From contig NZ_BMFC01000016.1 of the NCBI RefSeq assembly GCF_014637725.1, positions 1 to 60,247 of the forward strand: DNA of 60,247 nucleotides, read 5' to 3'. The first letter of the stretch is position 1. The number at the start of each line of letters is the position of its first letter. Origin of the DNA: Marivita lacus. GTDB taxonomy: Bacteria; Pseudomonadota; Alphaproteobacteria; Rhodobacterales; Rhodobacteraceae. Positions 1 to 60,247 of the stretch are shown piece by piece. Both the position numbers and the translations under genes were made by a program. The notes under the pieces are model-generated. The model was not told the DNA's origin. It did not search any database and saw nothing but the letters and a program-made list of their open reading frames with translations.

Positions 1-180
1 GCCGACGGCGAACGCCATCGGCGGCAGAGAGAACTTCAATTTGAGGTCGGTGGATGAAATCGGACATAAGGTCGGACTTATCATCGGATCGTAGCCAAAG
101 TCAGACGGCCCTCACCGTAGCCTTACGATTTTTCTGGAGGGGTGTTGATGTGGCGTTGATGTGGCGCGCGAACGCAAGAA
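1..180. other. Left edge, no complete gene
   Basis: I see no complete gene here. The first 22 bases form an imperfect hairpin (GCCGACGGCG / CGCCATCGGC, one mismatch). Bases 59-94 hold three 12-bp blocks each beginning with a TCGGA core. A short frame open from the window edge to about base 109 could be the end of a truncated gene, but nothing identifies it. Confidence 0.3.
144..165 (+). repeat. Tandem 11-bp repeat, left of the tRNA fragment (arm-site-like)
   Basis: GTTGATGTGGC occurs twice head to tail. A matching tandem pair (GTTGACATGGC, GTTGACACGGT) lies at 416-437 on the other side of the tRNA fragment. Tandem direct repeats flanking a tRNA-derived core are typical of arm-type sites bound by the N-terminal domain of tyrosine integrases. 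The assignment is inferred from layout. Confidence 0.45.
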
Positions 181-198
181 GCCTCCCGATTGGGAGGC
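181..198 (-). terminator. Hairpin terminator downstream of the tRNA 3' end
   Basis: A perfect 7-bp stem (GCCTCCC, loop GATT, GGGAGGC) lies 30 bp beyond the CCA end of the tRNA fragment. Read on the minus strand it is followed by a short T-rich stretch (TTCTT), so it fits the natural terminator of the tRNA transcript. Confidence 0.6.
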
Positions 199-228
199 AT
201 TTAAGCTTTTGATTTAGCGTAGTATTTA

Positions 229-275
229 TGGTTGCGGGGACAGGATTTGAACCTGTGACCTTCAGGTTATGAGCC
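229..275 (-). tRNA. 3' fragment of initiator tRNA-fMet(CAU); attachment-site core
   Basis: On the minus strand the sequence runs from the anticodon loop (CTCATAAC) through a perfect T stem-loop (ACAGG-TTCAAAT-CCTGT) to an encoded CCA end. It matches the 3' half of alphaproteobacterial initiator tRNA. Homology stops just 5' of the anticodon loop, so this is not a working gene but the stretch shared by attP and attB. In a tRNA-integrated element such a fragment marks the end opposite the rebuilt complete tRNA. Two T-stem bases appear changed as a compensated pair compared with the usual sequence as I recall it. Confidence 0.8.
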
Positions 276-603
276 CATAATTCAATGATTACAATTGGTT
301 AGGAATATCAACAGCATAGCCGACAAGTCTTTGAATTCACAATATTCCATTCATTAAAATGGCAGACATTCGCAAGTATTAACCCCGACAGATCGCTTCA
401 AAATGACGTACGTCAGTTGACATGGCGTTGACACGGTTGATTATCTAAGGTCTGTGTTCTGCTCCTTCTGGTTAATGGTGTGAACGGTCTTTACAGGACA
501 TTTGAACCGATCTCCGAAAATGCCCGCTACCCCGCCATCGTTGCCGAGCGTACTGAGCGCGGCGTGTTTCTGGCCCGACAGTCTTTGGGAGAATTTGTCG
601 AAC
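276..603. other. Gene-free stretch beside the att core, with right-hand arm-like repeats
   Basis: This AT-richer stretch holds no convincing gene. The recognisable structure is the tandem pair GTTGACATGGC / GTTGACACGGT at 416-437, which matches the pair at 144-165 in pattern and length. Confidence 0.4.
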
Positions 604-1470
604 CTATCTCGTCAAGTGCTCAAGCTCCTCCCAGCTAACCCCTGAAATCTGCGTCCAAAACACCCGCGTCATCCCAGGGAAATTATGGGCGTCGTCAGCG
701 CCTTTCTCCAAGATTGTGCGCACATGACTGCGCACCAGATCGTCGCTCGCCGTCGGCGCACGCATTTCATCAATCAGTCTCGCAAGTGTAGCTAAATGCT
801 TCTTGCGCTGGACAACTAGCGAAGGCCGCCAAAGGCCAGCGGTCTCGATCGTCGCCACACCCATTGGGGAAATTCCTCGGATGCGTCCGTCGAGTTCGTA
901 ACGAAAGTGGTTGATTGGTTCTTCATCCTTGAATGGATGAAAAAGAAGTTCGTGTTCCAGCGCATTTTCTTGCGGCCGAGAGCGCTGGGCCATGTCGCAA
1001 TCGACGGGGAAATAGTTTCTTTTCCAAGTTCGATTGCAGATTTCGCATGAAAGGAGGAAGTTTGCCCAGCTATAGGCGTCCCACCAGTAGCCGGTGCCAA
1101 TTGTTCGAAGCGCCTTTCGATCACTGACATTGGAAGCGTTATCTTGTTCTGTTCCTTGACTTGCCGTATCCAGAACTTGAACCATCGCCTTAGGGCGGAA
1201 ATGGTCGACATCACAATACTGCGTTCCAACCACTCTTATATCGCAATATCCGCAACGCCCATGCTGAGCTTTGGCGAAATCACTCTTAAAGCCCTTCCAG
1301 AGATCAGAGGACTTCCCCATTACTTTCTTGGGAAATTCGATCCGGTCGTCGTCGGTAACAAAGTCGGGCAGCGCAGCCTCGTAGATGCGGCGGACTTCAT
1401 CCCGAACACTATCAAGCGTATCGTCGTTGTCGAAATTGGTGGAATCGGGCCGCTCAGCAAAACGGAACAC
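604..1470 (-). CDS. HNH endonuclease, second component of a Septu-like defence system (PtuB-like)
   Basis: An HNH-family nuclease of 288 residues from the start chosen here. The domain shows CGYC (about residues 73-76), then DVDHFRPK with the active-site histidine near residue 90, then a tryptophan-rich block and a second CxxCNR pair; the paired cysteines should bind structural zinc. The reading frame stays open upstream, but I place the start at GTG 1470: it lies one base after the stop of the upstream gene and 5-6 bases after GGAGGAG, a strong ribosome site inside the upstream gene's end. This implies translational coupling and fixed stoichiometry. Its partner carries a homologous HNH domain. 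Family knowledge: PtuB nucleases act with PtuA ATPases against phage. The function here is inferred. Confidence 0.8.
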   Translation of the reverse strand: MFRFAERPDSTNFDNDDTLDSVRDEVRRIYEAALPDFVTDDDRIEFPKKVMGKSSDLWKGFKSDFAKAQHGRCGYCDIRVVGTQYCDVDHFRPKAMVQVLDTASQGTEQDNASNVSDRKALRTIGTGYWWDAYSWANFLLSCEICNRTWKRNYFPVDCDMAQRSRPQENALEHELLFHPFKDEEPINHFRYELDGRIRGISPMGVATIETAGLWRPSLVVQRKKHLATLARLIDEMRAPTASDDLVRSHVRTILEKGADDAHNFPGMTRVFWTQISGVSWEELEHLTR

Positions 1471-1471
1471 T

Positions 1472-3571
1472 CTACTCCTCCAGACGACCGAAGGCTTGCC
1501 GAAGACGCGCTTGGAGTGTTTCGGCTTCCACTTCAAGCACGTCAGGCGCCGCGAGCCCGCGGCGTGCTACATCGGCAAGAGTTTGGCGCTCACCCTCGCT
1601 CGCGGCAAAACCTCGCAACCGATCGCGTAGATCCTGACTTAGCTTTTCCATTTGCACCCTTTCGTGCTCAGGAAGGATTGCGTCCCCTCTTACTTTGAGC
1701 GCGTCCTCTCTCAATGAAAGCACGCTCAGTTCGTTTATCATGTCCTCGGTTTCTTCGTCATAGGTCGTGCCGAGACCGAACCAACCGCCAGTGAGCAGAT
1801 CGTCGACATCCATCCCTGGGAGTATGCTCAATGCTGTCGCTTCGATCTCCTCGCTTGCGGGATTCAGACGGAAAACATAGCTCTCGTCAGGTGCGAGGCC
1901 CCGCAGGCACAGAGGGTCGTGAGTGGTGATCACGAACCGTACGCGCGGGAAGAGTTCGCGCAACTTGGTCACGATCCGCTTCTTCCACAACGGATGCAAA
2001 TGCAGCTCGAGCTCGTCTAGAAGCACTGTGCCCTCTGCCTCGGACATGACAGGTGTATCAATGGCAAGATGCTTCATAATATGCGTAGTGAGCCCAATGA
2101 CTGTTCGAAAGCCGTCGGACATTTGATCGAGACTCTGCCTTGAGCCATTACGCTGGAAGAATATCTCACCATTTCGACGCGAGACTTTTGTGGTGACCGG
2201 TAGACCCATCAATACCTTGAGATTTCGCCCGAGCACTCTGAAATCGCGAGCTGAGACAAGATTTGTGTCGGCGAGCCAACTTTCGGCATCCGCAAGAGGC
2301 AGCACCGGATCAAAAAGGTTGTCGACTGCTCCCGAAGTACTCAGTGCGCGCGCCGCGCCTTTCGTTCTTGAGATACGGCTGGCACCGAGCGCAATCACTG
2401 GAACGCGAACCTCTGCGCCAGAAAACTCGAAATCCGGTGAATTTCTCCGGAAAGTTACTCGCCGCTTGCGTCCATCACTGAGCTTGATCTCAACATAACC
2501 CATGCGATTGCGAGAATTACGGTTATGGATGCGGCCGGCATCAGGAACAAGTTTTTTGGCGGTTGTGGCATCAACGAGCGCCAGTACCACCGCTTTAAGA
2601 AAAGTCGATTTTCCGACCCCGTTTTCGCCAACGATGCCGAGCCAAGGTTCGAGCCCGGAGTGAAAATCCGGGAACGCCAAACGGAGCTGGCTGATCGGAC
2701 CAAAGTCACGCAGCTGGACTGACTCAATCCAAGTCGTCTCAAATTCTTCTGGCACTGCAATCGCTGCGTGTGTAGCCTGCTCCTTTTTTGCACGCTGGCT
2801 ATGTGAACGCCTATTTCGCCCAGCTCCTAAACGTGTCGTCTCACGAACCGAATCGAGCACCAATGCGTGTTGAGGTTGGAGGTGGTTCAGGCTGCTTTTG
2901 ATTTGGTTTAGGGTATCGACATCACCTGATGTTTCCGCCTTGCTCAGTATGCGAACGATCTGAAGATAGTGACGGTATAACTGCTTGCGATTTGAGACCA
3001 GCTCGGTTCGGTTGAGTTGATATACCTCGACCGTAGTCTTTCCGCGCTCGGTTTTTGCGATGAATATACCATCTTCCATTAGCGTGAGGTGTTCGGCAGG
3101 GTCGTCGATGAAAGGGTTAAGAAGTAGGGCACCTTCAGCTTCGAGTTTGGCGCCTCGGCTTTCCTCGGCGGCGCGTTCGCCTTTGATCGGGAAAAGACTG
3201 GCCTTGTAGCGATTGCAGATTGGGCAGAGTAGTTGAAGGTTATCCCAATCGTAGGTTAGCCACCAATAGTGGCGAGGCGAGCTACGGTCTTTTCGTGCAT
3301 TGCCTGCATTGAACTTGGGGCGGAAATGCTCCAGGTCGCCATCCGATACACCAGTCACCGGCGAACCGCAGGTATGGCAGGCTCCCTCCGAACACGCTGC
3401 GAAGATCTGCCTAATCTCTTTGTTTCGTCGAAGGAGACGCCTTCGGAAAAAACGACTTGTGAGCCCAAGCCCCGAAGGGTCCTCATCTATCAGGTGGCGT
3501 AACTCAGCCTCTCCTTTGCTGGCAAACTCTTGCCACCAATCAGGCGGTTCGGGGCGGACAAGCCTACGCAT
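1472..3571 (-). CDS. HNH-AAA (SMC/RecF-like) ATPase fusion, Septu PtuA-like
   Basis: A 699-residue protein with two parts. Residues about 60-130 form an HNH nuclease (CHTC at 65-68, LEHFRPK with H82, CPICNR at 116-121). Residues about 280-600 form an ABC/RecF-type ATPase: Walker A GENGVGKS at 315-322, a signature-like stretch LDQMSDG at 481-487, Walker B LLDE at 517-520 and an H-loop TTHDP at 549-553. This is the composition of Septu (PtuA ATPase plus PtuB HNH), but with a nuclease fused to the N-terminus of the ATPase while a separate HNH gene follows. A GAGAGGAC ribosome site precedes the ATG. The position between an att site and the integrase is a usual place for defence cargo. Anti-phage action is inferred from family and context. 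Confidence 0.8.
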   Translation of the reverse strand: MRRLVRPEPPDWWQEFASKGEAELRHLIDEDPSGLGLTSRFFRRRLLRRNKEIRQIFAACSEGACHTCGSPVTGVSDGDLEHFRPKFNAGNARKDRSSPRHYWWLTYDWDNLQLLCPICNRYKASLFPIKGERAAEESRGAKLEAEGALLLNPFIDDPAEHLTLMEDGIFIAKTERGKTTVEVYQLNRTELVSNRKQLYRHYLQIVRILSKAETSGDVDTLNQIKSSLNHLQPQHALVLDSVRETTRLGAGRNRRSHSQRAKKEQATHAAIAVPEEFETTWIESVQLRDFGPISQLRLAFPDFHSGLEPWLGIVGENGVGKSTFLKAVVLALVDATTAKKLVPDAGRIHNRNSRNRMGYVEIKLSDGRKRRVTFRRNSPDFEFSGAEVRVPVIALGASRISRTKGAARALSTSGAVDNLFDPVLPLADAESWLADTNLVSARDFRVLGRNLKVLMGLPVTTKVSRRNGEIFFQRNGSRQSLDQMSDGFRTVIGLTTHIMKHLAIDTPVMSEAEGTVLLDELELHLHPLWKKRIVTKLRELFPRVRFVITTHDPLCLRGLAPDESYVFRLNPASEEIEATALSILPGMDVDDLLTGGWFGLGTTYDEETEDMINELSVLSLREDALKVRGDAILPEHERVQMEKLSQDLRDRLRGFAASEGERQTLADVARRGLAAPDVLEVEAETLQARLRQAFGRLEE

Positions 3572-3975
3572 AATTCAGTCCTCTCAAAGGGCTAAGCAGA
3601 AGCACAAGTTTGGCTCTTGATCATCGCTCATTCAAAAGCCGTCAGCGTTGTTACGAAACACCGCATCGTTGAAAATACTTATTACTCAATCTTTCCGGTA
3701 TTGAAAGCGTCCGGCAAGTTCATGACTTGTTGAGAGGGGCGGGCGATGCACCGACTTTGCTCAAGTTGTATGCAACAAAGTTAATTGATCGACGCTCGAA
3801 ACCGAGGCTCTGCACTTTGTGGAAATTCGTGATTTGCTCAACAAATCCCTTCACGGCGGAGTTTGGTCGGACGCTGCGCGGGACACGAATGTCGTGGAAG
3901 AGCTGGCAGCGATCATTAGCCGCGTTCGCTGCGAATGGCGAGAGTTGGCCGACAGCGGCCCCAACATCGTGCTCA
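3572..3975. other. Intergenic region upstream of the nuclease operon
   Basis: It holds the promoter side of the HNH-AAA operon (right to left), with no clear gene apart from the possible gene remnant listed separately at 3789-3998. Confidence 0.3.
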
Positions 3976-3998
3976 TCACACATCCTCCCGCCATTTAA
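3789..3998 (+). pseudogene. Possible C-terminal remnant of an unknown gene
   Basis: The frame from just after a TGA at 3786 to a TAA at 3996 reads as natural-looking protein (it contains VEIRDLLNKSLHGG and VEELAAIISRVRCEW), but it has no ATG and no upstream part. It converges tail to tail with the large minus-strand gene and overlaps it by 23 bases. It could be the surviving end of a gene lost when the nuclease operon arrived. I do not recognise a family. Confidence 0.25.
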
Positions 3999-6060
3999 GT
4001 GCAGTCGCTTGCAACCAGCTGGGCAGGAGCGGCTTGAGGGTTGGTGTGAGATCCTCGGTAGCGGCGCCGCGGATCATGTCGACGACTTGCTTGTCATCAC
4101 GGCTTATGGATCGTTTTGGCCATGCGCCCTTTACGCCATCGACAGCTTGCGCAAATCCCTCGGCCCATGCCTGAAACTGCTTAGTGGGAAGGTCTCGCAG
4201 ATCGCTGCCGATTTCACCAAGGAGGACGGCTTCGTTCAGCGCACCGAATCTCACCATGATGATGTCCAAAATGCGCTGGATGGACCCCTGTCCCTTCACC
4301 TCGACCCCCTGCATCAGCGGCATGAGCCATGCGTTTGGTGACATGAATTCCGGGGCGATCAGAACGGCGGTCAAATACCCGTCAATCTGATCTGGCTTGA
4401 GCTGACTGCCCTTGAGCAACTTGGCCAGTTCACCTTTTTGCTCCGGCGCGATCGCTGCCGGTCCAACCTCTTCGTCGTCCCAGGCACCTTCGGCTTCGAG
4501 GTCTTCCATCGCGCGCTCCGCCGCGACGAAGAGCGTATGCTCGAGAATATCCTCGAACACGGGTATCTTCTTGGTTTCCCGTCCAGAGTCGATCGCTTGT
4601 GCGACAGCGGCAAAGCTCAACCAGGCATCAGGTGCCGCGGTGCTGTCATGACTCAGGATCAGCGCGGAGCGGGCAAAGAGTTTTGCCCAGAATTCACGCT
4701 TTATCTCAAGGTGCCCTGCTACAATTTTCTTGGCAGACGCTTCCGTCCGAGCTTGTTCCAGCGCGGCCATCAAACTTGCATCGGACATAAACCAGCTGCT
4801 CGTGATGTCATACTCGGAGAACCAGTCCCGACTCTTGCCAATCAACCGGCTGCGGCGATTGGCCGACAGCGCAGCAAGCTCTCCGAGGGGATCAATCGCG
4901 GCCAGCATAGCGTCATGCGCACCAGATTGTGGCGTCACGTCGCTCACGCCGAACATTGGCGCGACATCCAGAAACCCCGGTGCCGTCACCCTACCCCGCT
5001 CTAGCCCATCTCCAAGCGCGACTCCAAAGGCGCAGGCGAGATAGGACGGTGACACATCATACATCGCCATGGCGTGTTCGATCTGTTCAACCATCATTTT
5101 TTGATCATTTCTGCTGGCACAGGGGATGACATACGCATCCTTGATCCCGTGCCCGGCCTTGATCATGACCGCGGCCACGGCGCGTGTGTTACCGCGGCTG
5201 CAGATGCCGATAATACTTTGTGAACCGGTCCCATCAGGAAGAGACGTCATCACCCGATGAAGCTGCCAGGGTTGCGGAACAGTGCCCCCAGAGGGCTCCC
5301 GTCGCAGCACAGTATTGATCAGTTTATCCAGCGCCCGCCCATTCGGGATCCAGTTACGAACCCGGATGAAATCGGACAACAAAGCCGCGTCTATCTTGGC
5401 ATGTTCCACCAGAAGTTCGAATCCCCTGATGGCCGCGTCGCGCATCTCGGCCACAGGATCGAGCAGAAAATACCGCCCCACCGTACTCATGCGCGGAGCG
5501 CCCTGACCAATCATCTGAGTCAGGATTGTCGTTGTCACCTCAGACTGCATGGCGCCGAGCATCTCTCTGAGCCCGGTATACATTTCAAAGGGTGTCGAAC
5601 CATCTGGAACCAGCTCGTCCACAAGCTCCCCGACATCCGGCAGTTCAACGGGTTCACCTGTCGCAAATACATCCACAAAGGCATCTGTTGCGCTGCGCAA
5701 CTGATCGGGAGGCGTCAGCCCAGCACGGAGGTAAGCCTGAGAAATTCCAAAGCAGTTTCCAGCATCAAGCTCATCTGCATCAGCGCGTTCTACCAATCCC
5801 GCGGCCAGCACCTCAAAAAAATCAGCCGCCCCGCGCTCGTCATTTTCAATATTCATACGTGCCTCGTCCAAGACGCGTGATAGCAGAATAAGGCAATCGT
5901 CGGCGCATCCGGACTCGTCTGCTGAGAGCGCATCGACAAGGCCCAGAACAGCGTCAGCATCATTCGACAGCGGTAAAGCCCACCGATTTACCCAAAGCAA
6001 CGTGCTTCTCTGGTTATCCGTCGTCGGACGGTCCATCAGACAGGCCTCGATCATTTCCAT
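3976..6060 (-). CDS. Large protein with C-terminal UPF0149 (YecA/YgfB-like) segment
   Basis: About 694 residues with no signal peptide. Only the C-terminal quarter is recognisable: a stretch reading LKPDQIDGYLTAVLIAPEF and on to NAWLMPLMQG matches the UPF0149/YecA pattern of a small helical domain. The first 550 residues are mostly helical and could be a repeat scaffold, but I recognise no catalytic motif. The frame extends through two GTG codons; I chose ATG 6060 because AAAGG sits about 8 bases upstream. It is the third gene of a minus-strand run after a WYL regulator and a DinB polymerase, 82 bp after dinB, so it may be co-transcribed with them. Function unknown. Confidence 0.6.
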   Translation of the reverse strand: MEMIEACLMDRPTTDNQRSTLLWVNRWALPLSNDADAVLGLVDALSADESGCADDCLILLSRVLDEARMNIENDERGAADFFEVLAAGLVERADADELDAGNCFGISQAYLRAGLTPPDQLRSATDAFVDVFATGEPVELPDVGELVDELVPDGSTPFEMYTGLREMLGAMQSEVTTTILTQMIGQGAPRMSTVGRYFLLDPVAEMRDAAIRGFELLVEHAKIDAALLSDFIRVRNWIPNGRALDKLINTVLRREPSGGTVPQPWQLHRVMTSLPDGTGSQSIIGICSRGNTRAVAAVMIKAGHGIKDAYVIPCASRNDQKMMVEQIEHAMAMYDVSPSYLACAFGVALGDGLERGRVTAPGFLDVAPMFGVSDVTPQSGAHDAMLAAIDPLGELAALSANRRSRLIGKSRDWFSEYDITSSWFMSDASLMAALEQARTEASAKKIVAGHLEIKREFWAKLFARSALILSHDSTAAPDAWLSFAAVAQAIDSGRETKKIPVFEDILEHTLFVAAERAMEDLEAEGAWDDEEVGPAAIAPEQKGELAKLLKGSQLKPDQIDGYLTAVLIAPEFMSPNAWLMPLMQGVEVKGQGSIQRILDIIMVRFGALNEAVLLGEIGSDLRDLPTKQFQAWAEGFAQAVDGVKGAWPKRSISRDDKQVVDMIRGAATEDLTPTLKPLLPSWLQATALKWREDV

Positions 6061-6142
6061 CACCACCTTTTACAACCCAGCGCCTCTATTTCCCGGGCCT
6101 CCTTTTTATGAACAGCGATGTGCCTGTCCACCCGAATCCACT

Positions 6143-7549
6143 TCAAAAGGACAGGAAGTGCGTATCCTCGTCCGCTGTTGCCGCCTCGCTGAAATCAGCC
6201 TCGTCCGGGATGCGACCAAAGGCAATCTTCGCCCCGACATAGCCACCGAAGACCTCGTCTTGCACGCCCAGGGATAAGGCCTTGGCACCGTGTGATTTGC
6301 GAAGAGTGTCCATCAGGTCACTGACCGTCTCCCATTTTTCTCGCGAGGCGGTGTCTGACCCGGCCTCCAGTGTGCCGCCAAAAAGGTCACCTGTGATCTC
6401 CGCATCGGAGACCACTCCGTGTATCGTCACGCTGACTGCTTGCGGCGAGAAGCGCAGCGTCCGGCGGGCCTCATGAAGCCCCTCCGACAGAGCGCGCATG
6501 AAGGTACGGTCGTCCCGAGCTGCCGGGAATGTATCGCGCCAATTCCATCGACCATCCTCGGCACCCCGTCCGCCCCGAAACCCCAGGGTCAGCTCCGTCG
6601 CTCGCAGGTTGTCTCTTCGCAGTCGGCGGGTGGCACTCAGCAGAAGTTGGCGGGCACAGGGTTCCACCTTGTCAGGCGTGCGGGAGTCTCGGGGCAGCAC
6701 ACGGCCATGGCCGTACATGCTTTTCTTGGTTTCGGGTCGCTCGGCGTGGATGCCGTGGAGTTCATTCCAGAATCGTTCGCCTTCGACATTACCCCAGATT
6801 TTCCGCGCCTGTTTCGGTGCCAGCCGCCACAAAGCGTCAATGTCCTCTACTCCCGCGGCCGCAAGGCGCGCGCCAATGCCTTTCGAGATGCCGGGCAGAT
6901 CCCGGAGGTCAAGATGTGACAGGCACCCCGGGAGGTCCTCTGCCCTGATCAGGACAAACCCGTCTGGCTTGTTAATTTCAGCACCAATCTTGGCGAGCAA
7001 CTCGGTTGGGGCCATGCCGATGGAGCATGTCAGCGCTGGGCTGAACGCACCTGCTAGTGCGGTCTTGATGCGATCCGCAAGTGATTTTCCTTGCGCCGCC
7101 TCGCTCGGCGTCAAATGGCAGACAACCTCGTCGATGGACCGAACGCGCTCGACCGGTAAGATGGTGCCGATGACGGCAAGGATGCGTTTGTGCAACCGGA
7201 CATACGCGTCATGCCGTGCGATCACGAACACCATGTCGGGGATTACTTGGCGGGCAGCACGGATCGTCGCTCCAGACTTCACACCGCGCGCCTTGGCTTC
7301 GCGGCTGACTGCGATGCAACTGGTATGCGGCGAGTCCAGTGGTACGACGCCAAGGGGCCGGCCGCGCAGCTCTGCGTTGAAGTGCTGTTCGGCCGACGCA
7401 AAGAAACTGTCGAAATCGAGATAGAGCCGTTCGATCTTCGGCGTCGCATCGTTCATGGATGTGTCCTGTGTCGACATCTCGCCCGCCCTGCCATCGCATG
7501 CGGCGCCAATGTCATCGGAGCTCAAATTATTCGACGTGTCGCTGGTCAT
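6143..7549 (-). CDS. dinB: Y-family translesion DNA polymerase (DinB/Pol IV)
   Basis: About 468 residues. The catalytic palm is clear: LYLDFDSFFAS near the N-terminus carries the first metal-binding aspartate and steric-gate region, and RSIDEV carries the second acidic pair. These are followed by the DLPGI helix-hairpin-helix and a little-finger domain. A longer frame exists upstream, but ATG 7549 forms a 4-base ATGA overlap with the stop of the WYL gene, so I take it as the start. This leaves an unconserved N-terminal lead of about 30 residues before the polymerase core. No beta-clamp-binding motif is obvious at the C-terminus. The likely role is bypass of damaged template; placement in an element suggests mutagenic or damage-tolerant replication. 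Confidence 0.85.
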   Translation of the reverse strand: MTSDTSNNLSSDDIGAACDGRAGEMSTQDTSMNDATPKIERLYLDFDSFFASAEQHFNAELRGRPLGVVPLDSPHTSCIAVSREAKARGVKSGATIRAARQVIPDMVFVIARHDAYVRLHKRILAVIGTILPVERVRSIDEVVCHLTPSEAAQGKSLADRIKTALAGAFSPALTCSIGMAPTELLAKIGAEINKPDGFVLIRAEDLPGCLSHLDLRDLPGISKGIGARLAAAGVEDIDALWRLAPKQARKIWGNVEGERFWNELHGIHAERPETKKSMYGHGRVLPRDSRTPDKVEPCARQLLLSATRRLRRDNLRATELTLGFRGGRGAEDGRWNWRDTFPAARDDRTFMRALSEGLHEARRTLRFSPQAVSVTIHGVVSDAEITGDLFGGTLEAGSDTASREKWETVSDLMDTLRKSHGAKALSLGVQDEVFGGYVGAKIAFGRIPDEADFSEAATADEDTHFLSF

Positions 7550-8538
7550 GGCCGCACTTTGATTGGCGAGGTGCGATAGGCGGACACCATATCGCGCAGA
7601 GCAGCGGGCTCTATGACGTCTACCGCATCTCCCCACTTGGCCAGGTGCCACGCCATTTCAACGAGACCGCTGGCGTCAAAAATGACAAGAAGTGACCCAT
7701 CGCCTTGGTCGATCAATTCTTGCTTGGGATGAAACTCAAACTCGCGCGCAGCCGCCGCTGCAGCCGCTGAAAATCGCCACACGATCCGCGTGAACTCTGC
7801 ATCGGAATGGAAGGAGCTGAAAGACTGTTCCGCATAGGTCCGCAAGTCGAAGTCGTTGTCCTTTTCAAACCACTGGACGGTGATTTCCACATCGGACATG
7901 CGATCCAAGCGGAAGCGACGAAACCGGTCATCTTTCGCGATATCCCGCCCAATCAAGTAGTGGCGCGTGCCAAACAACAGGCCATAAGGCTCGATGATAC
8001 GATGTTTCGGTTCAGGGTCTCGTTCACCTTGATACATCAGCGTCAGTCGATAGGGCCCTCTGATCGCCCCAGCAATATTTTTCAACATTCCCTCGGAGGT
8101 CTTCACCCGGGGACCTGGCCTGCACGCATAACCGCGCGCCTCCAGAAGTGTCTCAGCATCGACCTCTGCGCGGCGCGCATGGATAGGCGGCAAGGTCGCC
8201 ATCAGGCGATCGCGCAGCCCACATAAAGCGTCCTTTTCGGACTGCGCCCCCTCCCGCTCTGCCCGCCGAATACTCATTTCCAGCGCAACAAGTTCATGAT
8301 CGTAAAGACCCGGCATCCCAAGCTTGCTGGTCTCGCGCACCTTCCATCTTCGCCGCCGGTCGCTGTCTGTCATATGCGATACGGTTGGAAACACATCTTT
8401 CAGAGCTTGGACCATGCGCTGGGCGGTTCGTTCGTTGACAGAGAATTCCTTTGCGATCTCCTGCACGCTGATACCTCGGTGCCGGCTGGCCGCCATGCTG
8501 GCAAGCTTCAGCAAGTCCTTTGCTTTCTGAAACGACAT
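7546..8538 (-). CDS. WYL-domain transcriptional regulator
   Basis: About 330 residues. The N-terminus carries a DeoR-like winged helix (ISVQEIAKEFSVNERTAQRM). The middle and C-terminus carry a WYL-type domain with the conserved run YRLTLMY ... EPYGLLFGTRHYLIG and a WCX-like tail. The longer frame is trimmed to ATG 8538, where the helix-turn-helix begins cleanly. WYL proteins usually sense a nucleic-acid ligand and often control defence or DNA-damage genes. Its stop overlaps the dinB start (ATGA), so the two are translationally coupled; the simplest reading is that it controls this operon in response to damage or invasion. It is divergent from the plus-strand gene at 8757. Confidence 0.8.
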   Translation of the reverse strand: MSFQKAKDLLKLASMAASRHRGISVQEIAKEFSVNERTAQRMVQALKDVFPTVSHMTDSDRRRRWKVRETSKLGMPGLYDHELVALEMSIRRAEREGAQSEKDALCGLRDRLMATLPPIHARRAEVDAETLLEARGYACRPGPRVKTSEGMLKNIAGAIRGPYRLTLMYQGERDPEPKHRIIEPYGLLFGTRHYLIGRDIAKDDRFRRFRLDRMSDVEITVQWFEKDNDFDLRTYAEQSFSSFHSDAEFTRIVWRFSAAAAAAAREFEFHPKQELIDQGDGSLLVIFDASGLVEMAWHLAKWGDAVDVIEPAALRDMVSAYRTSPIKVRP

Positions 8539-8756
8539 AAGCGCACAACCCCGACAGTTTCTGACGTAGTGGCTGCGGTATAGTCGATATGAGGGCGATT
8601 CGCCGAACACAGAGTTCGATCAATGCCGTAACGCAGGTCACCCCTGCACCGGGCAACCGATCAAGTCTTGCCGTTTTGTCCCTCAAAGCTGCCCGCACGG
8701 CGCGCAACAGGCGTCTCGTGCGTGACCATGTAAACGCAAAAGGAGACTGGGCGTAT

Positions 8757-9353
8757 ATGGCACTACCACCACGAGCGTTCTTCACCCTGCACGAAACCGC
8801 GTCGCGATGGGGCTGCACCATCGCCGACATTGGCGGTTGGGCCAGCGAAGGCAAGCTGGAGATCGTCACCGGCATTCCCCTGGCCATCTGCGGCACCGAA
8901 ATGGTGTCGGGCAAGATCACCATTTCCCCCATGGACATGCTGCCCTTCTTTCGCCGCAGCGGTACCGGGCCTACTGTGATCAAGCTCCAGCGGATCAAGC
9001 CGGAGGATTTGGGCGAATGGTGCTATGTCACGGATCCCAGCGACGGCGTCGAAGTGTCGATTGCCGATCTGCTGATCAGCGGCAAAGAAGTCCGGCAGTT
9101 TGAAGACGATTACGATCTCCTTCGGCGGATCAGTGGTGGCACTGGTGGCATTTCCCCTTATGACTGGGAGGGGATGTATGTCGCCTTACTCAAACGCGTG
9201 CATGAAAACGGCCTGCCCGAGACCCAGGCGGAACTCATCGCGGAGTTGCAGGACTGGTTCGTTGAAGTCGCGGAGAATGGGGATGTCCCCGATGAGAGCA
9301 CCATCCGTCGTCGCTTGCGCCCATTCTGGCGCGCTTTGCGAGGCAAGACCTGA
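8757..9353 (+). CDS. Conserved-looking hypothetical protein next to the integrase
   Basis: 198 residues from ATG 8757; the frame is open further upstream, but an AGGAG lies about 12 bases before this ATG and homology-like sequence begins here. The N-terminus (FTLHETASRWGCTIADIGGWA) looks like a helix-turn-helix of the excisionase/MerR sort. The C-terminal 60 residues (LPETQAELIAELQDWF ... IRRRLRPFWRAL) resemble the short DNA-binding tails found in many phage and island regulators. It converges on the integrase with an 8-bp gap. A regulator or recombination accessory role is possible, but I do not recognise the family. Confidence 0.55.
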   Translation: MALPPRAFFTLHETASRWGCTIADIGGWASEGKLEIVTGIPLAICGTEMVSGKITISPMDMLPFFRRSGTGPTVIKLQRIKPEDLGEWCYVTDPSDGVEVSIADLLISGKEVRQFEDDYDLLRRISGGTGGISPYDWEGMYVALLKRVHENGLPETQAELIAELQDWFVEVAENGDVPDESTIRRRLRPFWRALRGKT

Positions 9354-9360
9354 GTGTCTT

Positions 9361-10626
9361 TCAGGCACGCTTGGTTTTCGGCTCTGCGTCAGCGTTGTGC
9401 ACGATCTTGGGGCGTGGTCTGACCATGCCCGCCACAGCATCGACACCGGCACGCAACGGCGAGTCCATCAGATGCGCGTACCGCAGAGTGGTTTGCATCT
9501 GACTGTGCCCGAGCAGCTTGCCGATCATTTCCAGCGAGGCTCCACCGCTGACCAGAAGCGATGCGAATGTATGACGCAAATCATGAATCCGAACTCCTGG
9601 CAGGTCTGCCTCTCGCTGGACCATGATCCAGAAGCGGCGGATTTCTTTGACAGGTTGGCCCGGTACATCGCCGGGAAACAGCCACGGATTGCCTCTGGGC
9701 ACACTGCCTGACCGCTGCCGCACGATGGCTGCCACATCCGCCGAAATCGGCACCCTGTGGACTTTACGCTGTTTGGTGGTGGCTGCAGGTTTTGACCAGA
9801 TACCAAGTTCAAGATTGAACTGCTCAAACCGGGCTTGCCGCACCTCACCAACGCGCGCACCCGTCAGCATGCACAACCGGATAATGCTGGCAGCCCGCTG
9901 ATCTTCGGCCGCGTCCAAGACATCCGCAAGCCTCGCAATCTCCTCGTGCGACAAAAAGCGTTCGCGGGCGGTTTCAACGCGTTTCTTGAACCCTTGTGCG
10001 GGATTGTCTGTACGCCAGCCCCATTGGATGGCGAGATTGAACATTTTTCGCAGGACTTCCCCAATCCGATTGGCCCGAACCGGGGTGGGCTTTCTACCCT
10101 GCAAGTTGCGCGCCCGGTTATTGGGCTTTGCCTTGGAAGGCCGGGCCCTGCCCTCTGCGATCAAATTGAGCAGCGAGGCAACATCCTGTGGGGAGATCTC
10201 TGCCACAAGCTTGTTGCCCCAATGTGGCGCCACCAGTTTGGACAGGAAAGATTTGTGATCCGATGCGCTCAGTGGCGTCAGGGTCGACGCATGCTCGGCG
10301 AGATACCGATCGATCAAATCCTTGAACCTTGGTGCCTCGCGCAGTGCTCCCCGTTCGTCAAGCGGATCAGTCCCTGCGTCGATCAGTCGGCGCAATTCGC
10401 GGGCACGGTCTCGAACCGCAGTCACGCTCCATTCCGGCCAACGCCCGATTGTCATTCTGCGTTGCCGCCCCGCAAAACGGTAGTCCAACGCGAAAGATCG
10501 CTCGCCAGAGGGCATCACCCGAATGGAGAGCCCCCGTACATCCGTGTCAAAGATTTGATACGCGCGATCCACGTCGGGCATCAGGTCACGTACCAATTTT
10601 TCGGTCAAGCGCAGTCGGTTCACCAT
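9361..10626 (-). CDS. int: Tyrosine integrase with DUF4102 N-terminal domain
   Basis: About 421 residues. The N-terminal 90 residues are a DUF4102-type arm-binding domain (FDTDVRGLSIRVMPSG ... MTIGRWPEWSV), followed by a SAM-like core-binding domain and a C-terminal catalytic domain. The active-site set is visible: R in LTGARVGEVRQ, HDLRHTFAS, the histidine of LLGHSQMQTT and the nucleophile Y in LRYAHL. I take ATG 10626, preceded by AAGGAG, over the upstream start. This family typically integrates at tRNA 3' ends, which fits the tRNA-fMet fragment at 229-275, although about 9 kb of accessory genes separates the two. Confidence 0.92.
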   Translation of the reverse strand: MVNRLRLTEKLVRDLMPDVDRAYQIFDTDVRGLSIRVMPSGERSFALDYRFAGRQRRMTIGRWPEWSVTAVRDRARELRRLIDAGTDPLDERGALREAPRFKDLIDRYLAEHASTLTPLSASDHKSFLSKLVAPHWGNKLVAEISPQDVASLLNLIAEGRARPSKAKPNNRARNLQGRKPTPVRANRIGEVLRKMFNLAIQWGWRTDNPAQGFKKRVETARERFLSHEEIARLADVLDAAEDQRAASIIRLCMLTGARVGEVRQARFEQFNLELGIWSKPAATTKQRKVHRVPISADVAAIVRQRSGSVPRGNPWLFPGDVPGQPVKEIRRFWIMVQREADLPGVRIHDLRHTFASLLVSGGASLEMIGKLLGHSQMQTTLRYAHLMDSPLRAGVDAVAGMVRPRPKIVHNADAEPKTKRA

Positions 10627-10902
10627 GTTCACAGCTCCTTCCGCCTGGGACACAGGCGTAGATATTCAGAGGTATCAAGCGGATCATGCGCGACAGACCG
10701 GCGTCTAGGCAGCGACCGGCAGCGAAATGCTAAAAGCCTGCCGATCATTGAAATTATTGAACAAAATGCGTTCGCTGATGCCTGAACTGCAGTCAGCTGA
10801 ATAAAAATCCGGCCGACGATCGTCGCCAAAAAGCGATGATTGGACGGCTCAACCGGCCAATCCATCCATTAGGCGGCTCGAAATCTGTAAATTTCGTTTA
10901 AA

Positions 10903-10938
10903 ATCAATGACCGGCAAGGGGTCTGACCCCTTGCCGGT
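10903..10938. repeat. 12-bp perfect hairpin with repeat ATCAATGACCGGCAAGGG
   Basis: ACCGGCAAGGGG and CCCCTTGCCGGT pair perfectly around a 5-base loop at 10910-10938. The 18 bp starting at 10903 recur at 11105-11122, where the second arm is absent. There is no T-tract, so it is not a typical terminator; an operator or transcription barrier is as likely. Confidence 0.5.
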
Positions 10939-11104
10939 TTGGCCAATCCGTTTCAATATCAGTCAATCACCTGAAAACACGCTGAATTCTTGTAAATCGA
11001 GGGCGGATTAGCGCTTCATGATCGGCGCAGAGTGATTTTCCGAGCCTCAAATTCTTGGCGCACAATGAGTCACGCCTGAACAGAAAGCCGAAAAGCTCAA
11101 TGAT

Positions 11105-11122
11105 ATCAATGACCGGCAAGGG
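11105..11122 (+). repeat. Second copy of the 18-bp control-region repeat
   Basis: An exact copy of the 18 bases at 10903-10920, located 105 bp before the first early gene. The spacing suggests a shared regulator site for the two divergent transcripts. Confidence 0.45.
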
Positions 11123-11226
11123 TTTGGCGTTTCGCCGCCGGTCGCTGCCTTCCCGCCACCCCTTTCTGTCTGCGTTTCTGACGTCCTGACCTGCGCCCGT
11201 GTTGGGCGCCGAACAGGAGAAATCAG

Positions 11227-11472
11227 ATGACAGAAACCATGACGTCCCCTGGACCCAGCAAACTGCGCGTGCTGAGCGGCTGGATCAGCCGTCTCGACCT
11301 CGCGCTGGAACTTGATGTCACCGTGGAGACCCTGCATCGCTGGGAAAAGCTGCGGTTTGGACCGCCTTGTGTCCGGGCCGGCCGGAAAATCTATTATCGC
11401 CGCGACGCTGTGCAGGAGTGGCTCTTACAGCAGGAAGCATCGCCTTCTCATGCGCGGAGGGCCCGCCGATGA
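11227..11472 (+). CDS. Excisionase-like / MerR-type helix-turn-helix protein
   Basis: 81 residues. A single winged-helix domain (LDLALELDVTVETLHRWEKL ... IYYRRDAVQEWLLQQ) of the type seen in excisionases and small phage activators. It is the first gene of a five-gene overlapping early operon; an AGGAG lies 7 bases before the ATG. It may assist excision with the divergent integrase or control early transcription. The domain call is fairly firm, the exact role is not. Confidence 0.7.
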   Translation: MTETMTSPGPSKLRVLSGWISRLDLALELDVTVETLHRWEKLRFGPPCVRAGRKIYYRRDAVQEWLLQQEASPSHARRARR

Positions 11473-11753
11473 GCCTTCCCCTGCCCTTCCGTGCGCAAAG
11501 CCGCCGCCGGCGCGGCGCGCGCGATGACAGCCGCCAGGACTGGATCGACGAGCGCCTACGCGAGGCCCGCATCGTGGTGGCCGATGTGGTGCACCATTCC
11601 GACCACATGGTCCGGCTGGCCTGCAATGTGCTGGTCCAGCATGGCCAGACGCCCGAGGAGCGCGAGGATGCCCGCATCCTGCTGGTCGTTCTGGGTGGTA
11701 AAGCCCATGGCCGGGGCCGCCCTGCCTGGGCCGATCCGGAGGACCGGCGATGA
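11469..11753 (+). CDS. Small phage early protein, unknown function
   Basis: 94 residues, starting at ATG 11469 in an ATGA overlap with the preceding stop. It is arginine-rich at the N-terminus and then forms a helical segment (WIDERLREARIVVADVVHHS). The frame is open further upstream, but the overlap and neighbouring pattern support this start. I recognise no family. Its place between an excisionase-like protein and a nuclease suggests a role in replication or recombination. Confidence 0.55.
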   Translation: MSLPLPFRAQSRRRRGARDDSRQDWIDERLREARIVVADVVHHSDHMVRLACNVLVQHGQTPEEREDARILLVVLGGKAHGRGRPAWADPEDRR

Positions 11754-12187
11754 AGACGCGCGGAACACCGGAGGCGGACCTGCAGCGCGCTGTGGTCAGC
11801 GCCTTGCGGGTCGTCCTGCCCAAGGGGGCGATTGTGCATCATAGCGCCAACGAGGTTGCGCAGGCCGGGCCTCGGGGCGCCAAGCGCCAGGCCATCCTGA
11901 CCGGCATGGGGGTGCATCCCGGCTTTGCCGATCTGGTGGTGCTGTGTGATGGCCGTGTGCTGTTTCTCGAGCTCAAATCCCGCAAGGGGCAGCTGAGCCC
12001 GGCGCAGCAGGCGTTTCGCGACGCGGTGCAGGCGCAAGGGTTTGGCTGGGCACTGGTGCGCTCCTTGGATGACGCGCTGGGCGCACTGGCGGATCACGGG
12101 CTCACCACACGGGTGGTCGGCGCTGTCGGCAGCCCGGCGCTGGGCGTCTCCGGGTCTCGACCTTGTTCCGGGAGGGCGTCGTCATGA
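11750..12187 (+). CDS. VRR-NUC domain nuclease
   Basis: 145 residues. It matches the PD-(D/E)xK fold of VRR-NUC proteins: an N-terminal helix, then HPGFADLVVL with the catalytic aspartate, then LFLELKSRKGQLSPAQQ with the E-x-K pair and the usual SPAQ motif. Stand-alone VRR-NUC proteins are common in phage replication modules, where they are thought to process DNA junctions or ends. It overlaps both neighbours by 4 bases, indicating a single translationally coupled operon. Confidence 0.82.
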   Translation: MKTRGTPEADLQRAVVSALRVVLPKGAIVHHSANEVAQAGPRGAKRQAILTGMGVHPGFADLVVLCDGRVLFLELKSRKGQLSPAQQAFRDAVQAQGFGWALVRSLDDALGALADHGLTTRVVGAVGSPALGVSGSRPCSGRASS

Positions 12188-13233
12188 GCCACGCCGCCAC
12201 CAATTGGGCGATCCAGCAGCGCGGGCTGAAGCCCACAACGAAGATTGTCCTCTGGCATCTGTGCGATCGCTACAATCCCGACTTTGGGTGTTTCCCAACG
12301 CAGGAGCGCTTGGCCCTGGATTGCGAGATCGGCCGCGCCACGCTGAACCGGCATCTCGACGATCTTGAGGCCCGTGGTCTGATCCGCCGAGTGCCGATCA
12401 TCGACACGAAAACCGGCCAGCAGCGCCCGACCCGGTATCTGCTCGGCTTCGAGTTCACCGGCCTGACCAAGGGCACGCCAGGTCCTGTTGGCGGGGCCGA
12501 AACCCCGTCACATCCACCTGCAGCGCCGCTAGAAACCCCGTGTCTCGATTTGGGACACGGGACTACAGGCGACACCGCCATGCAGTGCACGGGTGTACAG
12601 CCTCCCACCCCGGCTCCGCCGTGTCTCGAACCGGGACACGGGCCCGTGTCTCATTTTGGCGCAAACCCGTGTCTCAAAAATGGCGATTCCCGTGTCTCAA
12701 AATGGGACACTAACCCTGTAAGGGAACCTTTAAGTAAACCAGTAAAGGAGGAGGAGGGCGCGCAGGCGCGCGCGAGTATCGGTGACGATTTTTTTTGCGC
12801 GCTGCTCACGGCGCTGGGCTTCGATCCCAGCGGCGCCCTGCCCGGCTGGTGGCAAGGCTGGCCGCCCCAGGAACACGTCCGGCGCTGGCAGATCGAACTT
12901 GGTCTGACCGAGGCGCAGGTCGTTGCGGCGGCAGCGGCCTCTCGGGACATCCACCCTGCCCCGCCGGATGGGCCCAAGGCGCTGGACCGCGTCATGCAGC
13001 GTGCAGCCCGGCGCAAGGCGGAGGCTGCAGGTACACCCCGACGGGTCTCGGCAAAGGCCGTCACCGCGTGCACGGCCAAGCCGCCCAGCGCCGATCCACC
13101 CGCCTTCTACGCCGATTGGGTCAACTCGGACCGCTACCTGCCCTCGAACGCCATCACCAACGCCATGCGCGATCAGATGCTGAACCGCGGCCTCGTCACC
13201 ACCCAGCGCCTGCGCGAAAGGAACATCCAGTGA
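12184..13233 (+). CDS. Replication-initiator-like helix-turn-helix protein with internal iterons
   Basis: 349 residues from ATG 12184 (ATGA overlap; the track start 21 bases earlier is less likely). Residues about 1-75 are a winged HTH of the HTH_36 type (TKIVLWHLCDRYN ... FPTQERLALDCEIGRATLNRHL). A long proline-rich, low-complexity linker follows, then a C-terminal helical part. The linker is encoded by DNA carrying five GTGTCTC repeats (see 12538-12710), so its odd composition follows from the DNA element. This mirrors lambda O, where the origin iterons lie inside the initiator gene. I infer an initiator role, with the HTH or another part binding the iterons. Confidence 0.7.
   Translation: MSHAATNWAIQQRGLKPTTKIVLWHLCDRYNPDFGCFPTQERLALDCEIGRATLNRHLDDLEARGLIRRVPIIDTKTGQQRPTRYLLGFEFTGLTKGTPGPVGGAETPSHPPAAPLETPCLDLGHGTTGDTAMQCTGVQPPTPAPPCLEPGHGPVSHFGANPCLKNGDSRVSKWDTNPVREPLSKPVKEEEGAQARASIGDDFFCALLTALGFDPSGALPGWWQGWPPQEHVRRWQIELGLTEAQVVAAAAASRDIHPAPPDGPKALDRVMQRAARRKAEAAGTPRRVSAKAVTACTAKPPSADPPAFYADWVNSDRYLPSNAITNAMRDQMLNRGLVTTQRLRERNIQ
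12538..12710 (+). repeat. Iteron array within the initiator-like gene; candidate phage origin
   Basis: CCGTGTCTC occurs at 12538, 12619, 12644, 12667 and 12690; the last four are spaced 25, 23 and 23 bp. Copies 1 and 2 are palindromic (CCGTGTC ... GACACGG, 23 bp) and copy 5 nearly so. The array is followed at 12713-12748 by a locally A/T-richer stretch. Evenly spaced iterons plus an AT-rich flank inside an initiator gene are the layout of a theta origin such as lambda ori. Confidence 0.65.
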
Positions 13234-13892
13234 AACACGATCAAAGCCTGCACGGCCGCTCCGGCGCAGGCGCCCGCGCCAAGCGCAGCTTGAGCATCCA
13301 GCAGGCCCTTGAATGGACCTTCCGGGTTGAGCAAGCCCAGCTCGAACTGCCTGAGCCTGAGACCGATGATGGGGAACCCCGCAGCTTCGGATTGGAACAC
13401 GTGCTGGCGCAGCGCGCCGTCCTTGGCACCGCTGTCGACGGCGGGCGCTACAAGTTGGGCAGCTACACCCATCCCGACGCCGAGGTCATCGCTGCGATTG
13501 TCGCGGGGCTCCCCGACAGTCACGGCGGCAAGCGCATGGCCATTCGTGTGGCAGAGCTCGCCCGCGCTGGGATGACGCCAGACTGGATGCGAGGGGCCGT
13601 GCCGCGCTGTGTGCCGCAGGACGTCCGTGAAAACCAGCATGGACCAAAAGCTGTCACAATCGTTGTTGGCACCGAGCGTGTCTGGTCCCGCGGAAAATGG
13701 CGAACCGTTGAGGTCCTGGCGTGCCCCGTCATGTGGCGGCCCTATCCAGAGCAGATCAATGCCGCGCGACGCGCGTATCACGACTGGTGGCAGGCGCTGG
13801 AGTACTTGCGTGACGGACTGCAGGCCGTGGGGTTGCTGCGAGAGGTTGAGGTTACAGGCGTGATGCCGAAATGTCGGCCATGGGGGAAGTGA
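13230..13892 (+). CDS. Phage early protein, unknown function
   Basis: About 220 residues. It starts at GTG 13230 in a GTGA overlap with the initiator-like gene and is the last gene of the early operon. The C-terminal half contains a basic, tryptophan-rich stretch (MWRPYPEQINAARRAYHDWW). I see no Walker motif or helicase feature, so it is not a DnaC or DnaB type loader. Position after an initiator suggests a replication accessory. Unrecognised. Confidence 0.6.
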   Translation: MKHDQSLHGRSGAGARAKRSLSIQQALEWTFRVEQAQLELPEPETDDGEPRSFGLEHVLAQRAVLGTAVDGGRYKLGSYTHPDAEVIAAIVAGLPDSHGGKRMAIRVAELARAGMTPDWMRGAVPRCVPQDVRENQHGPKAVTIVVGTERVWSRGKWRTVEVLACPVMWRPYPEQINAARRAYHDWWQALEYLRDGLQAVGLLREVEVTGVMPKCRPWGK

Positions 13893-14642
13893 GCGCAGTA
13901 ATTGGGAAAACTCGATCAAGTTGATCAATGATGGCTTACGATATTCGATAAAATTGCCCACTCCAGTTCGATTGTCGCCCCGGCTATTCACTCGGCACAC
14001 CTTTTTAAAGGCTTGCGAGATGGACCAAGGTCGACATGGGGCGGCGGCAAGTGAGCGCTTTTTTATAGGCGGGTCGGTCCCTGGTTTTTCCGGCAGGAGG
14101 GTGATTTTCTCATGTCGCCTTGCTGCCGCATTGCACCCACGAGACTAATTCCTCACAATAATTGTACACCAGAGTCTATATAAATCGACCGAAAACTTCG
14201 CACAGGTCAGCTGACTAGAGTATGAATCAACCCAAAGAACAGCGTTGCGTATAGGAGCATCATTCCAGCTACCAAAACCTTGCTCATTCATGCCTCCACG
14301 CCACGTATTATGAGAACAGCCTAGAAGCACGCTCGTTCCATCATCAATACCACTTTAGTGTTAAAAATTGAGGTGATAGGTTTTATTTCGACGCGTCCTC
14401 GTTGAACGTGCAAACAGACACGAGCTACCGCCGGAGCTGTTCAAAAAGCAGCCACCCAAACTTTCAGACTGTAACAATTTGCGGACATTGCATTGGAAAA
14501 ACAAAGCGGTAATTTGCAGATGCGCAATCTATAGAAAAAATCTTTCACATTCAATAAATCTATCAATTTTACTAATTCCCAGTCACTCCCTATCTCCCAC
14601 GAGGCAGCGCCAGATGGCGCCACGACTTGAAGGAGACCCGCT
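13893..14642. other. AT-rich junction between early phage genes and cargo
   Basis: 750 bp with base composition clearly poorer in G+C than either side. It contains an imperfect long inverted repeat (GCGGCGGCAAG near 14041, CTTGCTGCCGC near 14119). A 61-codon minus-strand frame at 14145-14330 has no clear ribosome site or family and is not called. This is the likely left edge of the stress cargo. Confidence 0.4.
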
Positions 14643-15515
14643 ATGACCAACCCGATCGTCACTTCTTTCTGGGATAAACCCACCGGTAGCTGGCAATACG
14701 TCTTCCACGACCCCAACACGATGAAGGGCGCGATCGTGGACCCGGTCCTCGATTTCGACCCTCTCTCGGGCGCGACCCGGACGCATAACGCACAGCGCAT
14801 CCTCGACTACGTTCAGGAGACTGGCATCGAGGTCGAGTGGGTGCTCGACACGCACCCCCATGCCGATCACTTCTCCGCCGCGTCCTGGCTCGCAGCCCGG
14901 CTGGAGGGCGCGCGCACCGGGATCGGGGAGCGCGTGGTCGGGGTCCAGAAACTCTGGAAGGAGATCTACCACCTCGGTGACTTGCCCGAGGACGGGTCGC
15001 AATGGGATCGGCTCTTCGCAGACGGGGACCTGTTCATGGTAGGGAAAGTTCCAGTTCTGGTCCTGTTCTCACCGGGCCACACGCTCGCCTCAGTGACTTA
15101 TGTCGCCGGGGACGCCGCCTTCGTGCATGACACGCTGATGATGCCAGATAGCGGCAGCTCGCGCGCGGATTTCCCGGGAGGGTCCTCGCACGACCTTTAC
15201 CAGTCGATCCAGCGGATCCTGTCCCTTCCGGAAGAGACCCGGATCTTCGTGGGGCATGACTACGCTCCGAACGGCCGCGAGCCGCTCTGCGAGGCGACGG
15301 TTGCCGAGCATCGCGCCTCTAACGTGCATTTCGCCTCCGATCCCACGGAGGAGGACTTCCGCAAGGTCCGGAATGCGCGCGACGCGACCCTGCCGCTCCC
15401 GCGGCTGATGCTGGCCGCGTTGCAGGTCAACATTCGGGGTGGTCGCGTGCCGGAGGCCGAAGCGAACGGGCGCTCCTACCTGAAGATCCCGCTCGACCAG
15501 TTCGACCCGCGCTAA
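14643..15515 (+). CDS. MBL-fold persulfide dioxygenase-like protein (ETHE1/BlhA type)
   Basis: 290 residues. The metallo-beta-lactamase fold shows THPHADH at about residues 75-81, a second metal histidine in FSPGHTL, an aspartate in VHDTLMMPD and a late GHDY. This residue set matches ETHE1/Blh proteins, which bind a single iron and oxidise glutathione persulfide to sulfite. It has a strong AAGGAG ribosome site. In BigR/SqrR-type sulfide regulons such a gene sits beside YeeE/YedE membrane proteins; a YeeE/YedE pair lies 13 kb away at 28407-29552 in this element. It converges with oxyR, overlapping by 4 bases. A reactive-sulfur detoxification role is likely. Confidence 0.82.
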   Translation: MTNPIVTSFWDKPTGSWQYVFHDPNTMKGAIVDPVLDFDPLSGATRTHNAQRILDYVQETGIEVEWVLDTHPHADHFSAASWLAARLEGARTGIGERVVGVQKLWKEIYHLGDLPEDGSQWDRLFADGDLFMVGKVPVLVLFSPGHTLASVTYVAGDAAFVHDTLMMPDSGSSRADFPGGSSHDLYQSIQRILSLPEETRIFVGHDYAPNGREPLCEATVAEHRASNVHFASDPTEEDFRKVRNARDATLPLPRLMLAALQVNIRGGRVPEAEANGRSYLKIPLDQFDPR

Positions 15516-16435
15516 ACCGTCGGGGCGGGAGCGTGCAGCTCCCGCTCATCCGCGTCCACGGACATGCCCCCTCGAGCACAGCGGCGCAGGACTTCCCCGA
15601 GCTTGCGAAAGATCTCGGCGCGCGAAGTAGTCCGGCGCCAGACCAGCGCCACCCGGCGTGGGCAGGCGTCTGGCAACGACGTCAGCCTGACCCCCTGCCC
15701 CTCGGCCACCCCTGTCCGAACCGCGAGGTCGGGCAGAAGGGTCATCCCCAAACCCTCGCCCACCATTGCGATCAGCGTGGGTAGGCTTGTCGCCTCGAAA
15801 TGCGCGTTGCGCCGGAACGCCGACGCATCGACCGCCGCCAGCGCATGGCGCTGTAGACAGTGACCGCGCTCAAGCAGCAGCAGGTCCAGATCGCGCCGCG
15901 CCTCGTCAAGCGGCAGGCTAGCCGGTGTAGCGAGGTGATAGCCATCAGAGAAGAGTGGCGCCGTCGCCAGCGCCCCGGTCTCGAACGGCAGCGCGATCAG
16001 CGCAAGGTCCAGCCGCCCGCTCTCGACCCCTTCGAGCAGACTCTCGGTCATCTCCTCCCGCATGAAGACGCGCAACTGCGGGAAGGTGACCCGGATCTCT
16101 GGGATCGCTCGCGGCAGCAGGTAGGGTCCGATGGTCGGGATCGCGCCAAGCCGCAGGTCCCCTTCTTCGGGGTTGAGATGCGCCTGGGCCAGCGTCTCGA
16201 TCCGGCGCGCGCCGTCCAGAAGCTTGCGCGCTTCGTCGATGACCCCTTCGCCCACCTCGGTGAGGAGAAGCGACCGACTGGTCCGCTCGACCAGCTTCAC
16301 CCCCAGACGCGCCTCCAGCTCCCGCAGCCCCGCGCTCAGCGTCGGCTGGGTGACGTGGCATCGGGCCGCGGCCCGGGTGAAGTTCATCTCCTCCGCGATC
16401 GCGACGAGGAAGCTCATCTGTCGAAGCGTGATCAT
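15512..16435 (-). CDS. oxyR: OxyR-type LysR regulator lacking the resolving cysteine
   Basis: About 307 residues from ATG 16435, which has an AAAGGGCGG ribosome site and aligns with the OxyR start; an upstream ATG at 16468 is possible. The N-terminal winged helix (NFTRAAARCHVTQPTLS) and the co-inducer domain (PTIGPYLLPRAIPEI) are characteristic of OxyR. The peroxidatic cysteine is present in GHCLQRHAL (C193, equivalent to E. coli C199), but the position of resolving C208 is valine 202. The only other cysteines are C26 and two near the C-terminus. It is divergent from katG with an OxyR-like half-site pair between them. It should activate katG on peroxide, perhaps by a sulfenate or other disulfide. 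Confidence 0.85.
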   Translation of the reverse strand: MITLRQMSFLVAIAEEMNFTRAAARCHVTQPTLSAGLRELEARLGVKLVERTSRSLLLTEVGEGVIDEARKLLDGARRIETLAQAHLNPEEGDLRLGAIPTIGPYLLPRAIPEIRVTFPQLRVFMREEMTESLLEGVESGRLDLALIALPFETGALATAPLFSDGYHLATPASLPLDEARRDLDLLLLERGHCLQRHALAAVDASAFRRNAHFEATSLPTLIAMVGEGLGMTLLPDLAVRTGVAEGQGVRLTSLPDACPRRVALVWRRTTSRAEIFRKLGEVLRRCARGGMSVDADERELHAPAPTV

Positions 16436-16477
16436 GGTGCCGCCCTTTATGACTGCCAGCTCATTCATTGATCTACT

Positions 16478-16492
16478 CTATCATACATATAG
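16478..16492. promoter_or_regulatory. OxyR-type operator between oxyR and katG
   Basis: CTAT-N7-ATAG matches the central half of the OxyR consensus (ATAG-N7-CTAT-N7-ATAG-N7-CTAT) exactly. The outer quarter-sites at the correct spacing are weaker (ATTG, TGAA). It lies just upstream of oxyR and about 100 bp before katG, which suits both autoregulation and katG activation. Confidence 0.6.
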
Positions 16493-16562
16493 AACCAATT
16501 GAATTCATCATGGGCCCTCTGCGGGGTAAGAGTGGAGCAACCCGGGACGGACCGGGACCTGA

Positions 16563-18758
<2,196 letters not shown>

Positions 18759-18773
18759 ACAGGACAAATGTTC

Positions 18774-18798
18774 CTGGGCGGCTTCATGTCGCCCAGGT
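18774..18798 (+). terminator. katG terminator hairpin
   Basis: CCTGGGCG and CGCCCAGG pair perfectly around a 9-base loop, 15 bp after the katG stop, followed by a T-rich stretch (TCATTTCTGTTCTT). Confidence 0.75.
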
Positions 18799-18827
18799 CA
18801 TTTCTGTTCTTCAAATTCGAAAGCATC

Positions 18828-18841
18828 TGATTCAGATCAAT
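18828..18841. promoter_or_regulatory. FNR/FnrL-type box upstream of cytochrome c peroxidase
   Basis: CTGAT-TCAG-ATCAA differs from the TTGAT-N4-ATCAA consensus at one position. It lies about 70 bp before the peroxidase start. Bacterial cytochrome c peroxidases are commonly FNR-activated under low oxygen. Confidence 0.5.
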
Positions 18842-18909
18842 TATTTGTCGCGCTGATCGTGCGATGATCTCGCGCGCGACAGCCAAGACACTACTGAAGG
18901 AAACTAGGA

Positions 18910-19962
18910 ATGAGATTCAAGACAGGAACCGCACTGACCGTAATCGCCGTGATGATGGCAAGCCAGGGCTTGGCGAACGAGGAGCTCCGTGAGTTCGCTC
19001 TTGAGATGTTCTCGCCTTTGCCTTCTACCGTCCCTGCCCTGAACGACAATATCGTGACCCCTGAGAAGGTCGATCTCGGCAAGGCGCTGTTCTTCGACCC
19101 GCGCATGTCCGCGTCCGGCGTCTTCTCCTGTAACTCCTGCCATAATCTTGCGACCGGCGGGGACGACAACATGCCTACCTCAATCGGTCACGGCTGGCAG
19201 AAAGGGCCGCGCAACTCTCCCACGGTGCTGAACTCCGTGTTCAACGAAGCGCAGTTCTGGGACGGACGCGCTCCGGATCTCGCCGAGCAGGCGAAGGGAC
19301 CGGTCCAGGCTGGGGTCGAGATGGCGAACACGCCTGTCAACGTGATCGCGACACTGAACTCTATGCCCCAGTATCAAGAGTGGTTCCGCGCATCGTTCCC
19401 TGAGGATGACGACCCGGTGACTTTCGACAACTTTGCCCGGGCAATCGAGGCCTACGAGGCGACGCTGATCACGCCTGCGCCGTTTGACGCCTGGCTAAAC
19501 GGGAACGACGCGGCGATGACCGAGCAGGAGGTGCGCGGGCTGAGCGCGTTTCTTAACGCGGGCTGCGCGTCTTGCCATTCCGGCGTAAACTTGGGAGGGA
19601 ATGGCTATTATCCATTCGGGCTGATCGAAAAGCCCGGTGCCGAGATTCTGCCTGAGGGCGATAAAGGTCGCTTCGCGGTGACCGAGACGGTCGGGGACGA
19701 ATACGTCTTCCGCGCATCGCCACTGCGCAACATTGCTGTGACAGCTCCTTATTTCCACTCCGGCGTGGTCTGGGACCTGAAGGTCGCTGTCGAGATCATG
19801 GCCGAATCCCAACTGGGCGCGGAACTGTCCGAAGAGGAGGTAACCGATATCGTTGCGTTCCTCGGTGCTCTGACTGGTGAGGTTCCAGAGGTCACCTACC
19901 CGGTTCTCCCGGCCGAGACTGCTTCAACGCCCCGCCCCACTGGCGAGGTCATAGTGGAGTGA
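18910..19962 (+). CDS. Di-haem cytochrome c peroxidase (CcpA/MauG family), periplasmic
   Basis: 350 residues. A Sec signal peptide is visible (basic start, hydrophobic stretch to about residue 22). Two haem c sites follow: CNSCH at 74-78 and CASCH at 219-223, with the usual PYFHSG motif after the second. It reduces peroxide in the periplasm with electrons from a cytochrome c or cupredoxin. Its stop overlaps the next gene's GTG by 4 bases. With cytoplasmic KatG beside it, the cargo covers peroxide on both sides of the inner membrane. Confidence 0.9.
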   Translation: MRFKTGTALTVIAVMMASQGLANEELREFALEMFSPLPSTVPALNDNIVTPEKVDLGKALFFDPRMSASGVFSCNSCHNLATGGDDNMPTSIGHGWQKGPRNSPTVLNSVFNEAQFWDGRAPDLAEQAKGPVQAGVEMANTPVNVIATLNSMPQYQEWFRASFPEDDDPVTFDNFARAIEAYEATLITPAPFDAWLNGNDAAMTEQEVRGLSAFLNAGCASCHSGVNLGGNGYYPFGLIEKPGAEILPEGDKGRFAVTETVGDEYVFRASPLRNIAVTAPYFHSGVVWDLKVAVEIMAESQLGAELSEEEVTDIVAFLGALTGEVPEVTYPVLPAETASTPRPTGEVIVE

Positions 19963-20369
19963 TCTCATTGGAACCAACCGAGATCACCGGCCTGCATATG
20001 ACGCATGGTGGCCCGGGCATGATGATGCGTGGGACTCACGATGCCATGGACATGGGCGACCTAAGCGAAAGCCCGGTCGACCAGTCATTCGATACGGATG
20101 CTGATGGGAGCGTGTCAAACGCCGAACTTGGAGCCGGGCTTTCTGTGCTACTGGCCCAGCACGATGCAGATGGCAACGTCGCACACTTACCGGATGAATT
20201 CGCGACCATCTTTGCCCAAGTGATGCTCGGCATGGCTGAGCGCCCCTTCACCATGCTGGACGTCTACGCGAACGGAGACAACAGCGGCGATGCAATGGCG
20301 TTCCCCGCAAAGGTGATCGCACGGATGCGCTTGATGCATGTCAACGACGCCGCCACGGAGGCGGATTAA
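19959..20369 (+). CDS. Small EF-hand-containing protein
   Basis: 136 residues, starting at GTG 19959 in a GTGA overlap with the peroxidase gene. A calcium-binding loop is readable (FDTDADGSVSNAEL); a second, degenerate loop-like stretch (HDADGNVAHL) follows. The N-terminus is rich in methionine and glycine with no clear signal peptide, so export is uncertain unless an upstream start is used. Coupling to a calcium-requiring di-haem peroxidase hints at a partner or calcium-responsive role. Inference only. Confidence 0.65.
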   Translation: MISLEPTEITGLHMTHGGPGMMMRGTHDAMDMGDLSESPVDQSFDTDADGSVSNAELGAGLSVLLAQHDADGNVAHLPDEFATIFAQVMLGMAERPFTMLDVYANGDNSGDAMAFPAKVIARMRLMHVNDAATEAD

Positions 20370-20379
20370 GTTTTCGAAA

Positions 20380-20415
20380 AAGGAGCCGAGTGCGGAATGC
20401 CGAACTCGGCTCCTT
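20380..20415. terminator. 12-bp hairpin between EF-hand and cytochrome b561 genes
   Basis: AAGGAGCCGAGT and ACTCGGCTCCTT pair perfectly around 12 bases. The flanking A-run on the left gives a T-run on the minus strand, and the right side gives only CCTT, so it may stop transcription in either direction, probably better on the minus strand. Confidence 0.6.
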
Positions 20416-20435
20416 CACAACTCAACGGACATACC

Positions 20436-20927
20436 ATGAAACAGACATCCGGATATTCCGCGACCCAGATCGGCCTTCATTGGATTGTAACCGTGCTCGT
20501 GGCCGGGCAATACATCTTCAAGGACAGCATTGCGTCAGCTTGGGAGGCTTATACGCAGGGGCAGGAAATTGCCTTCTCGCCGCTTGTCTTCGCCCATGTC
20601 GCGGGGGGTATGCTGATCCTCTCCTTCGTGCTCTGGCGTCTTGCCCTGCGTTTCACCCGGGGTGTGCCGCCCGCGCCGGAGAATGAGCCGGGCCCCCTCA
20701 AGACGCTGAGCCATGTCGCACATTGGGGGTTCTACGCGGTGCTGGCCGCCATGTCGGTGACAGGCGGAATGATGTGGATCGGCGACATTACCGCCGCCGC
20801 GCAGGCGCATAATGTGCTGAAAATTGTGCTTTTGGCGATGATCGCGCTGCATGTGCTGGCGGTGCCGTTCCACCGCATCGTGCTGAAGAACAACGTGATG
20901 AGCCGGATGATCCGCCCCGGCGTCTGA
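20436..20927 (+). CDS. Cytochrome b561 family membrane protein
   Basis: 163 residues from ATG 20436; the upstream in-frame ATG lies inside the preceding hairpin and is unlikely. Four transmembrane helices are evident, with histidines placed as b-haem ligands (IGLHWIV, VFAHVAGG, SHVAHWGF, IALHVLA). This family passes electrons from quinol to periplasmic or haem acceptors. Next to a cytochrome c peroxidase, it is a plausible electron donor branch or superoxide oxidase. A specific partner is not proven. Confidence 0.85.
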   Translation: MKQTSGYSATQIGLHWIVTVLVAGQYIFKDSIASAWEAYTQGQEIAFSPLVFAHVAGGMLILSFVLWRLALRFTRGVPPAPENEPGPLKTLSHVAHWGFYAVLAAMSVTGGMMWIGDITAAAQAHNVLKIVLLAMIALHVLAVPFHRIVLKNNVMSRMIRPGV

Positions 20928-21002
20928 GCACTGACACATCCACGACCCGAAAGGGCGGGCCCCGCAGTGCCCGACCGTGGCGCATAATCCAGGAAGACGG
21001 GC

Positions 21003-22217
21003 ATGACCCAGACCGACGATCCCACCCTGCCCATCGACTTGCTCCGGCCCGAAAAGCCGCCAAAACGGCGGATCTTTCGCAAACGGTTCTTGCTGGTCCT
21101 GTTGATCCCGGCGCTGATGTTCTCTGGCGCCGTGATCGGCATGTATTTCCAACCCCCCGGGCTGCAACGCTTCTATGCTCTGACCGGCCTGCAACCTGGT
21201 GGTGGCGCGGAAAGCCCGATCGCGCTTCCGCCCGAGATCGAGATGCCGCCCCAGATGGCAGAAACTCTTCTGCCCTCCGATGTGGTCGGGTTGGCCCGGA
21301 TCATGCCGCGTGGGGATGTGGCTGTGGTCGCGGCGCCCTATGGCGCAGGGGATGCGCGGGTGGCAGAGATCCTCGTGGCCATCGGTGACACAGTCGCGCG
21401 TGGCGACACGCTCGCACGGCTCGACAACACGCAGGCCCTGGAAGGCGCCGTCTTGCAGGCCGAAGCGAACCTTGCCGTGCGGCAAGCGACCCTGATGCAG
21501 ACCCGAAGCGCCATCGAAGCGAGCCGCGCCGAGGCACAGGCCAGTCTCGATCAGGCCCGAGCGAGTGCGGCGGAAGCGACTGCAACCCTCGAGCGGACAC
21601 AGGCGCTGACCGAGCGAGGCGTGTCTACCACCGCGACGCTGGATGCGGCGCGATCGCGCGCAACCGAGGCTGCGCAGGCCGTTGCTCGTACCGAGGCAAC
21701 GCTGGCGCGCTTTACTTCGCTGGCGCTTGACGAGCAACCCGATGTCGTGGTCGCCGTCCGCAACGTGGCCGCCGCAGAAGCGGAACTTGCCCGTGCGCGG
21801 ATGGATCTGGGTCGGGCCGAAGTGCGCGCGCCCATCGCAGGCACGATTTTGGACATTCATGCCACCCCTGGCCAGCGCCCACCTGCAGAGGGGATCATGG
21901 AGATGGGCAACACGGGCCAGATGATGGCAGAGGTCGAGATATGGCAGGATCGAATTGTTTCCGTCACCCCCGGCCAGCCGGTGGAGATCGTGGCCGATGC
22001 GCTGGGTCGATCCCTGCGCGGGGCGGTCGACAGCATCGGCCTTACCGTCGGGCGGCAGGGGCTGATCTCGGATGATGCGGCGGCCAATTCGGATGCGCGC
22101 GTGATCAGGGTTTTGGTGGCGCTGGATGCTGAATCTTCTGCCGTGGCCGAACGCTACACCAACCTCGAAGCGGTTGCGCGGATCGATACCGGCGCTGCCA
22201 CGCGGGCCACGGAATGA
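21003..22217 (+). CDS. HlyD-family periplasmic adaptor of an ABC exporter (DevB-like)
   Basis: 404 residues. One N-terminal membrane anchor (LLVLLIPALMFSGAVIGMYF), a lipoyl-like half, a long alanine/arginine/glutamate-rich coiled-coil hairpin at about residues 130-250, the second lipoyl half (VRAPIAGTILDIHATPGQ) and a beta-barrel domain. This is the membrane-fusion protein of a tripartite exporter. It overlaps the next gene by 4 bases. DevBCA systems export lipids or hydrophobic molecules together with an outer-membrane channel; none is encoded here. Confidence 0.82.
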   Translation: MTQTDDPTLPIDLLRPEKPPKRRIFRKRFLLVLLIPALMFSGAVIGMYFQPPGLQRFYALTGLQPGGGAESPIALPPEIEMPPQMAETLLPSDVVGLARIMPRGDVAVVAAPYGAGDARVAEILVAIGDTVARGDTLARLDNTQALEGAVLQAEANLAVRQATLMQTRSAIEASRAEAQASLDQARASAAEATATLERTQALTERGVSTTATLDAARSRATEAAQAVARTEATLARFTSLALDEQPDVVVAVRNVAAAEAELARARMDLGRAEVRAPIAGTILDIHATPGQRPPAEGIMEMGNTGQMMAEVEIWQDRIVSVTPGQPVEIVADALGRSLRGAVDSIGLTVGRQGLISDDAAANSDARVIRVLVALDAESSAVAERYTNLEAVARIDTGAATRATE

Positions 22218-23386
22218 CGCGCCTGCTTCAACGCTTGTTCGGCCGCCTGCCTATCGGCTGGCTGCAGCTGACCCACAAGCGGGGGCGGTTCGCTGCAGCA
22301 CTGGCGGGCGTGGCCTTCGCCAATGTCCTTGTCTTCGTGCAGCTTGGCCTGATGAATTCCATGGGGGCCGCGACGCTGAAACCCTACGAGTTCTTTCAGG
22401 CGGACATCATGATCTCGGCGGGGGATGCCAATGCCCTCTCCGAGGGCGGCAACGTCGCGCGGCAGTGGATGTTGCAGGCCTTGGCCGACCCGGATGTTGC
22501 AGACGGTATGGGGCTGTTTGTAAGCAACGTGCTCTGGGACAGGGGCGGCACCAGCATTTCCTTCACCAGCTTCGGCATCGATCCGGCCCATGCCGGTTTC
22601 GTGGCACCCGGCTTGACCGACGATCAGGACCTGTTGCAGGTGCCGGGCGCGGTTATCCTCGACCGATTGGCTCGTGGCCTGCCGCCCGAGGAAGCGGCGG
22701 CGATCCGCCCTCAAACGCCGCTGCGCTTCGAGGCACAAGGCCGCACCCTGACCGCGATGGCGACATTCGCGGGCGGTGGCGGATTTGGCGGCGACGGGTT
22801 CATGTTGATGTCCGATCAGACCTTCCTGTCGCTGTTTCCAGCGCGCACTTCCGCCGCGCCCGATCACATCCTCTTGCGCCTGCGCCCCGGTTCCGATGTG
22901 GCCGCGACTGTCACGCGGTTGCGCGGCCTGATCTCGGACCAGTCCCTGCGCATCCGCAGCTTTGCCGACGCGGCGCAGGAGGATTTGCGGTATCAGCAGA
23001 CCCAACGCCCGACGGGGGTGATCTTCGGCTTCGGGGTGCTGATCGGAGTGTTGGTGGGCATTGTGATCGTCTACCAAGTCCTGTCTGCCGACGTAGCCGA
23101 CCATCTCCGCGAGTACGCGACCTTCAAGGCCATGGGATACGGGTCGCGCTTCTTCCTAGGCATCGTTCTGGAGGAGGCACTGGTGCTGGGGCTGTTCGGC
23201 TTCGTGCCGGGGGTGCTGATCGGAACGGGTATCCTGATGCTGATGGGCGCGGTCACGACTCTGCCACTGACCATGACACCGGGCATGGCGGTGACAGTGT
23301 TCCTGGGCACTGTGGTGTTCTCGGCCCTGTCGGGGGCAATCGCCACGCGGCGTCTGGCGGCAGCCGATCCCGCTGATCTGTTCTGA
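22214..23386 (+). CDS. ABC transporter permease (DevC/MacB-like, FtsX fold)
   Basis: 390 residues. One N-terminal transmembrane helix, a large periplasmic domain (about residues 45-265) and three C-terminal helices (GVIFGFGVLIGVLVGIVIVY and two more) with an FtsX-type permease pattern. ATGA overlap with the adaptor; the ATPase gene follows 10 bp later. The three genes form one exporter operon. Confidence 0.85.
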   Translation: MTRLLQRLFGRLPIGWLQLTHKRGRFAAALAGVAFANVLVFVQLGLMNSMGAATLKPYEFFQADIMISAGDANALSEGGNVARQWMLQALADPDVADGMGLFVSNVLWDRGGTSISFTSFGIDPAHAGFVAPGLTDDQDLLQVPGAVILDRLARGLPPEEAAAIRPQTPLRFEAQGRTLTAMATFAGGGGFGGDGFMLMSDQTFLSLFPARTSAAPDHILLRLRPGSDVAATVTRLRGLISDQSLRIRSFADAAQEDLRYQQTQRPTGVIFGFGVLIGVLVGIVIVYQVLSADVADHLREYATFKAMGYGSRFFLGIVLEEALVLGLFGFVPGVLIGTGILMLMGAVTTLPLTMTPGMAVTVFLGTVVFSALSGAIATRRLAAADPADLF

Positions 23387-23396
23387 GGGGGCGCAC

Positions 23397-24092
23397 ATGA
23401 GTGATGATCCCGCTGTCGATGTCCGCGGCCTGAACCATTGGTTCGGAACCGGGGACGCGCGCAAGCAGGCGATGTTCGACATCGACCTGCGCCTGCCGCG
23501 CGGCAGTTTCACCGTGCTGATGGGGCCGTCGGGGTCAGGAAAGACCACGCTTCTGACGCTGATCGGCTGTCTGCGGTCGGTACAGGAGGGGTCGGCCAGG
23601 CTTCTGAACCAAGAATTGCATGGTGCGGGAGCCGAGGAGCTGTCCCATCTGCGCCAGCGACTGGGGTTCATCTTCCAGGCCCATAACCTGCATGAAAGCC
23701 TGACCGCGCAACAGAATGTGGTCATGGGGGTGCAGGTCAGCGGTGGCATTCCCGATGATGTGGCCCAACAGGCAGCGGCGCATGCGCTGGGACTTGTTGG
23801 GCTATCGGACCGGATCAACTACCTCCCTGCGAACTTGTCGGGTGGCCAGAAACAGCGCGTCGCGGTTGCCCGTGCGCTGGTCGGCAACCCAGCGCTGGTA
23901 CTCGCCGATGAGCCGACTGCGGCCCTCGACAAGGATAGCGCTGCCGATGTGGTCGACCTGCTCAAACGCATGGGGGCCGCGCGCGGCACGACCACGCTGC
24001 TTGTGACCCACGACAATCGAATTCTTGACCGCGCAGACCGTATCCTGACGCTGGAGGATGGGCGGATCGTTTCGGTGTCGGGACAGTGTTGA
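23397..24092 (+). CDS. ABC transporter ATPase (DevA-like)
   Basis: 231 residues. A complete nucleotide-binding domain: Walker A GPSGSGKTT, Q-loop FIFQAHNL, signature LSGGQKQRVAVARAL, Walker B LVLADEPTAALD and switch histidine VTHDNRI. The size and sequence type match the LolD/MacB/DevA group. It powers the exporter with the two genes upstream. This ends the first cargo block. Confidence 0.9.
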   Translation: MSDDPAVDVRGLNHWFGTGDARKQAMFDIDLRLPRGSFTVLMGPSGSGKTTLLTLIGCLRSVQEGSARLLNQELHGAGAEELSHLRQRLGFIFQAHNLHESLTAQQNVVMGVQVSGGIPDDVAQQAAAHALGLVGLSDRINYLPANLSGGQKQRVAVARALVGNPALVLADEPTAALDKDSAADVVDLLKRMGAARGTTTLLVTHDNRILDRADRILTLEDGRIVSVSGQC

Positions 24093-24677
24093 GTGACGCT
24101 TGGCCGCGGGTGCCCGGCGATGCTTGCCCTGCGTAAGAGCCTGCGACTCTGATGATAGCGCGAAATCTTTTGCAGCCATTAGGTCTGAGCGGTTCGCAAA
24201 ATGTTCGGTTTTAATCCCTGACCGTCAACGCCTTTCTTTCCCCGACCGTCCGCTCTGGGCCGGGGTATGTTTTGAATGGCCACCATAGTTTGCGGTTTTA
24301 CATGGTCAGCAACTTGCGCATAGCTCAGGTTAGTGCCTCGTGCAGCATGGTGAGGCGTTGAACCTGAGCCCTGAATGGCCGCTTTCATGTGTTTGACATT
24401 GTGGCTTCGCGGATACAGCGAATTCATACTTTTCGCCCTTTTCGCCCGCACAGCTTTCCAGTGACGGGACGCAAGTCACCGCACAAAAAAAAGTGACTCC
24501 GATTCACATTGAGGGTTTACAAGCTGCCCCCCTTGACGTACCCCTTAATCATCGAGGAGTTGCGCCTGGATAAAAGTTCACTCGGGTGCTTTTTCTTTGA
24601 ATACACGGTCGCGCGCTGGGCACCACGTCAGCTCGCCCGTAAACGCGCCACAACCAACTTCATCCTGAGACCAACCC
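24093..24677. other. Gene-free junction between exporter operon and returning phage genes
   Basis: 585 bp in which I see no convincing gene. A 90-codon minus-strand frame (24179-24451) lacks a ribosome site and a recognisable family. A TTCACTCGG word near 24571 also occurs near 13985 in the opposite junction, which may be chance. Confidence 0.35.
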
Positions 24678-24887
24678 ATGCCCCAGTCTCCCCGCTTGTC
24701 GCTGCTTGAGGCGTTGACCAACGTCGTCGTTGGCTACGCGCTGGCCGTGCTGACACAGATGATCGTGTTTCCATGGTTTGGGTTAACCGCGAGTCTAAAG
24801 GACAACCTTGCCATCGGCGCAGCCTTTGTCGGCGTCTCATTGATCCGCGGCTACGCGCTGCGCCGTGTGTTTGAACGTTGGCGATAA
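24678..24887 (+). CDS. Small phage membrane protein, DUF7220-like
   Basis: 69 residues with two hydrophobic helices (VVVGYALAVLTQMIVFPWF; IGAAFVGVSLIRGYALRRVF). The pattern matches the DUF7220 family of phage inner-membrane proteins of unknown function, usually found near structural or morphogenesis genes. Its presence marks the return of phage backbone after the cargo. Confidence 0.6.
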   Translation: MPQSPRLSLLEALTNVVVGYALAVLTQMIVFPWFGLTASLKDNLAIGAAFVGVSLIRGYALRRVFERWR

Positions 24888-24896
24888 TTGATACCG

Positions 24897-25445
24897 TCAC
24901 GCAGGCGGCAACCTGTACACGGTTCCCCTGCCCTGTTCTTTCTGCGATGTGACTGGGAGACCAAGACGTTTCTTCAGAGCGGACGAAATCACCGCACGCG
25001 CCGTGTGCGGCAACCACGCCGTGGCCGCAACGATCTCCTTGAGGGACGCGCCGTCGGGGCGTTGCAGCATCTCGATCACCTGAGCCTGCTTGGTGCCGGC
25101 GCGCTGGGCGGGAGTGTCAGACGAGCCGGGCGCGACCTTCTGCGTGCGGGCTTTTCGAACGGCTGCGGTAACCTGCGCCACAAGGGGCTCAATGCCGATG
25201 GCTTCAAGTCCGGACGCGGTGGCTACCAAGGTGGTGCCATGACCATCGCCTGTCTCGCGCCAGAGCAGCTCGCCCTTGCGCAGGTCTGCATCGACCTCCT
25301 CAATCCAGCCGCGGTCAGTCATCATCGTGACCACCTTCTTGGCGGCAGCGCCATGCAGACCCTCGGGCAGCGGCATGGCCAGATTGCCCGGGCGTGTCGC
25401 CGCGCGACTGAGGATCAGGTTTTGGGTATCGGTGAGTTTCAGCAT
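24897..25445 (-). CDS. DUF3489 domain protein
   Basis: 182 residues from ATG 25445, chosen for its GGAGGAC ribosome site; the longer frame upstream is antisense extension. The C-terminal 70 residues (GTKQAQVIEMLQRPDGASLKEIV ... GRGTVYRL) match DUF3489, a winged-helix-like domain common in phages and islands. The N-terminal half (LTDTQNLILSRAA) is a second helical segment that usually precedes it. It is probably DNA-binding and regulatory. It lies antisense between two phage plus-strand genes. Confidence 0.75.
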   Translation of the reverse strand: MLKLTDTQNLILSRAATRPGNLAMPLPEGLHGAAAKKVVTMMTDRGWIEEVDADLRKGELLWRETGDGHGTTLVATASGLEAIGIEPLVAQVTAAVRKARTQKVAPGSSDTPAQRAGTKQAQVIEMLQRPDGASLKEIVAATAWLPHTARAVISSALKKRLGLPVTSQKEQGRGTVYRLPPA

Positions 25446-25585
25446 CGTGTCCTCCGGTCGTGAGGGACAGCGCGTCGCGCGCCGCCTTCTACCGGATGGA
25501 GCCCGCAGTTGGGCGGGCCTGGCGCGATGCAGCATGACTGGTGTCGCTCTGACACCGATGACAATCAACTCGATAAAGGTGGCCC

Positions 25586-26125
25586 ATGAACGTGATCCTG
25601 CGCGATCTCGACCAGACCCGTGTGCATTTCGAAGCGGCGATCCACCGGGTGGGCGAACAGGCAGCCACGCGCGCCTTTAACCGCGCGCTCAACTCCGAGG
25701 GCAACAAGGTCCGCACGCAAGTGCACCGTGCCCTGCGCAAGCAGACCGGCGCAAAAGCCGCGCTGATCAACCGCGAGACACGCACGATCCGGTCAACCTT
25801 TGCAAACCTGACCTACACGATCGAGGCGCGTGGGGATTACCTCGGTCTGTCGCATTTCAGCCCACGGCAGTTCGGCTACGGGGTCCGCGCCAAGCCCTGG
25901 GGCCGGTGGCAGCGCTTTGAGAGCGCGTTCCTCGTCGGCTCCCTCGGCAACAATGCCTTTGTCCGTGAGGGCAAGGCCAGGTTCCCGATAAAGAAGATGT
26001 TCGGCCCATCCATCCCGAAGGAGATGGTACAGGACGCCACACTCGCCGCCTTCGAGGCCGCGCAGCCAAACGTGCTGGCCGAGGCCACACGACAGATCGG
26101 ATTGCTGGTAACGTCGAAAGTCTGA
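25586..26125 (+). CDS. Phage minor tail protein Z (GPZ)-like
   Basis: 179 residues. Basic, with the run VHFEAAIHRVGEQAATRAFNRAL typical of GPZ/phage-tail-completion proteins. It lies far from the other tail genes. Its last 95 codons are duplicated about 2 kb downstream (27922-28209) at roughly 90 percent nucleotide identity. The gene itself looks complete. Confidence 0.65.
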   Translation: MNVILRDLDQTRVHFEAAIHRVGEQAATRAFNRALNSEGNKVRTQVHRALRKQTGAKAALINRETRTIRSTFANLTYTIEARGDYLGLSHFSPRQFGYGVRAKPWGRWQRFESAFLVGSLGNNAFVREGKARFPIKKMFGPSIPKEMVQDATLAAFEAAQPNVLAEATRQIGLLVTSKV

Positions 26126-26216
26126 TCAGCGTGAGCACTGGGCTGTCAAATTCTGGGTGAACAAACCAAAAACAACTTGTACTGGAGTCAGTCGGCGTGG
26201 GAGCAATTTATGCTTG

Positions 26217-26250
26217 GAGCCCAGGCAATGCCTTGGGCTCTGTCTCTTTT
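26217..26250 (+). terminator. Hairpin terminator after the gpZ-like gene
   Basis: GAGCCCA-GGC and GCC-TTGGGCTC pair with one bulge around a 3-base loop (26217-26240), then TGTCTCTTTT. It lies about 90 bp after the gpZ-like stop. Confidence 0.65.
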
Positions 26251-26384
26251 GTCAGTCAACGACGACCAAAGTTTTGACGAACTGCGCACCGACCGTGAAG
26301 GCCTTGAATTTTGAATACCTTTGTGGGATCTTATTCAGCGAGGTGAAATAGGCCTATTGGGTCATCGATTTTGGGACTGAGCAC

Positions 26385-26555
26385 ATGGTTGATATCGTAA
26401 TTGCGAGCTTCTTTGTCGGTTTAGGCTTGATCATCTGGGCTTTTGTTGCATTCACAATAGAGCGTTTTGCAGGCCACGACTTGTATTACAATATTTTCGG
26501 AATGACGTTCTTTGGCCTCCTTGGTTATCTTGCGAAAGCCATAATATTTTTTTGA
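26385..26555 (+). CDS. 56-residue membrane protein
   Basis: ATG 26385 to TGA 26553, reading MVDIVIASFFVGLGLIIWAF at the start and a second hydrophobic helix at the end (FFGLLGYLAKAIIFF). Two transmembrane segments with a short loop. The DNA is much richer in A+T than the phage genes, so the block between the two gpZ copies is probably foreign. No family recognised. Confidence 0.45.
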   Translation: MVDIVIASFFVGLGLIIWAFVAFTIERFAGHDLYYNIFGMTFFGLLGYLAKAIIFF

Positions 26556-26707
26556 TATAAAAATATACAAAAACTCGTAATTAAATTCACTCAGTGTCAC
26601 TGCGATGCAGCGTGGCTTCTATATTTACACCTCGGCAAGACTTGCAGAGAAAAGGGCCGTGGCTGTAAACGAGATAGCCTGTCCTCCCTAATCCAGTTGT
26701 GGTGCGT

Positions 26708-26926
26708 ATGATTGACCTGACTTGGTACAACAGAACTGGTCGCGCCGCGAAGTTTTACCGCTTGGAAATTATTCCTGGTCTTTTCGGAGATTGGTCTTTG
26801 GTCCACCATTGGGGCAACGTCGACGAGCCAGGTGAAACGCGTACCGAGTGGTTCAAAACAGAGACGCAAGCCAAGCAGGCACGTTTTGTCGCTCACATGG
26901 AGAAAGCCATGGCGGGCTACGAGTGA
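26708..26926 (+). CDS. Small WGR-domain protein
   Basis: 72 residues that are essentially one WGR domain: FYRLEIIPGLFGDWSLVHHWG followed by a basic, charged strand and a C-terminal helix (TETQAKQARFVAHMEKAM). The arginine of the WGR triplet is replaced (WGN). WGR domains bind DNA or ADP-ribose-related partners; stand-alone versions are common on islands, and their role is unclear. Confidence 0.7.
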   Translation: MIDLTWYNRTGRAAKFYRLEIIPGLFGDWSLVHHWGNVDEPGETRTEWFKTETQAKQARFVAHMEKAMAGYE

Positions 26927-27142
26927 GAAGCGTTCCGGCAGGTGATTGCAGCGTTCGAAACTCTGCAATCGGGGCGCGTTGATGCTGCATGCCCAAGTGG
27001 AGCGGCTGTCTAGCTTTCTGAACGATCACAATAACACAGGAGTTGCCCAAACCCCTTTCCGTTGACCGGGACATATTGCATTACATGCGCGCTGGGCCGT
27101 AAGATCATAAAATAACACCGGAAATCACAAAGGTGCCAGCGA

Positions 27143-27898
27143 ATGAAACCCTATAGGTTCGGTGCGGTCGTCTTTGTTTTCTTGGGGTTGGCGGGCTGTC
27201 AATCGTCTCTCGACTACGCTGCCAACGAGACTTCCAGATTTTGCACGATGAGCGCCCATCACGGCGAGCCAAAACAAGCGAGCTCTGTTGATGACATCCA
27301 GTTCTCCAATGTCCACCGAGCTACAGGCGGCCCGGTTTTTTCAGACTGCATTCTCGTCAAACTTACGACGCCAAGCTTGATCCAGATTATCGCCATTGAT
27401 GGCTCGGACAGAGCACCTGGCCGGGCTTACGTTCTGGTCGATGGCGAGCCGGTCTCGAGTGCCGAGATCGGCGACGCGGAACTGGTTCAACTAATCGTTG
27501 ATGCGCGCCCAGGACACAACGTCGTCCGTTTCGAAATTGATGGAAGGCCCATGGAATGGGACGTGTATGTCACCCAATCTGCCGGCAGCGATGCTGAAAC
27601 GCGGACAGTTTCTCGAAATCCGCCTGAACCACTGCCAGAGCTGCCCTTTAGCCCAGTGCCAGAACCTGCACCGACGCCAGAACATGATCAAGGTCCGCAG
27701 AAAGAACCGGAGCTTATCCCAAGCCCGCAGCCAAGTCCTGTCCCCACGCCCAGCCGCGAGACCGACAGGGTTCTTGAAGTGATCACGATCGGTAACGGCG
27801 ATCGTATCCTGATCAATCTGAATTCGGATCCCATGACCATACTTGAGATGACAACAACCGCGGATGGCGAGCGCGAAATGGTTCCGTCTACGCGATAA
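27143..27898 (+). CDS. Putative lipoprotein with proline-rich region
   Basis: 251 residues. A lipoprotein signal peptide is clear (VFVFLGLAGCQ; lipidated cysteine at about residue 20). The middle part is a beta-rich domain with two further cysteines that may pair. A proline-rich linker (about residues 155-205, repeats of PxP) precedes a short C-terminal beta segment. No family recognised. In a prophage such lipoproteins may alter the host surface (superinfection exclusion is one possibility). Inference only. Confidence 0.55.
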   Translation: MKPYRFGAVVFVFLGLAGCQSSLDYAANETSRFCTMSAHHGEPKQASSVDDIQFSNVHRATGGPVFSDCILVKLTTPSLIQIIAIDGSDRAPGRAYVLVDGEPVSSAEIGDAELVQLIVDARPGHNVVRFEIDGRPMEWDVYVTQSAGSDAETRTVSRNPPEPLPELPFSPVPEPAPTPEHDQGPQKEPELIPSPQPSPVPTPSRETDRVLEVITIGNGDRILINLNSDPMTILEMTTTADGEREMVPSTR

Positions 27899-27921
27899 TG
27901 CAATAGACCAGAACAAGTGAT

Positions 27922-28209
27922 GCCGTGGGCTTGTCGTATTTCAGCCCAAGGCAGTTCGGTTACGGCGTCCGCGGCAAACCCTGGGGCCGGTGGCAGCGAT
28001 TTGAGAGCGCATTCCTCGTCGGCTCCCTCGGCAACAACGCCTTTGTCCGTGAGGGCAAGGCCAGGTTCCCGATCAAGAAGATGTTCGGCCCATCCATCCC
28101 GAAGGAGATGGTCCAGGACGCCACACGCGCGGCATTCGAGGCCGCGCAGCCAAACGTGCTGGCAGAAGCCACAAGACGGCTCCGAATGCTGCTTGAGCCC
28201 TTCGGCTGA
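27922..28209 (+). pseudogene. 5'-truncated second copy of the gpZ-like gene
   Basis: The last 95 codons of the gpZ-like gene at 25586 are repeated, starting at SYFSPRQFGYGVRGKP, with most differences silent or conservative. The final ten codons differ (RLRMLLEPFG versus QIGLLVTSKV). The N-terminal half is absent and no ribosome site is present. It lies right after the lipoprotein gene and bounds an inserted block of about 1.8 kb. Confidence 0.75.
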
Positions 28210-28336
28210 CGGGCATTTTGAGGTCTCGCTTTCACGACCTTACGATCAACCGACCAGTTCAGTCAGGTGTCAAAAAACCTCAAATAATACACGTCCAAGG
28301 CGAATTCTTATGGTTGGTCAAGATTGTCGAATACCC

Positions 28337-28350
28337 TTGATATAGGTCAA
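28337..28350. promoter_or_regulatory. FNR-like box upstream of yeeE/yedE
   Basis: TTGAT-ATAG-GTCAA has one mismatch from TTGAT-N4-ATCAA. It lies 70 bp before the YeeE start and 22 bp before the palindrome at 28372. A chance match is possible. Confidence 0.4.
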
Positions 28351-28371
28351 GTCATCGTATGCACTCCCTTG

Positions 28372-28391
28372 ATATTCTGAATCGAGAATAT
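28372..28391. promoter_or_regulatory. Palindrome ATATTCT-N6-AGAATAT, SqrR/BigR-type operator candidate
   Basis: A perfect 7-bp inverted repeat that contains ATTC-N8-GAAT, the pattern described for the persulfide-responsive ArsR-family repressor SqrR. It lies directly before the ribosome site (GAAGGAG) of the YeeE gene, so a bound repressor would block transcription or early elongation. No SqrR/BigR gene is in the window. Confidence 0.55.
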
Positions 28392-28406
28392 GAAGGAGCT
28401 CAAAAG

Positions 28407-28955
28407 ATGGTACTCAATTGGAAACTCGGGGGGCTGCTGCTCGGGCTGGTGTTTTTCGCCGCCGTGCTGCTGGTCAAGCCCATCGGGGTATCTACGCAAT
28501 TCGTGATCTTGAACGGTGTCGTTGCAGACATGGTATCCCCAGATTTCATAACCAAGACCGACGAGGCTTACACCTCGACCAACGCCTATATGGCGAAGTC
28601 AGGTGGGAAATATGCAGGCAACGCGGCCAACCCGCTGAACTATAGCTTTGTGTTTGTCCTCGCGATGGCTCTTGGTGCCTTCCTGTCCGCACGCCTTCGA
28701 GGCGGCATCGACGCCGCGGAACGGGCCGCTCCCGAGATCTGGCGCGCCAATTTCGGTGACACGCCGGTAGCGCGTTATGCGGTGGCCTTTCTGGGCGGGT
28801 TCATCGTGCTCTATGGCGCGCGATTGGCGGGGGGCTGCACGTCGGGGCACATGATGTCCGGGATGATGCAGACCGCGCTGTCGGGCTATATCTTTGCCGC
28901 TGGCGCGTTTGCCGCCGCCATTCCCACCGCCATGCTGATGTACAAAAAGGGCTGA
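28407..28955 (+). CDS. YeeE/YedE family sulfur-transport membrane protein (first subunit)
   Basis: 182 residues from ATG 28407, selected for the GAAGGAG 9 bases upstream; the earlier in-frame ATG lies inside the operator. Several transmembrane helices and the family signature GGCTSGHMMSG, whose cysteine is thought to guide thiosulfate or persulfide sulfur through the membrane. The pair of short proteins corresponds to a split YeeE. In BigR-type operons these proteins go with a persulfide dioxygenase like that at 14643. Confidence 0.85.
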   Translation: MVLNWKLGGLLLGLVFFAAVLLVKPIGVSTQFVILNGVVADMVSPDFITKTDEAYTSTNAYMAKSGGKYAGNAANPLNYSFVFVLAMALGAFLSARLRGGIDAAERAAPEIWRANFGDTPVARYAVAFLGGFIVLYGARLAGGCTSGHMMSGMMQTALSGYIFAAGAFAAAIPTAMLMYKKG

Positions 28956-28958
28956 GAC

Positions 28959-29552
28959 ATGACCTCCATTCTTCTTGCAATCGTGATCGGTGCGGCCTTC
29001 GGGGCGGTCCTGGACCGGATCGGAGCCACCAACCCCAACTGGATCGGCGGCATGCTGACATTGCGGCGGCTGCACCTTATGAAGACCATTCTTCTGGCTA
29101 TCGGTACGGGGTCAATCATGATGTTCGGCGGCCAGATGCTTAGTCTCGTCGATGTCGGCCACATGTCGGTCAAGGCGGCTTATGTCGGCGTCTTCATTGG
29201 CGGTTTGATGCTTGGCGCAGGCTGGGCGGCGTCGGGATATTGCCCCGGCACCGGTGTCTGCGCAGCGGCCTCAGGGCGCAAGGACGCACTCTTTTTCATC
29301 GCGGGCGGTTTGCTCGGGGCAGCGGCGTATATGGCGACCTATCCAGCGTGGAAGGCGTCTGGCCTTCTCGACGATTTTGCAGGCGGCAAGGTGACCCTGG
29401 GCTCGGTGCCGGGAGCGTCATATGATGGCCTAATGGCGATGTCAGGTGACCTTCTGGGCATCGTTCTCGGCGCCGTTTTCGTATTGGTGGCCTTCGTCCT
29501 GCCGGACAGCCTTGTCGGAGAGCGACAGTCGGTAGAAGTGCCCGCAGAGTGA
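28959..29552 (+). CDS. YeeE/YedE family sulfur-transport membrane protein (second subunit)
   Basis: 197 residues, starting 4 bp after the first subunit. At least four transmembrane helices and the second family signature SGYCPGTGVCAAASG with the conserved cysteine. The two half-proteins together make one channel-like unit. A strong terminator follows, so this is a two-gene operon. Confidence 0.85.
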   Translation: MTSILLAIVIGAAFGAVLDRIGATNPNWIGGMLTLRRLHLMKTILLAIGTGSIMMFGGQMLSLVDVGHMSVKAAYVGVFIGGLMLGAGWAASGYCPGTGVCAAASGRKDALFFIAGGLLGAAAYMATYPAWKASGLLDDFAGGKVTLGSVPGASYDGLMAMSGDLLGIVLGAVFVLVAFVLPDSLVGERQSVEVPAE

Positions 29553-29571
29553 TCGAAGCAATGATTTAATC

Positions 29572-29605
29572 AAAGAACGCCCCGACCTCAGTCGGGGCGT
29601 TCTTT
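29572..29605. terminator. Strong rho-independent terminator of the yeeE/yedE operon
   Basis: A perfect 15-bp stem (AAAGAACGCCCCGAC / GTCGGGGCGTTCTTT, loop CTCA), 20 bp after the stop. The terminal A- and T-runs make it bidirectional. Confidence 0.85.
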
Positions 29606-29717
29606 CGTGTCGACTTCAATATCTTGTACATAACTCGGCTATCATAGATTGTAACGCGTCACGGGCTTTCCAACCTGTGACGTGTGACTAAACCCGCGAT
29701 GAGCAGGAGACTATCAG

Positions 29718-30284
29718 ATGACCGTTGATCTGGCCTGGGACAACTTTCTGGAACCCGATGAGGAAATCCTCTGGAGCGGCAAGCCTGGTGGTCAAATCAT
29801 CTTTTCTGATGCCCTAAGCTTTTTGACGATCTTTGGGATCGCAATATCCTTTTTCTCCCTGACCTGGATGGGCGGTACCTTAGTGGCAGTCGCTCGGCCG
29901 GGCGCGCCAATCCTCGCATATCTTTTTCCGCTTTTCGCGCTGCCATTTCTTCTATTCGGACTGCAAATGGCAGGTGGTCACATCCTTATCGACGCCTACC
30001 GACGCCGAAGAACGTGGTACACGTTGACAAGCAAAAATGCTTACATCGCGACTTCAGGCTTGTGGAAGAAAAGTCTGGACATCTATCCGGTTGAGGAGAT
30101 GAACGTTCTCCGGATTGAACCGGGTGCGCTGGGAACGGTTATCTTCAAGGAGCATAGATCGCGCAAAAGAACCGCGATCAAGCGGCCCAGTGGTTTTTAT
30201 CAGATATCTGATGCCCTTTTGGTGTTTAACTTACTTAGGGAACTCCGGGGTAAAAAAGCGCAAAACGCCACCAAAGCCGACTAA
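29718..30284 (+). CDS. Membrane protein with C-terminal PH-like (bPH2) domain
   Basis: 188 residues. Two transmembrane helices (about residues 30-55 and 70-90) followed by a domain with the bacterial PH-like run RTWYTLTSKNAYIATSGLW ... YPVEEMNVLRIEPG. An N-terminal EEILWSGKP is typical of the same family. Function unknown; the family is often found with membrane stress or toxin-immunity genes. It has its own ribosome site and sits alone between two gene-free stretches. Confidence 0.65.
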   Translation: MTVDLAWDNFLEPDEEILWSGKPGGQIIFSDALSFLTIFGIAISFFSLTWMGGTLVAVARPGAPILAYLFPLFALPFLLFGLQMAGGHILIDAYRRRRTWYTLTSKNAYIATSGLWKKSLDIYPVEEMNVLRIEPGALGTVIFKEHRSRKRTAIKRPSGFYQISDALLVFNLLRELRGKKAQNATKAD

Positions 30285-30853
30285 AATTCCATACGAAACA
30301 CGCCCTGTTAACTTCCGAGGCGTCGCTCCACCGGAAGCACCCTCGAACATGAACGCACAGCTCCCGATCACCGACATCCGTCCGGTTGGCAATTTCACTA
30401 GCCCCGCCCGACCCGGCGCGGCGTCGGCCAGCCGCGGCCTCCAGCCCCCCACCCCTTGGGTCCCTTCCGGGGGATTGATCTCATGCGGGGCCGCCGCCTC
30501 GCGGGATTTTCGTGTTTTTTATTTTTTGAAAAATCCATTTCGCTTCGTTTCAAAGGGGGTCCGATGCAAGGATTTCAATGGTTTAGGTCTCGAATTACCG
30601 AAATGCCCCCCGCTGGGTTCGCAAATTGAAACCGCGATCTTGTTCGGTTCAGAGGAGGTCTGACCGAATGATTTCAACGACTTAGGCGTCGGTTTAGCGA
30701 ACAGCCGGCGCTGCAAAACAGCCTGTTTTTGGCATCGAATACCCGCTTGATCAGTCGCAGGTTTGGCGTAGCACTACCCCAGATTGATTAACCCAACTCC
30801 GGCCCCGTTTCGGTTCGCCGGCACACCTTTCGCACCCAAAGAGCAGGTCTCAG
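30285..30853. other. Gene-free region upstream of the ParB-methyltransferase gene
   Basis: About 570 bp with no credible gene. At 30558-30590 and 30654-30686 an imperfect repeat of about 30 bp occurs (core GATTTCAAYG-N2-TTAGG preceded by GGTCYGA). The left part is rich in C/G runs, the right part in A/T. It may hold the promoter for the late-gene block. Confidence 0.4.
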
Positions 30854-32179
30854 ATGACAGCTGATGCAGAACACACCGCCCGGGCCTGGCCCGCGGCGCA
30901 GGTCGAGATGTGGCAGGTCGCCGATCTCGTGCCCTATGCACGTAATGCGCGGCAGCACCCGGCGGACCAGATCGACCAGATCGCAGCGTCCATGCAACGG
31001 TTCGGGTTCACCATCCCGATGCTGGTGGCGGAGGATGGCACGATCATCGCGGGTCACGGGCGACTGATGGCGGCGGCACAGCTGGGACTGGACGAAGTTC
31101 CGGTGATGGTGGCCCGTGGCTGGACGGAAGAAGACCGACGGCTCTACACGCTGGCGGACAACCGGTTGGCCGAGATCGCCGAGTGGGACCCGGAGATGCT
31201 GCGCCTGGAGATCGAGGACCTGCGGTCGGAGTTCGGGATCGAGGATTTCGGGATGATCGGCTTCAGCGCGGACGACCTGGCAGAGATGCTGCCAGACGCC
31301 TTAGTGGAGACCACAGGCGGCTTGACCGATCCGGACGATGTACCGGACGTGCCCGAAACTCCTGTGACACGGCCGGGCGATGTGTGGATCCTCGGCGCAC
31401 ATCGCCTGCTCTGCGGTGACAGCACTGTACCGACGGATGTCGAAAAGCTGCTGCGAGGCGTCAAACCTCTGCTCATGTGCACCGATCCGCCCTACGGGGT
31501 GGCGTATGATCCCGGTTGGCGGAATACCGCAGGTGCTGCCAAGACCAAGCGGACGGGCAAGGTGCTGAATGACGACCGGGCCGATTGGCGCGAGGCCTGG
31601 GCGCTCTTTCCCGGGGATGTGGCCTATGTCTGGCACGGCGCCTTGCACGCCGCAACCGTGGCCGAGAGCCTTGAGGCCTGCGGGTTTGCGATCCGCTCCC
31701 AGATCATCTGGGCCAAGGAGCGGCTTGTGCTCAGCCGCGGCGATTATCACTGGCAGCACGAGCCGTGCTGGTACGCGGTCCGCACCTCCGGCAAGGGTCA
31801 TTGGGCGGGGGATCGCAAGCAGACAACCCTGTGGCACATCTCCAGCAAGGATCAGGATGCCAGCACCATCCACGGCACCCAGAAGCCGGTGGCCTGCATG
31901 CGTCGACCGATCGAGAACAACTCGAGCCCGGGTCAGGCCGTCTACGAGCCCTTCATGGGATCAGGCACTACGCTGATTGCCGCGGAGATGACCGGACGGG
32001 TCTGTTTGGGTCTCGAATTGAACCCGGCCTATATCGATGTCGCCGTCACACGCTGGCAGGACTTCACCGGAGAGGTCGCCGTGTTGGAAAGCACCGGACA
32101 GGCGTTCGGGGCAAGGTCTGGCGCGGCGGCCAGTACCAATGAAAAAACCGACAGCGAAGCCGACGACGACCCCAGGTAA
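30854..32179 (+). CDS. ParB-like nuclease domain fused to DNA N6-adenine/N4-cytosine methyltransferase
   Basis: 441 residues. The N-terminal 100 residues are ParB/Srx-like (VADLVPYARNARQH ... GTIIAGHGRL). The rest is a beta-class methyltransferase: catalytic DPPY at 211-214 and SAM-binding FMGSGT at 367-372, in the beta order. These fusions are common before the terminase in Rhodobacterales prophages. They methylate phage DNA, probably against host restriction or to mark DNA for packaging. The target sequence cannot be read from this. Confidence 0.88.
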   Translation: MTADAEHTARAWPAAQVEMWQVADLVPYARNARQHPADQIDQIAASMQRFGFTIPMLVAEDGTIIAGHGRLMAAAQLGLDEVPVMVARGWTEEDRRLYTLADNRLAEIAEWDPEMLRLEIEDLRSEFGIEDFGMIGFSADDLAEMLPDALVETTGGLTDPDDVPDVPETPVTRPGDVWILGAHRLLCGDSTVPTDVEKLLRGVKPLLMCTDPPYGVAYDPGWRNTAGAAKTKRTGKVLNDDRADWREAWALFPGDVAYVWHGALHAATVAESLEACGFAIRSQIIWAKERLVLSRGDYHWQHEPCWYAVRTSGKGHWAGDRKQTTLWHISSKDQDASTIHGTQKPVACMRRPIENNSSPGQAVYEPFMGSGTTLIAAEMTGRVCLGLELNPAYIDVAVTRWQDFTGEVAVLESTGQAFGARSGAAASTNEKTDSEADDDPR

Positions 32180-32302
32180 GATCATGACAAAGTGGTCGGA
32201 GAGAAAGCCATCTTCTGCCCCCGATTATCGTGGATAGACACTGCGAAACGATCAATTCTGTGTGCCGAAACAGCCTTTGACGGCATCCCCTCCTCCGCGT
32301 CG

Positions 32303-32357
32303 GCCCGGCACCTCCGGGCTTGCGGCAGTAGCAGCGGCGCGATCTGCGCGGCGCGAC
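32303..32357 (+). repeat. Two-hairpin leader, copy 1
   Basis: Stem GCCCGG-N5-CCGGGC, then TTGCGGCAGTA and a second GC-rich hairpin, ending about 20 bases before the ATG at 32378. The most divergent of four copies (see 32679, 33669, 34233): the GTAGAAGGCC core is altered. Confidence 0.55.
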
Positions 32358-32377
32358 GCAACAGCGAGGAGATACCC

Positions 32378-32644
32378 ATGCTTGGCATCACTGGCACACA
32401 GGTCAGCCTGCACATCATTCAATTCCCGTCCGGTCGCTTTGGCTTTGTCGGGCCGATCCCCACAGACATCTGCGAACAGGTCCCCGCAGACCGCGCTGCC
32501 ATCCTGGGGCAGAGGGCATTCAGCGACCCTGAAACCAACGACCCCATGATGTGGAAAGCCCCCAGCTTCGAGACAGTGGAGGCGGCCATCGCCCATGCGA
32601 AGGACCGCGGCCACAGCCCGATGTGGAAAAACGAAGCGCAGTAA
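32378..32644 (+). CDS. Small phage protein, unknown
   Basis: 88 residues from ATG 32378 with GAGGAG upstream; the longer frame starts in the methyltransferase tail and is rejected. It contains IQFPSGRFGFVGPIP and a C-terminal helix with KDRGHSPMW. No family recognised. First of six small genes before the terminase, a zone where phages often keep anti-host proteins. Confidence 0.5.
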   Translation: MLGITGTQVSLHIIQFPSGRFGFVGPIPTDICEQVPADRAAILGQRAFSDPETNDPMMWKAPSFETVEAAIAHAKDRGHSPMWKNEAQ

Positions 32645-32678
32645 GACGCGCTGTAACCGGGCCTCCGGGTCCACCAAC

Positions 32679-32727
32679 AGCCCGGCTCGTCCGGGCTTGC
32701 GGAGGTAGAAGGCCACGCTGTCGCGGG
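32679..32727 (+). repeat. Two-hairpin leader, copy 2
   Basis: AGCCCGG-CTCGT-CCGGGCT stem, then TGCGGAGGTAGAAGGCC and a weaker second stem. It lies about 25 bases before the GTG at 32752. Confidence 0.6.
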
Positions 32728-32751
32728 GCCACCCCAACGGAGGGCACCGAC

Positions 32752-33075
32752 GTGACCACCCACACACCGAACACCGTAATAATTGAGGGCGACACCTACG
32801 AGAGCGTGACCACACACGCGCTGCAGATCGGCGACGTGATCTGTGCCGAGGGCGCCCTGCTCGAGCTGCGCACGCGCAACGAGGGGCCTGACAGGGTCAA
32901 CAACAACGCTGCCGGCAACGTTGTCTGGCTGCGCGGATACCCGATTGGCGACGCGCTCGGCGCCATCCCCAAAGGCTGGCTGACCCGGGACGAGACCGGC
33001 GAAGGATACTGGCTTGTGCAAGGCAATGGCCGCGCAACATGGCTGCGGTTGGTGCCGCAGACCGCTCGCCCATGA
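32752..33075 (+). CDS. Small phage protein, unknown
   Basis: 107 residues starting at GTG 32752 (GGAGGGC just upstream). It is beta-rich (TVIIEGDTYESVTTHALQIG), with a C-terminal WLVQGNGRATWLRLV. Resembles no family I know. It overlaps a possible start of the next gene by 4 bases. Confidence 0.5.
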   Translation: MTTHTPNTVIIEGDTYESVTTHALQIGDVICAEGALLELRTRNEGPDRVNNNAAGNVVWLRGYPIGDALGAIPKGWLTRDETGEGYWLVQGNGRATWLRLVPQTARP

Positions 33076-33119
33076 CAGGCGCACAGACCAATCACACCCT
33101 TGGAAAGGCTGACATCACC

Positions 33120-33320
33120 ATGACCCCCAAACATCCGCACATCACCGTTCCGCTCACCGGCGAGGATGGCAACGCCTTTGCCGTCCTCGGGCGCTGCCGC
33201 AAAGCGGCCCGCGAGGCCGGGTTGCGGGACAGCGAGATCAACGCCTTCGTCACCGAGGCCACCGCAGGCGATTACGATCACCTGCTTCAAACCGCCATGC
33301 GCTGGTTCGATGTGCTCTGA
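33120..33320 (+). CDS. Small phage protein, unknown
   Basis: 66 residues from ATG 33120; an ATG at 33072 overlapping the previous stop is equally possible and would add 16 residues. The protein has a helical core (FAVLGRCRKAAREAGLRDSE). This kind of short protein recurs in roseobacter islands. Function unknown. Confidence 0.5.
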   Translation: MTPKHPHITVPLTGEDGNAFAVLGRCRKAAREAGLRDSEINAFVTEATAGDYDHLLQTAMRWFDVL

Positions 33321-33442
33321 TCGAACAATCGCCCGCACAAAACAGCAATCATATGAGGCTGAATTCGCTACACTATCGGGCTCAACAGAGCGAACTTGTT
33401 GGTCCTTCGCCGGAAACGGCTCCCAAACTTGGAGGACCTGAC

Positions 33443-33649
33443 ATGACGCTGACACCTGAAGCCCTCGCCCCCATCGCGGCGCAGATGCGCATGCCACCCG
33501 AGGCGCTCATCGTTCTGCCCACCGCCGTCGAGGTCTTCGCCAAGAAGGCGGACATGCCGATCACGGAGATGCTCGCCGAACTCACGGTGAACACCCCCCT
33601 GCGGGACTACCTCGCTGAGATCTGCATCCAGACCCACACGGCCGCCTGA
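33443..33649 (+). CDS. Small phage protein, unknown
   Basis: 68 residues with a clear GGAGG ribosome site. All helical (LAPIAAQMRMPPEALIVL ... ITEMLAEL). No family recognised. Confidence 0.5.
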   Translation: MTLTPEALAPIAAQMRMPPEALIVLPTAVEVFAKKADMPITEMLAELTVNTPLRDYLAEICIQTHTAA

Positions 33650-33668
33650 CCCGCGGCGCGCCCCCAAC

Positions 33669-33718
33669 AGCCCGGACCCTCCGGGCTCGCGGCGGTAGAA
33701 GGCCCGCGATGCACGCGG
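33669..33718 (+). repeat. Two-hairpin leader, copy 3
   Basis: AGCCCGG-ACCCT-CCGGGCT, then CGCGGCGGTAGAAGGCC and the hairpin CGCG-ATGCA-CGCG. It lies 25 bases before the ATG at 33743 and is the clearest copy. Confidence 0.65.
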
Positions 33719-33742
33719 CTGTCAGAAACAGGAGACACCGTC

Positions 33743-33964
33743 ATGGAAGTCACCATCCGCTTTGCAGACCCGCGCGCCGCCACGGACAGCGTCGACCGCG
33801 CTCTTGGCTGCATCCTTCTCGAAACCGAGGCCAAAACCGCAAAACACCTGCTGGGCGGGTTCTACTTCGACACCAACCGGACCCCGCAGGACATCTTTGA
33901 CGCCTTTGAGGCCGACGGGTTCGAGAAACAGGACTTCAAGAGCATCGAGTTTGCGTGGTCCTGA
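33743..33964 (+). CDS. Small phage protein, unknown
   Basis: 73 residues, ribosome site AGGAG. A ferredoxin-like alternation of strands and helices (MEVTIRFADP ... LLGGFYFDTN ... IFDAFEADGF) but no motif. No family recognised. Confidence 0.5.
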   Translation: MEVTIRFADPRAATDSVDRALGCILLETEAKTAKHLLGGFYFDTNRTPQDIFDAFEADGFEKQDFKSIEFAWS

Positions 33965-33999
33965 TCGCGCCACGCGCAGGTCACCAACGGGAGAAGGCC

Positions 34000-34209
34000 A
34001 TGACCAACACCATCGACACGCCCGCCGCTCACATGCCGGACACGATCACTGCGGAAGGCAAAACCTTCTATCGGACAAAGTACAAAGGCACGTCACTACC
34101 CGCCTGCCCTTTCGGTCCGGGGCATACCACGCATGAATACTGGATCGAGGTTAACGACGACAGGCTGCGCCTTTACGCCATCAGCCCCACTCAATTCTGG
34201 ATCGATTAA
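34000..34209 (+). CDS. Small phage protein, unknown
   Basis: 69 residues from ATG 34000 (GGGAGAAGG upstream). Rich in aromatic residues, with CPFGPGHTTHEYW. No family recognised. Confidence 0.45.
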   Translation: MTNTIDTPAAHMPDTITAEGKTFYRTKYKGTSLPACPFGPGHTTHEYWIEVNDDRLRLYAISPTQFWID

Positions 34210-34232
34210 TCCCGCTGTAATGACGCCCCCCT

Positions 34233-34282
34233 GCCCGGCTGGTCCGGGCTTGGGTCCGTAGAAGGCCCGCATTGCGCGCGCT
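34233..34282 (+). repeat. Two-hairpin leader, copy 4
   Basis: GCCCGG-CTGGT-CCGGGC, then TTGGGTCCGTAGAAGGCCC and a GC-rich stretch. It lies 23 bases before the ATG at 34305. Confidence 0.6.
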
Positions 34283-34304
34283 ATGAACACAGGGAGACGC
34301 CCAT

Positions 34305-34700
34305 ATGACCAACCGCACCATTCTGCCCAGCCAGAACACCGCCTATGGGTTTTACGGCACCGTCACGACCTGCCCGCTGCGCGACTGCACCAGCGCTACC
34401 TTCTGGACACTTGCCAGCACCCTCATTGCCGAGGCGATCAATGCCCACGGCGAAGCCGAGATGATCGGCATCCGCGACTTCCTCGACAGCAAGATGGGAC
34501 GTCACTTTGCCGATGAGGTCATCGACGCCCTGCGCTCTGGCGAGACCAACACCAAGGCCGCCCTCGAGGCCACGATCGACAAATGGCAGCGCCGGGGCAT
34601 CTCCGCCCAGACCGAGGCTAGCCACGGCATCCCCGAAGGCCTGCCCCATCTCGATGGCTGGGTCACCCATTACGCCATTCTGGCAGAAACCGACATCTGA
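34305..34700 (+). CDS. Phage protein of unknown function upstream of terminase
   Basis: 131 residues, mostly helical, with two cysteines near the N-terminus (TTCPLRDCTSATFW). GGGAG precedes the ATG. No recognised domain. The following gene begins after an inverted repeat (CGCCACAG-N13-CTGTGGCG near 34718). Confidence 0.5.
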   Translation: MTNRTILPSQNTAYGFYGTVTTCPLRDCTSATFWTLASTLIAEAINAHGEAEMIGIRDFLDSKMGRHFADEVIDALRSGETNTKAALEATIDKWQRRGISAQTEASHGIPEGLPHLDGWVTHYAILAETDI

Positions 34701-34804
34701 CACTCACGATTGGCGCCCTGCGCCACAGGCCGCGTCACGAGCTGTGGCGCGGCCGCCCTCATGTCATGCGATTTAACATGCGTGTCTGCCGAAGGATTTG
34801 ACCC

Positions 34805-35302
34805 ATGTCCACGTCCCGCCCCCGCGGCCAGACCATCACCGTCTCCCAAGCGGCGGCCTTGCTGGGGCGCTCCGACCGCTGGGTGCAGGGCTTGGTCAAG
34901 GCCGGATATATCGAGCGCGCCAATCGCGGCGAATACACGCTGGTGGCCGTCATCCGCGGTGCCTTGGCCTATTACGAAGACCAGATCACCAAGAACAACA
35001 AAGCCGCGGCCGCCACACGCGCCTCGGAGGCGCGCACCCGTGAGATCGAACTGCGCATTCAGGAACGCAGTCGCGAGTTGATCGCCATGGAGGATGCCCG
35101 AGCGGTCATTGGCGAAATGGCCGCCCTTGTCCGCGCCGAACTTGCGGGATTGGCAGCGCGCTACACGCGCGACATGGAGGCGCGACGGGTGCTTGAAGAG
35201 GTGATTGATGGTTCCCTCCAGCGCATTGCCGGTGGCGCGGACAAAGCGGGCGCAGCTCTGGGCGCTGGTCGCGGCGATCTGGAGGCCGAGCGAGAAGCGT
35301 GA
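34805..35302 (+). CDS. Terminase small subunit (gpNu1-like)
   Basis: 165 residues. An N-terminal winged HTH (ITVSQAAALLGRSDRWVQGL) like lambda gpNu1, followed by a long charged helix (EARTREIELRIQERSRELI) suited to oligomerisation and large-subunit contact. It binds cos DNA and starts packaging. It overlaps the large-subunit gene by about 95 bases in another frame, an unusually long overlap. Confidence 0.8.
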   Translation: MSTSRPRGQTITVSQAAALLGRSDRWVQGLVKAGYIERANRGEYTLVAVIRGALAYYEDQITKNNKAAAATRASEARTREIELRIQERSRELIAMEDARAVIGEMAALVRAELAGLAARYTRDMEARRVLEEVIDGSLQRIAGGADKAGAALGAGRGDLEAEREA

Positions 35303-37262
35303 CCCTGCGGCCTGGGCGGCAGCCCACCGGGTGTATCCCGAGACGGCCGGCATTCCCGGACCGCGGGACCCGGGACTGACGCCCTACATGATCCCGTGGT
35401 CCTCGGCGGTTCATCGCGGCGGCTACCGCCGGGTGGTGGCGGTGACCTCGGCGCAGTCGGGCAAGACCGACAGCATGCTGGACATCATCGGGGCGCGGCT
35501 CGATCAGAAGCCAGCACCGATCCTCTATGTCGGGCCGACGAAAGAGTTCCTGACCGACCAGTTCGAGCCACGGCTGATGAGCCTGCTGGATGAGGCGGAG
35601 ACGCTGGCGGGCAAGGTGGTGCGCGGCCGGCGGATGAAGAAGACGCTGAAGCATGTGGCCGGTGTGCGGCTGCGCCTTGCGCATGCGGGCTCGTCCACGG
35701 CGCTGAAGTCCGACCCGGCGGCGCTGGCGCTGATCGATGAATACGACGAGATGATGGCCAATGTGAAAGGCCAAGGGGATGTGCTGGGTCTGGTGGAGGC
35801 GCGGGGCGAGACCTACGCCGATTTTGTCACCGCGATCACCAGCACACCGGCGCGCGGCCTTGTGGAAATCGAGCCGGATGACGCCAGCGGTCTGGAGTTC
35901 TGGGCGCGGTCCAGCCCGGAGGATCTGGAAAGCCCGATCTGGAAGCTCTGGCAGGAGGGCACGCGGCACCATTGGGCCTGGCCCTGCCGGTCCTGCGCGG
36001 ACTACTTCATCCCGCGCTTCAAGCAGCTGCGCTGGCCGAAGACGGCCAGCCCCGCGCAGGCCAAGCAGGCCGCAACGCTGGAATGTCCGCGCTGCGGCGC
36101 GCAGCATGTGGAGACCGACAAGGTCTGGATGAATGCCCGGGGCGCGATGGTCGCACCCGGCCAGCAGGTGGCGCTCAAGGATGACGCGGCGCATGTCACG
36201 GGCGCGCCGGCAGACAGCGCCACGCTGTCGATGTGGACCTCTGGGCTCTGCTCACCCTTCGTGACCTGGGGCCAGCGGGCGGAGACCTATCTCACGGCGC
36301 TGCACTCCGGCGATCATGGTCGCATCCAGACGGCGATGAACGCAGGCTTTGGCGAATGCCATGCCATGACAGCCTCGGGGGATGTGCCGGACTGGCAGGA
36401 GATCCTGGAGCGGCGGCAGCCCTACCGGCCCGGGGATGTGCCCGCGGGTGGGCTGCGGCTCGTGATGGGTGTCGATGTGCAGAAGTTCAGCCTCGTCTAT
36501 GTGATCCGGGCCTTTGGCGCGCGGGGGACATCGTGGTTGATCGACAATGGCCAGCTCTACGGTCCGACGGAGGACGATGACGTCTGGTCGGGTCTGGCCG
36601 ATCTGATGCTGACACAGCTTGGTGGGCTGCAGATCGAGAAGGTGTTCATCGACTCAGGCTTCCGGCCCGACAAGCCAGAGCTGGGCAATGAGCACAAGGT
36701 CTACGAATTCTGCCGCCGCTACAGCTGGCTCTGTTCGCCCACCAAGGGGCGGGATCAGCAGAGCCCGCCCTACCGGGTGTCGAAGATCGAGGTGAAGCCG
36801 GACGGGAAAAAGGCGCTCTATTCGATCGATCTGGTGACGCTGTCGACCGACTTCTTCAAGTCGCTGGTGATGTCGCGCATCCGCACACCGGCGGATCAGC
36901 CGGGGGCGTTTCATGTGCATGAGGCGATCACGGAGGAGTATTGCAAGCAGCTGACCTCGGAGGCCAGGGTGGTGATCGAGGGCAAGCCGGTCTGGGTGAA
37001 ACGGTCGCGTCACAACCACTATCTCGACTGCGAGGCGCTCTGCGCAGCCATCGGCTACACGATGAATGTGCAGCGCATTCCCGAGGGGGTGGAGCGGGCA
37101 CCTAAGCGCGAGGCGGCGGTGCCAGGGGGACATGATGGGACCCGGGTTGATGGCGGGGAAGTCCAAGCGCCGCCGCCAACATCGCAAGCTTTGAGAGACC
37201 GCGGAGGCGGCGGCGCGCTGCGGGCGCGATTTGCGCGCCACGGCAGCAGGCTGAACAAATAG
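35208..37262 (+). CDS. Terminase large subunit (lambda gpA family)
   Basis: About 684 residues from ATG 35208. Walker A-like VTSAQSGKTDS (lysine near residue 86), Walker B ALALIDEYDEM near 165, and a C-terminal nuclease region with GVDVQKFSLVYVI and FIDSGF. The family is the gpA/cos-type packaging motor. The last 30 codons are glycine/arginine-rich and are duplicated downstream at 40403-40499. The gene is intact. Confidence 0.93.
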   Translation: MVPSSALPVARTKRAQLWALVAAIWRPSEKRDPAAWAAAHRVYPETAGIPGPRDPGLTPYMIPWSSAVHRGGYRRVVAVTSAQSGKTDSMLDIIGARLDQKPAPILYVGPTKEFLTDQFEPRLMSLLDEAETLAGKVVRGRRMKKTLKHVAGVRLRLAHAGSSTALKSDPAALALIDEYDEMMANVKGQGDVLGLVEARGETYADFVTAITSTPARGLVEIEPDDASGLEFWARSSPEDLESPIWKLWQEGTRHHWAWPCRSCADYFIPRFKQLRWPKTASPAQAKQAATLECPRCGAQHVETDKVWMNARGAMVAPGQQVALKDDAAHVTGAPADSATLSMWTSGLCSPFVTWGQRAETYLTALHSGDHGRIQTAMNAGFGECHAMTASGDVPDWQEILERRQPYRPGDVPAGGLRLVMGVDVQKFSLVYVIRAFGARGTSWLIDNGQLYGPTEDDDVWSGLADLMLTQLGGLQIEKVFIDSGFRPDKPELGNEHKVYEFCRRYSWLCSPTKGRDQQSPPYRVSKIEVKPDGKKALYSIDLVTLSTDFFKSLVMSRIRTPADQPGAFHVHEAITEEYCKQLTSEARVVIEGKPVWVKRSRHNHYLDCEALCAAIGYTMNVQRIPEGVERAPKREAAVPGGHDGTRVDGGEVQAPPPTSQALRDRGGGGALRARFARHGSRLNK

Positions 37263-37263
37263 C
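37167..37263 (+). repeat. 97-bp direct repeat, copy 1 (terminase 3' end)
   Basis: This segment codes for the terminase C-terminus. It recurs at 40403-40499 at near identity (both 97 bp). The two copies bound the 3.1-kb histidine-kinase insertion. Confidence 0.8.
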
Positions 37264-37300
37264 TGCGAAGACGGAACAGGGAAGGTGTTATAGGGATCGT

Positions 37301-37382
37301 GCAGCGCGGCGGATTACCGCGCGAGGTGGCAGCGCCCCGAGTGGTGGCAATAACCATTGAGAAAATGGTTGGGGGCGCTGCC
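37301..37382 (+). repeat. Structured repeat unit A (double hairpin)
   Basis: Hairpin 1 GCGCGG-N7-CCGCGC is followed by an 11-bp perfect outer stem GGCAGCGCCCC / GGGGCGCTGCC enclosing an inner 7-bp hairpin (AACCATT / AATGGTT). Related units occur at 39989, 40540 and 40789. Confidence 0.7.
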
Positions 37383-37493
37383 GGTGATGTCTGCCACGTG
37401 CCCATGTTCGGGAAGCGCAAAATGATTTAGGTAAATCGAATAACTTAAATTCTCCCCCAAAAGGATTCACATTCCTGTCTTTCATCCAGGTCA

Positions 37494-39767
37494 GTGGAAA
37501 GACAATTTCAATTGTTGCACAGGACAGGAAAAGACCACCTGAAAGAATGGGCGTTTGCAGTGCTTATCCTGATTTTGTCGCGCGACCTCGAGTTGCGGTT
37601 CGTTTCACACACGGAGTCCACCCCAGCGTTTCGGCCGTCAACAGATACCGTTGGCCTGCCCGTCGAGGCTTCAAAGGCTCTGATTGAAGCCGATCCCGAT
37701 CTCCCGCTTGACTGCAGAGCTGCATTGGAGCGCGGCCATGTGCAGACACGCAGTATCGGCGACCCTGCTGGAGAGGGGTATTTGCGCCGGATTTCGGTCC
37801 GGAAGGCTGATGATGGTCGCCTGGAGGAACTGGTCGTCAGCTATGAAGCTGGGCCTCTCGCTCCACGTACAGAGCTCAGCAAGGTCCGCCGTCGCCTCGC
37901 GAACGCAATCGAGGCTATTCCCGACCCAGTTGCGTATTTCGATGCTGAAGATCGTCTTGTTCTGTGCAACACACTCTACTCCAACTTGCATATTGGGTCA
38001 GGGTCCGAGGTCGTCGTGGTTCCGGGCATGCGGTTTGAAGATGTCCTGCGACAGGACCTTGCGAATGGTGCTCTCGAAATGTCCGAGGAAGCACAAACCG
38101 CATGGCTCTCCGAGCGGCTTCGAAAGCGGCGCGATCCAGTCTTTGAGACAGAAATACGGATGCGCGACCGCCGCTGGTTCCGGGTCGTGGACCGGGCGAC
38201 AGAAGACGGGGATCGCGTTAACGTTCTGATCGACATCACAAGTCTGAAGACGGCGCAGCGCCGACTCGAAGAAGTGGAGCTGGGCTCAAGGGTTGGCTTA
38301 TGGTCGCTTGACTTGGTGACTGGGGAAAGCTCCACAAACGTTTATTGGGCTGAGATGCTCGGCTACGACCCAGACACAATGGGCACAATCGGTTTCGAGG
38401 ACTGGCGCGCGCTCGTACATCCTGACGACGTGCAAAAAGCTGTGTCAGGGTTCAATGACTGTATTGCAGGCACGGCAGATCGGTTTGAAATCGAGTATCG
38501 CATGCGTCACAGGAACGGTCAGTGGATCTGGGTTCTGGGTCGCGGGGGCGTCGCAGATCGAGATCCAGAAGGCCGGGTGCGTCAGATAGCTGGTGTGCTT
38601 CTTGATATCAGCGCACGCAAAGCGCTCGAAGCCGAGTTGGGTCTGCGCGCGGCCGCCGTCGAGGCGTCGGCCGATGCGATCATGATCACCGACGGATCGG
38701 GGTGCATAATTGATGCCAATCCGGCCCTTCTCAGTCTGTTTCGTGCCAAAAACCAAACCGACCTCCTCGGACACCCGTGGCATCGGCTCTATGATCGATC
38801 GGCAGCCGCAGACCTCGCGGCGGAGGCTTTCCCCAGCCTTCGATCCGAACAGCATTGGCGGGGCGAGGTGATCGCTACGCGTCTTGATGGGAGCCTGTTC
38901 GAACAGGCCCTCAGCATGACGGAAATGCCCGACGGCAAGATTGTGCATGTCAGCAGAGACATCTCGGCGATCAAGGCGCTCGCCAGAGACCAGCGGGCGC
39001 TACAGGAAAAGGTGGAATTGGCTCAAAGACAGGAAGCCATAAATCTTCTGGTTGCTGGTTTGACGCATGATTTTTCGAACCTGCTGGCTTTGATCTTGCA
39101 TCTGTCCGATCCGGCATCCGCTGACGCAGCCGTCCTAGCGACCATTGATGTCCGAGCCGAAATCCACCGCGCAGCTCGCCAAATGGTGAACCTTCTGGAA
39201 CCCTTGCAGGGTTATGTTGCCGGGACTTCGACCCTCGAAGAAGTGGACTTCGTGGACATCGTTCGCAATGCAACGAAACTCACAGCGCTCGGTGCGCCGC
39301 GGCTTCTGAGCGTCGAAAGCGATCTGCCCGACCAGCCTATGATGACGTTGGTCGATCCGTTGCGTCTCACACAGGTTCTCTTGAACCTTGGCCTGAACGC
39401 GCGTGATGCCATTGGGCACGAAAAGGGAACGATCCGCTTCGCCCTATCACAGGGCAGCGAAGCGCCAGAGGGCGTGACGCTGGATGTGGGGCAGGTCCCT
39501 GACGCCCCCTTCGCCCATCTCATCATCTCTGATACCGGACCCGGTATCGAAGCGGATATTCGGGAAAAGATATGGATGCCATATTTCACGACCAAGGGGG
39601 GACAGGGTACAGGGCTGGGGCTCGCGCTCATCGCGGAAATCGTGCGCGACGTGGGCGGAGGGATCGCATTGCAAACGATGCCTCGACGGGGCGCCACCTT
39701 CCATATCTTGTGGCCGCTGACAAAGTCCCCCGCTCAGGCAATCGCTTATGCGGCAGGAGTGCAGTAG
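37494..39767 (+). CDS. PAS-domain sensor histidine kinase inserted between terminase and portal
   Basis: 757 residues from a GTG start. Three PAS domains at about 134-255, 262-378 and 385-495; the middle one has the PAS_3 form (WSLDLVTGE ... ALVHPDD ... WVLGRGG). The phosphoacceptor H525 lies in GLTHDFSN, the class with an N rather than E after the histidine region. The ATPase part has the N box NLGLNARDAI, G1 DTGPGI and G2 GTGLGLAL. There is no receiver domain and no transmembrane helix; no response regulator is in the window, so it must signal to a host regulator or act alone. It interrupts the usually tight terminase-portal order and is flanked by duplicated terminase end and hairpin units. 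Confidence 0.85.
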   Translation: MERQFQLLHRTGKDHLKEWAFAVLILILSRDLELRFVSHTESTPAFRPSTDTVGLPVEASKALIEADPDLPLDCRAALERGHVQTRSIGDPAGEGYLRRISVRKADDGRLEELVVSYEAGPLAPRTELSKVRRRLANAIEAIPDPVAYFDAEDRLVLCNTLYSNLHIGSGSEVVVVPGMRFEDVLRQDLANGALEMSEEAQTAWLSERLRKRRDPVFETEIRMRDRRWFRVVDRATEDGDRVNVLIDITSLKTAQRRLEEVELGSRVGLWSLDLVTGESSTNVYWAEMLGYDPDTMGTIGFEDWRALVHPDDVQKAVSGFNDCIAGTADRFEIEYRMRHRNGQWIWVLGRGGVADRDPEGRVRQIAGVLLDISARKALEAELGLRAAAVEASADAIMITDGSGCIIDANPALLSLFRAKNQTDLLGHPWHRLYDRSAAADLAAEAFPSLRSEQHWRGEVIATRLDGSLFEQALSMTEMPDGKIVHVSRDISAIKALARDQRALQEKVELAQRQEAINLLVAGLTHDFSNLLALILHLSDPASADAAVLATIDVRAEIHRAARQMVNLLEPLQGYVAGTSTLEEVDFVDIVRNATKLTALGAPRLLSVESDLPDQPMMTLVDPLRLTQVLLNLGLNARDAIGHEKGTIRFALSQGSEAPEGVTLDVGQVPDAPFAHLIISDTGPGIEADIREKIWMPYFTTKGGQGTGLGLALIAEIVRDVGGGIALQTMPRRGATFHILWPLTKSPAQAIAYAAGVQ

Positions 39768-39988
39768 GAAAAATCCCAGCTGGAGAGCCAAGAAAAATCT
39801 TGCGTCACCCGGCTGCAAGTTGGACCGGCGCCATCCATAGAGACTGACTTGATTGTCACTTTTGAGGCTGCGCCGTCGCACTCAACGAAAGTCGCCCAAC
39901 AATAACGGAGGCGGCTGCGTGCCGCGGCACCAAGGTGATCCAGCCGCTACGACGACGGAACCAGGAAAGTTGAAAAGCAGTCAGCGTA

Positions 39989-40067
39989 GCGCGGCGGATC
40001 ACCGCGCGTGGTGGCAGCGCCCCGAGTGGTGGCAATGACCATTGAGAAAATGGTTGGGGGCGCTGCC
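39989..40067 (+). repeat. Structured repeat unit B
   Basis: Nearly identical to unit A (37304-37382) over both hairpins; the only stem change puts a G-T pair in place of A-T in the inner hairpin, so pairing is kept. Confidence 0.7.
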
Positions 40068-40402
40068 GGTGCCCGTGTCGATGCGCGCGCCAACAACACA
40101 GCGACAAAGGCGAATGCAGGCGCGTTTCGTCACGAGTCTCGCTCTACGAGGCGATGTAAAGCCGAGACGCGGCGCAGACTGCAAGAACGATGAATATTGT
40201 TTGAGGTATCTGATGCGCCGCCACCGATCCACATGTCGCCCAAGAAAGTGGAGGTGACGGCGCGCCGCCAGCGCGAACATAGCGCCTCAGCAGCACTGCA
40301 ATCGTAGGCCATGCAATTGATTCAGCAAAACCTGCCGACAACCTTGGCTGAGCTGAGCAGGCACTCTCTTTTGATAGTGACCAAATTGTCACTTTCATGG
40401 CT

Positions 40403-40499
40403 GCGCCGCCGCCAACATCGCATGGTACCCCAGGTCGCGGAGGCGGCGGCGCGCTGCGGGCGCGATTTGCGCGCCACGGCAGCAGGCTGAATAAATAGC
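40403..40499 (+). repeat. 97-bp direct repeat, copy 2
   Basis: A near-identical copy of the terminase 3' end (37167-37263), lying just before unit C. It has no open terminase frame upstream, so it is a displaced or duplicated end. Confidence 0.8.
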
Positions 40500-40539
40500 G
40501 CCAGCGCCGGCTCAAGAGAAGCCGAATGCACAGAGCGCA

Positions 40540-40613
40540 GCGCGGCAGGCCACCGCGCAGGGTGGCAGCGTCCTCCAACGAGGAGAGCTAATGACTGAAA
40601 GGAGGACGCTGCC
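40540..40613 (+). repeat. Structured repeat unit C
   Basis: Hairpin 1 GCGCGG-N7-CCGCGC is kept. The outer stem of hairpin 2 is GGCAGCGTCCTCC / GGAGGACGCTGCC, 13 bp perfect. Compared with unit A, stem positions 8 and 11 change from C-G to T-A, two compensated changes. Confidence 0.7.
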
Positions 40614-40788
40614 AATACCCCTGTTGATGCGCGTGCCTTAGAACTTCACAGCAACCGGGGCGGATGCAGCTCGGTATCGTCACGTATCCCCCACTACGGG
40701 GAAAGATAGACCGCAAAAATCATGGCATGTTCAATGGACGCGCACATGAATACCGGTATTACGCTTGGAGAAACAGGGGCAAGGTTTT

Positions 40789-40845
40789 GGCAGCGCCCTC
40801 TGTTTGGATCAACCAGACCAACACGGAGCGTTTGAGGACGCTGCC
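40789..40845 (+). repeat. Structured repeat unit D (second hairpin only)
   Basis: GGCAGCGCCCTC and GAGGACGCTGCC pair at 11 of 12 positions around a 33-base loop. Hairpin 1 is not recognisable. Confidence 0.5.
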
Positions 40846-41210
40846 CGTGCTTTCTGTCGTATGATGGGAACGCACGACATACAGCACATGCAGCCTCTCA
40901 TCGCCAAAATCTGAGGCTGCGCAATCAGTTAAAAAACGAACTCTAAAAAATACAAGAAGAAACTGTGTTGAAGCCGCTGCCTTCAACGCATCAGGAACGC
41001 GGAGGCAACGGCGCGCGGTTGGCGCAGAACAGGTGCAGGTCAGCCGCTGTGGGTAGATCGCGCTGACGAGACCGTGCCAAAAGATCAAATTCAACCGTGC
41101 TGGATGCGTCGCCGCCAGCGGCACAGTCCTCCCAAACCTGCGGCGGCAGCGACGCCCTGCAGTGACGCTTCGTGTTCGCGCGCTCCAGCAGCGTGAGAGA
41201 GGTAATTCAC

Positions 41211-42818
41211 ATGTTCGTGAAGTCAAAGCTTCGTGGCCTGTTCTCCAAGGCCTTGCCACCTGCCCTGATGCCCCCAGACGCCCCACTCCTCCGACCCTCG
41301 GGCAAATACATGCGCGGCGGTCGGGGTGTGACCTTTGCGGGGTGGAAGCCTGCGCTGCGGGAGGCGCAGGACGATATCGGCGAGGCCTGGGACGATGCAG
41401 CGGCACGGGTCAAGGATCTGCTGCACAACAGCGGCTGGCTGGCCGGTGCCATGGAGCAATGTGTGGCCAATACCGTGGGCACGGGGCTGCAGCTGAAGGC
41501 CCTGCCGGAGAACGAGACCTTCGGCATGACGCCTGCGGAGGCGTCCGATTGGGCCAAGACGGTGGAGCGGCGGTTCGAGCTCTGGGCCCGCAGCGCACAG
41601 GAATGCGACATTCAGGGCCTGCGCACGTTTGGCCAGATGCAGGCGGCGGCGTTTCGGTCCTGGCTGGTGACCGGGGAAATCCTCGCGGAGCTGCCCTGGC
41701 GCAAACGCCCGTGGAACCGCTACGGCACGAAAGTGCGTCTGCTGCCGCCGCAGCGGCTGTCGCGCAAGACCGAAAGCCTGCGACGACTGATCAACGGGGT
41801 CTACACGGATGCTGACGGCATGCCGGTGGGCTACAGGGCGATCCGCAAGGACCTGTTTCGTCATGATGTGGAATATGACGTGCGGGCGCGGGACCGGGCG
41901 GGACGCCCGCGGGTGATCCATGTCTTCGAGGGTGCGCCGGGCACGCATCGGGGCATCTCGCCGCTGGTTCCGGCACTGCAGGTGGCGCGGCAGTTCGACC
42001 AGTTGGCGGATGCCACGCTGATGGCGGCGATCGTGCAGACGCTCTTTGCGGTGACGATCACCTCGGACGAGCCGACCGAGCAGGTGCTGGCGGGTCTGCT
42101 GACCCCGCAGGAGCAGGCGCAGATGCTGGCGCAGGGTGTGTCGCCGATGGAGGCCTATATCGAGATGGTGGCGGGGTATTATGACGACAGCACGCTGGAT
42201 GTCGGGATCAATGGCCGGCTGGCGCATCTGTTCCCGGGTCAGGAACTGAAGTTCCACACTGCCAACCAGCCATCTTCGGAATACGCGGCCTTCTCGATGC
42301 ATCTGCTGCGGGAACTCGCTCGGTGCCTTGGGCTGACCTATGAAAGCGCCACAGGCGACAATGTGGGGGCGACCTATTCCTCGCTGCAGGCGGCGACGAC
42401 GGAGATCTTCGCGATCACGAAAGCACGGCGGCGCAGCATCATGGCGCCGTTCTGCCAGCCAATTTATGAAGCCTGGCTCGAAGAAGAAATCGAAGCGGGC
42501 GGCGTGCCGTTTCCGGGGGGTGTGGCAGGGTTCATGGCCAACCGCACGGCGGCGTGCCGGGCGGAGTGGCGTGGCGATCCGCGGCCGCAGGCGGACGATC
42601 TGAAGAAAGCCAAGGCGCATGAGGTCTGGAAGCGGCTCGGCGTGATGTCGGATGCGATGATCTGCACCGATCTTGGGGCCGATGTGGACGATGTCTACCA
42701 GCAGCTGGCGCAGGAACGGGCCTTGCGGGCCGAATATGGTCTTCCCCAGCCGCAGATGATGGGGGCGCAGGGCGGTGGTCCGGGTGCGGCAGACGACGGC
42801 GATGAGGCTGAGACATGA
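41211..42818 (+). CDS. Portal protein (lambda gpB family)
   Basis: About 535 residues from ATG 41211 (an earlier in-frame start is unlikely). It shows the gpB-family pattern: WDDAAARVKDLLHNSGWLAG, then NTVGTGLQL, the conserved HVFEGAPGTHRGISPLVPAL and the C-terminal ESATGDNVGATYSS. It forms the dodecameric ring through which DNA enters the head. ATGA overlap with the next gene. Confidence 0.92.
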   Translation: MFVKSKLRGLFSKALPPALMPPDAPLLRPSGKYMRGGRGVTFAGWKPALREAQDDIGEAWDDAAARVKDLLHNSGWLAGAMEQCVANTVGTGLQLKALPENETFGMTPAEASDWAKTVERRFELWARSAQECDIQGLRTFGQMQAAAFRSWLVTGEILAELPWRKRPWNRYGTKVRLLPPQRLSRKTESLRRLINGVYTDADGMPVGYRAIRKDLFRHDVEYDVRARDRAGRPRVIHVFEGAPGTHRGISPLVPALQVARQFDQLADATLMAAIVQTLFAVTITSDEPTEQVLAGLLTPQEQAQMLAQGVSPMEAYIEMVAGYYDDSTLDVGINGRLAHLFPGQELKFHTANQPSSEYAAFSMHLLRELARCLGLTYESATGDNVGATYSSLQAATTEIFAITKARRRSIMAPFCQPIYEAWLEEEIEAGGVPFPGGVAGFMANRTAACRAEWRGDPRPQADDLKKAKAHEVWKRLGVMSDAMICTDLGADVDDVYQQLAQERALRAEYGLPQPQMMGAQGGGPGAADDGDEAET

Positions 42819-43075
42819 CGATCCACATTGATGAGGCTGACCCCTGCGCGGCGGCGGCCAGCTTGCGGCAGGTCTATGTCCGGCTTGTTGCGGGCCAAGG
42901 CGCCATGGAGGTGCGTTTCCGGGCCGGATCGAACGGGGTGGAACGGTCGGTGCGGTATCACAGCGCGCATCCCGCCCGGCTCCTGACGGTCATTCGGGGT
43001 TTTGAACAGGAGTGTGCCAAGCTGCAGGGCCACGGCCCGCGTCGATTTGCACTTTCTGCAGGAGGGATGAGATGA
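42815..43075 (+). CDS. Small protein between portal and protease (head-tail joining candidate)
   Basis: 86 residues. It overlaps the portal gene (ATGA) and the protease gene (ATGA). A short alpha/beta protein with ASLRQVYVRLVAGQGAMEVRF; size and position recall gpW-like joining proteins but I see no diagnostic motif. Confidence 0.5.
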   Translation: MTIHIDEADPCAAAASLRQVYVRLVAGQGAMEVRFRAGSNGVERSVRYHSAHPARLLTVIRGFEQECAKLQGHGPRRFALSAGGMR

Positions 43076-44448
43076 CCGAACCACCGGACATCCTTCAAAG
43101 CCACGCAGGACCGTCGCTTGCCCAGATCGCGAGCCGGGTTCTGAACCGGCCGCTGCTGCTGCATCCGGACAAGGTCGATCTGATCCTGCATGTGCTGCAG
43201 GGGCGGATCGGCATCGCGCCTTTGACGGCGCCAGACCCGCAGTCGAACCGCTTCGTTGGCACATATCGCCGCGACAATGGCAGCGTGGGGTCGCTGCGCG
43301 TGGAAAACGGCGTGGCGATCCTGCCAATCGTCGGCAGTCTAGTGAACCGCGGCGCTTGGATTGGGGCCAGTTCGGGACTCGTGTCTTACGAGGGCATTGC
43401 AGCGCAGCTGAGGGAAGCACGAGCTGATCCGGAAGTTCGGGCGATCCTGCTCGACATCGACAGCCCCGGTGGCGAGGCCACGGGCATGTTTGCGACAGCC
43501 AGACTGGTGAGTGCGATCAACCAGACCAAACCGGTCTTGGCCTTCGTCAATGATGTCGCTGCTTCTGCCGCCTATGGCATTGCCAGCGCGGCCAGTGAGG
43601 TCATTGTCTCGCCGACCTCGATGGTCGGATCGATCGGCGTGGTGCTGACCCATTTTGATCGCTCGGGGGAACTTGAAGACCGCGGCGTCAAGCCGACGCT
43701 CATTCACGCGGGCGCGCATAAGGTGGACGGCCATCCGTTTGGACCGCTCTCGGACGCCGTGCGCGCTGACCTGCAGGCGGAGGTGATGAAGATTTATGAC
43801 CAGTTTGTCGGGTTGGTCGCCGAAGGGCGTGCAGGCCAGATCAGCGCCGACGCGATCCGGGCGACGGAAGCCCGCACCTATCTCGGCACCGATGCCATTG
43901 CCCAAGGCCTCGCCGACCGTGTGGCGAGCCTCGACGAGGTGATCGCCACCTCTGCACAACCGCCCTCCGGGGCACGTCCCCAGAGAAAGGGAGGACCCAT
44001 GACCAAGACTTCACAAAACACAGCTTTAAGCAGTGGAACGCCCGTGTCCGCCAGCTTCGCCGGCGCAGAACAGGCTGCCGGTGCCATCAGTCCCGCTGAT
44101 CTGCAATCTGCCGTGGATACGGCGCGGACGGACGCCCATGCCGCTGGTGTCACCGCTGGCAAAGCTGAGGCCACGGCGCGCATTGCCACGATCCTGACAT
44201 CACCCGAGGCCGAAGGCCGGGAGGCACAAGCCCGCGTACTGGCGCTCGAGACCGAGATGAGCGTCGCGGATGCGGCGAAGGTCCTCGCGGCGTCGCCGAA
44301 GGCCAGTATGTCAGCGTCGATTGCGGATCGCGCTGCACAGGAAGCTGAGCTCGGGGCGGAAACCCCGGCAGAGTTCCACAATCGCGCCGAGCGCAGCATC
44401 GCCGGCTGGGCCAAAGCCGTCACCAATGCCAATGCGCGGTTCGGCTGA
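43072..44448 (+). CDS. S49-family head maturation protease fused to scaffold (lambda gpC-like)
   Basis: About 458 residues from ATG 43072. The ClpP/SppA-type protease part has DIDSPGGEATGMF, the catalytic serine region VAASAAYGIAS and a lysine in GAHKVDGHPFG. After about residue 305 it becomes an alanine/glutamate-rich helical scaffold domain. In lambda the gpC protease carries the scaffold Nu3 as its C-terminus, translated alone from an internal start; the same is present here. Confidence 0.9.
   Translation: MTEPPDILQSHAGPSLAQIASRVLNRPLLLHPDKVDLILHVLQGRIGIAPLTAPDPQSNRFVGTYRRDNGSVGSLRVENGVAILPIVGSLVNRGAWIGASSGLVSYEGIAAQLREARADPEVRAILLDIDSPGGEATGMFATARLVSAINQTKPVLAFVNDVAASAAYGIASAASEVIVSPTSMVGSIGVVLTHFDRSGELEDRGVKPTLIHAGAHKVDGHPFGPLSDAVRADLQAEVMKIYDQFVGLVAEGRAGQISADAIRATEARTYLGTDAIAQGLADRVASLDEVIATSAQPPSGARPQRKGGPMTKTSQNTALSSGTPVSASFAGAEQAAGAISPADLQSAVDTARTDAHAAGVTAGKAEATARIATILTSPEAEGREAQARVLALETEMSVADAAKVLAASPKASMSASIADRAAQEAELGAETPAEFHNRAERSIAGWAKAVTNANARFG
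43999..44448 (+). CDS. Internal in-frame scaffold protein (Nu3-like)
   Basis: 149 residues. ATG 43999 lies in the protease frame and has an excellent ribosome site (AAGGGAGGACCC). The product would be the helical scaffold part only, as with lambda Nu3. Inferred from position, start signal and composition. Confidence 0.65.
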   Translation: MTKTSQNTALSSGTPVSASFAGAEQAAGAISPADLQSAVDTARTDAHAAGVTAGKAEATARIATILTSPEAEGREAQARVLALETEMSVADAAKVLAASPKASMSASIADRAAQEAELGAETPAEFHNRAERSIAGWAKAVTNANARFG

Positions 44449-44464
44449 ATAGGAGATCAAGACC

Positions 44465-44836
44465 ATGACAGTTCTCACCGAAGGCCGGCATCCCGGCGAA
44501 TTCCTGATGACCGAGGCCAATGGCCAGCGCTCGCGGGACAGCATCACCATCGCCAGCGGCGCTGGCATAATCGCGCCAGGCACGGTGCTGGGTAAAATCA
44601 CGGCAAGCGGCAAATACTTCGCCAGCGCTGTGGGCGCCACCGATGGCAGCCAGACCGCAGTGGCCATTGCGCTCTATGGCTGTGATGCCACCACGCGTGA
44701 TGTTGCGATTGCCGCCATCACCCGGGACGCTGAGGTGAACGGTAAAATCCTGACCTGGCACCCCGACCGTGATCAGGCCGCCGAAAAGGCTGCTGCCCAA
44801 GCTGACCTCGCCTCGGTCGGCATCATCGTGCGCTGA
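44465..44836 (+). CDS. Head decoration protein (lambda gpD family)
   Basis: 123 residues. The family pattern is clear: TEGRHPGEFLMTEANGQRSR at the N-terminus, IIAPGTVLGKIT, then ALYGCDATTRDVAIAAITRD. It forms trimers that stabilise the expanded capsid. Placed right after the protease-scaffold gene, as in lambda. Confidence 0.9.
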   Translation: MTVLTEGRHPGEFLMTEANGQRSRDSITIASGAGIIAPGTVLGKITASGKYFASAVGATDGSQTAVAIALYGCDATTRDVAIAAITRDAEVNGKILTWHPDRDQAAEKAAAQADLASVGIIVR

Positions 44837-45169
44837 TCAACCAGTCGCTCGTGACAAGACATCTTCTGCCCACTGGTTCAGGCTTTTGCCTTCAAGCTCG
44901 GCCGCAAGAACGGCTTTGCGGTGCACTTCTGGGCTGACGCGGAACATCATCTTGCCCGAATACGCTTTCTGCGGATCTTTCCCGATCTTCCGGCAGGTTT
45001 CCAGATAATCATCTACAGCTTCGTGAAACGCATTCCGCAGGTCTTCGACGGTGTCGGCATGAAAGCCGATCCGGTCTGTGATCCCCGCAATATGGCCTAC
45101 GAAAAGTTTGTCATCATCGTCGTAAACGATGCGTGCCGCATAGCCTTTGTACGTCATGCTGTTGGTCAT
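44837..45169 (-). CDS. hicB: HicB-family antitoxin
   Basis: 110 residues. The N-terminal partly degraded RNase-H-like domain (YKGYAARIVYDDDDKLFVGHIAGI) and a C-terminal ribbon-helix-helix (FRVSPEVHRKAVLAAELEGKS) match HicB. It lies antisense to the head genes, directly abutting gpD tail to tail, and overlaps hicA by 4 bases. It neutralises the HicA mRNA interferase and represses its own promoter. Confidence 0.85.
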   Translation of the reverse strand: MTNSMTYKGYAARIVYDDDDKLFVGHIAGITDRIGFHADTVEDLRNAFHEAVDDYLETCRKIGKDPQKAYSGKMMFRVSPEVHRKAVLAAELEGKSLNQWAEDVLSRATG

Positions 45170-45420
45170 GGTGTCACCTTGATGCGCTCCAGAAACTCAC
45201 GGGCGTCTCGTACCTGATACCGTTTCGCTTCCTTGCCCGGATGCGGACGGTGAAACGTGGCGATCTCGCCATCTTTCTCAAACCTGACGCGCGAACCACG
45301 CCCCTCAATCCGCTGCGCACCTGCAGCAAGCAGCAACCCCTCAACCGCCATCCACTCGATCGTGCCCGACACCGGGTCTGTAAAAACGGCAGCCAAGATT
45401 TTGCGGTGCTTGCTATTCAT
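45166..45420 (-). CDS. hicA: HicA-family mRNA interferase toxin
   Basis: 84 residues. A dsRBD-like fold with the catalytic histidine region TFHRPHPGKEAKRYQV. It is the longer HicA form that includes an extra N-terminal helix. It precedes hicB, the usual order in which the toxin is first. Located between gpD and gpE on the opposite strand, so it is independently expressed in the lysogen. Confidence 0.85.
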   Translation of the reverse strand: MNSKHRKILAAVFTDPVSGTIEWMAVEGLLLAAGAQRIEGRGSRVRFEKDGEIATFHRPHPGKEAKRYQVRDAREFLERIKVTP

Positions 45421-45507
45421 GACCGGATTATATGCGCGCTAGCATAAACTGCAAGCATTTTGCCGATTGCAGCGACGGATTACGCCATAAAAAGTAAAGG
45501 ACCCCCC

Positions 45508-46539
45508 ATGTCGATCCTCAACATCTTCAGTCAGGACGCCTTCAGCGTCATGCGCCTCACGGACGCGCTTCGTGAGATCAAGTACACCCCGTCCCGCATC
45601 GGACAGATGGGGCTGTTTCAGACCACCAGCATCGACACGCTGGATATCGCCATCGAGAAGGACAAGGAACAGAACCGCATGCTGGTCTCCGCCAGCCCAA
45701 GGGGCGGTCCTGGCCAGACCTTCGACAAATCAAAGCGCGCCATGCGCATGCTCAAGGTGCCCCACTTCCAGGTGGACGATGCCATCTATGCCGACGAGGT
45801 CCAGCAGGTGCGCGCCTTCGGTCAGGAAGTCGCCGTCGAGCGGCTGCAGCAGAAGATCGCGGATCGCGCCGCAGAGGCCAGCCAGTTCTTCGCGCTGACC
45901 GAGGAATACCACCGGCTCAACATCCTCAAGACCGGTCAGCTGCTCGACGCGGACGGCTCCGTGCTTTTTGACTACTTCACCGAATTCGGCGAAAGCCAGC
46001 AGGCGGTGGTGGACTTCGACCTCGACAATGCCAGTGCCACCGACGGCGCGCTGCGCAAGAGATGCGCCGGGGTCATTCGCCAGATGGCCGCCATTCTGGA
46101 CGGTCTGCCCTATACCGGCATCATGGCCCTGTGCGGGGATGCCTTCTTCGATGACCTGATCGCCCACCCGGAAGTGCGCGAGACCTACAAGGGCTATGCC
46201 GACGCGGCGAGCTTGCGCAACGCGTATATCAATTCGGGCTCGTCCGGCATCTACGGCGCCTTCGAGTTCGGCGGCATCACCTGGATGAACTATCGCGGCG
46301 GTCAGAATGTCGGCATCGAGACCGACAAGTGCCACCTCGTGCCCATGGGCGTCCCCGGCCTCTTCCGCACGGTCTATGCCCCGGCCGATTACATCGAGAC
46401 CGTGAACACCCCGGGTCAGCGCCTCTACGGCAAGCAATGGGAGATGCAGAACGGCAAAGGCGTGAACCTCGAGTTCCAGATGAACGCGCTGCAATACTGC
46501 ACCCGCCCGCGGGTGCTGATCCCGGGCAAGCGGACGTGA
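45508..46539 (+). CDS. Major capsid protein (lambda gpE family)
   Basis: About 343 residues from ATG 45508 (AAAGGA upstream). Typical features: LTDALREIKYTPSRIGQMG near the N-terminus, then SPRGGPGQTFDKSKRAMR, and the conserved FGGITWMNYRGG with MGVPGLFRTVYAPADY near the C-terminus. It is expected to form the T=7-like shell. A terminator follows. Confidence 0.93.
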   Translation: MSILNIFSQDAFSVMRLTDALREIKYTPSRIGQMGLFQTTSIDTLDIAIEKDKEQNRMLVSASPRGGPGQTFDKSKRAMRMLKVPHFQVDDAIYADEVQQVRAFGQEVAVERLQQKIADRAAEASQFFALTEEYHRLNILKTGQLLDADGSVLFDYFTEFGESQQAVVDFDLDNASATDGALRKRCAGVIRQMAAILDGLPYTGIMALCGDAFFDDLIAHPEVRETYKGYADAASLRNAYINSGSSGIYGAFEFGGITWMNYRGGQNVGIETDKCHLVPMGVPGLFRTVYAPADYIETVNTPGQRLYGKQWEMQNGKGVNLEFQMNALQYCTRPRVLIPGKRT

Positions 46540-46689
46540 TGTCAGATATCTCTGACACTTGCCGCAGCGCAGCACATGATGCCACGTCAAGGTTATTCAC
46601 CCTTGACACCCAAAGGTTGAAAACGGACGCTTTTGATTGCAGGCTTGCCGCGCTGATAAAATGCAGCGCAAAATCAATGTGTTATGAAT

Positions 46690-46738
46690 TGCCTGTTTTT
46701 TAGGCATTTTGATGAAAGGCCCCAGATAACGGGGCCTT
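46690..46738 (+). terminator. Two hairpins downstream of the capsid gene
   Basis: TGCCT-N7-AGGCA followed by TTTT (46690-46708), and AAGGCCCC-N7-GGGGCCTT (46716-46738). The first is a reasonable rho-independent terminator; the second lacks a strong T-tract. Confidence 0.6.
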
Positions 46739-46768
46739 AGCCTGTTCTATACCGCTGGCTCCACAGAT

Positions 46769-46777
46769 TTATCCACA
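46769..46777 (+). promoter_or_regulatory. Perfect DnaA-box sequence
   Basis: TTATCCACA lies in a short direct repeat (TCCACAGAT at 46760 and 46773). Nothing else here looks like an origin, so it may be accidental. Confidence 0.25.
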
Positions 46778-46875
46778 GATTCTGTGAGCGCAATAACGCT
46801 TGCCTTACACCGCGATGCGGGGCCGGGCGGCGACTCGGGATGCGGTTTGGGATGGGAAGACGGAAAGGACCGAGA

Positions 46876-47289
46876 ATGACCCTCTTCAACGATCTGGACG
46901 CACAGGTCTCCGGTGCGATTGACGCGGCCTTTGGGGAGGTCGCTGTCCTGCGACCGCGCGCATCAATGCCCTATGCCGAACGCGCAGAGGATCCGTCCCG
47001 CCAGGTTGCCACCGTGACGGGTGTGTTCTCGGCGGGGCCCGCAGAGGCCCCTCTCAAGGGCGGTTCTGCGGGGGGTGCGTTTTCCGGCGGCACGCGCATC
47101 GTGTCGCAGAGTGCCGAGTTCTGGCTTTCAGCGGAGACGGTTCAGTCACTCGTGGAGCGTCCCCAAAAGGGCGACGCCCTGACGCTGACCGGGCGCGCGG
47201 GTGCACCGGTCTATGCACTCTCTCAGGTCCACCCGTCGGACATGGGGGACCTGACCCTGATCCTGGTTCTGGAGGACGAGACGCCATGA
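46876..47289 (+). CDS. Head-tail joining protein (gpFII-like)
   Basis: 137 residues from ATG 46876 (AAAGGA upstream). Beta-rich, with a variable loop containing GGSAGGAFSGG. Size and position after the capsid gene fit lambda gpFII-type connectors. ATGA overlap with the next gene. Confidence 0.6.
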   Translation: MTLFNDLDAQVSGAIDAAFGEVAVLRPRASMPYAERAEDPSRQVATVTGVFSAGPAEAPLKGGSAGGAFSGGTRIVSQSAEFWLSAETVQSLVERPQKGDALTLTGRAGAPVYALSQVHPSDMGDLTLILVLEDETP

Positions 47290-48080
47290 GCCTGACACGA
47301 CTGGCCATGCGCCTTGCGGCGGCGCGCGCGCTGCGGGACAGGACACTGGCGGGCGCGCGGGTGTTCGACAGCGCGGTGGACCCGATTGACCAGACAATCG
47401 CCGAGCAGCGTTTGCCGCTGCTGGTGCTGACCACGGATGAGCATGCGCTGGAGGTGAGCGGGCGCGATCTCGGCAGCGGCACGCATCGCTGTGATCTGGT
47501 GATCGAGCTTGCCATTGCCGCCCGGGTCGAGGTGCCGGCCGAGGATGGTCAGGGGGATCAGATCACGATTGCCATTCCCCATACCGACGAGGGGATGGAG
47601 CTGACGCTGGATATCATGGAGCATCAGGTGGTCTCGGCGTTGACGTGGGACGACACGCCGTGGGCGCGCGTGTGGATGGCGCTGGTGCCACGGGTCCATC
47701 AGCGTCTCTCGCGCCGGGGCGCCTCGTCCGAGAACGGTGTGCGCTTTGCAGCCCGCCAGCTTGTGCTGACATGTGATCTGATCGACGCGCCGGTTGGCGG
47801 CGCGCCGCTGCCTCACTCCGGGGTATGGGCAGAGGTGCTCTCAATGATGGAGGCTGATCCGGCAATGGCCGGGCTGGCGCGCCTGATCCGCGCGGAGATC
47901 GAGGGCACGCTTGTCCCCGAGTGGCGTCGCGCAGCGCACGCACTGGGTGTCCCGCTCGAGGTCTCGGACGGGCTCGGGCTTGGCGCGGGGGACGCGTCTT
48001 TGGTGGACCCGGTCGCGTTTATCATGGGCGCAATCAGCACCGGCGCTGGTTTGGTCACCGTGACCGAGGACGCGCCCTGA
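47286..48080 (+). CDS. Tail-completion protein candidate (gpU-like N-terminal part)
   Basis: 264 residues. The first 160 residues (AVDPIDQTIAEQRLPLLVLTTDEHALE ...) are similar in layout to tail terminator proteins. The C-terminal 70 residues are an extra helical extension I do not recognise. Overlaps by one base (TGATG) with the gpV gene. Function inferred from position. Confidence 0.5.
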   Translation: MSLTRLAMRLAAARALRDRTLAGARVFDSAVDPIDQTIAEQRLPLLVLTTDEHALEVSGRDLGSGTHRCDLVIELAIAARVEVPAEDGQGDQITIAIPHTDEGMELTLDIMEHQVVSALTWDDTPWARVWMALVPRVHQRLSRRGASSENGVRFAARQLVLTCDLIDAPVGGAPLPHSGVWAEVLSMMEADPAMAGLARLIRAEIEGTLVPEWRRAAHALGVPLEVSDGLGLGAGDASLVDPVAFIMGAISTGAGLVTVTEDAP

Positions 48081-48592
48081 TGGCGGTGCGCGAATTGGTC
48101 GAGCTGGTCTCCCGCGTGGCCGAGCTGGAGCGGCGGTTTGCGGGTGTCCTGCGCCACGGCACGGTGGCGGAGGTAGATCCCGAGCGCCAGCGCGTCCGGC
48201 TGGACCTCGGCCCGGCCCATGGGGCTGAGGGGCGGTTCCTGTCGCCTTGGGTGCCCTATGCGCAATTCTCGGGGGCGCTGCGCGTGCACACGCCCCCCAC
48301 GGTGGGCCAACAGCTCACGGCACTGTCCCCCAGCGGGGATTTCCAGCAGGCGGTGGCGCTGCCTCTGACCCATCACAGCGGCAACCCAAGCCCGTCCACG
48401 GCGGGCGACGAGAATGTCGTGACCTATGGCAATGTCCGCATGACGCTGGCGGATGATCTGGTGCGGGTCGATGTGGGCGGCACGCGGTTCGAGCTGAGCT
48501 CGGCAAAGGTCACGCTCTCCACGGGCGGCAGCAGCATCGAGATGACAGATGCGGGCGTGAAGATCACGGGCGCGCGCATCGATCTCAACTGA
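48080..48592 (+). CDS. Baseplate spike protein gpV
   Basis: 170 residues from ATG 48080 (TGATG overlap; the longer frame is rejected). OB-fold N-terminus (HGTVAEVDPERQRVRLDLG), the phrase SPSGDFQQAVALPLTHHSGN and a C-terminal beta-helix (SSAKVTLSTGGSSIEMTDAG). It forms the trimeric membrane-piercing needle of a contractile tail. Confidence 0.88.
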   Translation: MAVRELVELVSRVAELERRFAGVLRHGTVAEVDPERQRVRLDLGPAHGAEGRFLSPWVPYAQFSGALRVHTPPTVGQQLTALSPSGDFQQAVALPLTHHSGNPSPSTAGDENVVTYGNVRMTLADDLVRVDVGGTRFELSSAKVTLSTGGSSIEMTDAGVKITGARIDLN

Positions 48593-48603
48593 CGGAGGCG
48601 CAG

Positions 48604-48903
48604 ATGCCAGCAGTGGCGCGGATCGGGGACCCGTTTGCAACGGGCCACCCTTGTGACGGGGCGAGCACGATTGCGGGCGGGAGCGGAAACGTCTTTGCCA
48701 ACGGCATCCGGGTGTCGCGCCGCGGCGACCCCTCCGCGTCGCACACGCGCCTCGTCGGGAAACTGTGCCTCCCGCACACGGTTCCGATCACACGCGGCAG
48801 TGCCACGGTGTTCGTCAACGGAATTTCAATTGCCCGCGTCGGTGACGCCATCGACGCAGGCGCCATCACCGGCGGATCGCCGGATGTTTTTGCCGGCGCA
48901 TGA
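48604..48903 (+). CDS. PAAR-domain spike tip protein
   Basis: 99 residues of one PAAR domain (PAVARIGDPFATGHPC ... VFVNGISIARVGDAI). It caps the gpV needle with a metal-bound point. The histidines/cysteine needed for metal binding are present. Confidence 0.88.
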   Translation: MPAVARIGDPFATGHPCDGASTIAGGSGNVFANGIRVSRRGDPSASHTRLVGKLCLPHTVPITRGSATVFVNGISIARVGDAIDAGAITGGSPDVFAGA

Positions 48904-48977
48904 CTGGTCACTGAGCTCTGAGTTGGAAGCTGCAGCTCCAAAAATTCCCCGCAATGAAAGACAAGAAAGGACATCAC

Positions 48978-49271
48978 ATGCCACGCTACGCAATCACCGA
49001 GACAGCCGGGCGTTTTGTCGCCGGGACCAACAATACCGGCGTCGGCACGGTGCTGACGCTGACCGAGAAACAGGCCGAGCACGAGGTTCGGCTTGGCACG
49101 CTATGGCCACTGGACATGATCACCGATGCGCCTGAGCGCACCGCAGATGCGTCGACCGGGGACAAACCCGATGATGGGAGTGCGCTGCCTGCGGCAGCGC
49201 AACGCCAAGCGACAGCAGACCCCAAGACCGGTGATGGCCTCGCCAAAAACAGCAAAGAGCGCGGTATGTAA
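48978..49271 (+). CDS. Small baseplate-region protein, unknown
   Basis: 97 residues from ATG 48978. The N-terminal half (RYAITETAGRFVAGTNNTGVG) is a short beta domain, followed by a disordered, charged tail. It sits between the PAAR and gpW genes. No family recognised. Confidence 0.5.
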   Translation: MPRYAITETAGRFVAGTNNTGVGTVLTLTEKQAEHEVRLGTLWPLDMITDAPERTADASTGDKPDDGSALPAAAQRQATADPKTGDGLAKNSKERGM

Positions 49272-49294
49272 TCAGGGCTGCAACCCTGCAGTCC

Positions 49295-49474
49295 TCAGCC
49301 GCCGTCTTTGTCAGCTGTGTCTGCCTTACCGTCTTGCTTTGTCCGCGTGGTCTGGAACACGAGTTCCCTTGGAGCCGGTTTCTTTCGCAGGATCGGTGCT
49401 GTGGGTTCTTCGCAGTTCGGGCAGGTCTCATCGGTCTCGCGGAAGGTGCCACCGCAATACATGCATTTTTTCAT
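49295..49474 (-). CDS. Small zinc-ribbon protein
   Basis: 59 residues from ATG 49474. CMYCGG and CPNCEE are two CxxC knuckles in the first 20 residues, followed by a lysine-rich tail. Antisense within the baseplate operon, so it has its own promoter. Possibly a regulator or nucleic-acid binder. A longer frame upstream is shadow of gpW. Confidence 0.55.
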   Translation of the reverse strand: MKKCMYCGGTFRETDETCPNCEEPTAPILRKKPAPRELVFQTTRTKQDGKADTADKDGG

Positions 49475-49559
49475 TGTGATCGTTTCACTCGAGTCGCGTT
49501 GCACCTGCGGCAGCGGCTTCTGATGAACGTCCAGTCTTCGGTCAATGGGACACATCGGC

Positions 49560-49982
49560 ATGGTGCCAAATCACAACAACCCCTCAGTTGGCCTGAACGC
49601 GGCCACGGGCGGTACGCTCATGGGCTGGTCGCATGTGGTGCAGTCCCTGCAGGACATCTTCACGACGCGGTTTGGCGCGCGCGTCATGCGCGAATGGTAC
49701 GGCTCGTTTGTGCCCACTCTGCTCGGGCGGCAGATCAACAGATCGGAGGTACCGCTGTTTCTTGCGGCCTTCACCTCGGCGATCGAGCAATGGGAGCCCC
49801 GGTTCAAGGTGACGGAGATTGGACTGAAGGATGTCAGCCAGAACGGGGTTGTGCGCCTGTCGATCTCTGGCGAATACCGCCCCCGGGCCCTGCTGGGCGA
49901 TCCCACCTCCGCCGGTTTGCGCAGCCTGGTCATTGACGCCGACGAGGTCGGTCTCGCGGTTGCAGACAAGGGAACGGCATGA
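49560..49982 (+). CDS. Baseplate protein gpW/gp25
   Basis: 140 residues from ATG 49560. The gp25-like pattern (DIFTTRFGARVMREWYGSF ... FKVTEIGL ... GVVRLSISGEYRP) is clear. It links the baseplate hub to the sheath. ATGA overlap with gpJ. Confidence 0.88.
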   Translation: MVPNHNNPSVGLNAATGGTLMGWSHVVQSLQDIFTTRFGARVMREWYGSFVPTLLGRQINRSEVPLFLAAFTSAIEQWEPRFKVTEIGLKDVSQNGVVRLSISGEYRPRALLGDPTSAGLRSLVIDADEVGLAVADKGTA

Positions 49983-50833
49983 GCACCATCAGCACGATCG
50001 ACCTGTCCTCTCTTCCGGCTCCGGGCGTCATCGAGGAGCTGGACTTCGAGGTCATCCTGCGGGCGATGCGCGACGATCTGGTTGCGCGCTTTCCGCCGAT
50101 CGCGCCGGTGATCGACCTGCAAAGCGAGCCCGCGCGCAAGCTGCTCGAGGTCTGCGCCTATCGCGAGCTCTTGCTGCGGCAACGGGTCAATGACGCGGCA
50201 CGTGCCAACCTGCTGGCCTTTGCGGGGACCACCGACCTTGATCATCTCGCCAGCTTCTACGGCGTTACCCGCCTGACGGACGAGACCGACACCGCGCTGC
50301 GCCTGCGGGTGCAACAGCGCATCCAGGGCTGGTCCAATGCGGGAGGTGCCGCGCATTACCGGTACTGGGCCCTGACGGCGGACGAGCGGGTCTCCGACGC
50401 AGCTGTCTCCTCCCCAAGCGCGGGCATCGTGCGGATTGCCGTGCTCTCGGCCGAGGACGACGGGGCGTCGTCCGAGGACCTGCTCACGGCTGTGCGGGCA
50501 ATTGTGCTGCGCGATGATGTGCGCGTGTTGACCGACACGGTCGAGGTGGTCTCGGCCAGCATCGTGCCCGTGGATGTGGCCGCCACGGTTTTTCTCTATC
50601 CCGACACCCCCGCTCAGGTGATCGAGCAGCTGCGCGTCGACTTCCCAGCGCGCTTTGCGGCGGCGCGCGGGCTTGGCTGGGATTTGACCCGGTCCTGGAT
50701 CAACGCACAGCTCCACCCTTCAGGGGTGCAGCGGGTGCATTTGACAGCGCCTGCGACCGACACGGTGATCAGTGCCGAGCAGTGCGTTGCCCTCGGTGCC
50801 GTCGAGATCACGTTCGGCGGGCGTGACCGATGA
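49979..50833 (+). CDS. Baseplate assembly protein gpJ
   Basis: 284 residues. Family features: LDFEVILRAMRDDLVARFPP, LLEVCAYRELLLRQRVNDAA and ANLLAFAGTTDLDHLASFYG. It forms the wedge of the baseplate in P2-like myoviruses. Coupled to gpI by a 4-base overlap. Confidence 0.92.
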   Translation: MSTISTIDLSSLPAPGVIEELDFEVILRAMRDDLVARFPPIAPVIDLQSEPARKLLEVCAYRELLLRQRVNDAARANLLAFAGTTDLDHLASFYGVTRLTDETDTALRLRVQQRIQGWSNAGGAAHYRYWALTADERVSDAAVSSPSAGIVRIAVLSAEDDGASSEDLLTAVRAIVLRDDVRVLTDTVEVVSASIVPVDVAATVFLYPDTPAQVIEQLRVDFPARFAAARGLGWDLTRSWINAQLHPSGVQRVHLTAPATDTVISAEQCVALGAVEITFGGRDR

Positions 50834-52296
50834 CAGAGCCGTCAGTAGACCCATCTTTACTCCCGCCGGGTGCCACCACATTTGAGCGCGCGATGGAGGC
50901 CGCGACGGCGCTGGATGCCCGCGCCCCGGCCATCCGGCCCAACGCCCGGGCCAAGCTCGACGGCTTCGATCCGTTTGTGCCCTGGCTGATCTGGGAGTAC
51001 GGCCTGGGAGACATCCTTCCGTATCTGAGCGATCCGCAACGGGCGCTGCGGGAGGGTATGCGCTGGCAGCGCTTGCGCGGGACGCCAGAGGCCTTGCGCC
51101 TTGCCTTCTCGTGGCGCGATCTGGACGGGGTTCAGGTCTTCCAGGAGGAGCCCGGGCAGCACTTCGCCGCGTTTCAGATCGACACGAATGCGGTGCCACC
51201 GCTTGAGGACATCGACGATCTCATCGCCCTGGCGCGCCTGTCGGCACCGGCGCGATCACGGCTGGCGCGCATCTTTCACGGCTACGACCTGCGGCGGATC
51301 AAGCTGGACGACACGCGGCTCGGTGACGGACTGCTCAGCGATTACAGCGGCGTGCGTCACACAGACGGGCAGACGCGCCTGTCGTTTGGGCGCGTGTTTC
51401 CCGCGACTGTGCCCGCGCCGGAGATGCGGACACATGCAGGGATATTCGTCGATCATGTCAGGCGCGCGTTCCTGCCGGGTCGGTTTGTTCTGTCGGACAG
51501 CGTGCTCGACGATGACCGGGCTACTCCCAACCCGTTCATCTATCACGCGCACCTGTTCACGCTGGCCAACACCGACGGGGTTCCGGACGAGCCTGCCGAC
51601 TTCGAGCCTGTGCGCAGGTTCCAGCGGGCGCAGATGGTGCTTTCGGAGGGAATGCGCCTCGGGGATACCAACAGCCGAACACCCCCGGTGGATTGGGTGT
51701 TCTACGAGGGGCGCAGGCGGCTCTCCGAGGAGGCTGCGGTCTCCGGCGCTCCGTCCGAGGTGCGGCGCATCCAGCGCACGGAGATGTTCGAACGCAGGGC
51801 CGTCGCGTCTGCGCTCGTGCCATTGCCGCACGCCACATTCAGATGGCGCAACACGGTTCGGTACCAAGTCATCGGCGGCCGATCACAGGTTTATCGCCTT
51901 TCGGAAACGCGGCGGATTTTACCGCCGGTTTGGTACGCTCAGCCCTCGCGGGCGCTTGCTGCCGAGACCTATGAGCTGGCGGTGCGCGTGCGCGACGCAG
52001 TGCGCGCGGACGCGCGGGTCGCCGATCCGGAGCGGTTTACACCGGCTCAAGTGTTGCGAGCTGATGCGCGAGCGGTGGGCGACGGTCTCGCTCTGACGCC
52101 CACCAATCCGTCTCGGGCACTGCTGCCTGAGGTCTATGATCCGGCGGCGTCTCCCATCCGGTTCAGTGAAGTGACCGGAGACACAACTTACGCCGGGCAG
52201 TTCTGGCTGCCGCTCACTTACGTCGACCAGCCCTGGTCCGAGGTGCAGGTCCTCGTCGGGACCATGCACCGCACGGACACACCCAACACAGACTGA
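50830..52296 (+). CDS. Tail protein gpI with long C-terminal extension
   Basis: 488 residues. The first 190 residues are the gpI domain (LIWEYGLGDILPYLSDPQRA ... LAFSWRDLDGVQVFQEE). The remaining 300 are an extra beta-rich region not found in P2 gpI (about 176 residues), which suggests a fused fibre-attachment or tail-tip domain. Long gpI forms occur in roseobacter phages. Confidence 0.8.
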   Translation: MTEPSVDPSLLPPGATTFERAMEAATALDARAPAIRPNARAKLDGFDPFVPWLIWEYGLGDILPYLSDPQRALREGMRWQRLRGTPEALRLAFSWRDLDGVQVFQEEPGQHFAAFQIDTNAVPPLEDIDDLIALARLSAPARSRLARIFHGYDLRRIKLDDTRLGDGLLSDYSGVRHTDGQTRLSFGRVFPATVPAPEMRTHAGIFVDHVRRAFLPGRFVLSDSVLDDDRATPNPFIYHAHLFTLANTDGVPDEPADFEPVRRFQRAQMVLSEGMRLGDTNSRTPPVDWVFYEGRRRLSEEAAVSGAPSEVRRIQRTEMFERRAVASALVPLPHATFRWRNTVRYQVIGGRSQVYRLSETRRILPPVWYAQPSRALAAETYELAVRVRDAVRADARVADPERFTPAQVLRADARAVGDGLALTPTNPSRALLPEVYDPAASPIRFSEVTGDTTYAGQFWLPLTYVDQPWSEVQVLVGTMHRTDTPNTD

Positions 52297-52308
52297 CGAG
52301 GAGGCCTA

Positions 52309-53004
52309 ATGGCTATCATGACGCGCTCGGGGCGCGCAGCCCTGGCGGACGCAATCCGCCAGCGCCCGCTCCACCTTGCCTGGGGCACAGGCAACACCGC
52401 CTGGGACAGCACCGCCCCGCAGGGGGCCCTGACGTTTGGCGCAAACGATGTGCTGCAGTTGCCTCACGCTTACGTCTCAGGCGTGGCGCTTGCCTCTGCG
52501 GATGGGATCACGACCTATTCGGCCGGGACAGATTACACGGTGGACAGCTCGACCGGCCGTGTCACGCGGATTGTCACTGGCGGTATCCCCACGGAGGCAA
52601 CGGTACGCGCAGGCTACACCATCGACACGCCCCCGCCCGATGTGACGCAGACAGGCCTGCTGGGTGAGCTCGGCCGCCGCGCGGTGGACGAAGTGGCCTT
52701 CGTGGTTGCAGATGATGCAGGCGCGATTGTCGCCCCCACCGGCCGCTTCACGCTCTCCGCCACACCCACCAACCACCTTTTCGTGCGGGTGCGCTTCGAG
52801 TTCGAGGACGCCCCCGATGCGGTGATCCGCGAGCAAGGCCTCTTTGTGGGCACCATCACCGATCCCGCCCTCCCGGCGGGGCTGCGGTATTTTGAGCCGG
52901 CCGCCATCACCGACCCCGGCATCCTGCTGATCGTGCAGAACACCGTCCCGATCATCCGCCAACCCTCGACCCGCGAGACCTTCGAGTTCGTGGTCACGTT
53001 CTAA
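52309..53004 (+). CDS. Tail fibre/collar-associated protein
   Basis: 231 residues, beta-rich. A C-terminal part with HLFVRVRFEFEDAPDAVIREQGLFVGT is like the N-terminal attachment part of P2 fibre proteins. Located between gpI and the large DUF4815 protein. An AGGAGG precedes the ATG. Function inferred from position. Confidence 0.6.
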   Translation: MAIMTRSGRAALADAIRQRPLHLAWGTGNTAWDSTAPQGALTFGANDVLQLPHAYVSGVALASADGITTYSAGTDYTVDSSTGRVTRIVTGGIPTEATVRAGYTIDTPPPDVTQTGLLGELGRRAVDEVAFVVADDAGAIVAPTGRFTLSATPTNHLFVRVRFEFEDAPDAVIREQGLFVGTITDPALPAGLRYFEPAAITDPGILLIVQNTVPIIRQPSTRETFEFVVTF

Positions 53005-53019
53005 TCAGGAGGCCCACCC

Positions 53020-56000
53020 GTGGCGCTTGACCGCTATTACAATCTCTACAATTCGGCCTCCGGCTATGCCGAGCTGATGTTCCGCGCCGGCGACGGCCTG
53101 CAAAGCCGCGAGCTGAACGAAGTCCAGACCTGGCTCGCGGACCGCCTCGCCAGGATCGGCGACGCCATCTTCAAGGAAGGCGACCTGATCCGCGATGGCG
53201 ACGTCTCCGTCGATCCCGCCACAGGTGAGGTCAACCTGGCCTCCGGCATCGTCTACCTGCGCGGCGCGGCGCGCCCTGTTGGTGGCGCCCGCTTCGTCAT
53301 CCCGGTGGACCGGACGGTCGCTCTCGGCGTGCGCTTTGTCGAGACCATCCTCACCGAGCTCGAGGACCCGGCCCTGCGCGATCCGGCCCTGGGCACCCGC
53401 AACTATCAGGAACCCGGCGCCGCACGTCGCAAGGAGCAGATCCTCTGGGGCTGGGACAGCGGCACGCAGAACGACGGCGGCACCGGGGCCTTCCATGCAA
53501 TCTATACTGTCACGAACGGCTCTCTGGACAGCAAAATCCAGCCTCCCGAGCTCGACGCGGTGCTGCAAACCGTGGCCCGCTATGACCGCGAGGCAAATGG
53601 CTCCTATGTCGCCACGGGCTTGGAGCTCACCTATCTGACCCGCGACGATGCGGCGGCGGAGTACGTCTTCTCGCTCGCCGAAGGTGTCGGCAATGTCGGG
53701 GGTCTCAAGGTCGAGCGCCCGCAATCCACACGTCTCCGCTGGGCCGTCGATCCGGACCTGCGCCGGGTCAATGCCGAGCCGCATGGCTTTGCCGATGACG
53801 GCACCGGCACCGCGGTGATCCCGGTCAATCTCGCCCCCATCGCCGAGGTCACGGACGTCACCATCACCCGCGAGACCCCCGAGACCGTCACCCATGGCGC
53901 CTTCACCGGAGCATCGGACCCGCTTGCGAACAGCACGGTGGTTGCGGTCCTCAGCGTGTCACAAGGCGGCACCGCCTATACGCAAGGGGTGGATTACGTG
54001 GTCTCGGCTGGGCGGATCGACTGGTCGCCGGGCGGCGCGGAGCCTGCCCCCGGGTCGACCTATTCGGTCACCTATCGCTACATCGACAGCATCGCCCCGG
54101 ATGCTGTGACGGATGAGACCGTGACCGTCTCGGGTGCCGTGACCGGGACCACGGTGTTCATCGACTATGCCTACAAGCTGCCGCGCATCGATGCGCTGGT
54201 GATGAGCGCGGGCGGTCAGCTCTCGCGGGTGCGCGGCGTCTCGCAGACCCTCAACCCGCAGCCCCCGCAGCTGCCGGGCAGCGTGCTGCCTCTGGCGGAG
54301 GTGGCGCTGGATTGGTTTGCCGACCGGGTGCCACTGGTGCGCAACACCGCGACCCGGGCCGTGCCCTTTGCGGACCTTGCCGCAATGCAACGCCAGATCA
54401 GCGGCCTGTTCCAGCTCGTGGCCATCGAACGGCTGCGCAATGACGCCAACATCACCGACCCCACCTCCAAGCTCGGGGTGTTTGTCGACCCGTTCCTCGA
54501 CGACGACCTGCGCGATCAGGGCATCCCGCAAAGCGCGGCGGTGCTGTGGGGCGAGCTGACCCTGCCGATCACGGCAGCGGTTCAGGAACCGCCAGAGGGA
54601 GCTTCGGCGACGTGGACGCTCGCCTATGAGCTGACACCGGTGCTTGAGCAGCTGGCCAGCACGCGGGCGATGAAGATCAACCCGTACATGAACTTCGAGC
54701 CGGTGCCGGCGGCGGTCACGCTGGTGCCATCGGTGGACAACTGGACCCGTGTCGAGACGCAATGGACCTCCGCCATCACCCGGGCCTTCACCTCGGGCTC
54801 GGGGCGCTTGTCCCGCACGTCGGTCTCCACCAGCACCGAGCTTGTGTCCTCGACCTCGCGCGCCGCGCTGGACATCCGCCAACGCTCCGTTGGCGTCACG
54901 CTGCGCGGCATGGACCCGAACGAGGCGCTGCTGCGGGTGGAATTCGACGGGCTCGACGTGACGCCAGACCCTGCACCCGTGGCAGACAGAGCCGGTGTGC
55001 TCATTTCCGCCTTCACGATCCCGCCCGGCGTGCCCACCGGGTCCAAGAGCGTGACCTTTCTGGGCGAGGCCGGATCGTTCGGCGAAAGCACATATACCGC
55101 CAACGGGACGATCATCACCAACACCTTCCGCAGTGTCACGACGCGGCGGACGGTGCGCTGGAGCCCGCCGCCGCCACCTCCGCCACCGCGGCCTCCCCGC
55201 CGGTGGGACCCGCTGGCGCAGACGCTTGTGCTGGATGTAGACACGGTGGTGGCGGGGCTTGACGTCTGGTTCGACGCGATCGGTAGCGCAGATGCGCCCA
55301 CGATCGTGCAAATCCGCGAGACCACGGTCGGGTTTCCGAACGACACTGTCGTGACCTCGAGCGAGGTCGACATGGCGACGGTCACTCTGGGTGGGCCGAC
55401 CCGGGTGGCGTTTGACCCGACCTTGCTGCGGGCGGGTCGCGAATACGCGCTGGTGTTTCTGACCGACGATCCGGACCACGCCCTGCGGGTGGCGGAGCTG
55501 GGCAAGTATGACGCCGAGACGGAAACCTGGGTGACGGCGCAGCCCTACCGGATCGGCGTGCTGCTGTCCTCCTCCAACGCCTCGACCTGGACCCCGCATC
55601 AGGAGCGGGACCTGAAGTTCCGGCTGCTGGCGGCAAGGTTCACCGAGACGACGCGGACGGTGGCGCTTGGGGAGATCACGGTCTCGGAGAGCACCGACTT
55701 CATCGCGCTGGCGGGTGTGGAGCGCATGTCGTCCGAGACCGATGTGACCTTCGTGCTGCGCGACAGCGGTGGCCAGGTGTTCCGCATGACGGAAGGTGCT
55801 GCGCTCAATCTGGCGGCGCGCGTGTCGGACAGGCTGAGCGTGGAGGCGGTGCTCTCGGGCTCGGAGCGGTTCACACCGGTTCTCTTCCCCGGCGTGCAGG
55901 TGCTGAACGGCGCGCTGGCCTCGGAGGCGGAGTATGTCAGTCGGGCAATCCCGGCGGCGGCGACGTTTGATGTCTCGGTCTATCTCGACACGCTGATCCC

Positions 56001-56223
56001 GCCCGGGGCCGGTGTGGCGGTGTTCGCCGAGACGGATGCGGGGTGGTCTGCGCTGACGCTGGAGAGCGGGCAGCCGATCGAGAACGGCGGTGAGGAGCGG
56101 CACTATGTCGGCGCAGGGCTTGCCGGTGTGGGGGCCGCCACTGTGACCCGCATCAAGATCGCGCTGTCCGGCACCCCGGCGGCGCGGCCGTTTGCCAGCG
56201 CCCTGCGCGCCATCATCAGGTGA
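53020..56223 (+). CDS. Large tail protein, DUF4815 type
   Basis: 1067 residues. The first 550 residues show the DUF4815 pattern (YYNLYNSASGYAELMFRAGD ... LNEVQTWLADRL), a phage tail family. A run of eight prolines near residue 715 acts as a rigid hinge. The C-terminal third is a beta-sandwich-rich, carbohydrate-binding-like region (FETETD is not catalytic). Probably a long fibre or baseplate arm. No enzyme motif seen. Confidence 0.75.
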   Translation: MALDRYYNLYNSASGYAELMFRAGDGLQSRELNEVQTWLADRLARIGDAIFKEGDLIRDGDVSVDPATGEVNLASGIVYLRGAARPVGGARFVIPVDRTVALGVRFVETILTELEDPALRDPALGTRNYQEPGAARRKEQILWGWDSGTQNDGGTGAFHAIYTVTNGSLDSKIQPPELDAVLQTVARYDREANGSYVATGLELTYLTRDDAAAEYVFSLAEGVGNVGGLKVERPQSTRLRWAVDPDLRRVNAEPHGFADDGTGTAVIPVNLAPIAEVTDVTITRETPETVTHGAFTGASDPLANSTVVAVLSVSQGGTAYTQGVDYVVSAGRIDWSPGGAEPAPGSTYSVTYRYIDSIAPDAVTDETVTVSGAVTGTTVFIDYAYKLPRIDALVMSAGGQLSRVRGVSQTLNPQPPQLPGSVLPLAEVALDWFADRVPLVRNTATRAVPFADLAAMQRQISGLFQLVAIERLRNDANITDPTSKLGVFVDPFLDDDLRDQGIPQSAAVLWGELTLPITAAVQEPPEGASATWTLAYELTPVLEQLASTRAMKINPYMNFEPVPAAVTLVPSVDNWTRVETQWTSAITRAFTSGSGRLSRTSVSTSTELVSSTSRAALDIRQRSVGVTLRGMDPNEALLRVEFDGLDVTPDPAPVADRAGVLISAFTIPPGVPTGSKSVTFLGEAGSFGESTYTANGTIITNTFRSVTTRRTVRWSPPPPPPPPRPPRRWDPLAQTLVLDVDTVVAGLDVWFDAIGSADAPTIVQIRETTVGFPNDTVVTSSEVDMATVTLGGPTRVAFDPTLLRAGREYALVFLTDDPDHALRVAELGKYDAETETWVTAQPYRIGVLLSSSNASTWTPHQERDLKFRLLAARFTETTRTVALGEITVSESTDFIALAGVERMSSETDVTFVLRDSGGQVFRMTEGAALNLAARVSDRLSVEAVLSGSERFTPVLFPGVQVLNGALASEAEYVSRAIPAAATFDVSVYLDTLIPPGAGVAVFAETDAGWSALTLESGQPIENGGEERHYVGAGLAGVGAATVTRIKIALSGTPAARPFASALRAIIR

Positions 56224-56231
56224 GGTGATGC

Positions 56232-56438
56232 ATGAGCAACACGGCAGCCACACAAGGCGTGAACCGGGACGAGCGCACCTCCGGGCGGGGCTACCCGCTC
56301 CCCCATCCTGACAACACGATGCAGGCGGACATCGAGCGGCTGCGCACCACGCTGGTCGCCGCTGACGCGGACGTCACGGCTCAGATCGCCGAGACCCGGC
56401 GGCGCTGGGTGCACGACTTCATCGGACTGAAACTGTGA
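56232..56438 (+). CDS. Short tail-region protein
   Basis: 68 residues. The C-terminal helix (DADVTAQIAETRRRWVHDF) looks like a coiled-coil. Gap of 6 bp after the preceding gene. Such proteins often trimerise next to fibres. Function unknown. Confidence 0.5.
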   Translation: MSNTAATQGVNRDERTSGRGYPLPHPDNTMQADIERLRTTLVAADADVTAQIAETRRRWVHDFIGLKL

Positions 56439-56467
56439 CGGCGTGGCTTTGTAGGGCCACAGTTCGA

Positions 56468-56983
56468 TCACCTTTTGTTGTCGTCTCCAAAGGCTCCATC
56501 TGGTCCCAGAACGTCCTCCGGCTTCAGGGTTGGGGGGACGAACGTGCGGGCAAGCGTCCCAAACCACCACAGCAGGATGCTCATCAGGCTAATGATGATC
56601 GGCTGGACATAGAAATCCCAGAAGTCAGGGATGACGGCCTCGCCGGGGAAATCAGGGTTGTAGAGAACTGGCACCGTCTGCCCGATGTCATCAGACTTTG
56701 CCGTCGAATACACCGAAAAGAAGACATGCTCTTGTCCCTGCATATCCGTGAAGTGGACGTGTGAGGAAACACGCGTTGAGTCCAACCGTGAATATGAACT
56801 GTCATCATAGCGGGCGCCTATGATCACACCTTCTGTGCGTTCGAAGGTGAAGAGCGCAACGCCCCGCTCGTAAATCATGCTCAACCCGAGGATCAGTGTG
56901 ATTGGCGCGACCAGTCGCGTAAGCCAATACGTGGCACGATTGTTCAAACGCTGCGCGCGCGCGTTCTTGTGAAATCCGGCCAT
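56468..56983 (-). CDS. DUF3592 membrane protein
   Basis: 171 residues from ATG 56983 (AAAGGAG upstream); the frame extends far upstream only as shadow of the next gene. Two transmembrane helices (residues about 24-42 and 130-150) enclose the DUF3592 domain (AEGVIIG-like TEGVIIGARYDD ... VPVLYNPDFPGEAVI). It is antisense in the fibre region and thus expressed separately from the late operon, like a lysogenic-conversion gene. Confidence 0.75.
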   Translation of the reverse strand: MAGFHKNARAQRLNNRATYWLTRLVAPITLILGLSMIYERGVALFTFERTEGVIIGARYDDSSYSRLDSTRVSSHVHFTDMQGQEHVFFSVYSTAKSDDIGQTVPVLYNPDFPGEAVIPDFWDFYVQPIIISLMSILLWWFGTLARTFVPPTLKPEDVLGPDGAFGDDNKR

Positions 56984-57116
56984 TGGCAACTCGCTCCTTT
57001 CTCTGAGCCACGCTTCTACACGATTTGCCGCACAAAAGAACGGGCTCGAGGGCGTCGGTCTAAGCGTCTGTACCGGCGAAACAACCAAAAAAGCATTCGA
57101 AAACCATGAGGACCCC

Positions 57117-57605
57117 ATGACGGATATCCTGCTGCGGGGCGCGCTGAGCGCCCTCAAGACCAAGATCGAGGCGCTGGCGTCCTCGGAGACGGCCACGGCC
57201 GAAGACCTCGCGATGCTGGGCACGGCCCTTGAGCGCATCGCGGGCAAGACCACCGCCATCGAGGTGGAGATGCTCGGCGAGGAACAGCGCGCTGCGGTCT
57301 CTGTTGAGGTCGCGACGTCTCGGGACAACGCCTTGCAGGCCATCGCGGATGCGCTGGCAGCGGCGGATGCGGCGATGGCCAACCACTTCAGCAGCATCAA
57401 CGCGGCGGGGACGGCAGCCTTGCCACCGATCGCGGAGGCGCAAGGTGCTGCGCTTGTGGCTATCGTAACCGAGCGGGACGCGGTTCTGGCAGCGGTCGCC
57501 GAAACCACCGAGGGCGCTGTGACCGAGGTCACCGAGACTGCGCTGGCAGCGGTGGCGACGGCCTCCGGCCTGACCGCCACCTCCTTCTTCTTCAATCAAC
57601 TCTGA
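57117..57605 (+). CDS. Helical tail-region protein
   Basis: 162 residues, nearly all helical and alanine/glutamate-rich (LSALKTKIEALASSETATAED ...). It resembles coiled-coil stalks of fibres or chaperones. GAGGACC precedes the ATG. No family recognised. Confidence 0.5.
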   Translation: MTDILLRGALSALKTKIEALASSETATAEDLAMLGTALERIAGKTTAIEVEMLGEEQRAAVSVEVATSRDNALQAIADALAAADAAMANHFSSINAAGTAALPPIAEAQGAALVAIVTERDAVLAAVAETTEGAVTEVTETALAAVATASGLTATSFFFNQL

Positions 57606-57616
57606 GGACCAGGCCC

Positions 57617-58381
57617 ATGAGCATCCTTGCAAACCAGATGAGTGCCGCGGACACGGCGGTGGAGGTCCTGACCATCCCCACCGGACGGCGGACCACCTTC
57701 AACATCAATGCGGTGAACACCGGCTCCGACATCGCTACCGTGACGCTTTATGCGGCCTCGCGCGACGCGGTGCGCGTGACCGGGCTTGCGGTGACACACG
57801 GCGGTGCCAGCTATGTCGCCATCCCGGACGTGACACTCGAGGGTGGCGGCGGCACCGGGGCCACGGCCACGGCGCGCATGATTGCAGACAGCATGACGCT
57901 GGTGGACGCGGGCACCGGCTACAGTGTCGGTGACGCACTTTCGGTGGCCGTGACGGATCAGACGGCAGCGGTGATCACCGTGACCGACGTGGACGGCGCG
58001 GGCGCCATCCAGGCGGCTGAGCTGACCTTCGGGGGAGATTACGGAGTTCTCCCAGAGAGCCCTGCGGTGGTAACCGGCGGATCAGGCTCTGGCGCTACCT
58101 TCGTGCTGACCTTTGCCGTGCTGAGCCTGACGCTGACCAACCCGGGCACAGGCTTTTCGGAACCCCCAACGGTGTCGTTCAGCTCAGGCACAGCCACCGG
58201 CGAGACTGGGATCGATATCGTGCTTGAGCCCAAGCACATCTTCGAGCACGCCGTCGCGCTGAACCCGGGCGGTATCATTTACCGCACAGCGCTGATCCTT
58301 GGCCCCGGCGACAGGCTCTACGCACAGGCCGACACAGACACCGTGGCCCTGACCGCCTGGGGCGTCTCGGCGCTGATCTAA
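57617..58381 (+). CDS. Tail fibre-like protein with glycine-rich repeat blocks
   Basis: 254 residues. It contains repeated phrases with G-x-G and PxV (for example THGGASYVAIPDVTLEGGGG, DAGTGYSV, NPGTGFSEPPTV) typical of beta-rich fibre shafts, and ends in a beta domain. Between a coiled-coil protein and a glycine-rich adhesin. Role inferred. Confidence 0.6.
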   Translation: MSILANQMSAADTAVEVLTIPTGRRTTFNINAVNTGSDIATVTLYAASRDAVRVTGLAVTHGGASYVAIPDVTLEGGGGTGATATARMIADSMTLVDAGTGYSVGDALSVAVTDQTAAVITVTDVDGAGAIQAAELTFGGDYGVLPESPAVVTGGSGSGATFVLTFAVLSLTLTNPGTGFSEPPTVSFSSGTATGETGIDIVLEPKHIFEHAVALNPGGIIYRTALILGPGDRLYAQADTDTVALTAWGVSALI

Positions 58382-58402
58382 CTGAACACGAAAGGACGCG
58401 AC

Positions 58403-59551
58403 ATGCGGACAATTTACAACCCGGTCCTCGCGCGGATCGGCGGCAATGGCGTGGGCCCACGCAACCAGATCAGGATCTTCAACACGGCCGGCGTTTTTGA
58501 TTGGATTGTGCCCGAGACCATCGATCCAAATGTGCCTGTGCGTGCGCGGGTCTGGGGCGCCGGCGGTGCCTGCGGTCTCAGGTCGGCCTCCACAGGCAAC
58601 GGGCATGGCGGCGGTGGTGGCGGCCTTGCCCTGTCGGAAATCCCCGTCTTCGAACTGACCATCGGCGCCGCTGTCCCGCTCGTCATCGGCGCGGGCTCTG
58701 AGAGCCATGCCGGCGCCGGGGGCACATCTTCGTTCGGGCCTTTCCTCTCCGCAACCGGTGGCAATAGCGGCTTCAACGCAGCCGACAACCAGGGCGTTGC
58801 CGTTCTCGGCACCGGCGGCATCGGCATCGGTGGCGACATCAACCGGCGCGGCGGTACGGGTGGCACGGGGACCGAAAGCACAAGCGGCGGTGGCGGCGGC
58901 GGCGCATCCGCGCCCCATCCCGATGGCCACATGGATGGTTGCGATGGTGGCGCAGGCACCAGCTATTCCGGCGGCAGCGGGGCCTCGATCGCCCATCCCG
59001 GTGTTTCGCCGGGCGTTGCCTCCGTCAGCTCCGGCGGTGCGGGCACAGCCGGACGCGGCAGTTCTGGCCCATCCGCCTTTGCGGCGAATTACGCCTATGG
59101 CGGACAGGGCGGCGCGGGCCTGCTTGGGTCAGGCGGTCACGGGGCGAGTTCGAACAGCTACAGCAACGTCGCATCTGCAATGACACCGCCGGGAGATGGC
59201 CAGGGCCATGCTGTTCTCGAGCCAAACATGATCCTCCTTGGCGGCGGTGGCGGTGGTGGCAATGCGACCAGCTTTCAATCCTCTGACAGGGCTGGGACAA
59301 ACGCAGGCAATGGCGGCCCCGGAGCCGGTGGTGGCTCCACCGGTTCTCGGAGCACAAGCAGCGATGCGTACATGCTGGCTGGAAACGGCGGCATGCTTGG
59401 CGGTGGTGGCGGATCGTCCAGCTACCATGCGCCCGGCCACGGCGGCAACGCAGGCGGCGGCGGCGGGGGTGGCTATCAGTATGGAGCCAATACCGGCCAC
59501 GGCTTTGGCGGCGACGGGCTGATCATCCTTCAATACGCGCTGATCCTGTAA
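58403..59551 (+). CDS. Glycine-rich tail adhesin candidate (polyglycine-type)
   Basis: 382 residues, about 30 percent glycine in many GGGGG-type runs. The first 50 residues form a normal N-terminal domain (FNTAGVFDWIVPETIDPN ... VRARVWGAGG), and the C-terminus ends with FGGDGLIILQYALIL, as in phage glycine-rich proteins. The glycine-rich part should pack as polyglycine-II helices as in T4-like gp38 adhesins. It is likely a receptor-binding tip. Confidence 0.65.
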   Translation: MRTIYNPVLARIGGNGVGPRNQIRIFNTAGVFDWIVPETIDPNVPVRARVWGAGGACGLRSASTGNGHGGGGGGLALSEIPVFELTIGAAVPLVIGAGSESHAGAGGTSSFGPFLSATGGNSGFNAADNQGVAVLGTGGIGIGGDINRRGGTGGTGTESTSGGGGGGASAPHPDGHMDGCDGGAGTSYSGGSGASIAHPGVSPGVASVSSGGAGTAGRGSSGPSAFAANYAYGGQGGAGLLGSGGHGASSNSYSNVASAMTPPGDGQGHAVLEPNMILLGGGGGGGNATSFQSSDRAGTNAGNGGPGAGGGSTGSRSTSSDAYMLAGNGGMLGGGGGSSSYHAPGHGGNAGGGGGGGYQYGANTGHGFGGDGLIILQYALIL

Positions 59552-59562
59552 AGGGGAGTTTC

Positions 59563-59985
59563 ATGAGCAAGTTTGCAAAAGTCGTGAACGACACCGTCAT
59601 CGAGGTGCTGGACACCCTGGAGGGCCGCATCCACCCCGCGCTGCACGGAGAGTATATTCAGGTGCCGGACGCGGTTGAACCCGGCTTTGTCAAAACCGGT
59701 CGCAAGTTCGAGGCGCCAGCCCCTGTTGCCGCGGTGGCACCCCCGCCGCCCGAGCCCATCACGGTGGTCTCGCGCCTTGACTTCCTACGCCGCTTCACCC
59801 GCACTGAGCGCATCGCGCTGCGCGCCGCCGAGACCACAGACCCGGTGGTCGCCGACTTCCTGCTGATGCTGACCCTCGCGGAAGACGTGGACCTGACCAG
59901 CGCGGATGTCACCGAAGGGCTCGCCTATCTCGAAGCCAATGGCTTTGTCACCGCAGAGCGCGGTGCCGCCATTCGCAGCGGCTGA
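59563..59985 (+). CDS. Tail-region protein, possible fibre-assembly or fibre-end protein
   Basis: 140 residues. An N-terminal beta domain (FAKVVNDTVIEVLDTLEGRI), a proline/alanine-rich linker (VAAVAPPPPEP) and a C-terminal helical domain (RRFTRTERIALRAAETTDPVV). The last 22 codons and following 55 bases are duplicated at 60130. This pattern is common at fibre-gene ends (chaperone-like). No firm family. Confidence 0.55.
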   Translation: MSKFAKVVNDTVIEVLDTLEGRIHPALHGEYIQVPDAVEPGFVKTGRKFEAPAPVAAVAPPPPEPITVVSRLDFLRRFTRTERIALRAAETTDPVVADFLLMLTLAEDVDLTSADVTEGLAYLEANGFVTAERGAAIRSG

Positions 59986-60247
59986 TCCAGCTCCAAACCT
60001 CTGAGTGTCGGTTCTTCGACGGCGTGTCGGCTTTTCGACACGCAGATGCATCCGCACCTGTGTGGAAGCCCAATTCCAAGCCTCCGTAGCGCCTGTCGGG
60101 TGCCATCCATGCAAAGGACATCCTCCGACGGGCTCGCCTCTCTCGAAGCCAATGGCTTTGTCACCGCAGAGCGCGGTGCCGCCATTCGGACGGGCTGATC
60201 CAGCTCCAAACCTCTGAGTGTCGGTTTTTCGACGGCGTGTCGGCTTT
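59917..60247 (+). repeat. 213-bp-period direct repeat at the right edge (gene end duplicated)
   Basis: 59917-60034 recurs at 60130-60247 with few substitutions and no indels. Each copy encodes LEANGFVTAERGAAIR, a stop and then a shared noncoding stretch containing a GTGTCG...CGACAC hairpin in the first copy. In copy 2 a short frame starts at ATG 60109 (29 codons). The repeat may continue beyond the window. Confidence 0.8.

Follow-up and report, generated by a model that had tools for sequence, protein, structure and literature searches.

A Septu variant in which the PtuA ATPase carries a PtuB-like HNH domain and a second HNH gene follows it

The Locus

Two adjoining minus-strand genes with the makeup of a Septu (PtuAB) system lie in the window, by which we mean the whole stretch of Marivita lacus DNA analyzed here (60,247 nucleotides). 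The upstream gene encodes a long protein that joins an HNH domain to an ABC/RecF-type ATPase, and the downstream gene encodes a second, free HNH protein (Table 1). An earlier note on this DNA had placed both genes at this position and had assigned these two domains to the long open reading frame; all of this is borne out.

Table 1. Features of the fused Septu locus and its surroundings (window coordinates)
Feature	Position	Strand	Basis or remark
tRNA-Met fragment, last 47 bases of the gene	229..275	-	Matches the 3' end of complete tRNA-Met genes on contigs C39 and C40 without mismatch
Free (trans) HNH gene, PtuB-like, 288 aa, likely GTG start at 1470	604..1470	-	PADLOC PtuB1
Fused gene, 699 aa	1472..3571	-	N-terminal PtuB-like HNH (about residues 1-240) and PtuA ABC-type ATPase (about 255-650)
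Shine-Dalgarno-like GGAGGAG	1475..1481	-	In the last fused-gene codons, four bases ahead of the GTG
PtuA ATPase region, about residues 255-652	1616..2809	-	PADLOC, Pfam, invariant columns, Foldseek of a weak model
Fused (cis) HNH domain, PtuB-like, residues 1-240	2852..3571	-	PADLOC PtuB1 profile and motif residues
Tyrosine integrase	9361..10653	-	Pfam Phage_integrase, E=2e-22

The same note called the pair Septu-like and described an HNH in cis plus another in trans; the PADLOC profiles confirm both statements. Specifically, the long protein matches PtuA1 at E=3.8e-136 and PtuB1 at E=2.9e-42, and the free protein matches PtuB1 at E=4.2e-43. Chance is excluded as the source of the match for the long protein and for the free one alike. 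PtuB1 profile PDLC00339 aligns over positions 3-238 of its 261 to residues 3-231 of the long protein; thus, the fused part is nearly a whole PtuB and no mere fragment. By this match, the window's ATPase possesses a nuclease domain of its own, unlike the Septu systems studied so far, although the PADLOC profiles do not demand that the ATPase lack one. In Pfam, AAA_21 covers residues 312-554 of the long protein (E=2e-16), AAA_15 also matches, and SMC_N falls below its cut-off. The Pfam HNH family (PF01844) reaches E=1.3e-4 and 22.5 bits on the long protein, against a cut-off of 21.4, and 17.3 bits, below the cut-off, on the free one.

Both HNH motifs are intact in the window. The fused domain has C65, C68, H82, N111, C116-x-x-C119-N120, and K123, and the free protein, in 288-aa numbering, has C73, C76, H90, N137, C142-x-x-C145-N146, and K150, encoded by a gene that adjoins the ATPase gene on its downstream side. 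The two copies share 23% identity. The ATPase part is likewise complete, with segments that we take to be the Walker A motif (GENGVGKS, 315-322), the signature (SDG, 485-487), Walker B (D519 E520), and the His switch (H551), all of which are invariant alignment columns among relatives. Compared by sequence with solved structures, the 699-aa protein finds 12 distinct PtuA-type chains at residues 462-559 (best E 4.5e-17), and the 288-aa protein finds no match at E up to 0.1. Structure models built from six rows have mean pLDDT values of 48.7 and 37.2, too weak to place domains or define a docking surface. A Foldseek search with the weak 699-aa model, used for the ATPase alone, gave 157 hits with E no higher than 0.001; the best 50 are all chains of retron I-A complexes or of E. 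coli Septu PtuA or PtuAB.

The mechanical open reading frame of the free HNH gene runs from 604 to 1536 (310 aa). Its TTG at 1536 is likely just the earliest codon in that frame able to serve as a start, and the GTG given in Table 1 is the likely start. This GTG lies one base past the TAG of the fused gene, and the GGAGGAG stops right before that TAG. The two genes therefore abut and do not overlap, and the proposal that a ribosome site sits inside the upstream stop is right in substance. A scan for promoters and terminators gave 3 sites versus 2.0 in shuffles and 3 versus 4.2, that is, near-equal numbers.

Relatives and Conserved Pairing

We collected 42 intact fusions, none of which was picked for a downstream HNH gene. 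The window itself contributes one, and a single scan of genome contigs contributes five, from six loci. Among 394 genomes of the window's family, 34 have any match and 12, including the window, have the fused form (11 new). The window's class (385 genomes) added none and its phylum (398 genomes) added three, together with one shortened fusion that is not counted. A Bacteroidota family (349 genomes) holds seven fusions, six of them new, and the phylum of locus L011 (343 genomes) holds three fused genes, two of them new. The remaining 14 come from plasmid records: 16 of the 42 matching records were taken, with 26 left out, and two of the 16 hold split genes. Two or three candidates were scored per genome in the large sets, so these counts are lower bounds. 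The analysis was confined to these loci and a limited number of unfused relatives; most other unfused matches, and the very long open frames G588 (1191 aa) and G811 (1216 aa), lie outside it. Where hosts are named, they are Pseudomonadota and Bacillota for the plasmid records, Bacteroidota for L012 and L013, and Planctomycetota for L011. The last of these, a Planctomycetaceae metagenome-assembled genome, provides the window's closest relative, with 46% identity across the long protein.

In all 42 intact fusions, spread over four phyla, a free HNH gene is the next gene downstream on the same strand. The start of its longest open reading frame lies between -65 and +31 bases from the upstream stop, and in 20 of the 42 the fused and free genes overlap by exactly four bases. 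The fused proteins are 690-841 aa long, versus 404-562 aa for the ATPases of 19 ordinary pairs. Three further loci stand outside the 42. In L063 the fused gene consists of two open reading frames split in the linker, and in L073 of two overlapping ones; both have the free HNH gene downstream. In L130 the fused open reading frame is shortened (model positions 1-510), and the free HNH was not found within 10 kb.

The fused ATPases group together. In a first ATPase tree, 36 fused rows (34 intact and 2 split) lie on one side of a branch and 20 unfused rows on the other, with support of 99/98 and recovery in 100% of 200 bootstrap trees. A second, quick tree adds eight fusions and four unfused relatives and omits seven divergent unfused rows (L054, L055, L056, L057, L058, L060, L061); here, 44 fused rows (42 intact, 2 split) again stand together versus 17 unfused ones (SH-aLRT 98). 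Both trees are unrooted, and the program warned of long branches among the unfused and some of the fused rows. On this evidence, a single origin of the fused ATPases is favored. The earlier note had asked whether HNH-ATPase plus HNH pairs make up a separate conserved clade, and the constant pairing and the single ATPase branch indicate that they do. We propose that a fused-Septu clade be recognized by a fused gene, a free HNH gene immediately after it, and a place on this ATPase branch; the window has all three.

The history of the HNH domains is less tidy. The base of the HNH tree is poorly resolved, and separating the two kinds takes four changes for the fused copies and two for the free ones. 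Fused copies L043 and L074 sit among the free ones, the window and L011 copies fall at the unresolved base, and the free copy of the window pairs with that of L011 alone, apart from the main group of free copies. A clean division of fused from free HNH domains is not seen in this tree. Nor is a single recent duplication supported, given the low identity of the window's two copies. No three-gene HNH-ATPase-HNH operon was found that could be a precursor; four unfused relatives from the Bacteroidota family are plain ATPase-HNH pairs.

Opposite Fates of the Two Active Sites

We aligned 42 fused, 42 free, and 19 ordinary PtuB HNH domains. The ordinary set does without L060, L062, and L141 (no PtuB open reading frame by the profiles), L056 and L057 (weak matches), L142 (an HNH match in an odd 946-aa open reading frame), and L016 (an unfused pair). 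The residues we call catalytic are presumed to be so from motif position and general knowledge of HNH nucleases; the PtuB of Septu EcB88 needs its H75 and N91 (PMC13096335).

Every free copy (42/42) and every ordinary PtuB protein (19/19) has the His, versus 18 of 42 fused copies; the other 24 have Arg (17), Gln (5), or Leu (2). A similar pattern holds for the Asn that follows the second CxxC (CxxCN): it is constant in the free (42/42) and ordinary (19/19) sets and present in 14 of 42 fused domains, that is, lost in 28. The motif Lys is universal in the free and ordinary copies (42/42 and 19/19) and remains in 25 of the 42 fused ones. Two features are common to all fused and all free copies (42/42 each): the four cysteines of the zinc CxxC pairs and the Asn of the WxN motif. 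Because the cysteines are always kept and the His and CxxCN Asn often lost, the fused domain retains its fold and zinc sites throughout but not its catalytic motif. The complete H-N-N-K set occurs in eight fused domains, including that of the window.

The state of the fused His requires at least seven changes on the second ATPase tree, which is free of HNH columns, and six on a smaller set. Mean pairwise identity over the 561 pairs of the first 34 loci is 0.33 for fused HNH domains, 0.40 for free ones, and 0.32 for the ATPase part, and the free value exceeds the fused one in 519 pairs. Fused HNH domains are thus more divergent than free ones, but their divergence does not exceed that of the ATPase to which they are joined.

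Relation to Known Systems

The closest known system is Septu type I. Shared with it are the gene order (PtuA ATPase, then HNH gene), the PtuA1 and PtuB1 matches, and the motifs of both enzymes; what the window adds is a near-whole PtuB-like domain ahead of PtuA. Databases already hold this arrangement. Three PADLOC PtuA1 profiles, PDLC00292, PDLC00288, and PDLC00291 (726, 733, and 773 positions), span the fused form, and all 21 members of our alignment A1 match each of them at E up to 1e-30. The free HNH matches the N-terminal parts of the same profiles. The lengths of these profiles suggest that the PADLOC sequence clusters included fused proteins. The PADLOC profile table names no separate type for the fusion. 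Tools that label both genes as plain Septu probably hide a separate architecture. The idea that this architecture is distinct is upheld insofar as the clade is separate, and needs amending insofar as the databases were not blind to it. The locus is a real, widespread variant of a known Septu system.

Retron type I-A systems (Ec78/Eco7 and Ec83, with PtuAB effectors) use an ATPase and an HNH protein of the same families. Here, by contrast, the ATPase bears its own HNH, and neither a reverse transcriptase nor a retron RNA accompanies it: the genome's sole PF00078 match is on another contig, C18, with none near the locus, and an Rfam scan of 1-14000 that allowed E up to 0.1 detects no retron RNA. 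We reject a retron-Septu, as the earlier note had done. The NCBIfam retron Ec78 PtuA and PtuB models (NF041760, NF041761) score 94 bits against a cut-off of 500 and 44 bits against one of 150; with scores this far below, the window's proteins are relatives, not members, of those equivalogs.

Septu EcB88 cuts tRNA-Tyr and loses its immunity when PtuA is mutated at K43 or D316 or PtuB at H75 or N91 (PMC13096335). Coexpression of PtuA and PtuB from retron-Eco7 arrests growth, tRNA-Tyr is cut or degraded by both Septu EcB88 and retron-Eco7, and nicked DNA is cited as the substrate of a further E. coli Septu (PMC13096335, PMC11555353). A review table gives a PtuA:PtuB ratio of 6:2 (PMC12948488), and PDB titles give 4:2 and 2:1. 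The ptuXYZ operon (PMC11980606) also combines a PtuA-like ATPase with other toxic domains; its partners, unlike those here, are not PtuB copies, one being a DUF262 protein and the other a PIN-YoeB protein. The literature searched, which included PMC8565338, PMC13096335, PMC12948488, PMC11555353, and PMC11980606 and did not extend to the original Septu report, the PtuAB structure paper, or the retron survey, yielded neither a description of the fused form or of its active-site loss nor a report of activity for any member of the fused clade.

A Probable Division of Labor Between Two HNH Domains

Sequence comparison here defines the domain content, the translational spacing, the pairing, the ATPase branch, the constancy of the free motif, and the frequent loss of the fused one. 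The explanation toward which we lean, with moderate confidence, is that of an anti-phage system from a distinct Septu (PtuAB) clade, in which a near-whole PtuB lies ahead of PtuA and a second PtuB is the next gene, and in which the free HNH would cut and the fused HNH would dock. Since the catalytic His is constant in free copies and kept in fewer than half of the fused ones, the free HNH most likely acts as the executioner. The fused HNH is probably a built-in partner rather than a second blade, and in many lineages it would be a pseudo-nuclease. Judged by this motif, that description would fit the majority of the members sampled. It does not hold generally, because the window and seven other members keep the full fused motif, and the window's fused HNH may still be able to cut. 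Moreover, the invariant WxN Asn of the fused HNH could reflect residual catalysis with another base.

The notion is that, in an uninfected cell, the ATP-bound PtuA part, as dimers or larger oligomers, would restrain the nuclease and that infection would free it. The free HNH would then cut its target. This may be tRNA, the substrate of retron-Eco7 and Septu EcB88, or else phage DNA, on which a different E. coli Septu is reported to act. The fused HNH would act mainly as a docking or dimer partner of the free HNH and would provide one nuclease-fold domain per ATPase subunit. No accepted explanation is known to us for the excess of ATPases over nucleases in the reported PtuAB assemblies. A clade with one HNH tied to each ATPase, a free HNH besides, and decay of the tied copy is a natural experiment on the non-cutting role of PtuB. 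We also entertain a bolder version, for which we would put the chances at a little under even: a pseudo-enzyme Septu, in which the tethered PtuB, repeatedly inactivated, would be the switch of the free PtuB and a partner that the latter cannot do without, with a hetero-HNH unit on each ATPase. The window would then represent an early state, its tethered copy still able to cut.

A different reading is that both HNH domains work as nucleases, for example on one strand or one substrate each, to make a double cut. The earlier note described duplicated nuclease domains. For the window, the reading agrees with two complete motifs. The eight complete fused motifs and the universal retention of the zinc cysteines and the WxN Asn are also in its favor. 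As a general rule it is not supported, however, since most fused domains lack the His, through at least seven changes on the tree, and still more lack the CxxCN Asn, whereas not one of the 42 free copies lacks either residue. We hold this reading to be rather unlikely. One histidine in each of the two proteins can separate a one-blade from a two-blade model.

Two further readings deny the fusion a special role in defense. In one, the system is Septu type I and nothing more. Gene order would have led to the fusion by accident, and the fused HNH would simply take the place of some of the PtuB dose. This agrees with PADLOC, which classes the proteins as PtuA1 and PtuB1, but it sits badly with a single fused ATPase branch across four phyla in which both HNH copies are retained at every intact locus, and the contrasting histories of the two active sites argue for different roles. 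We regard it as improbable. To the other, in which the long protein is a nuclease-bearing ATPase for repair or housekeeping and not for defense, we give very little credence. The ATPase does belong to the wide ABC/RecF/SMC class, as its Pfam matches indicate, and a DinB/UmuC-like polymerase gene lies nearby (6143-7651). Yet the distribution is patchy, both within the family, as counted above, and within the genus, where the long protein has 0 matches at E up to 0.001 in 16 other genomes. In addition, fusions are found on plasmids, the window's copy has a tRNA-Met fragment and an integrase nearby, and the best profiles and the best listed fold matches come from PtuA systems.

Genomic Setting

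A phage-borne system was considered and rejected: no fused relative was found in phage records, where one weak match to the ATPase appeared. Viral contigs likewise gave no match to the single protein and at least 11 weak matches to the alignment, all in the ATPase part. The setting looks like an island beside a tRNA gene. The window contains no whole tRNA (ARAGORN) and no second copy of the 47-base tRNA-Met fragment, and the other island end was not found; the window's first base is the start of the contig. The identity of the fragment to the genes on C39 and C40 continues into the flanking bases, and the fragment probably marks one end of the island as its attachment site. The integrase, which is not needed for Septu function, probably belongs to the same island.

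Genes adjoining the fused Septu pair

The fused Septu pair, an HNH-PtuA ATPase fusion gene followed by a free PtuB-like HNH gene, is directly adjoined in six loci by a gene encoding a patatin-like phospholipase of 565-603 aa, which lies downstream of the pair in all but one of them. This count takes in the loci fetched up to L142 and leaves out L179-L190. The phospholipase is possibly a third component in one sub-branch of fused Septu. In the window, the pair adjoins a gene for a protein of 696 aa that carries a UPF0149 (YecA/YgfB-like) domain at its C-terminus; relatives of this protein were absent from the ORFs of the other loci searched, up to L142.

On a Priestia megaterium plasmid (L066), an annotated retron St85-family reverse transcriptase adjoins the fused pair, on the opposite strand. 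This gene could be a chance neighbor, or it could belong to a retron that employs the fused Septu form.

Positions of features (window unless a locus is named)
Feature	Position
Multi-copy element	1-126
tRNA-Met 3' fragment	229-275
UPF0149-domain protein	3976-6066
DinB/UmuC-type polymerase	6143-7651
WYL regulator	7546-8610
Tyrosine integrase	9361-10653
Open frame with HTH domain	12163-13233
24-base repeats	12538-12713
Retron St85-family reverse transcriptase	L066, 7931-8944
Patatin-like phospholipase, downstream of pair	L048, L071, L073, L075, L077
Patatin-like phospholipase, upstream of pair	L053

Genomic setting

The tRNA-Met 3' fragment and the tyrosine integrase bracket the window's fused pair, the polymerase, and the WYL regulator. 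At the window start, about the first 126 bases recur in 10 further copies in the same genome (98-100% identity), some of them at contig ends; this multi-copy element is perhaps the end of an insertion sequence. The Planctomycetaceae genome G1133, source of the window's closest relative (L011), carries two different fused pairs, on contigs C321 and C214.

Finally, a 24-base repeat occurs in three copies, spaced by 81 and 71 bases. Compared with the first copy, the second shows 88% similarity and the third 75%; the first two are palindrome-like. The sole Rfam match to the region is sub-threshold, and all three copies lie inside the open frame with the HTH domain.
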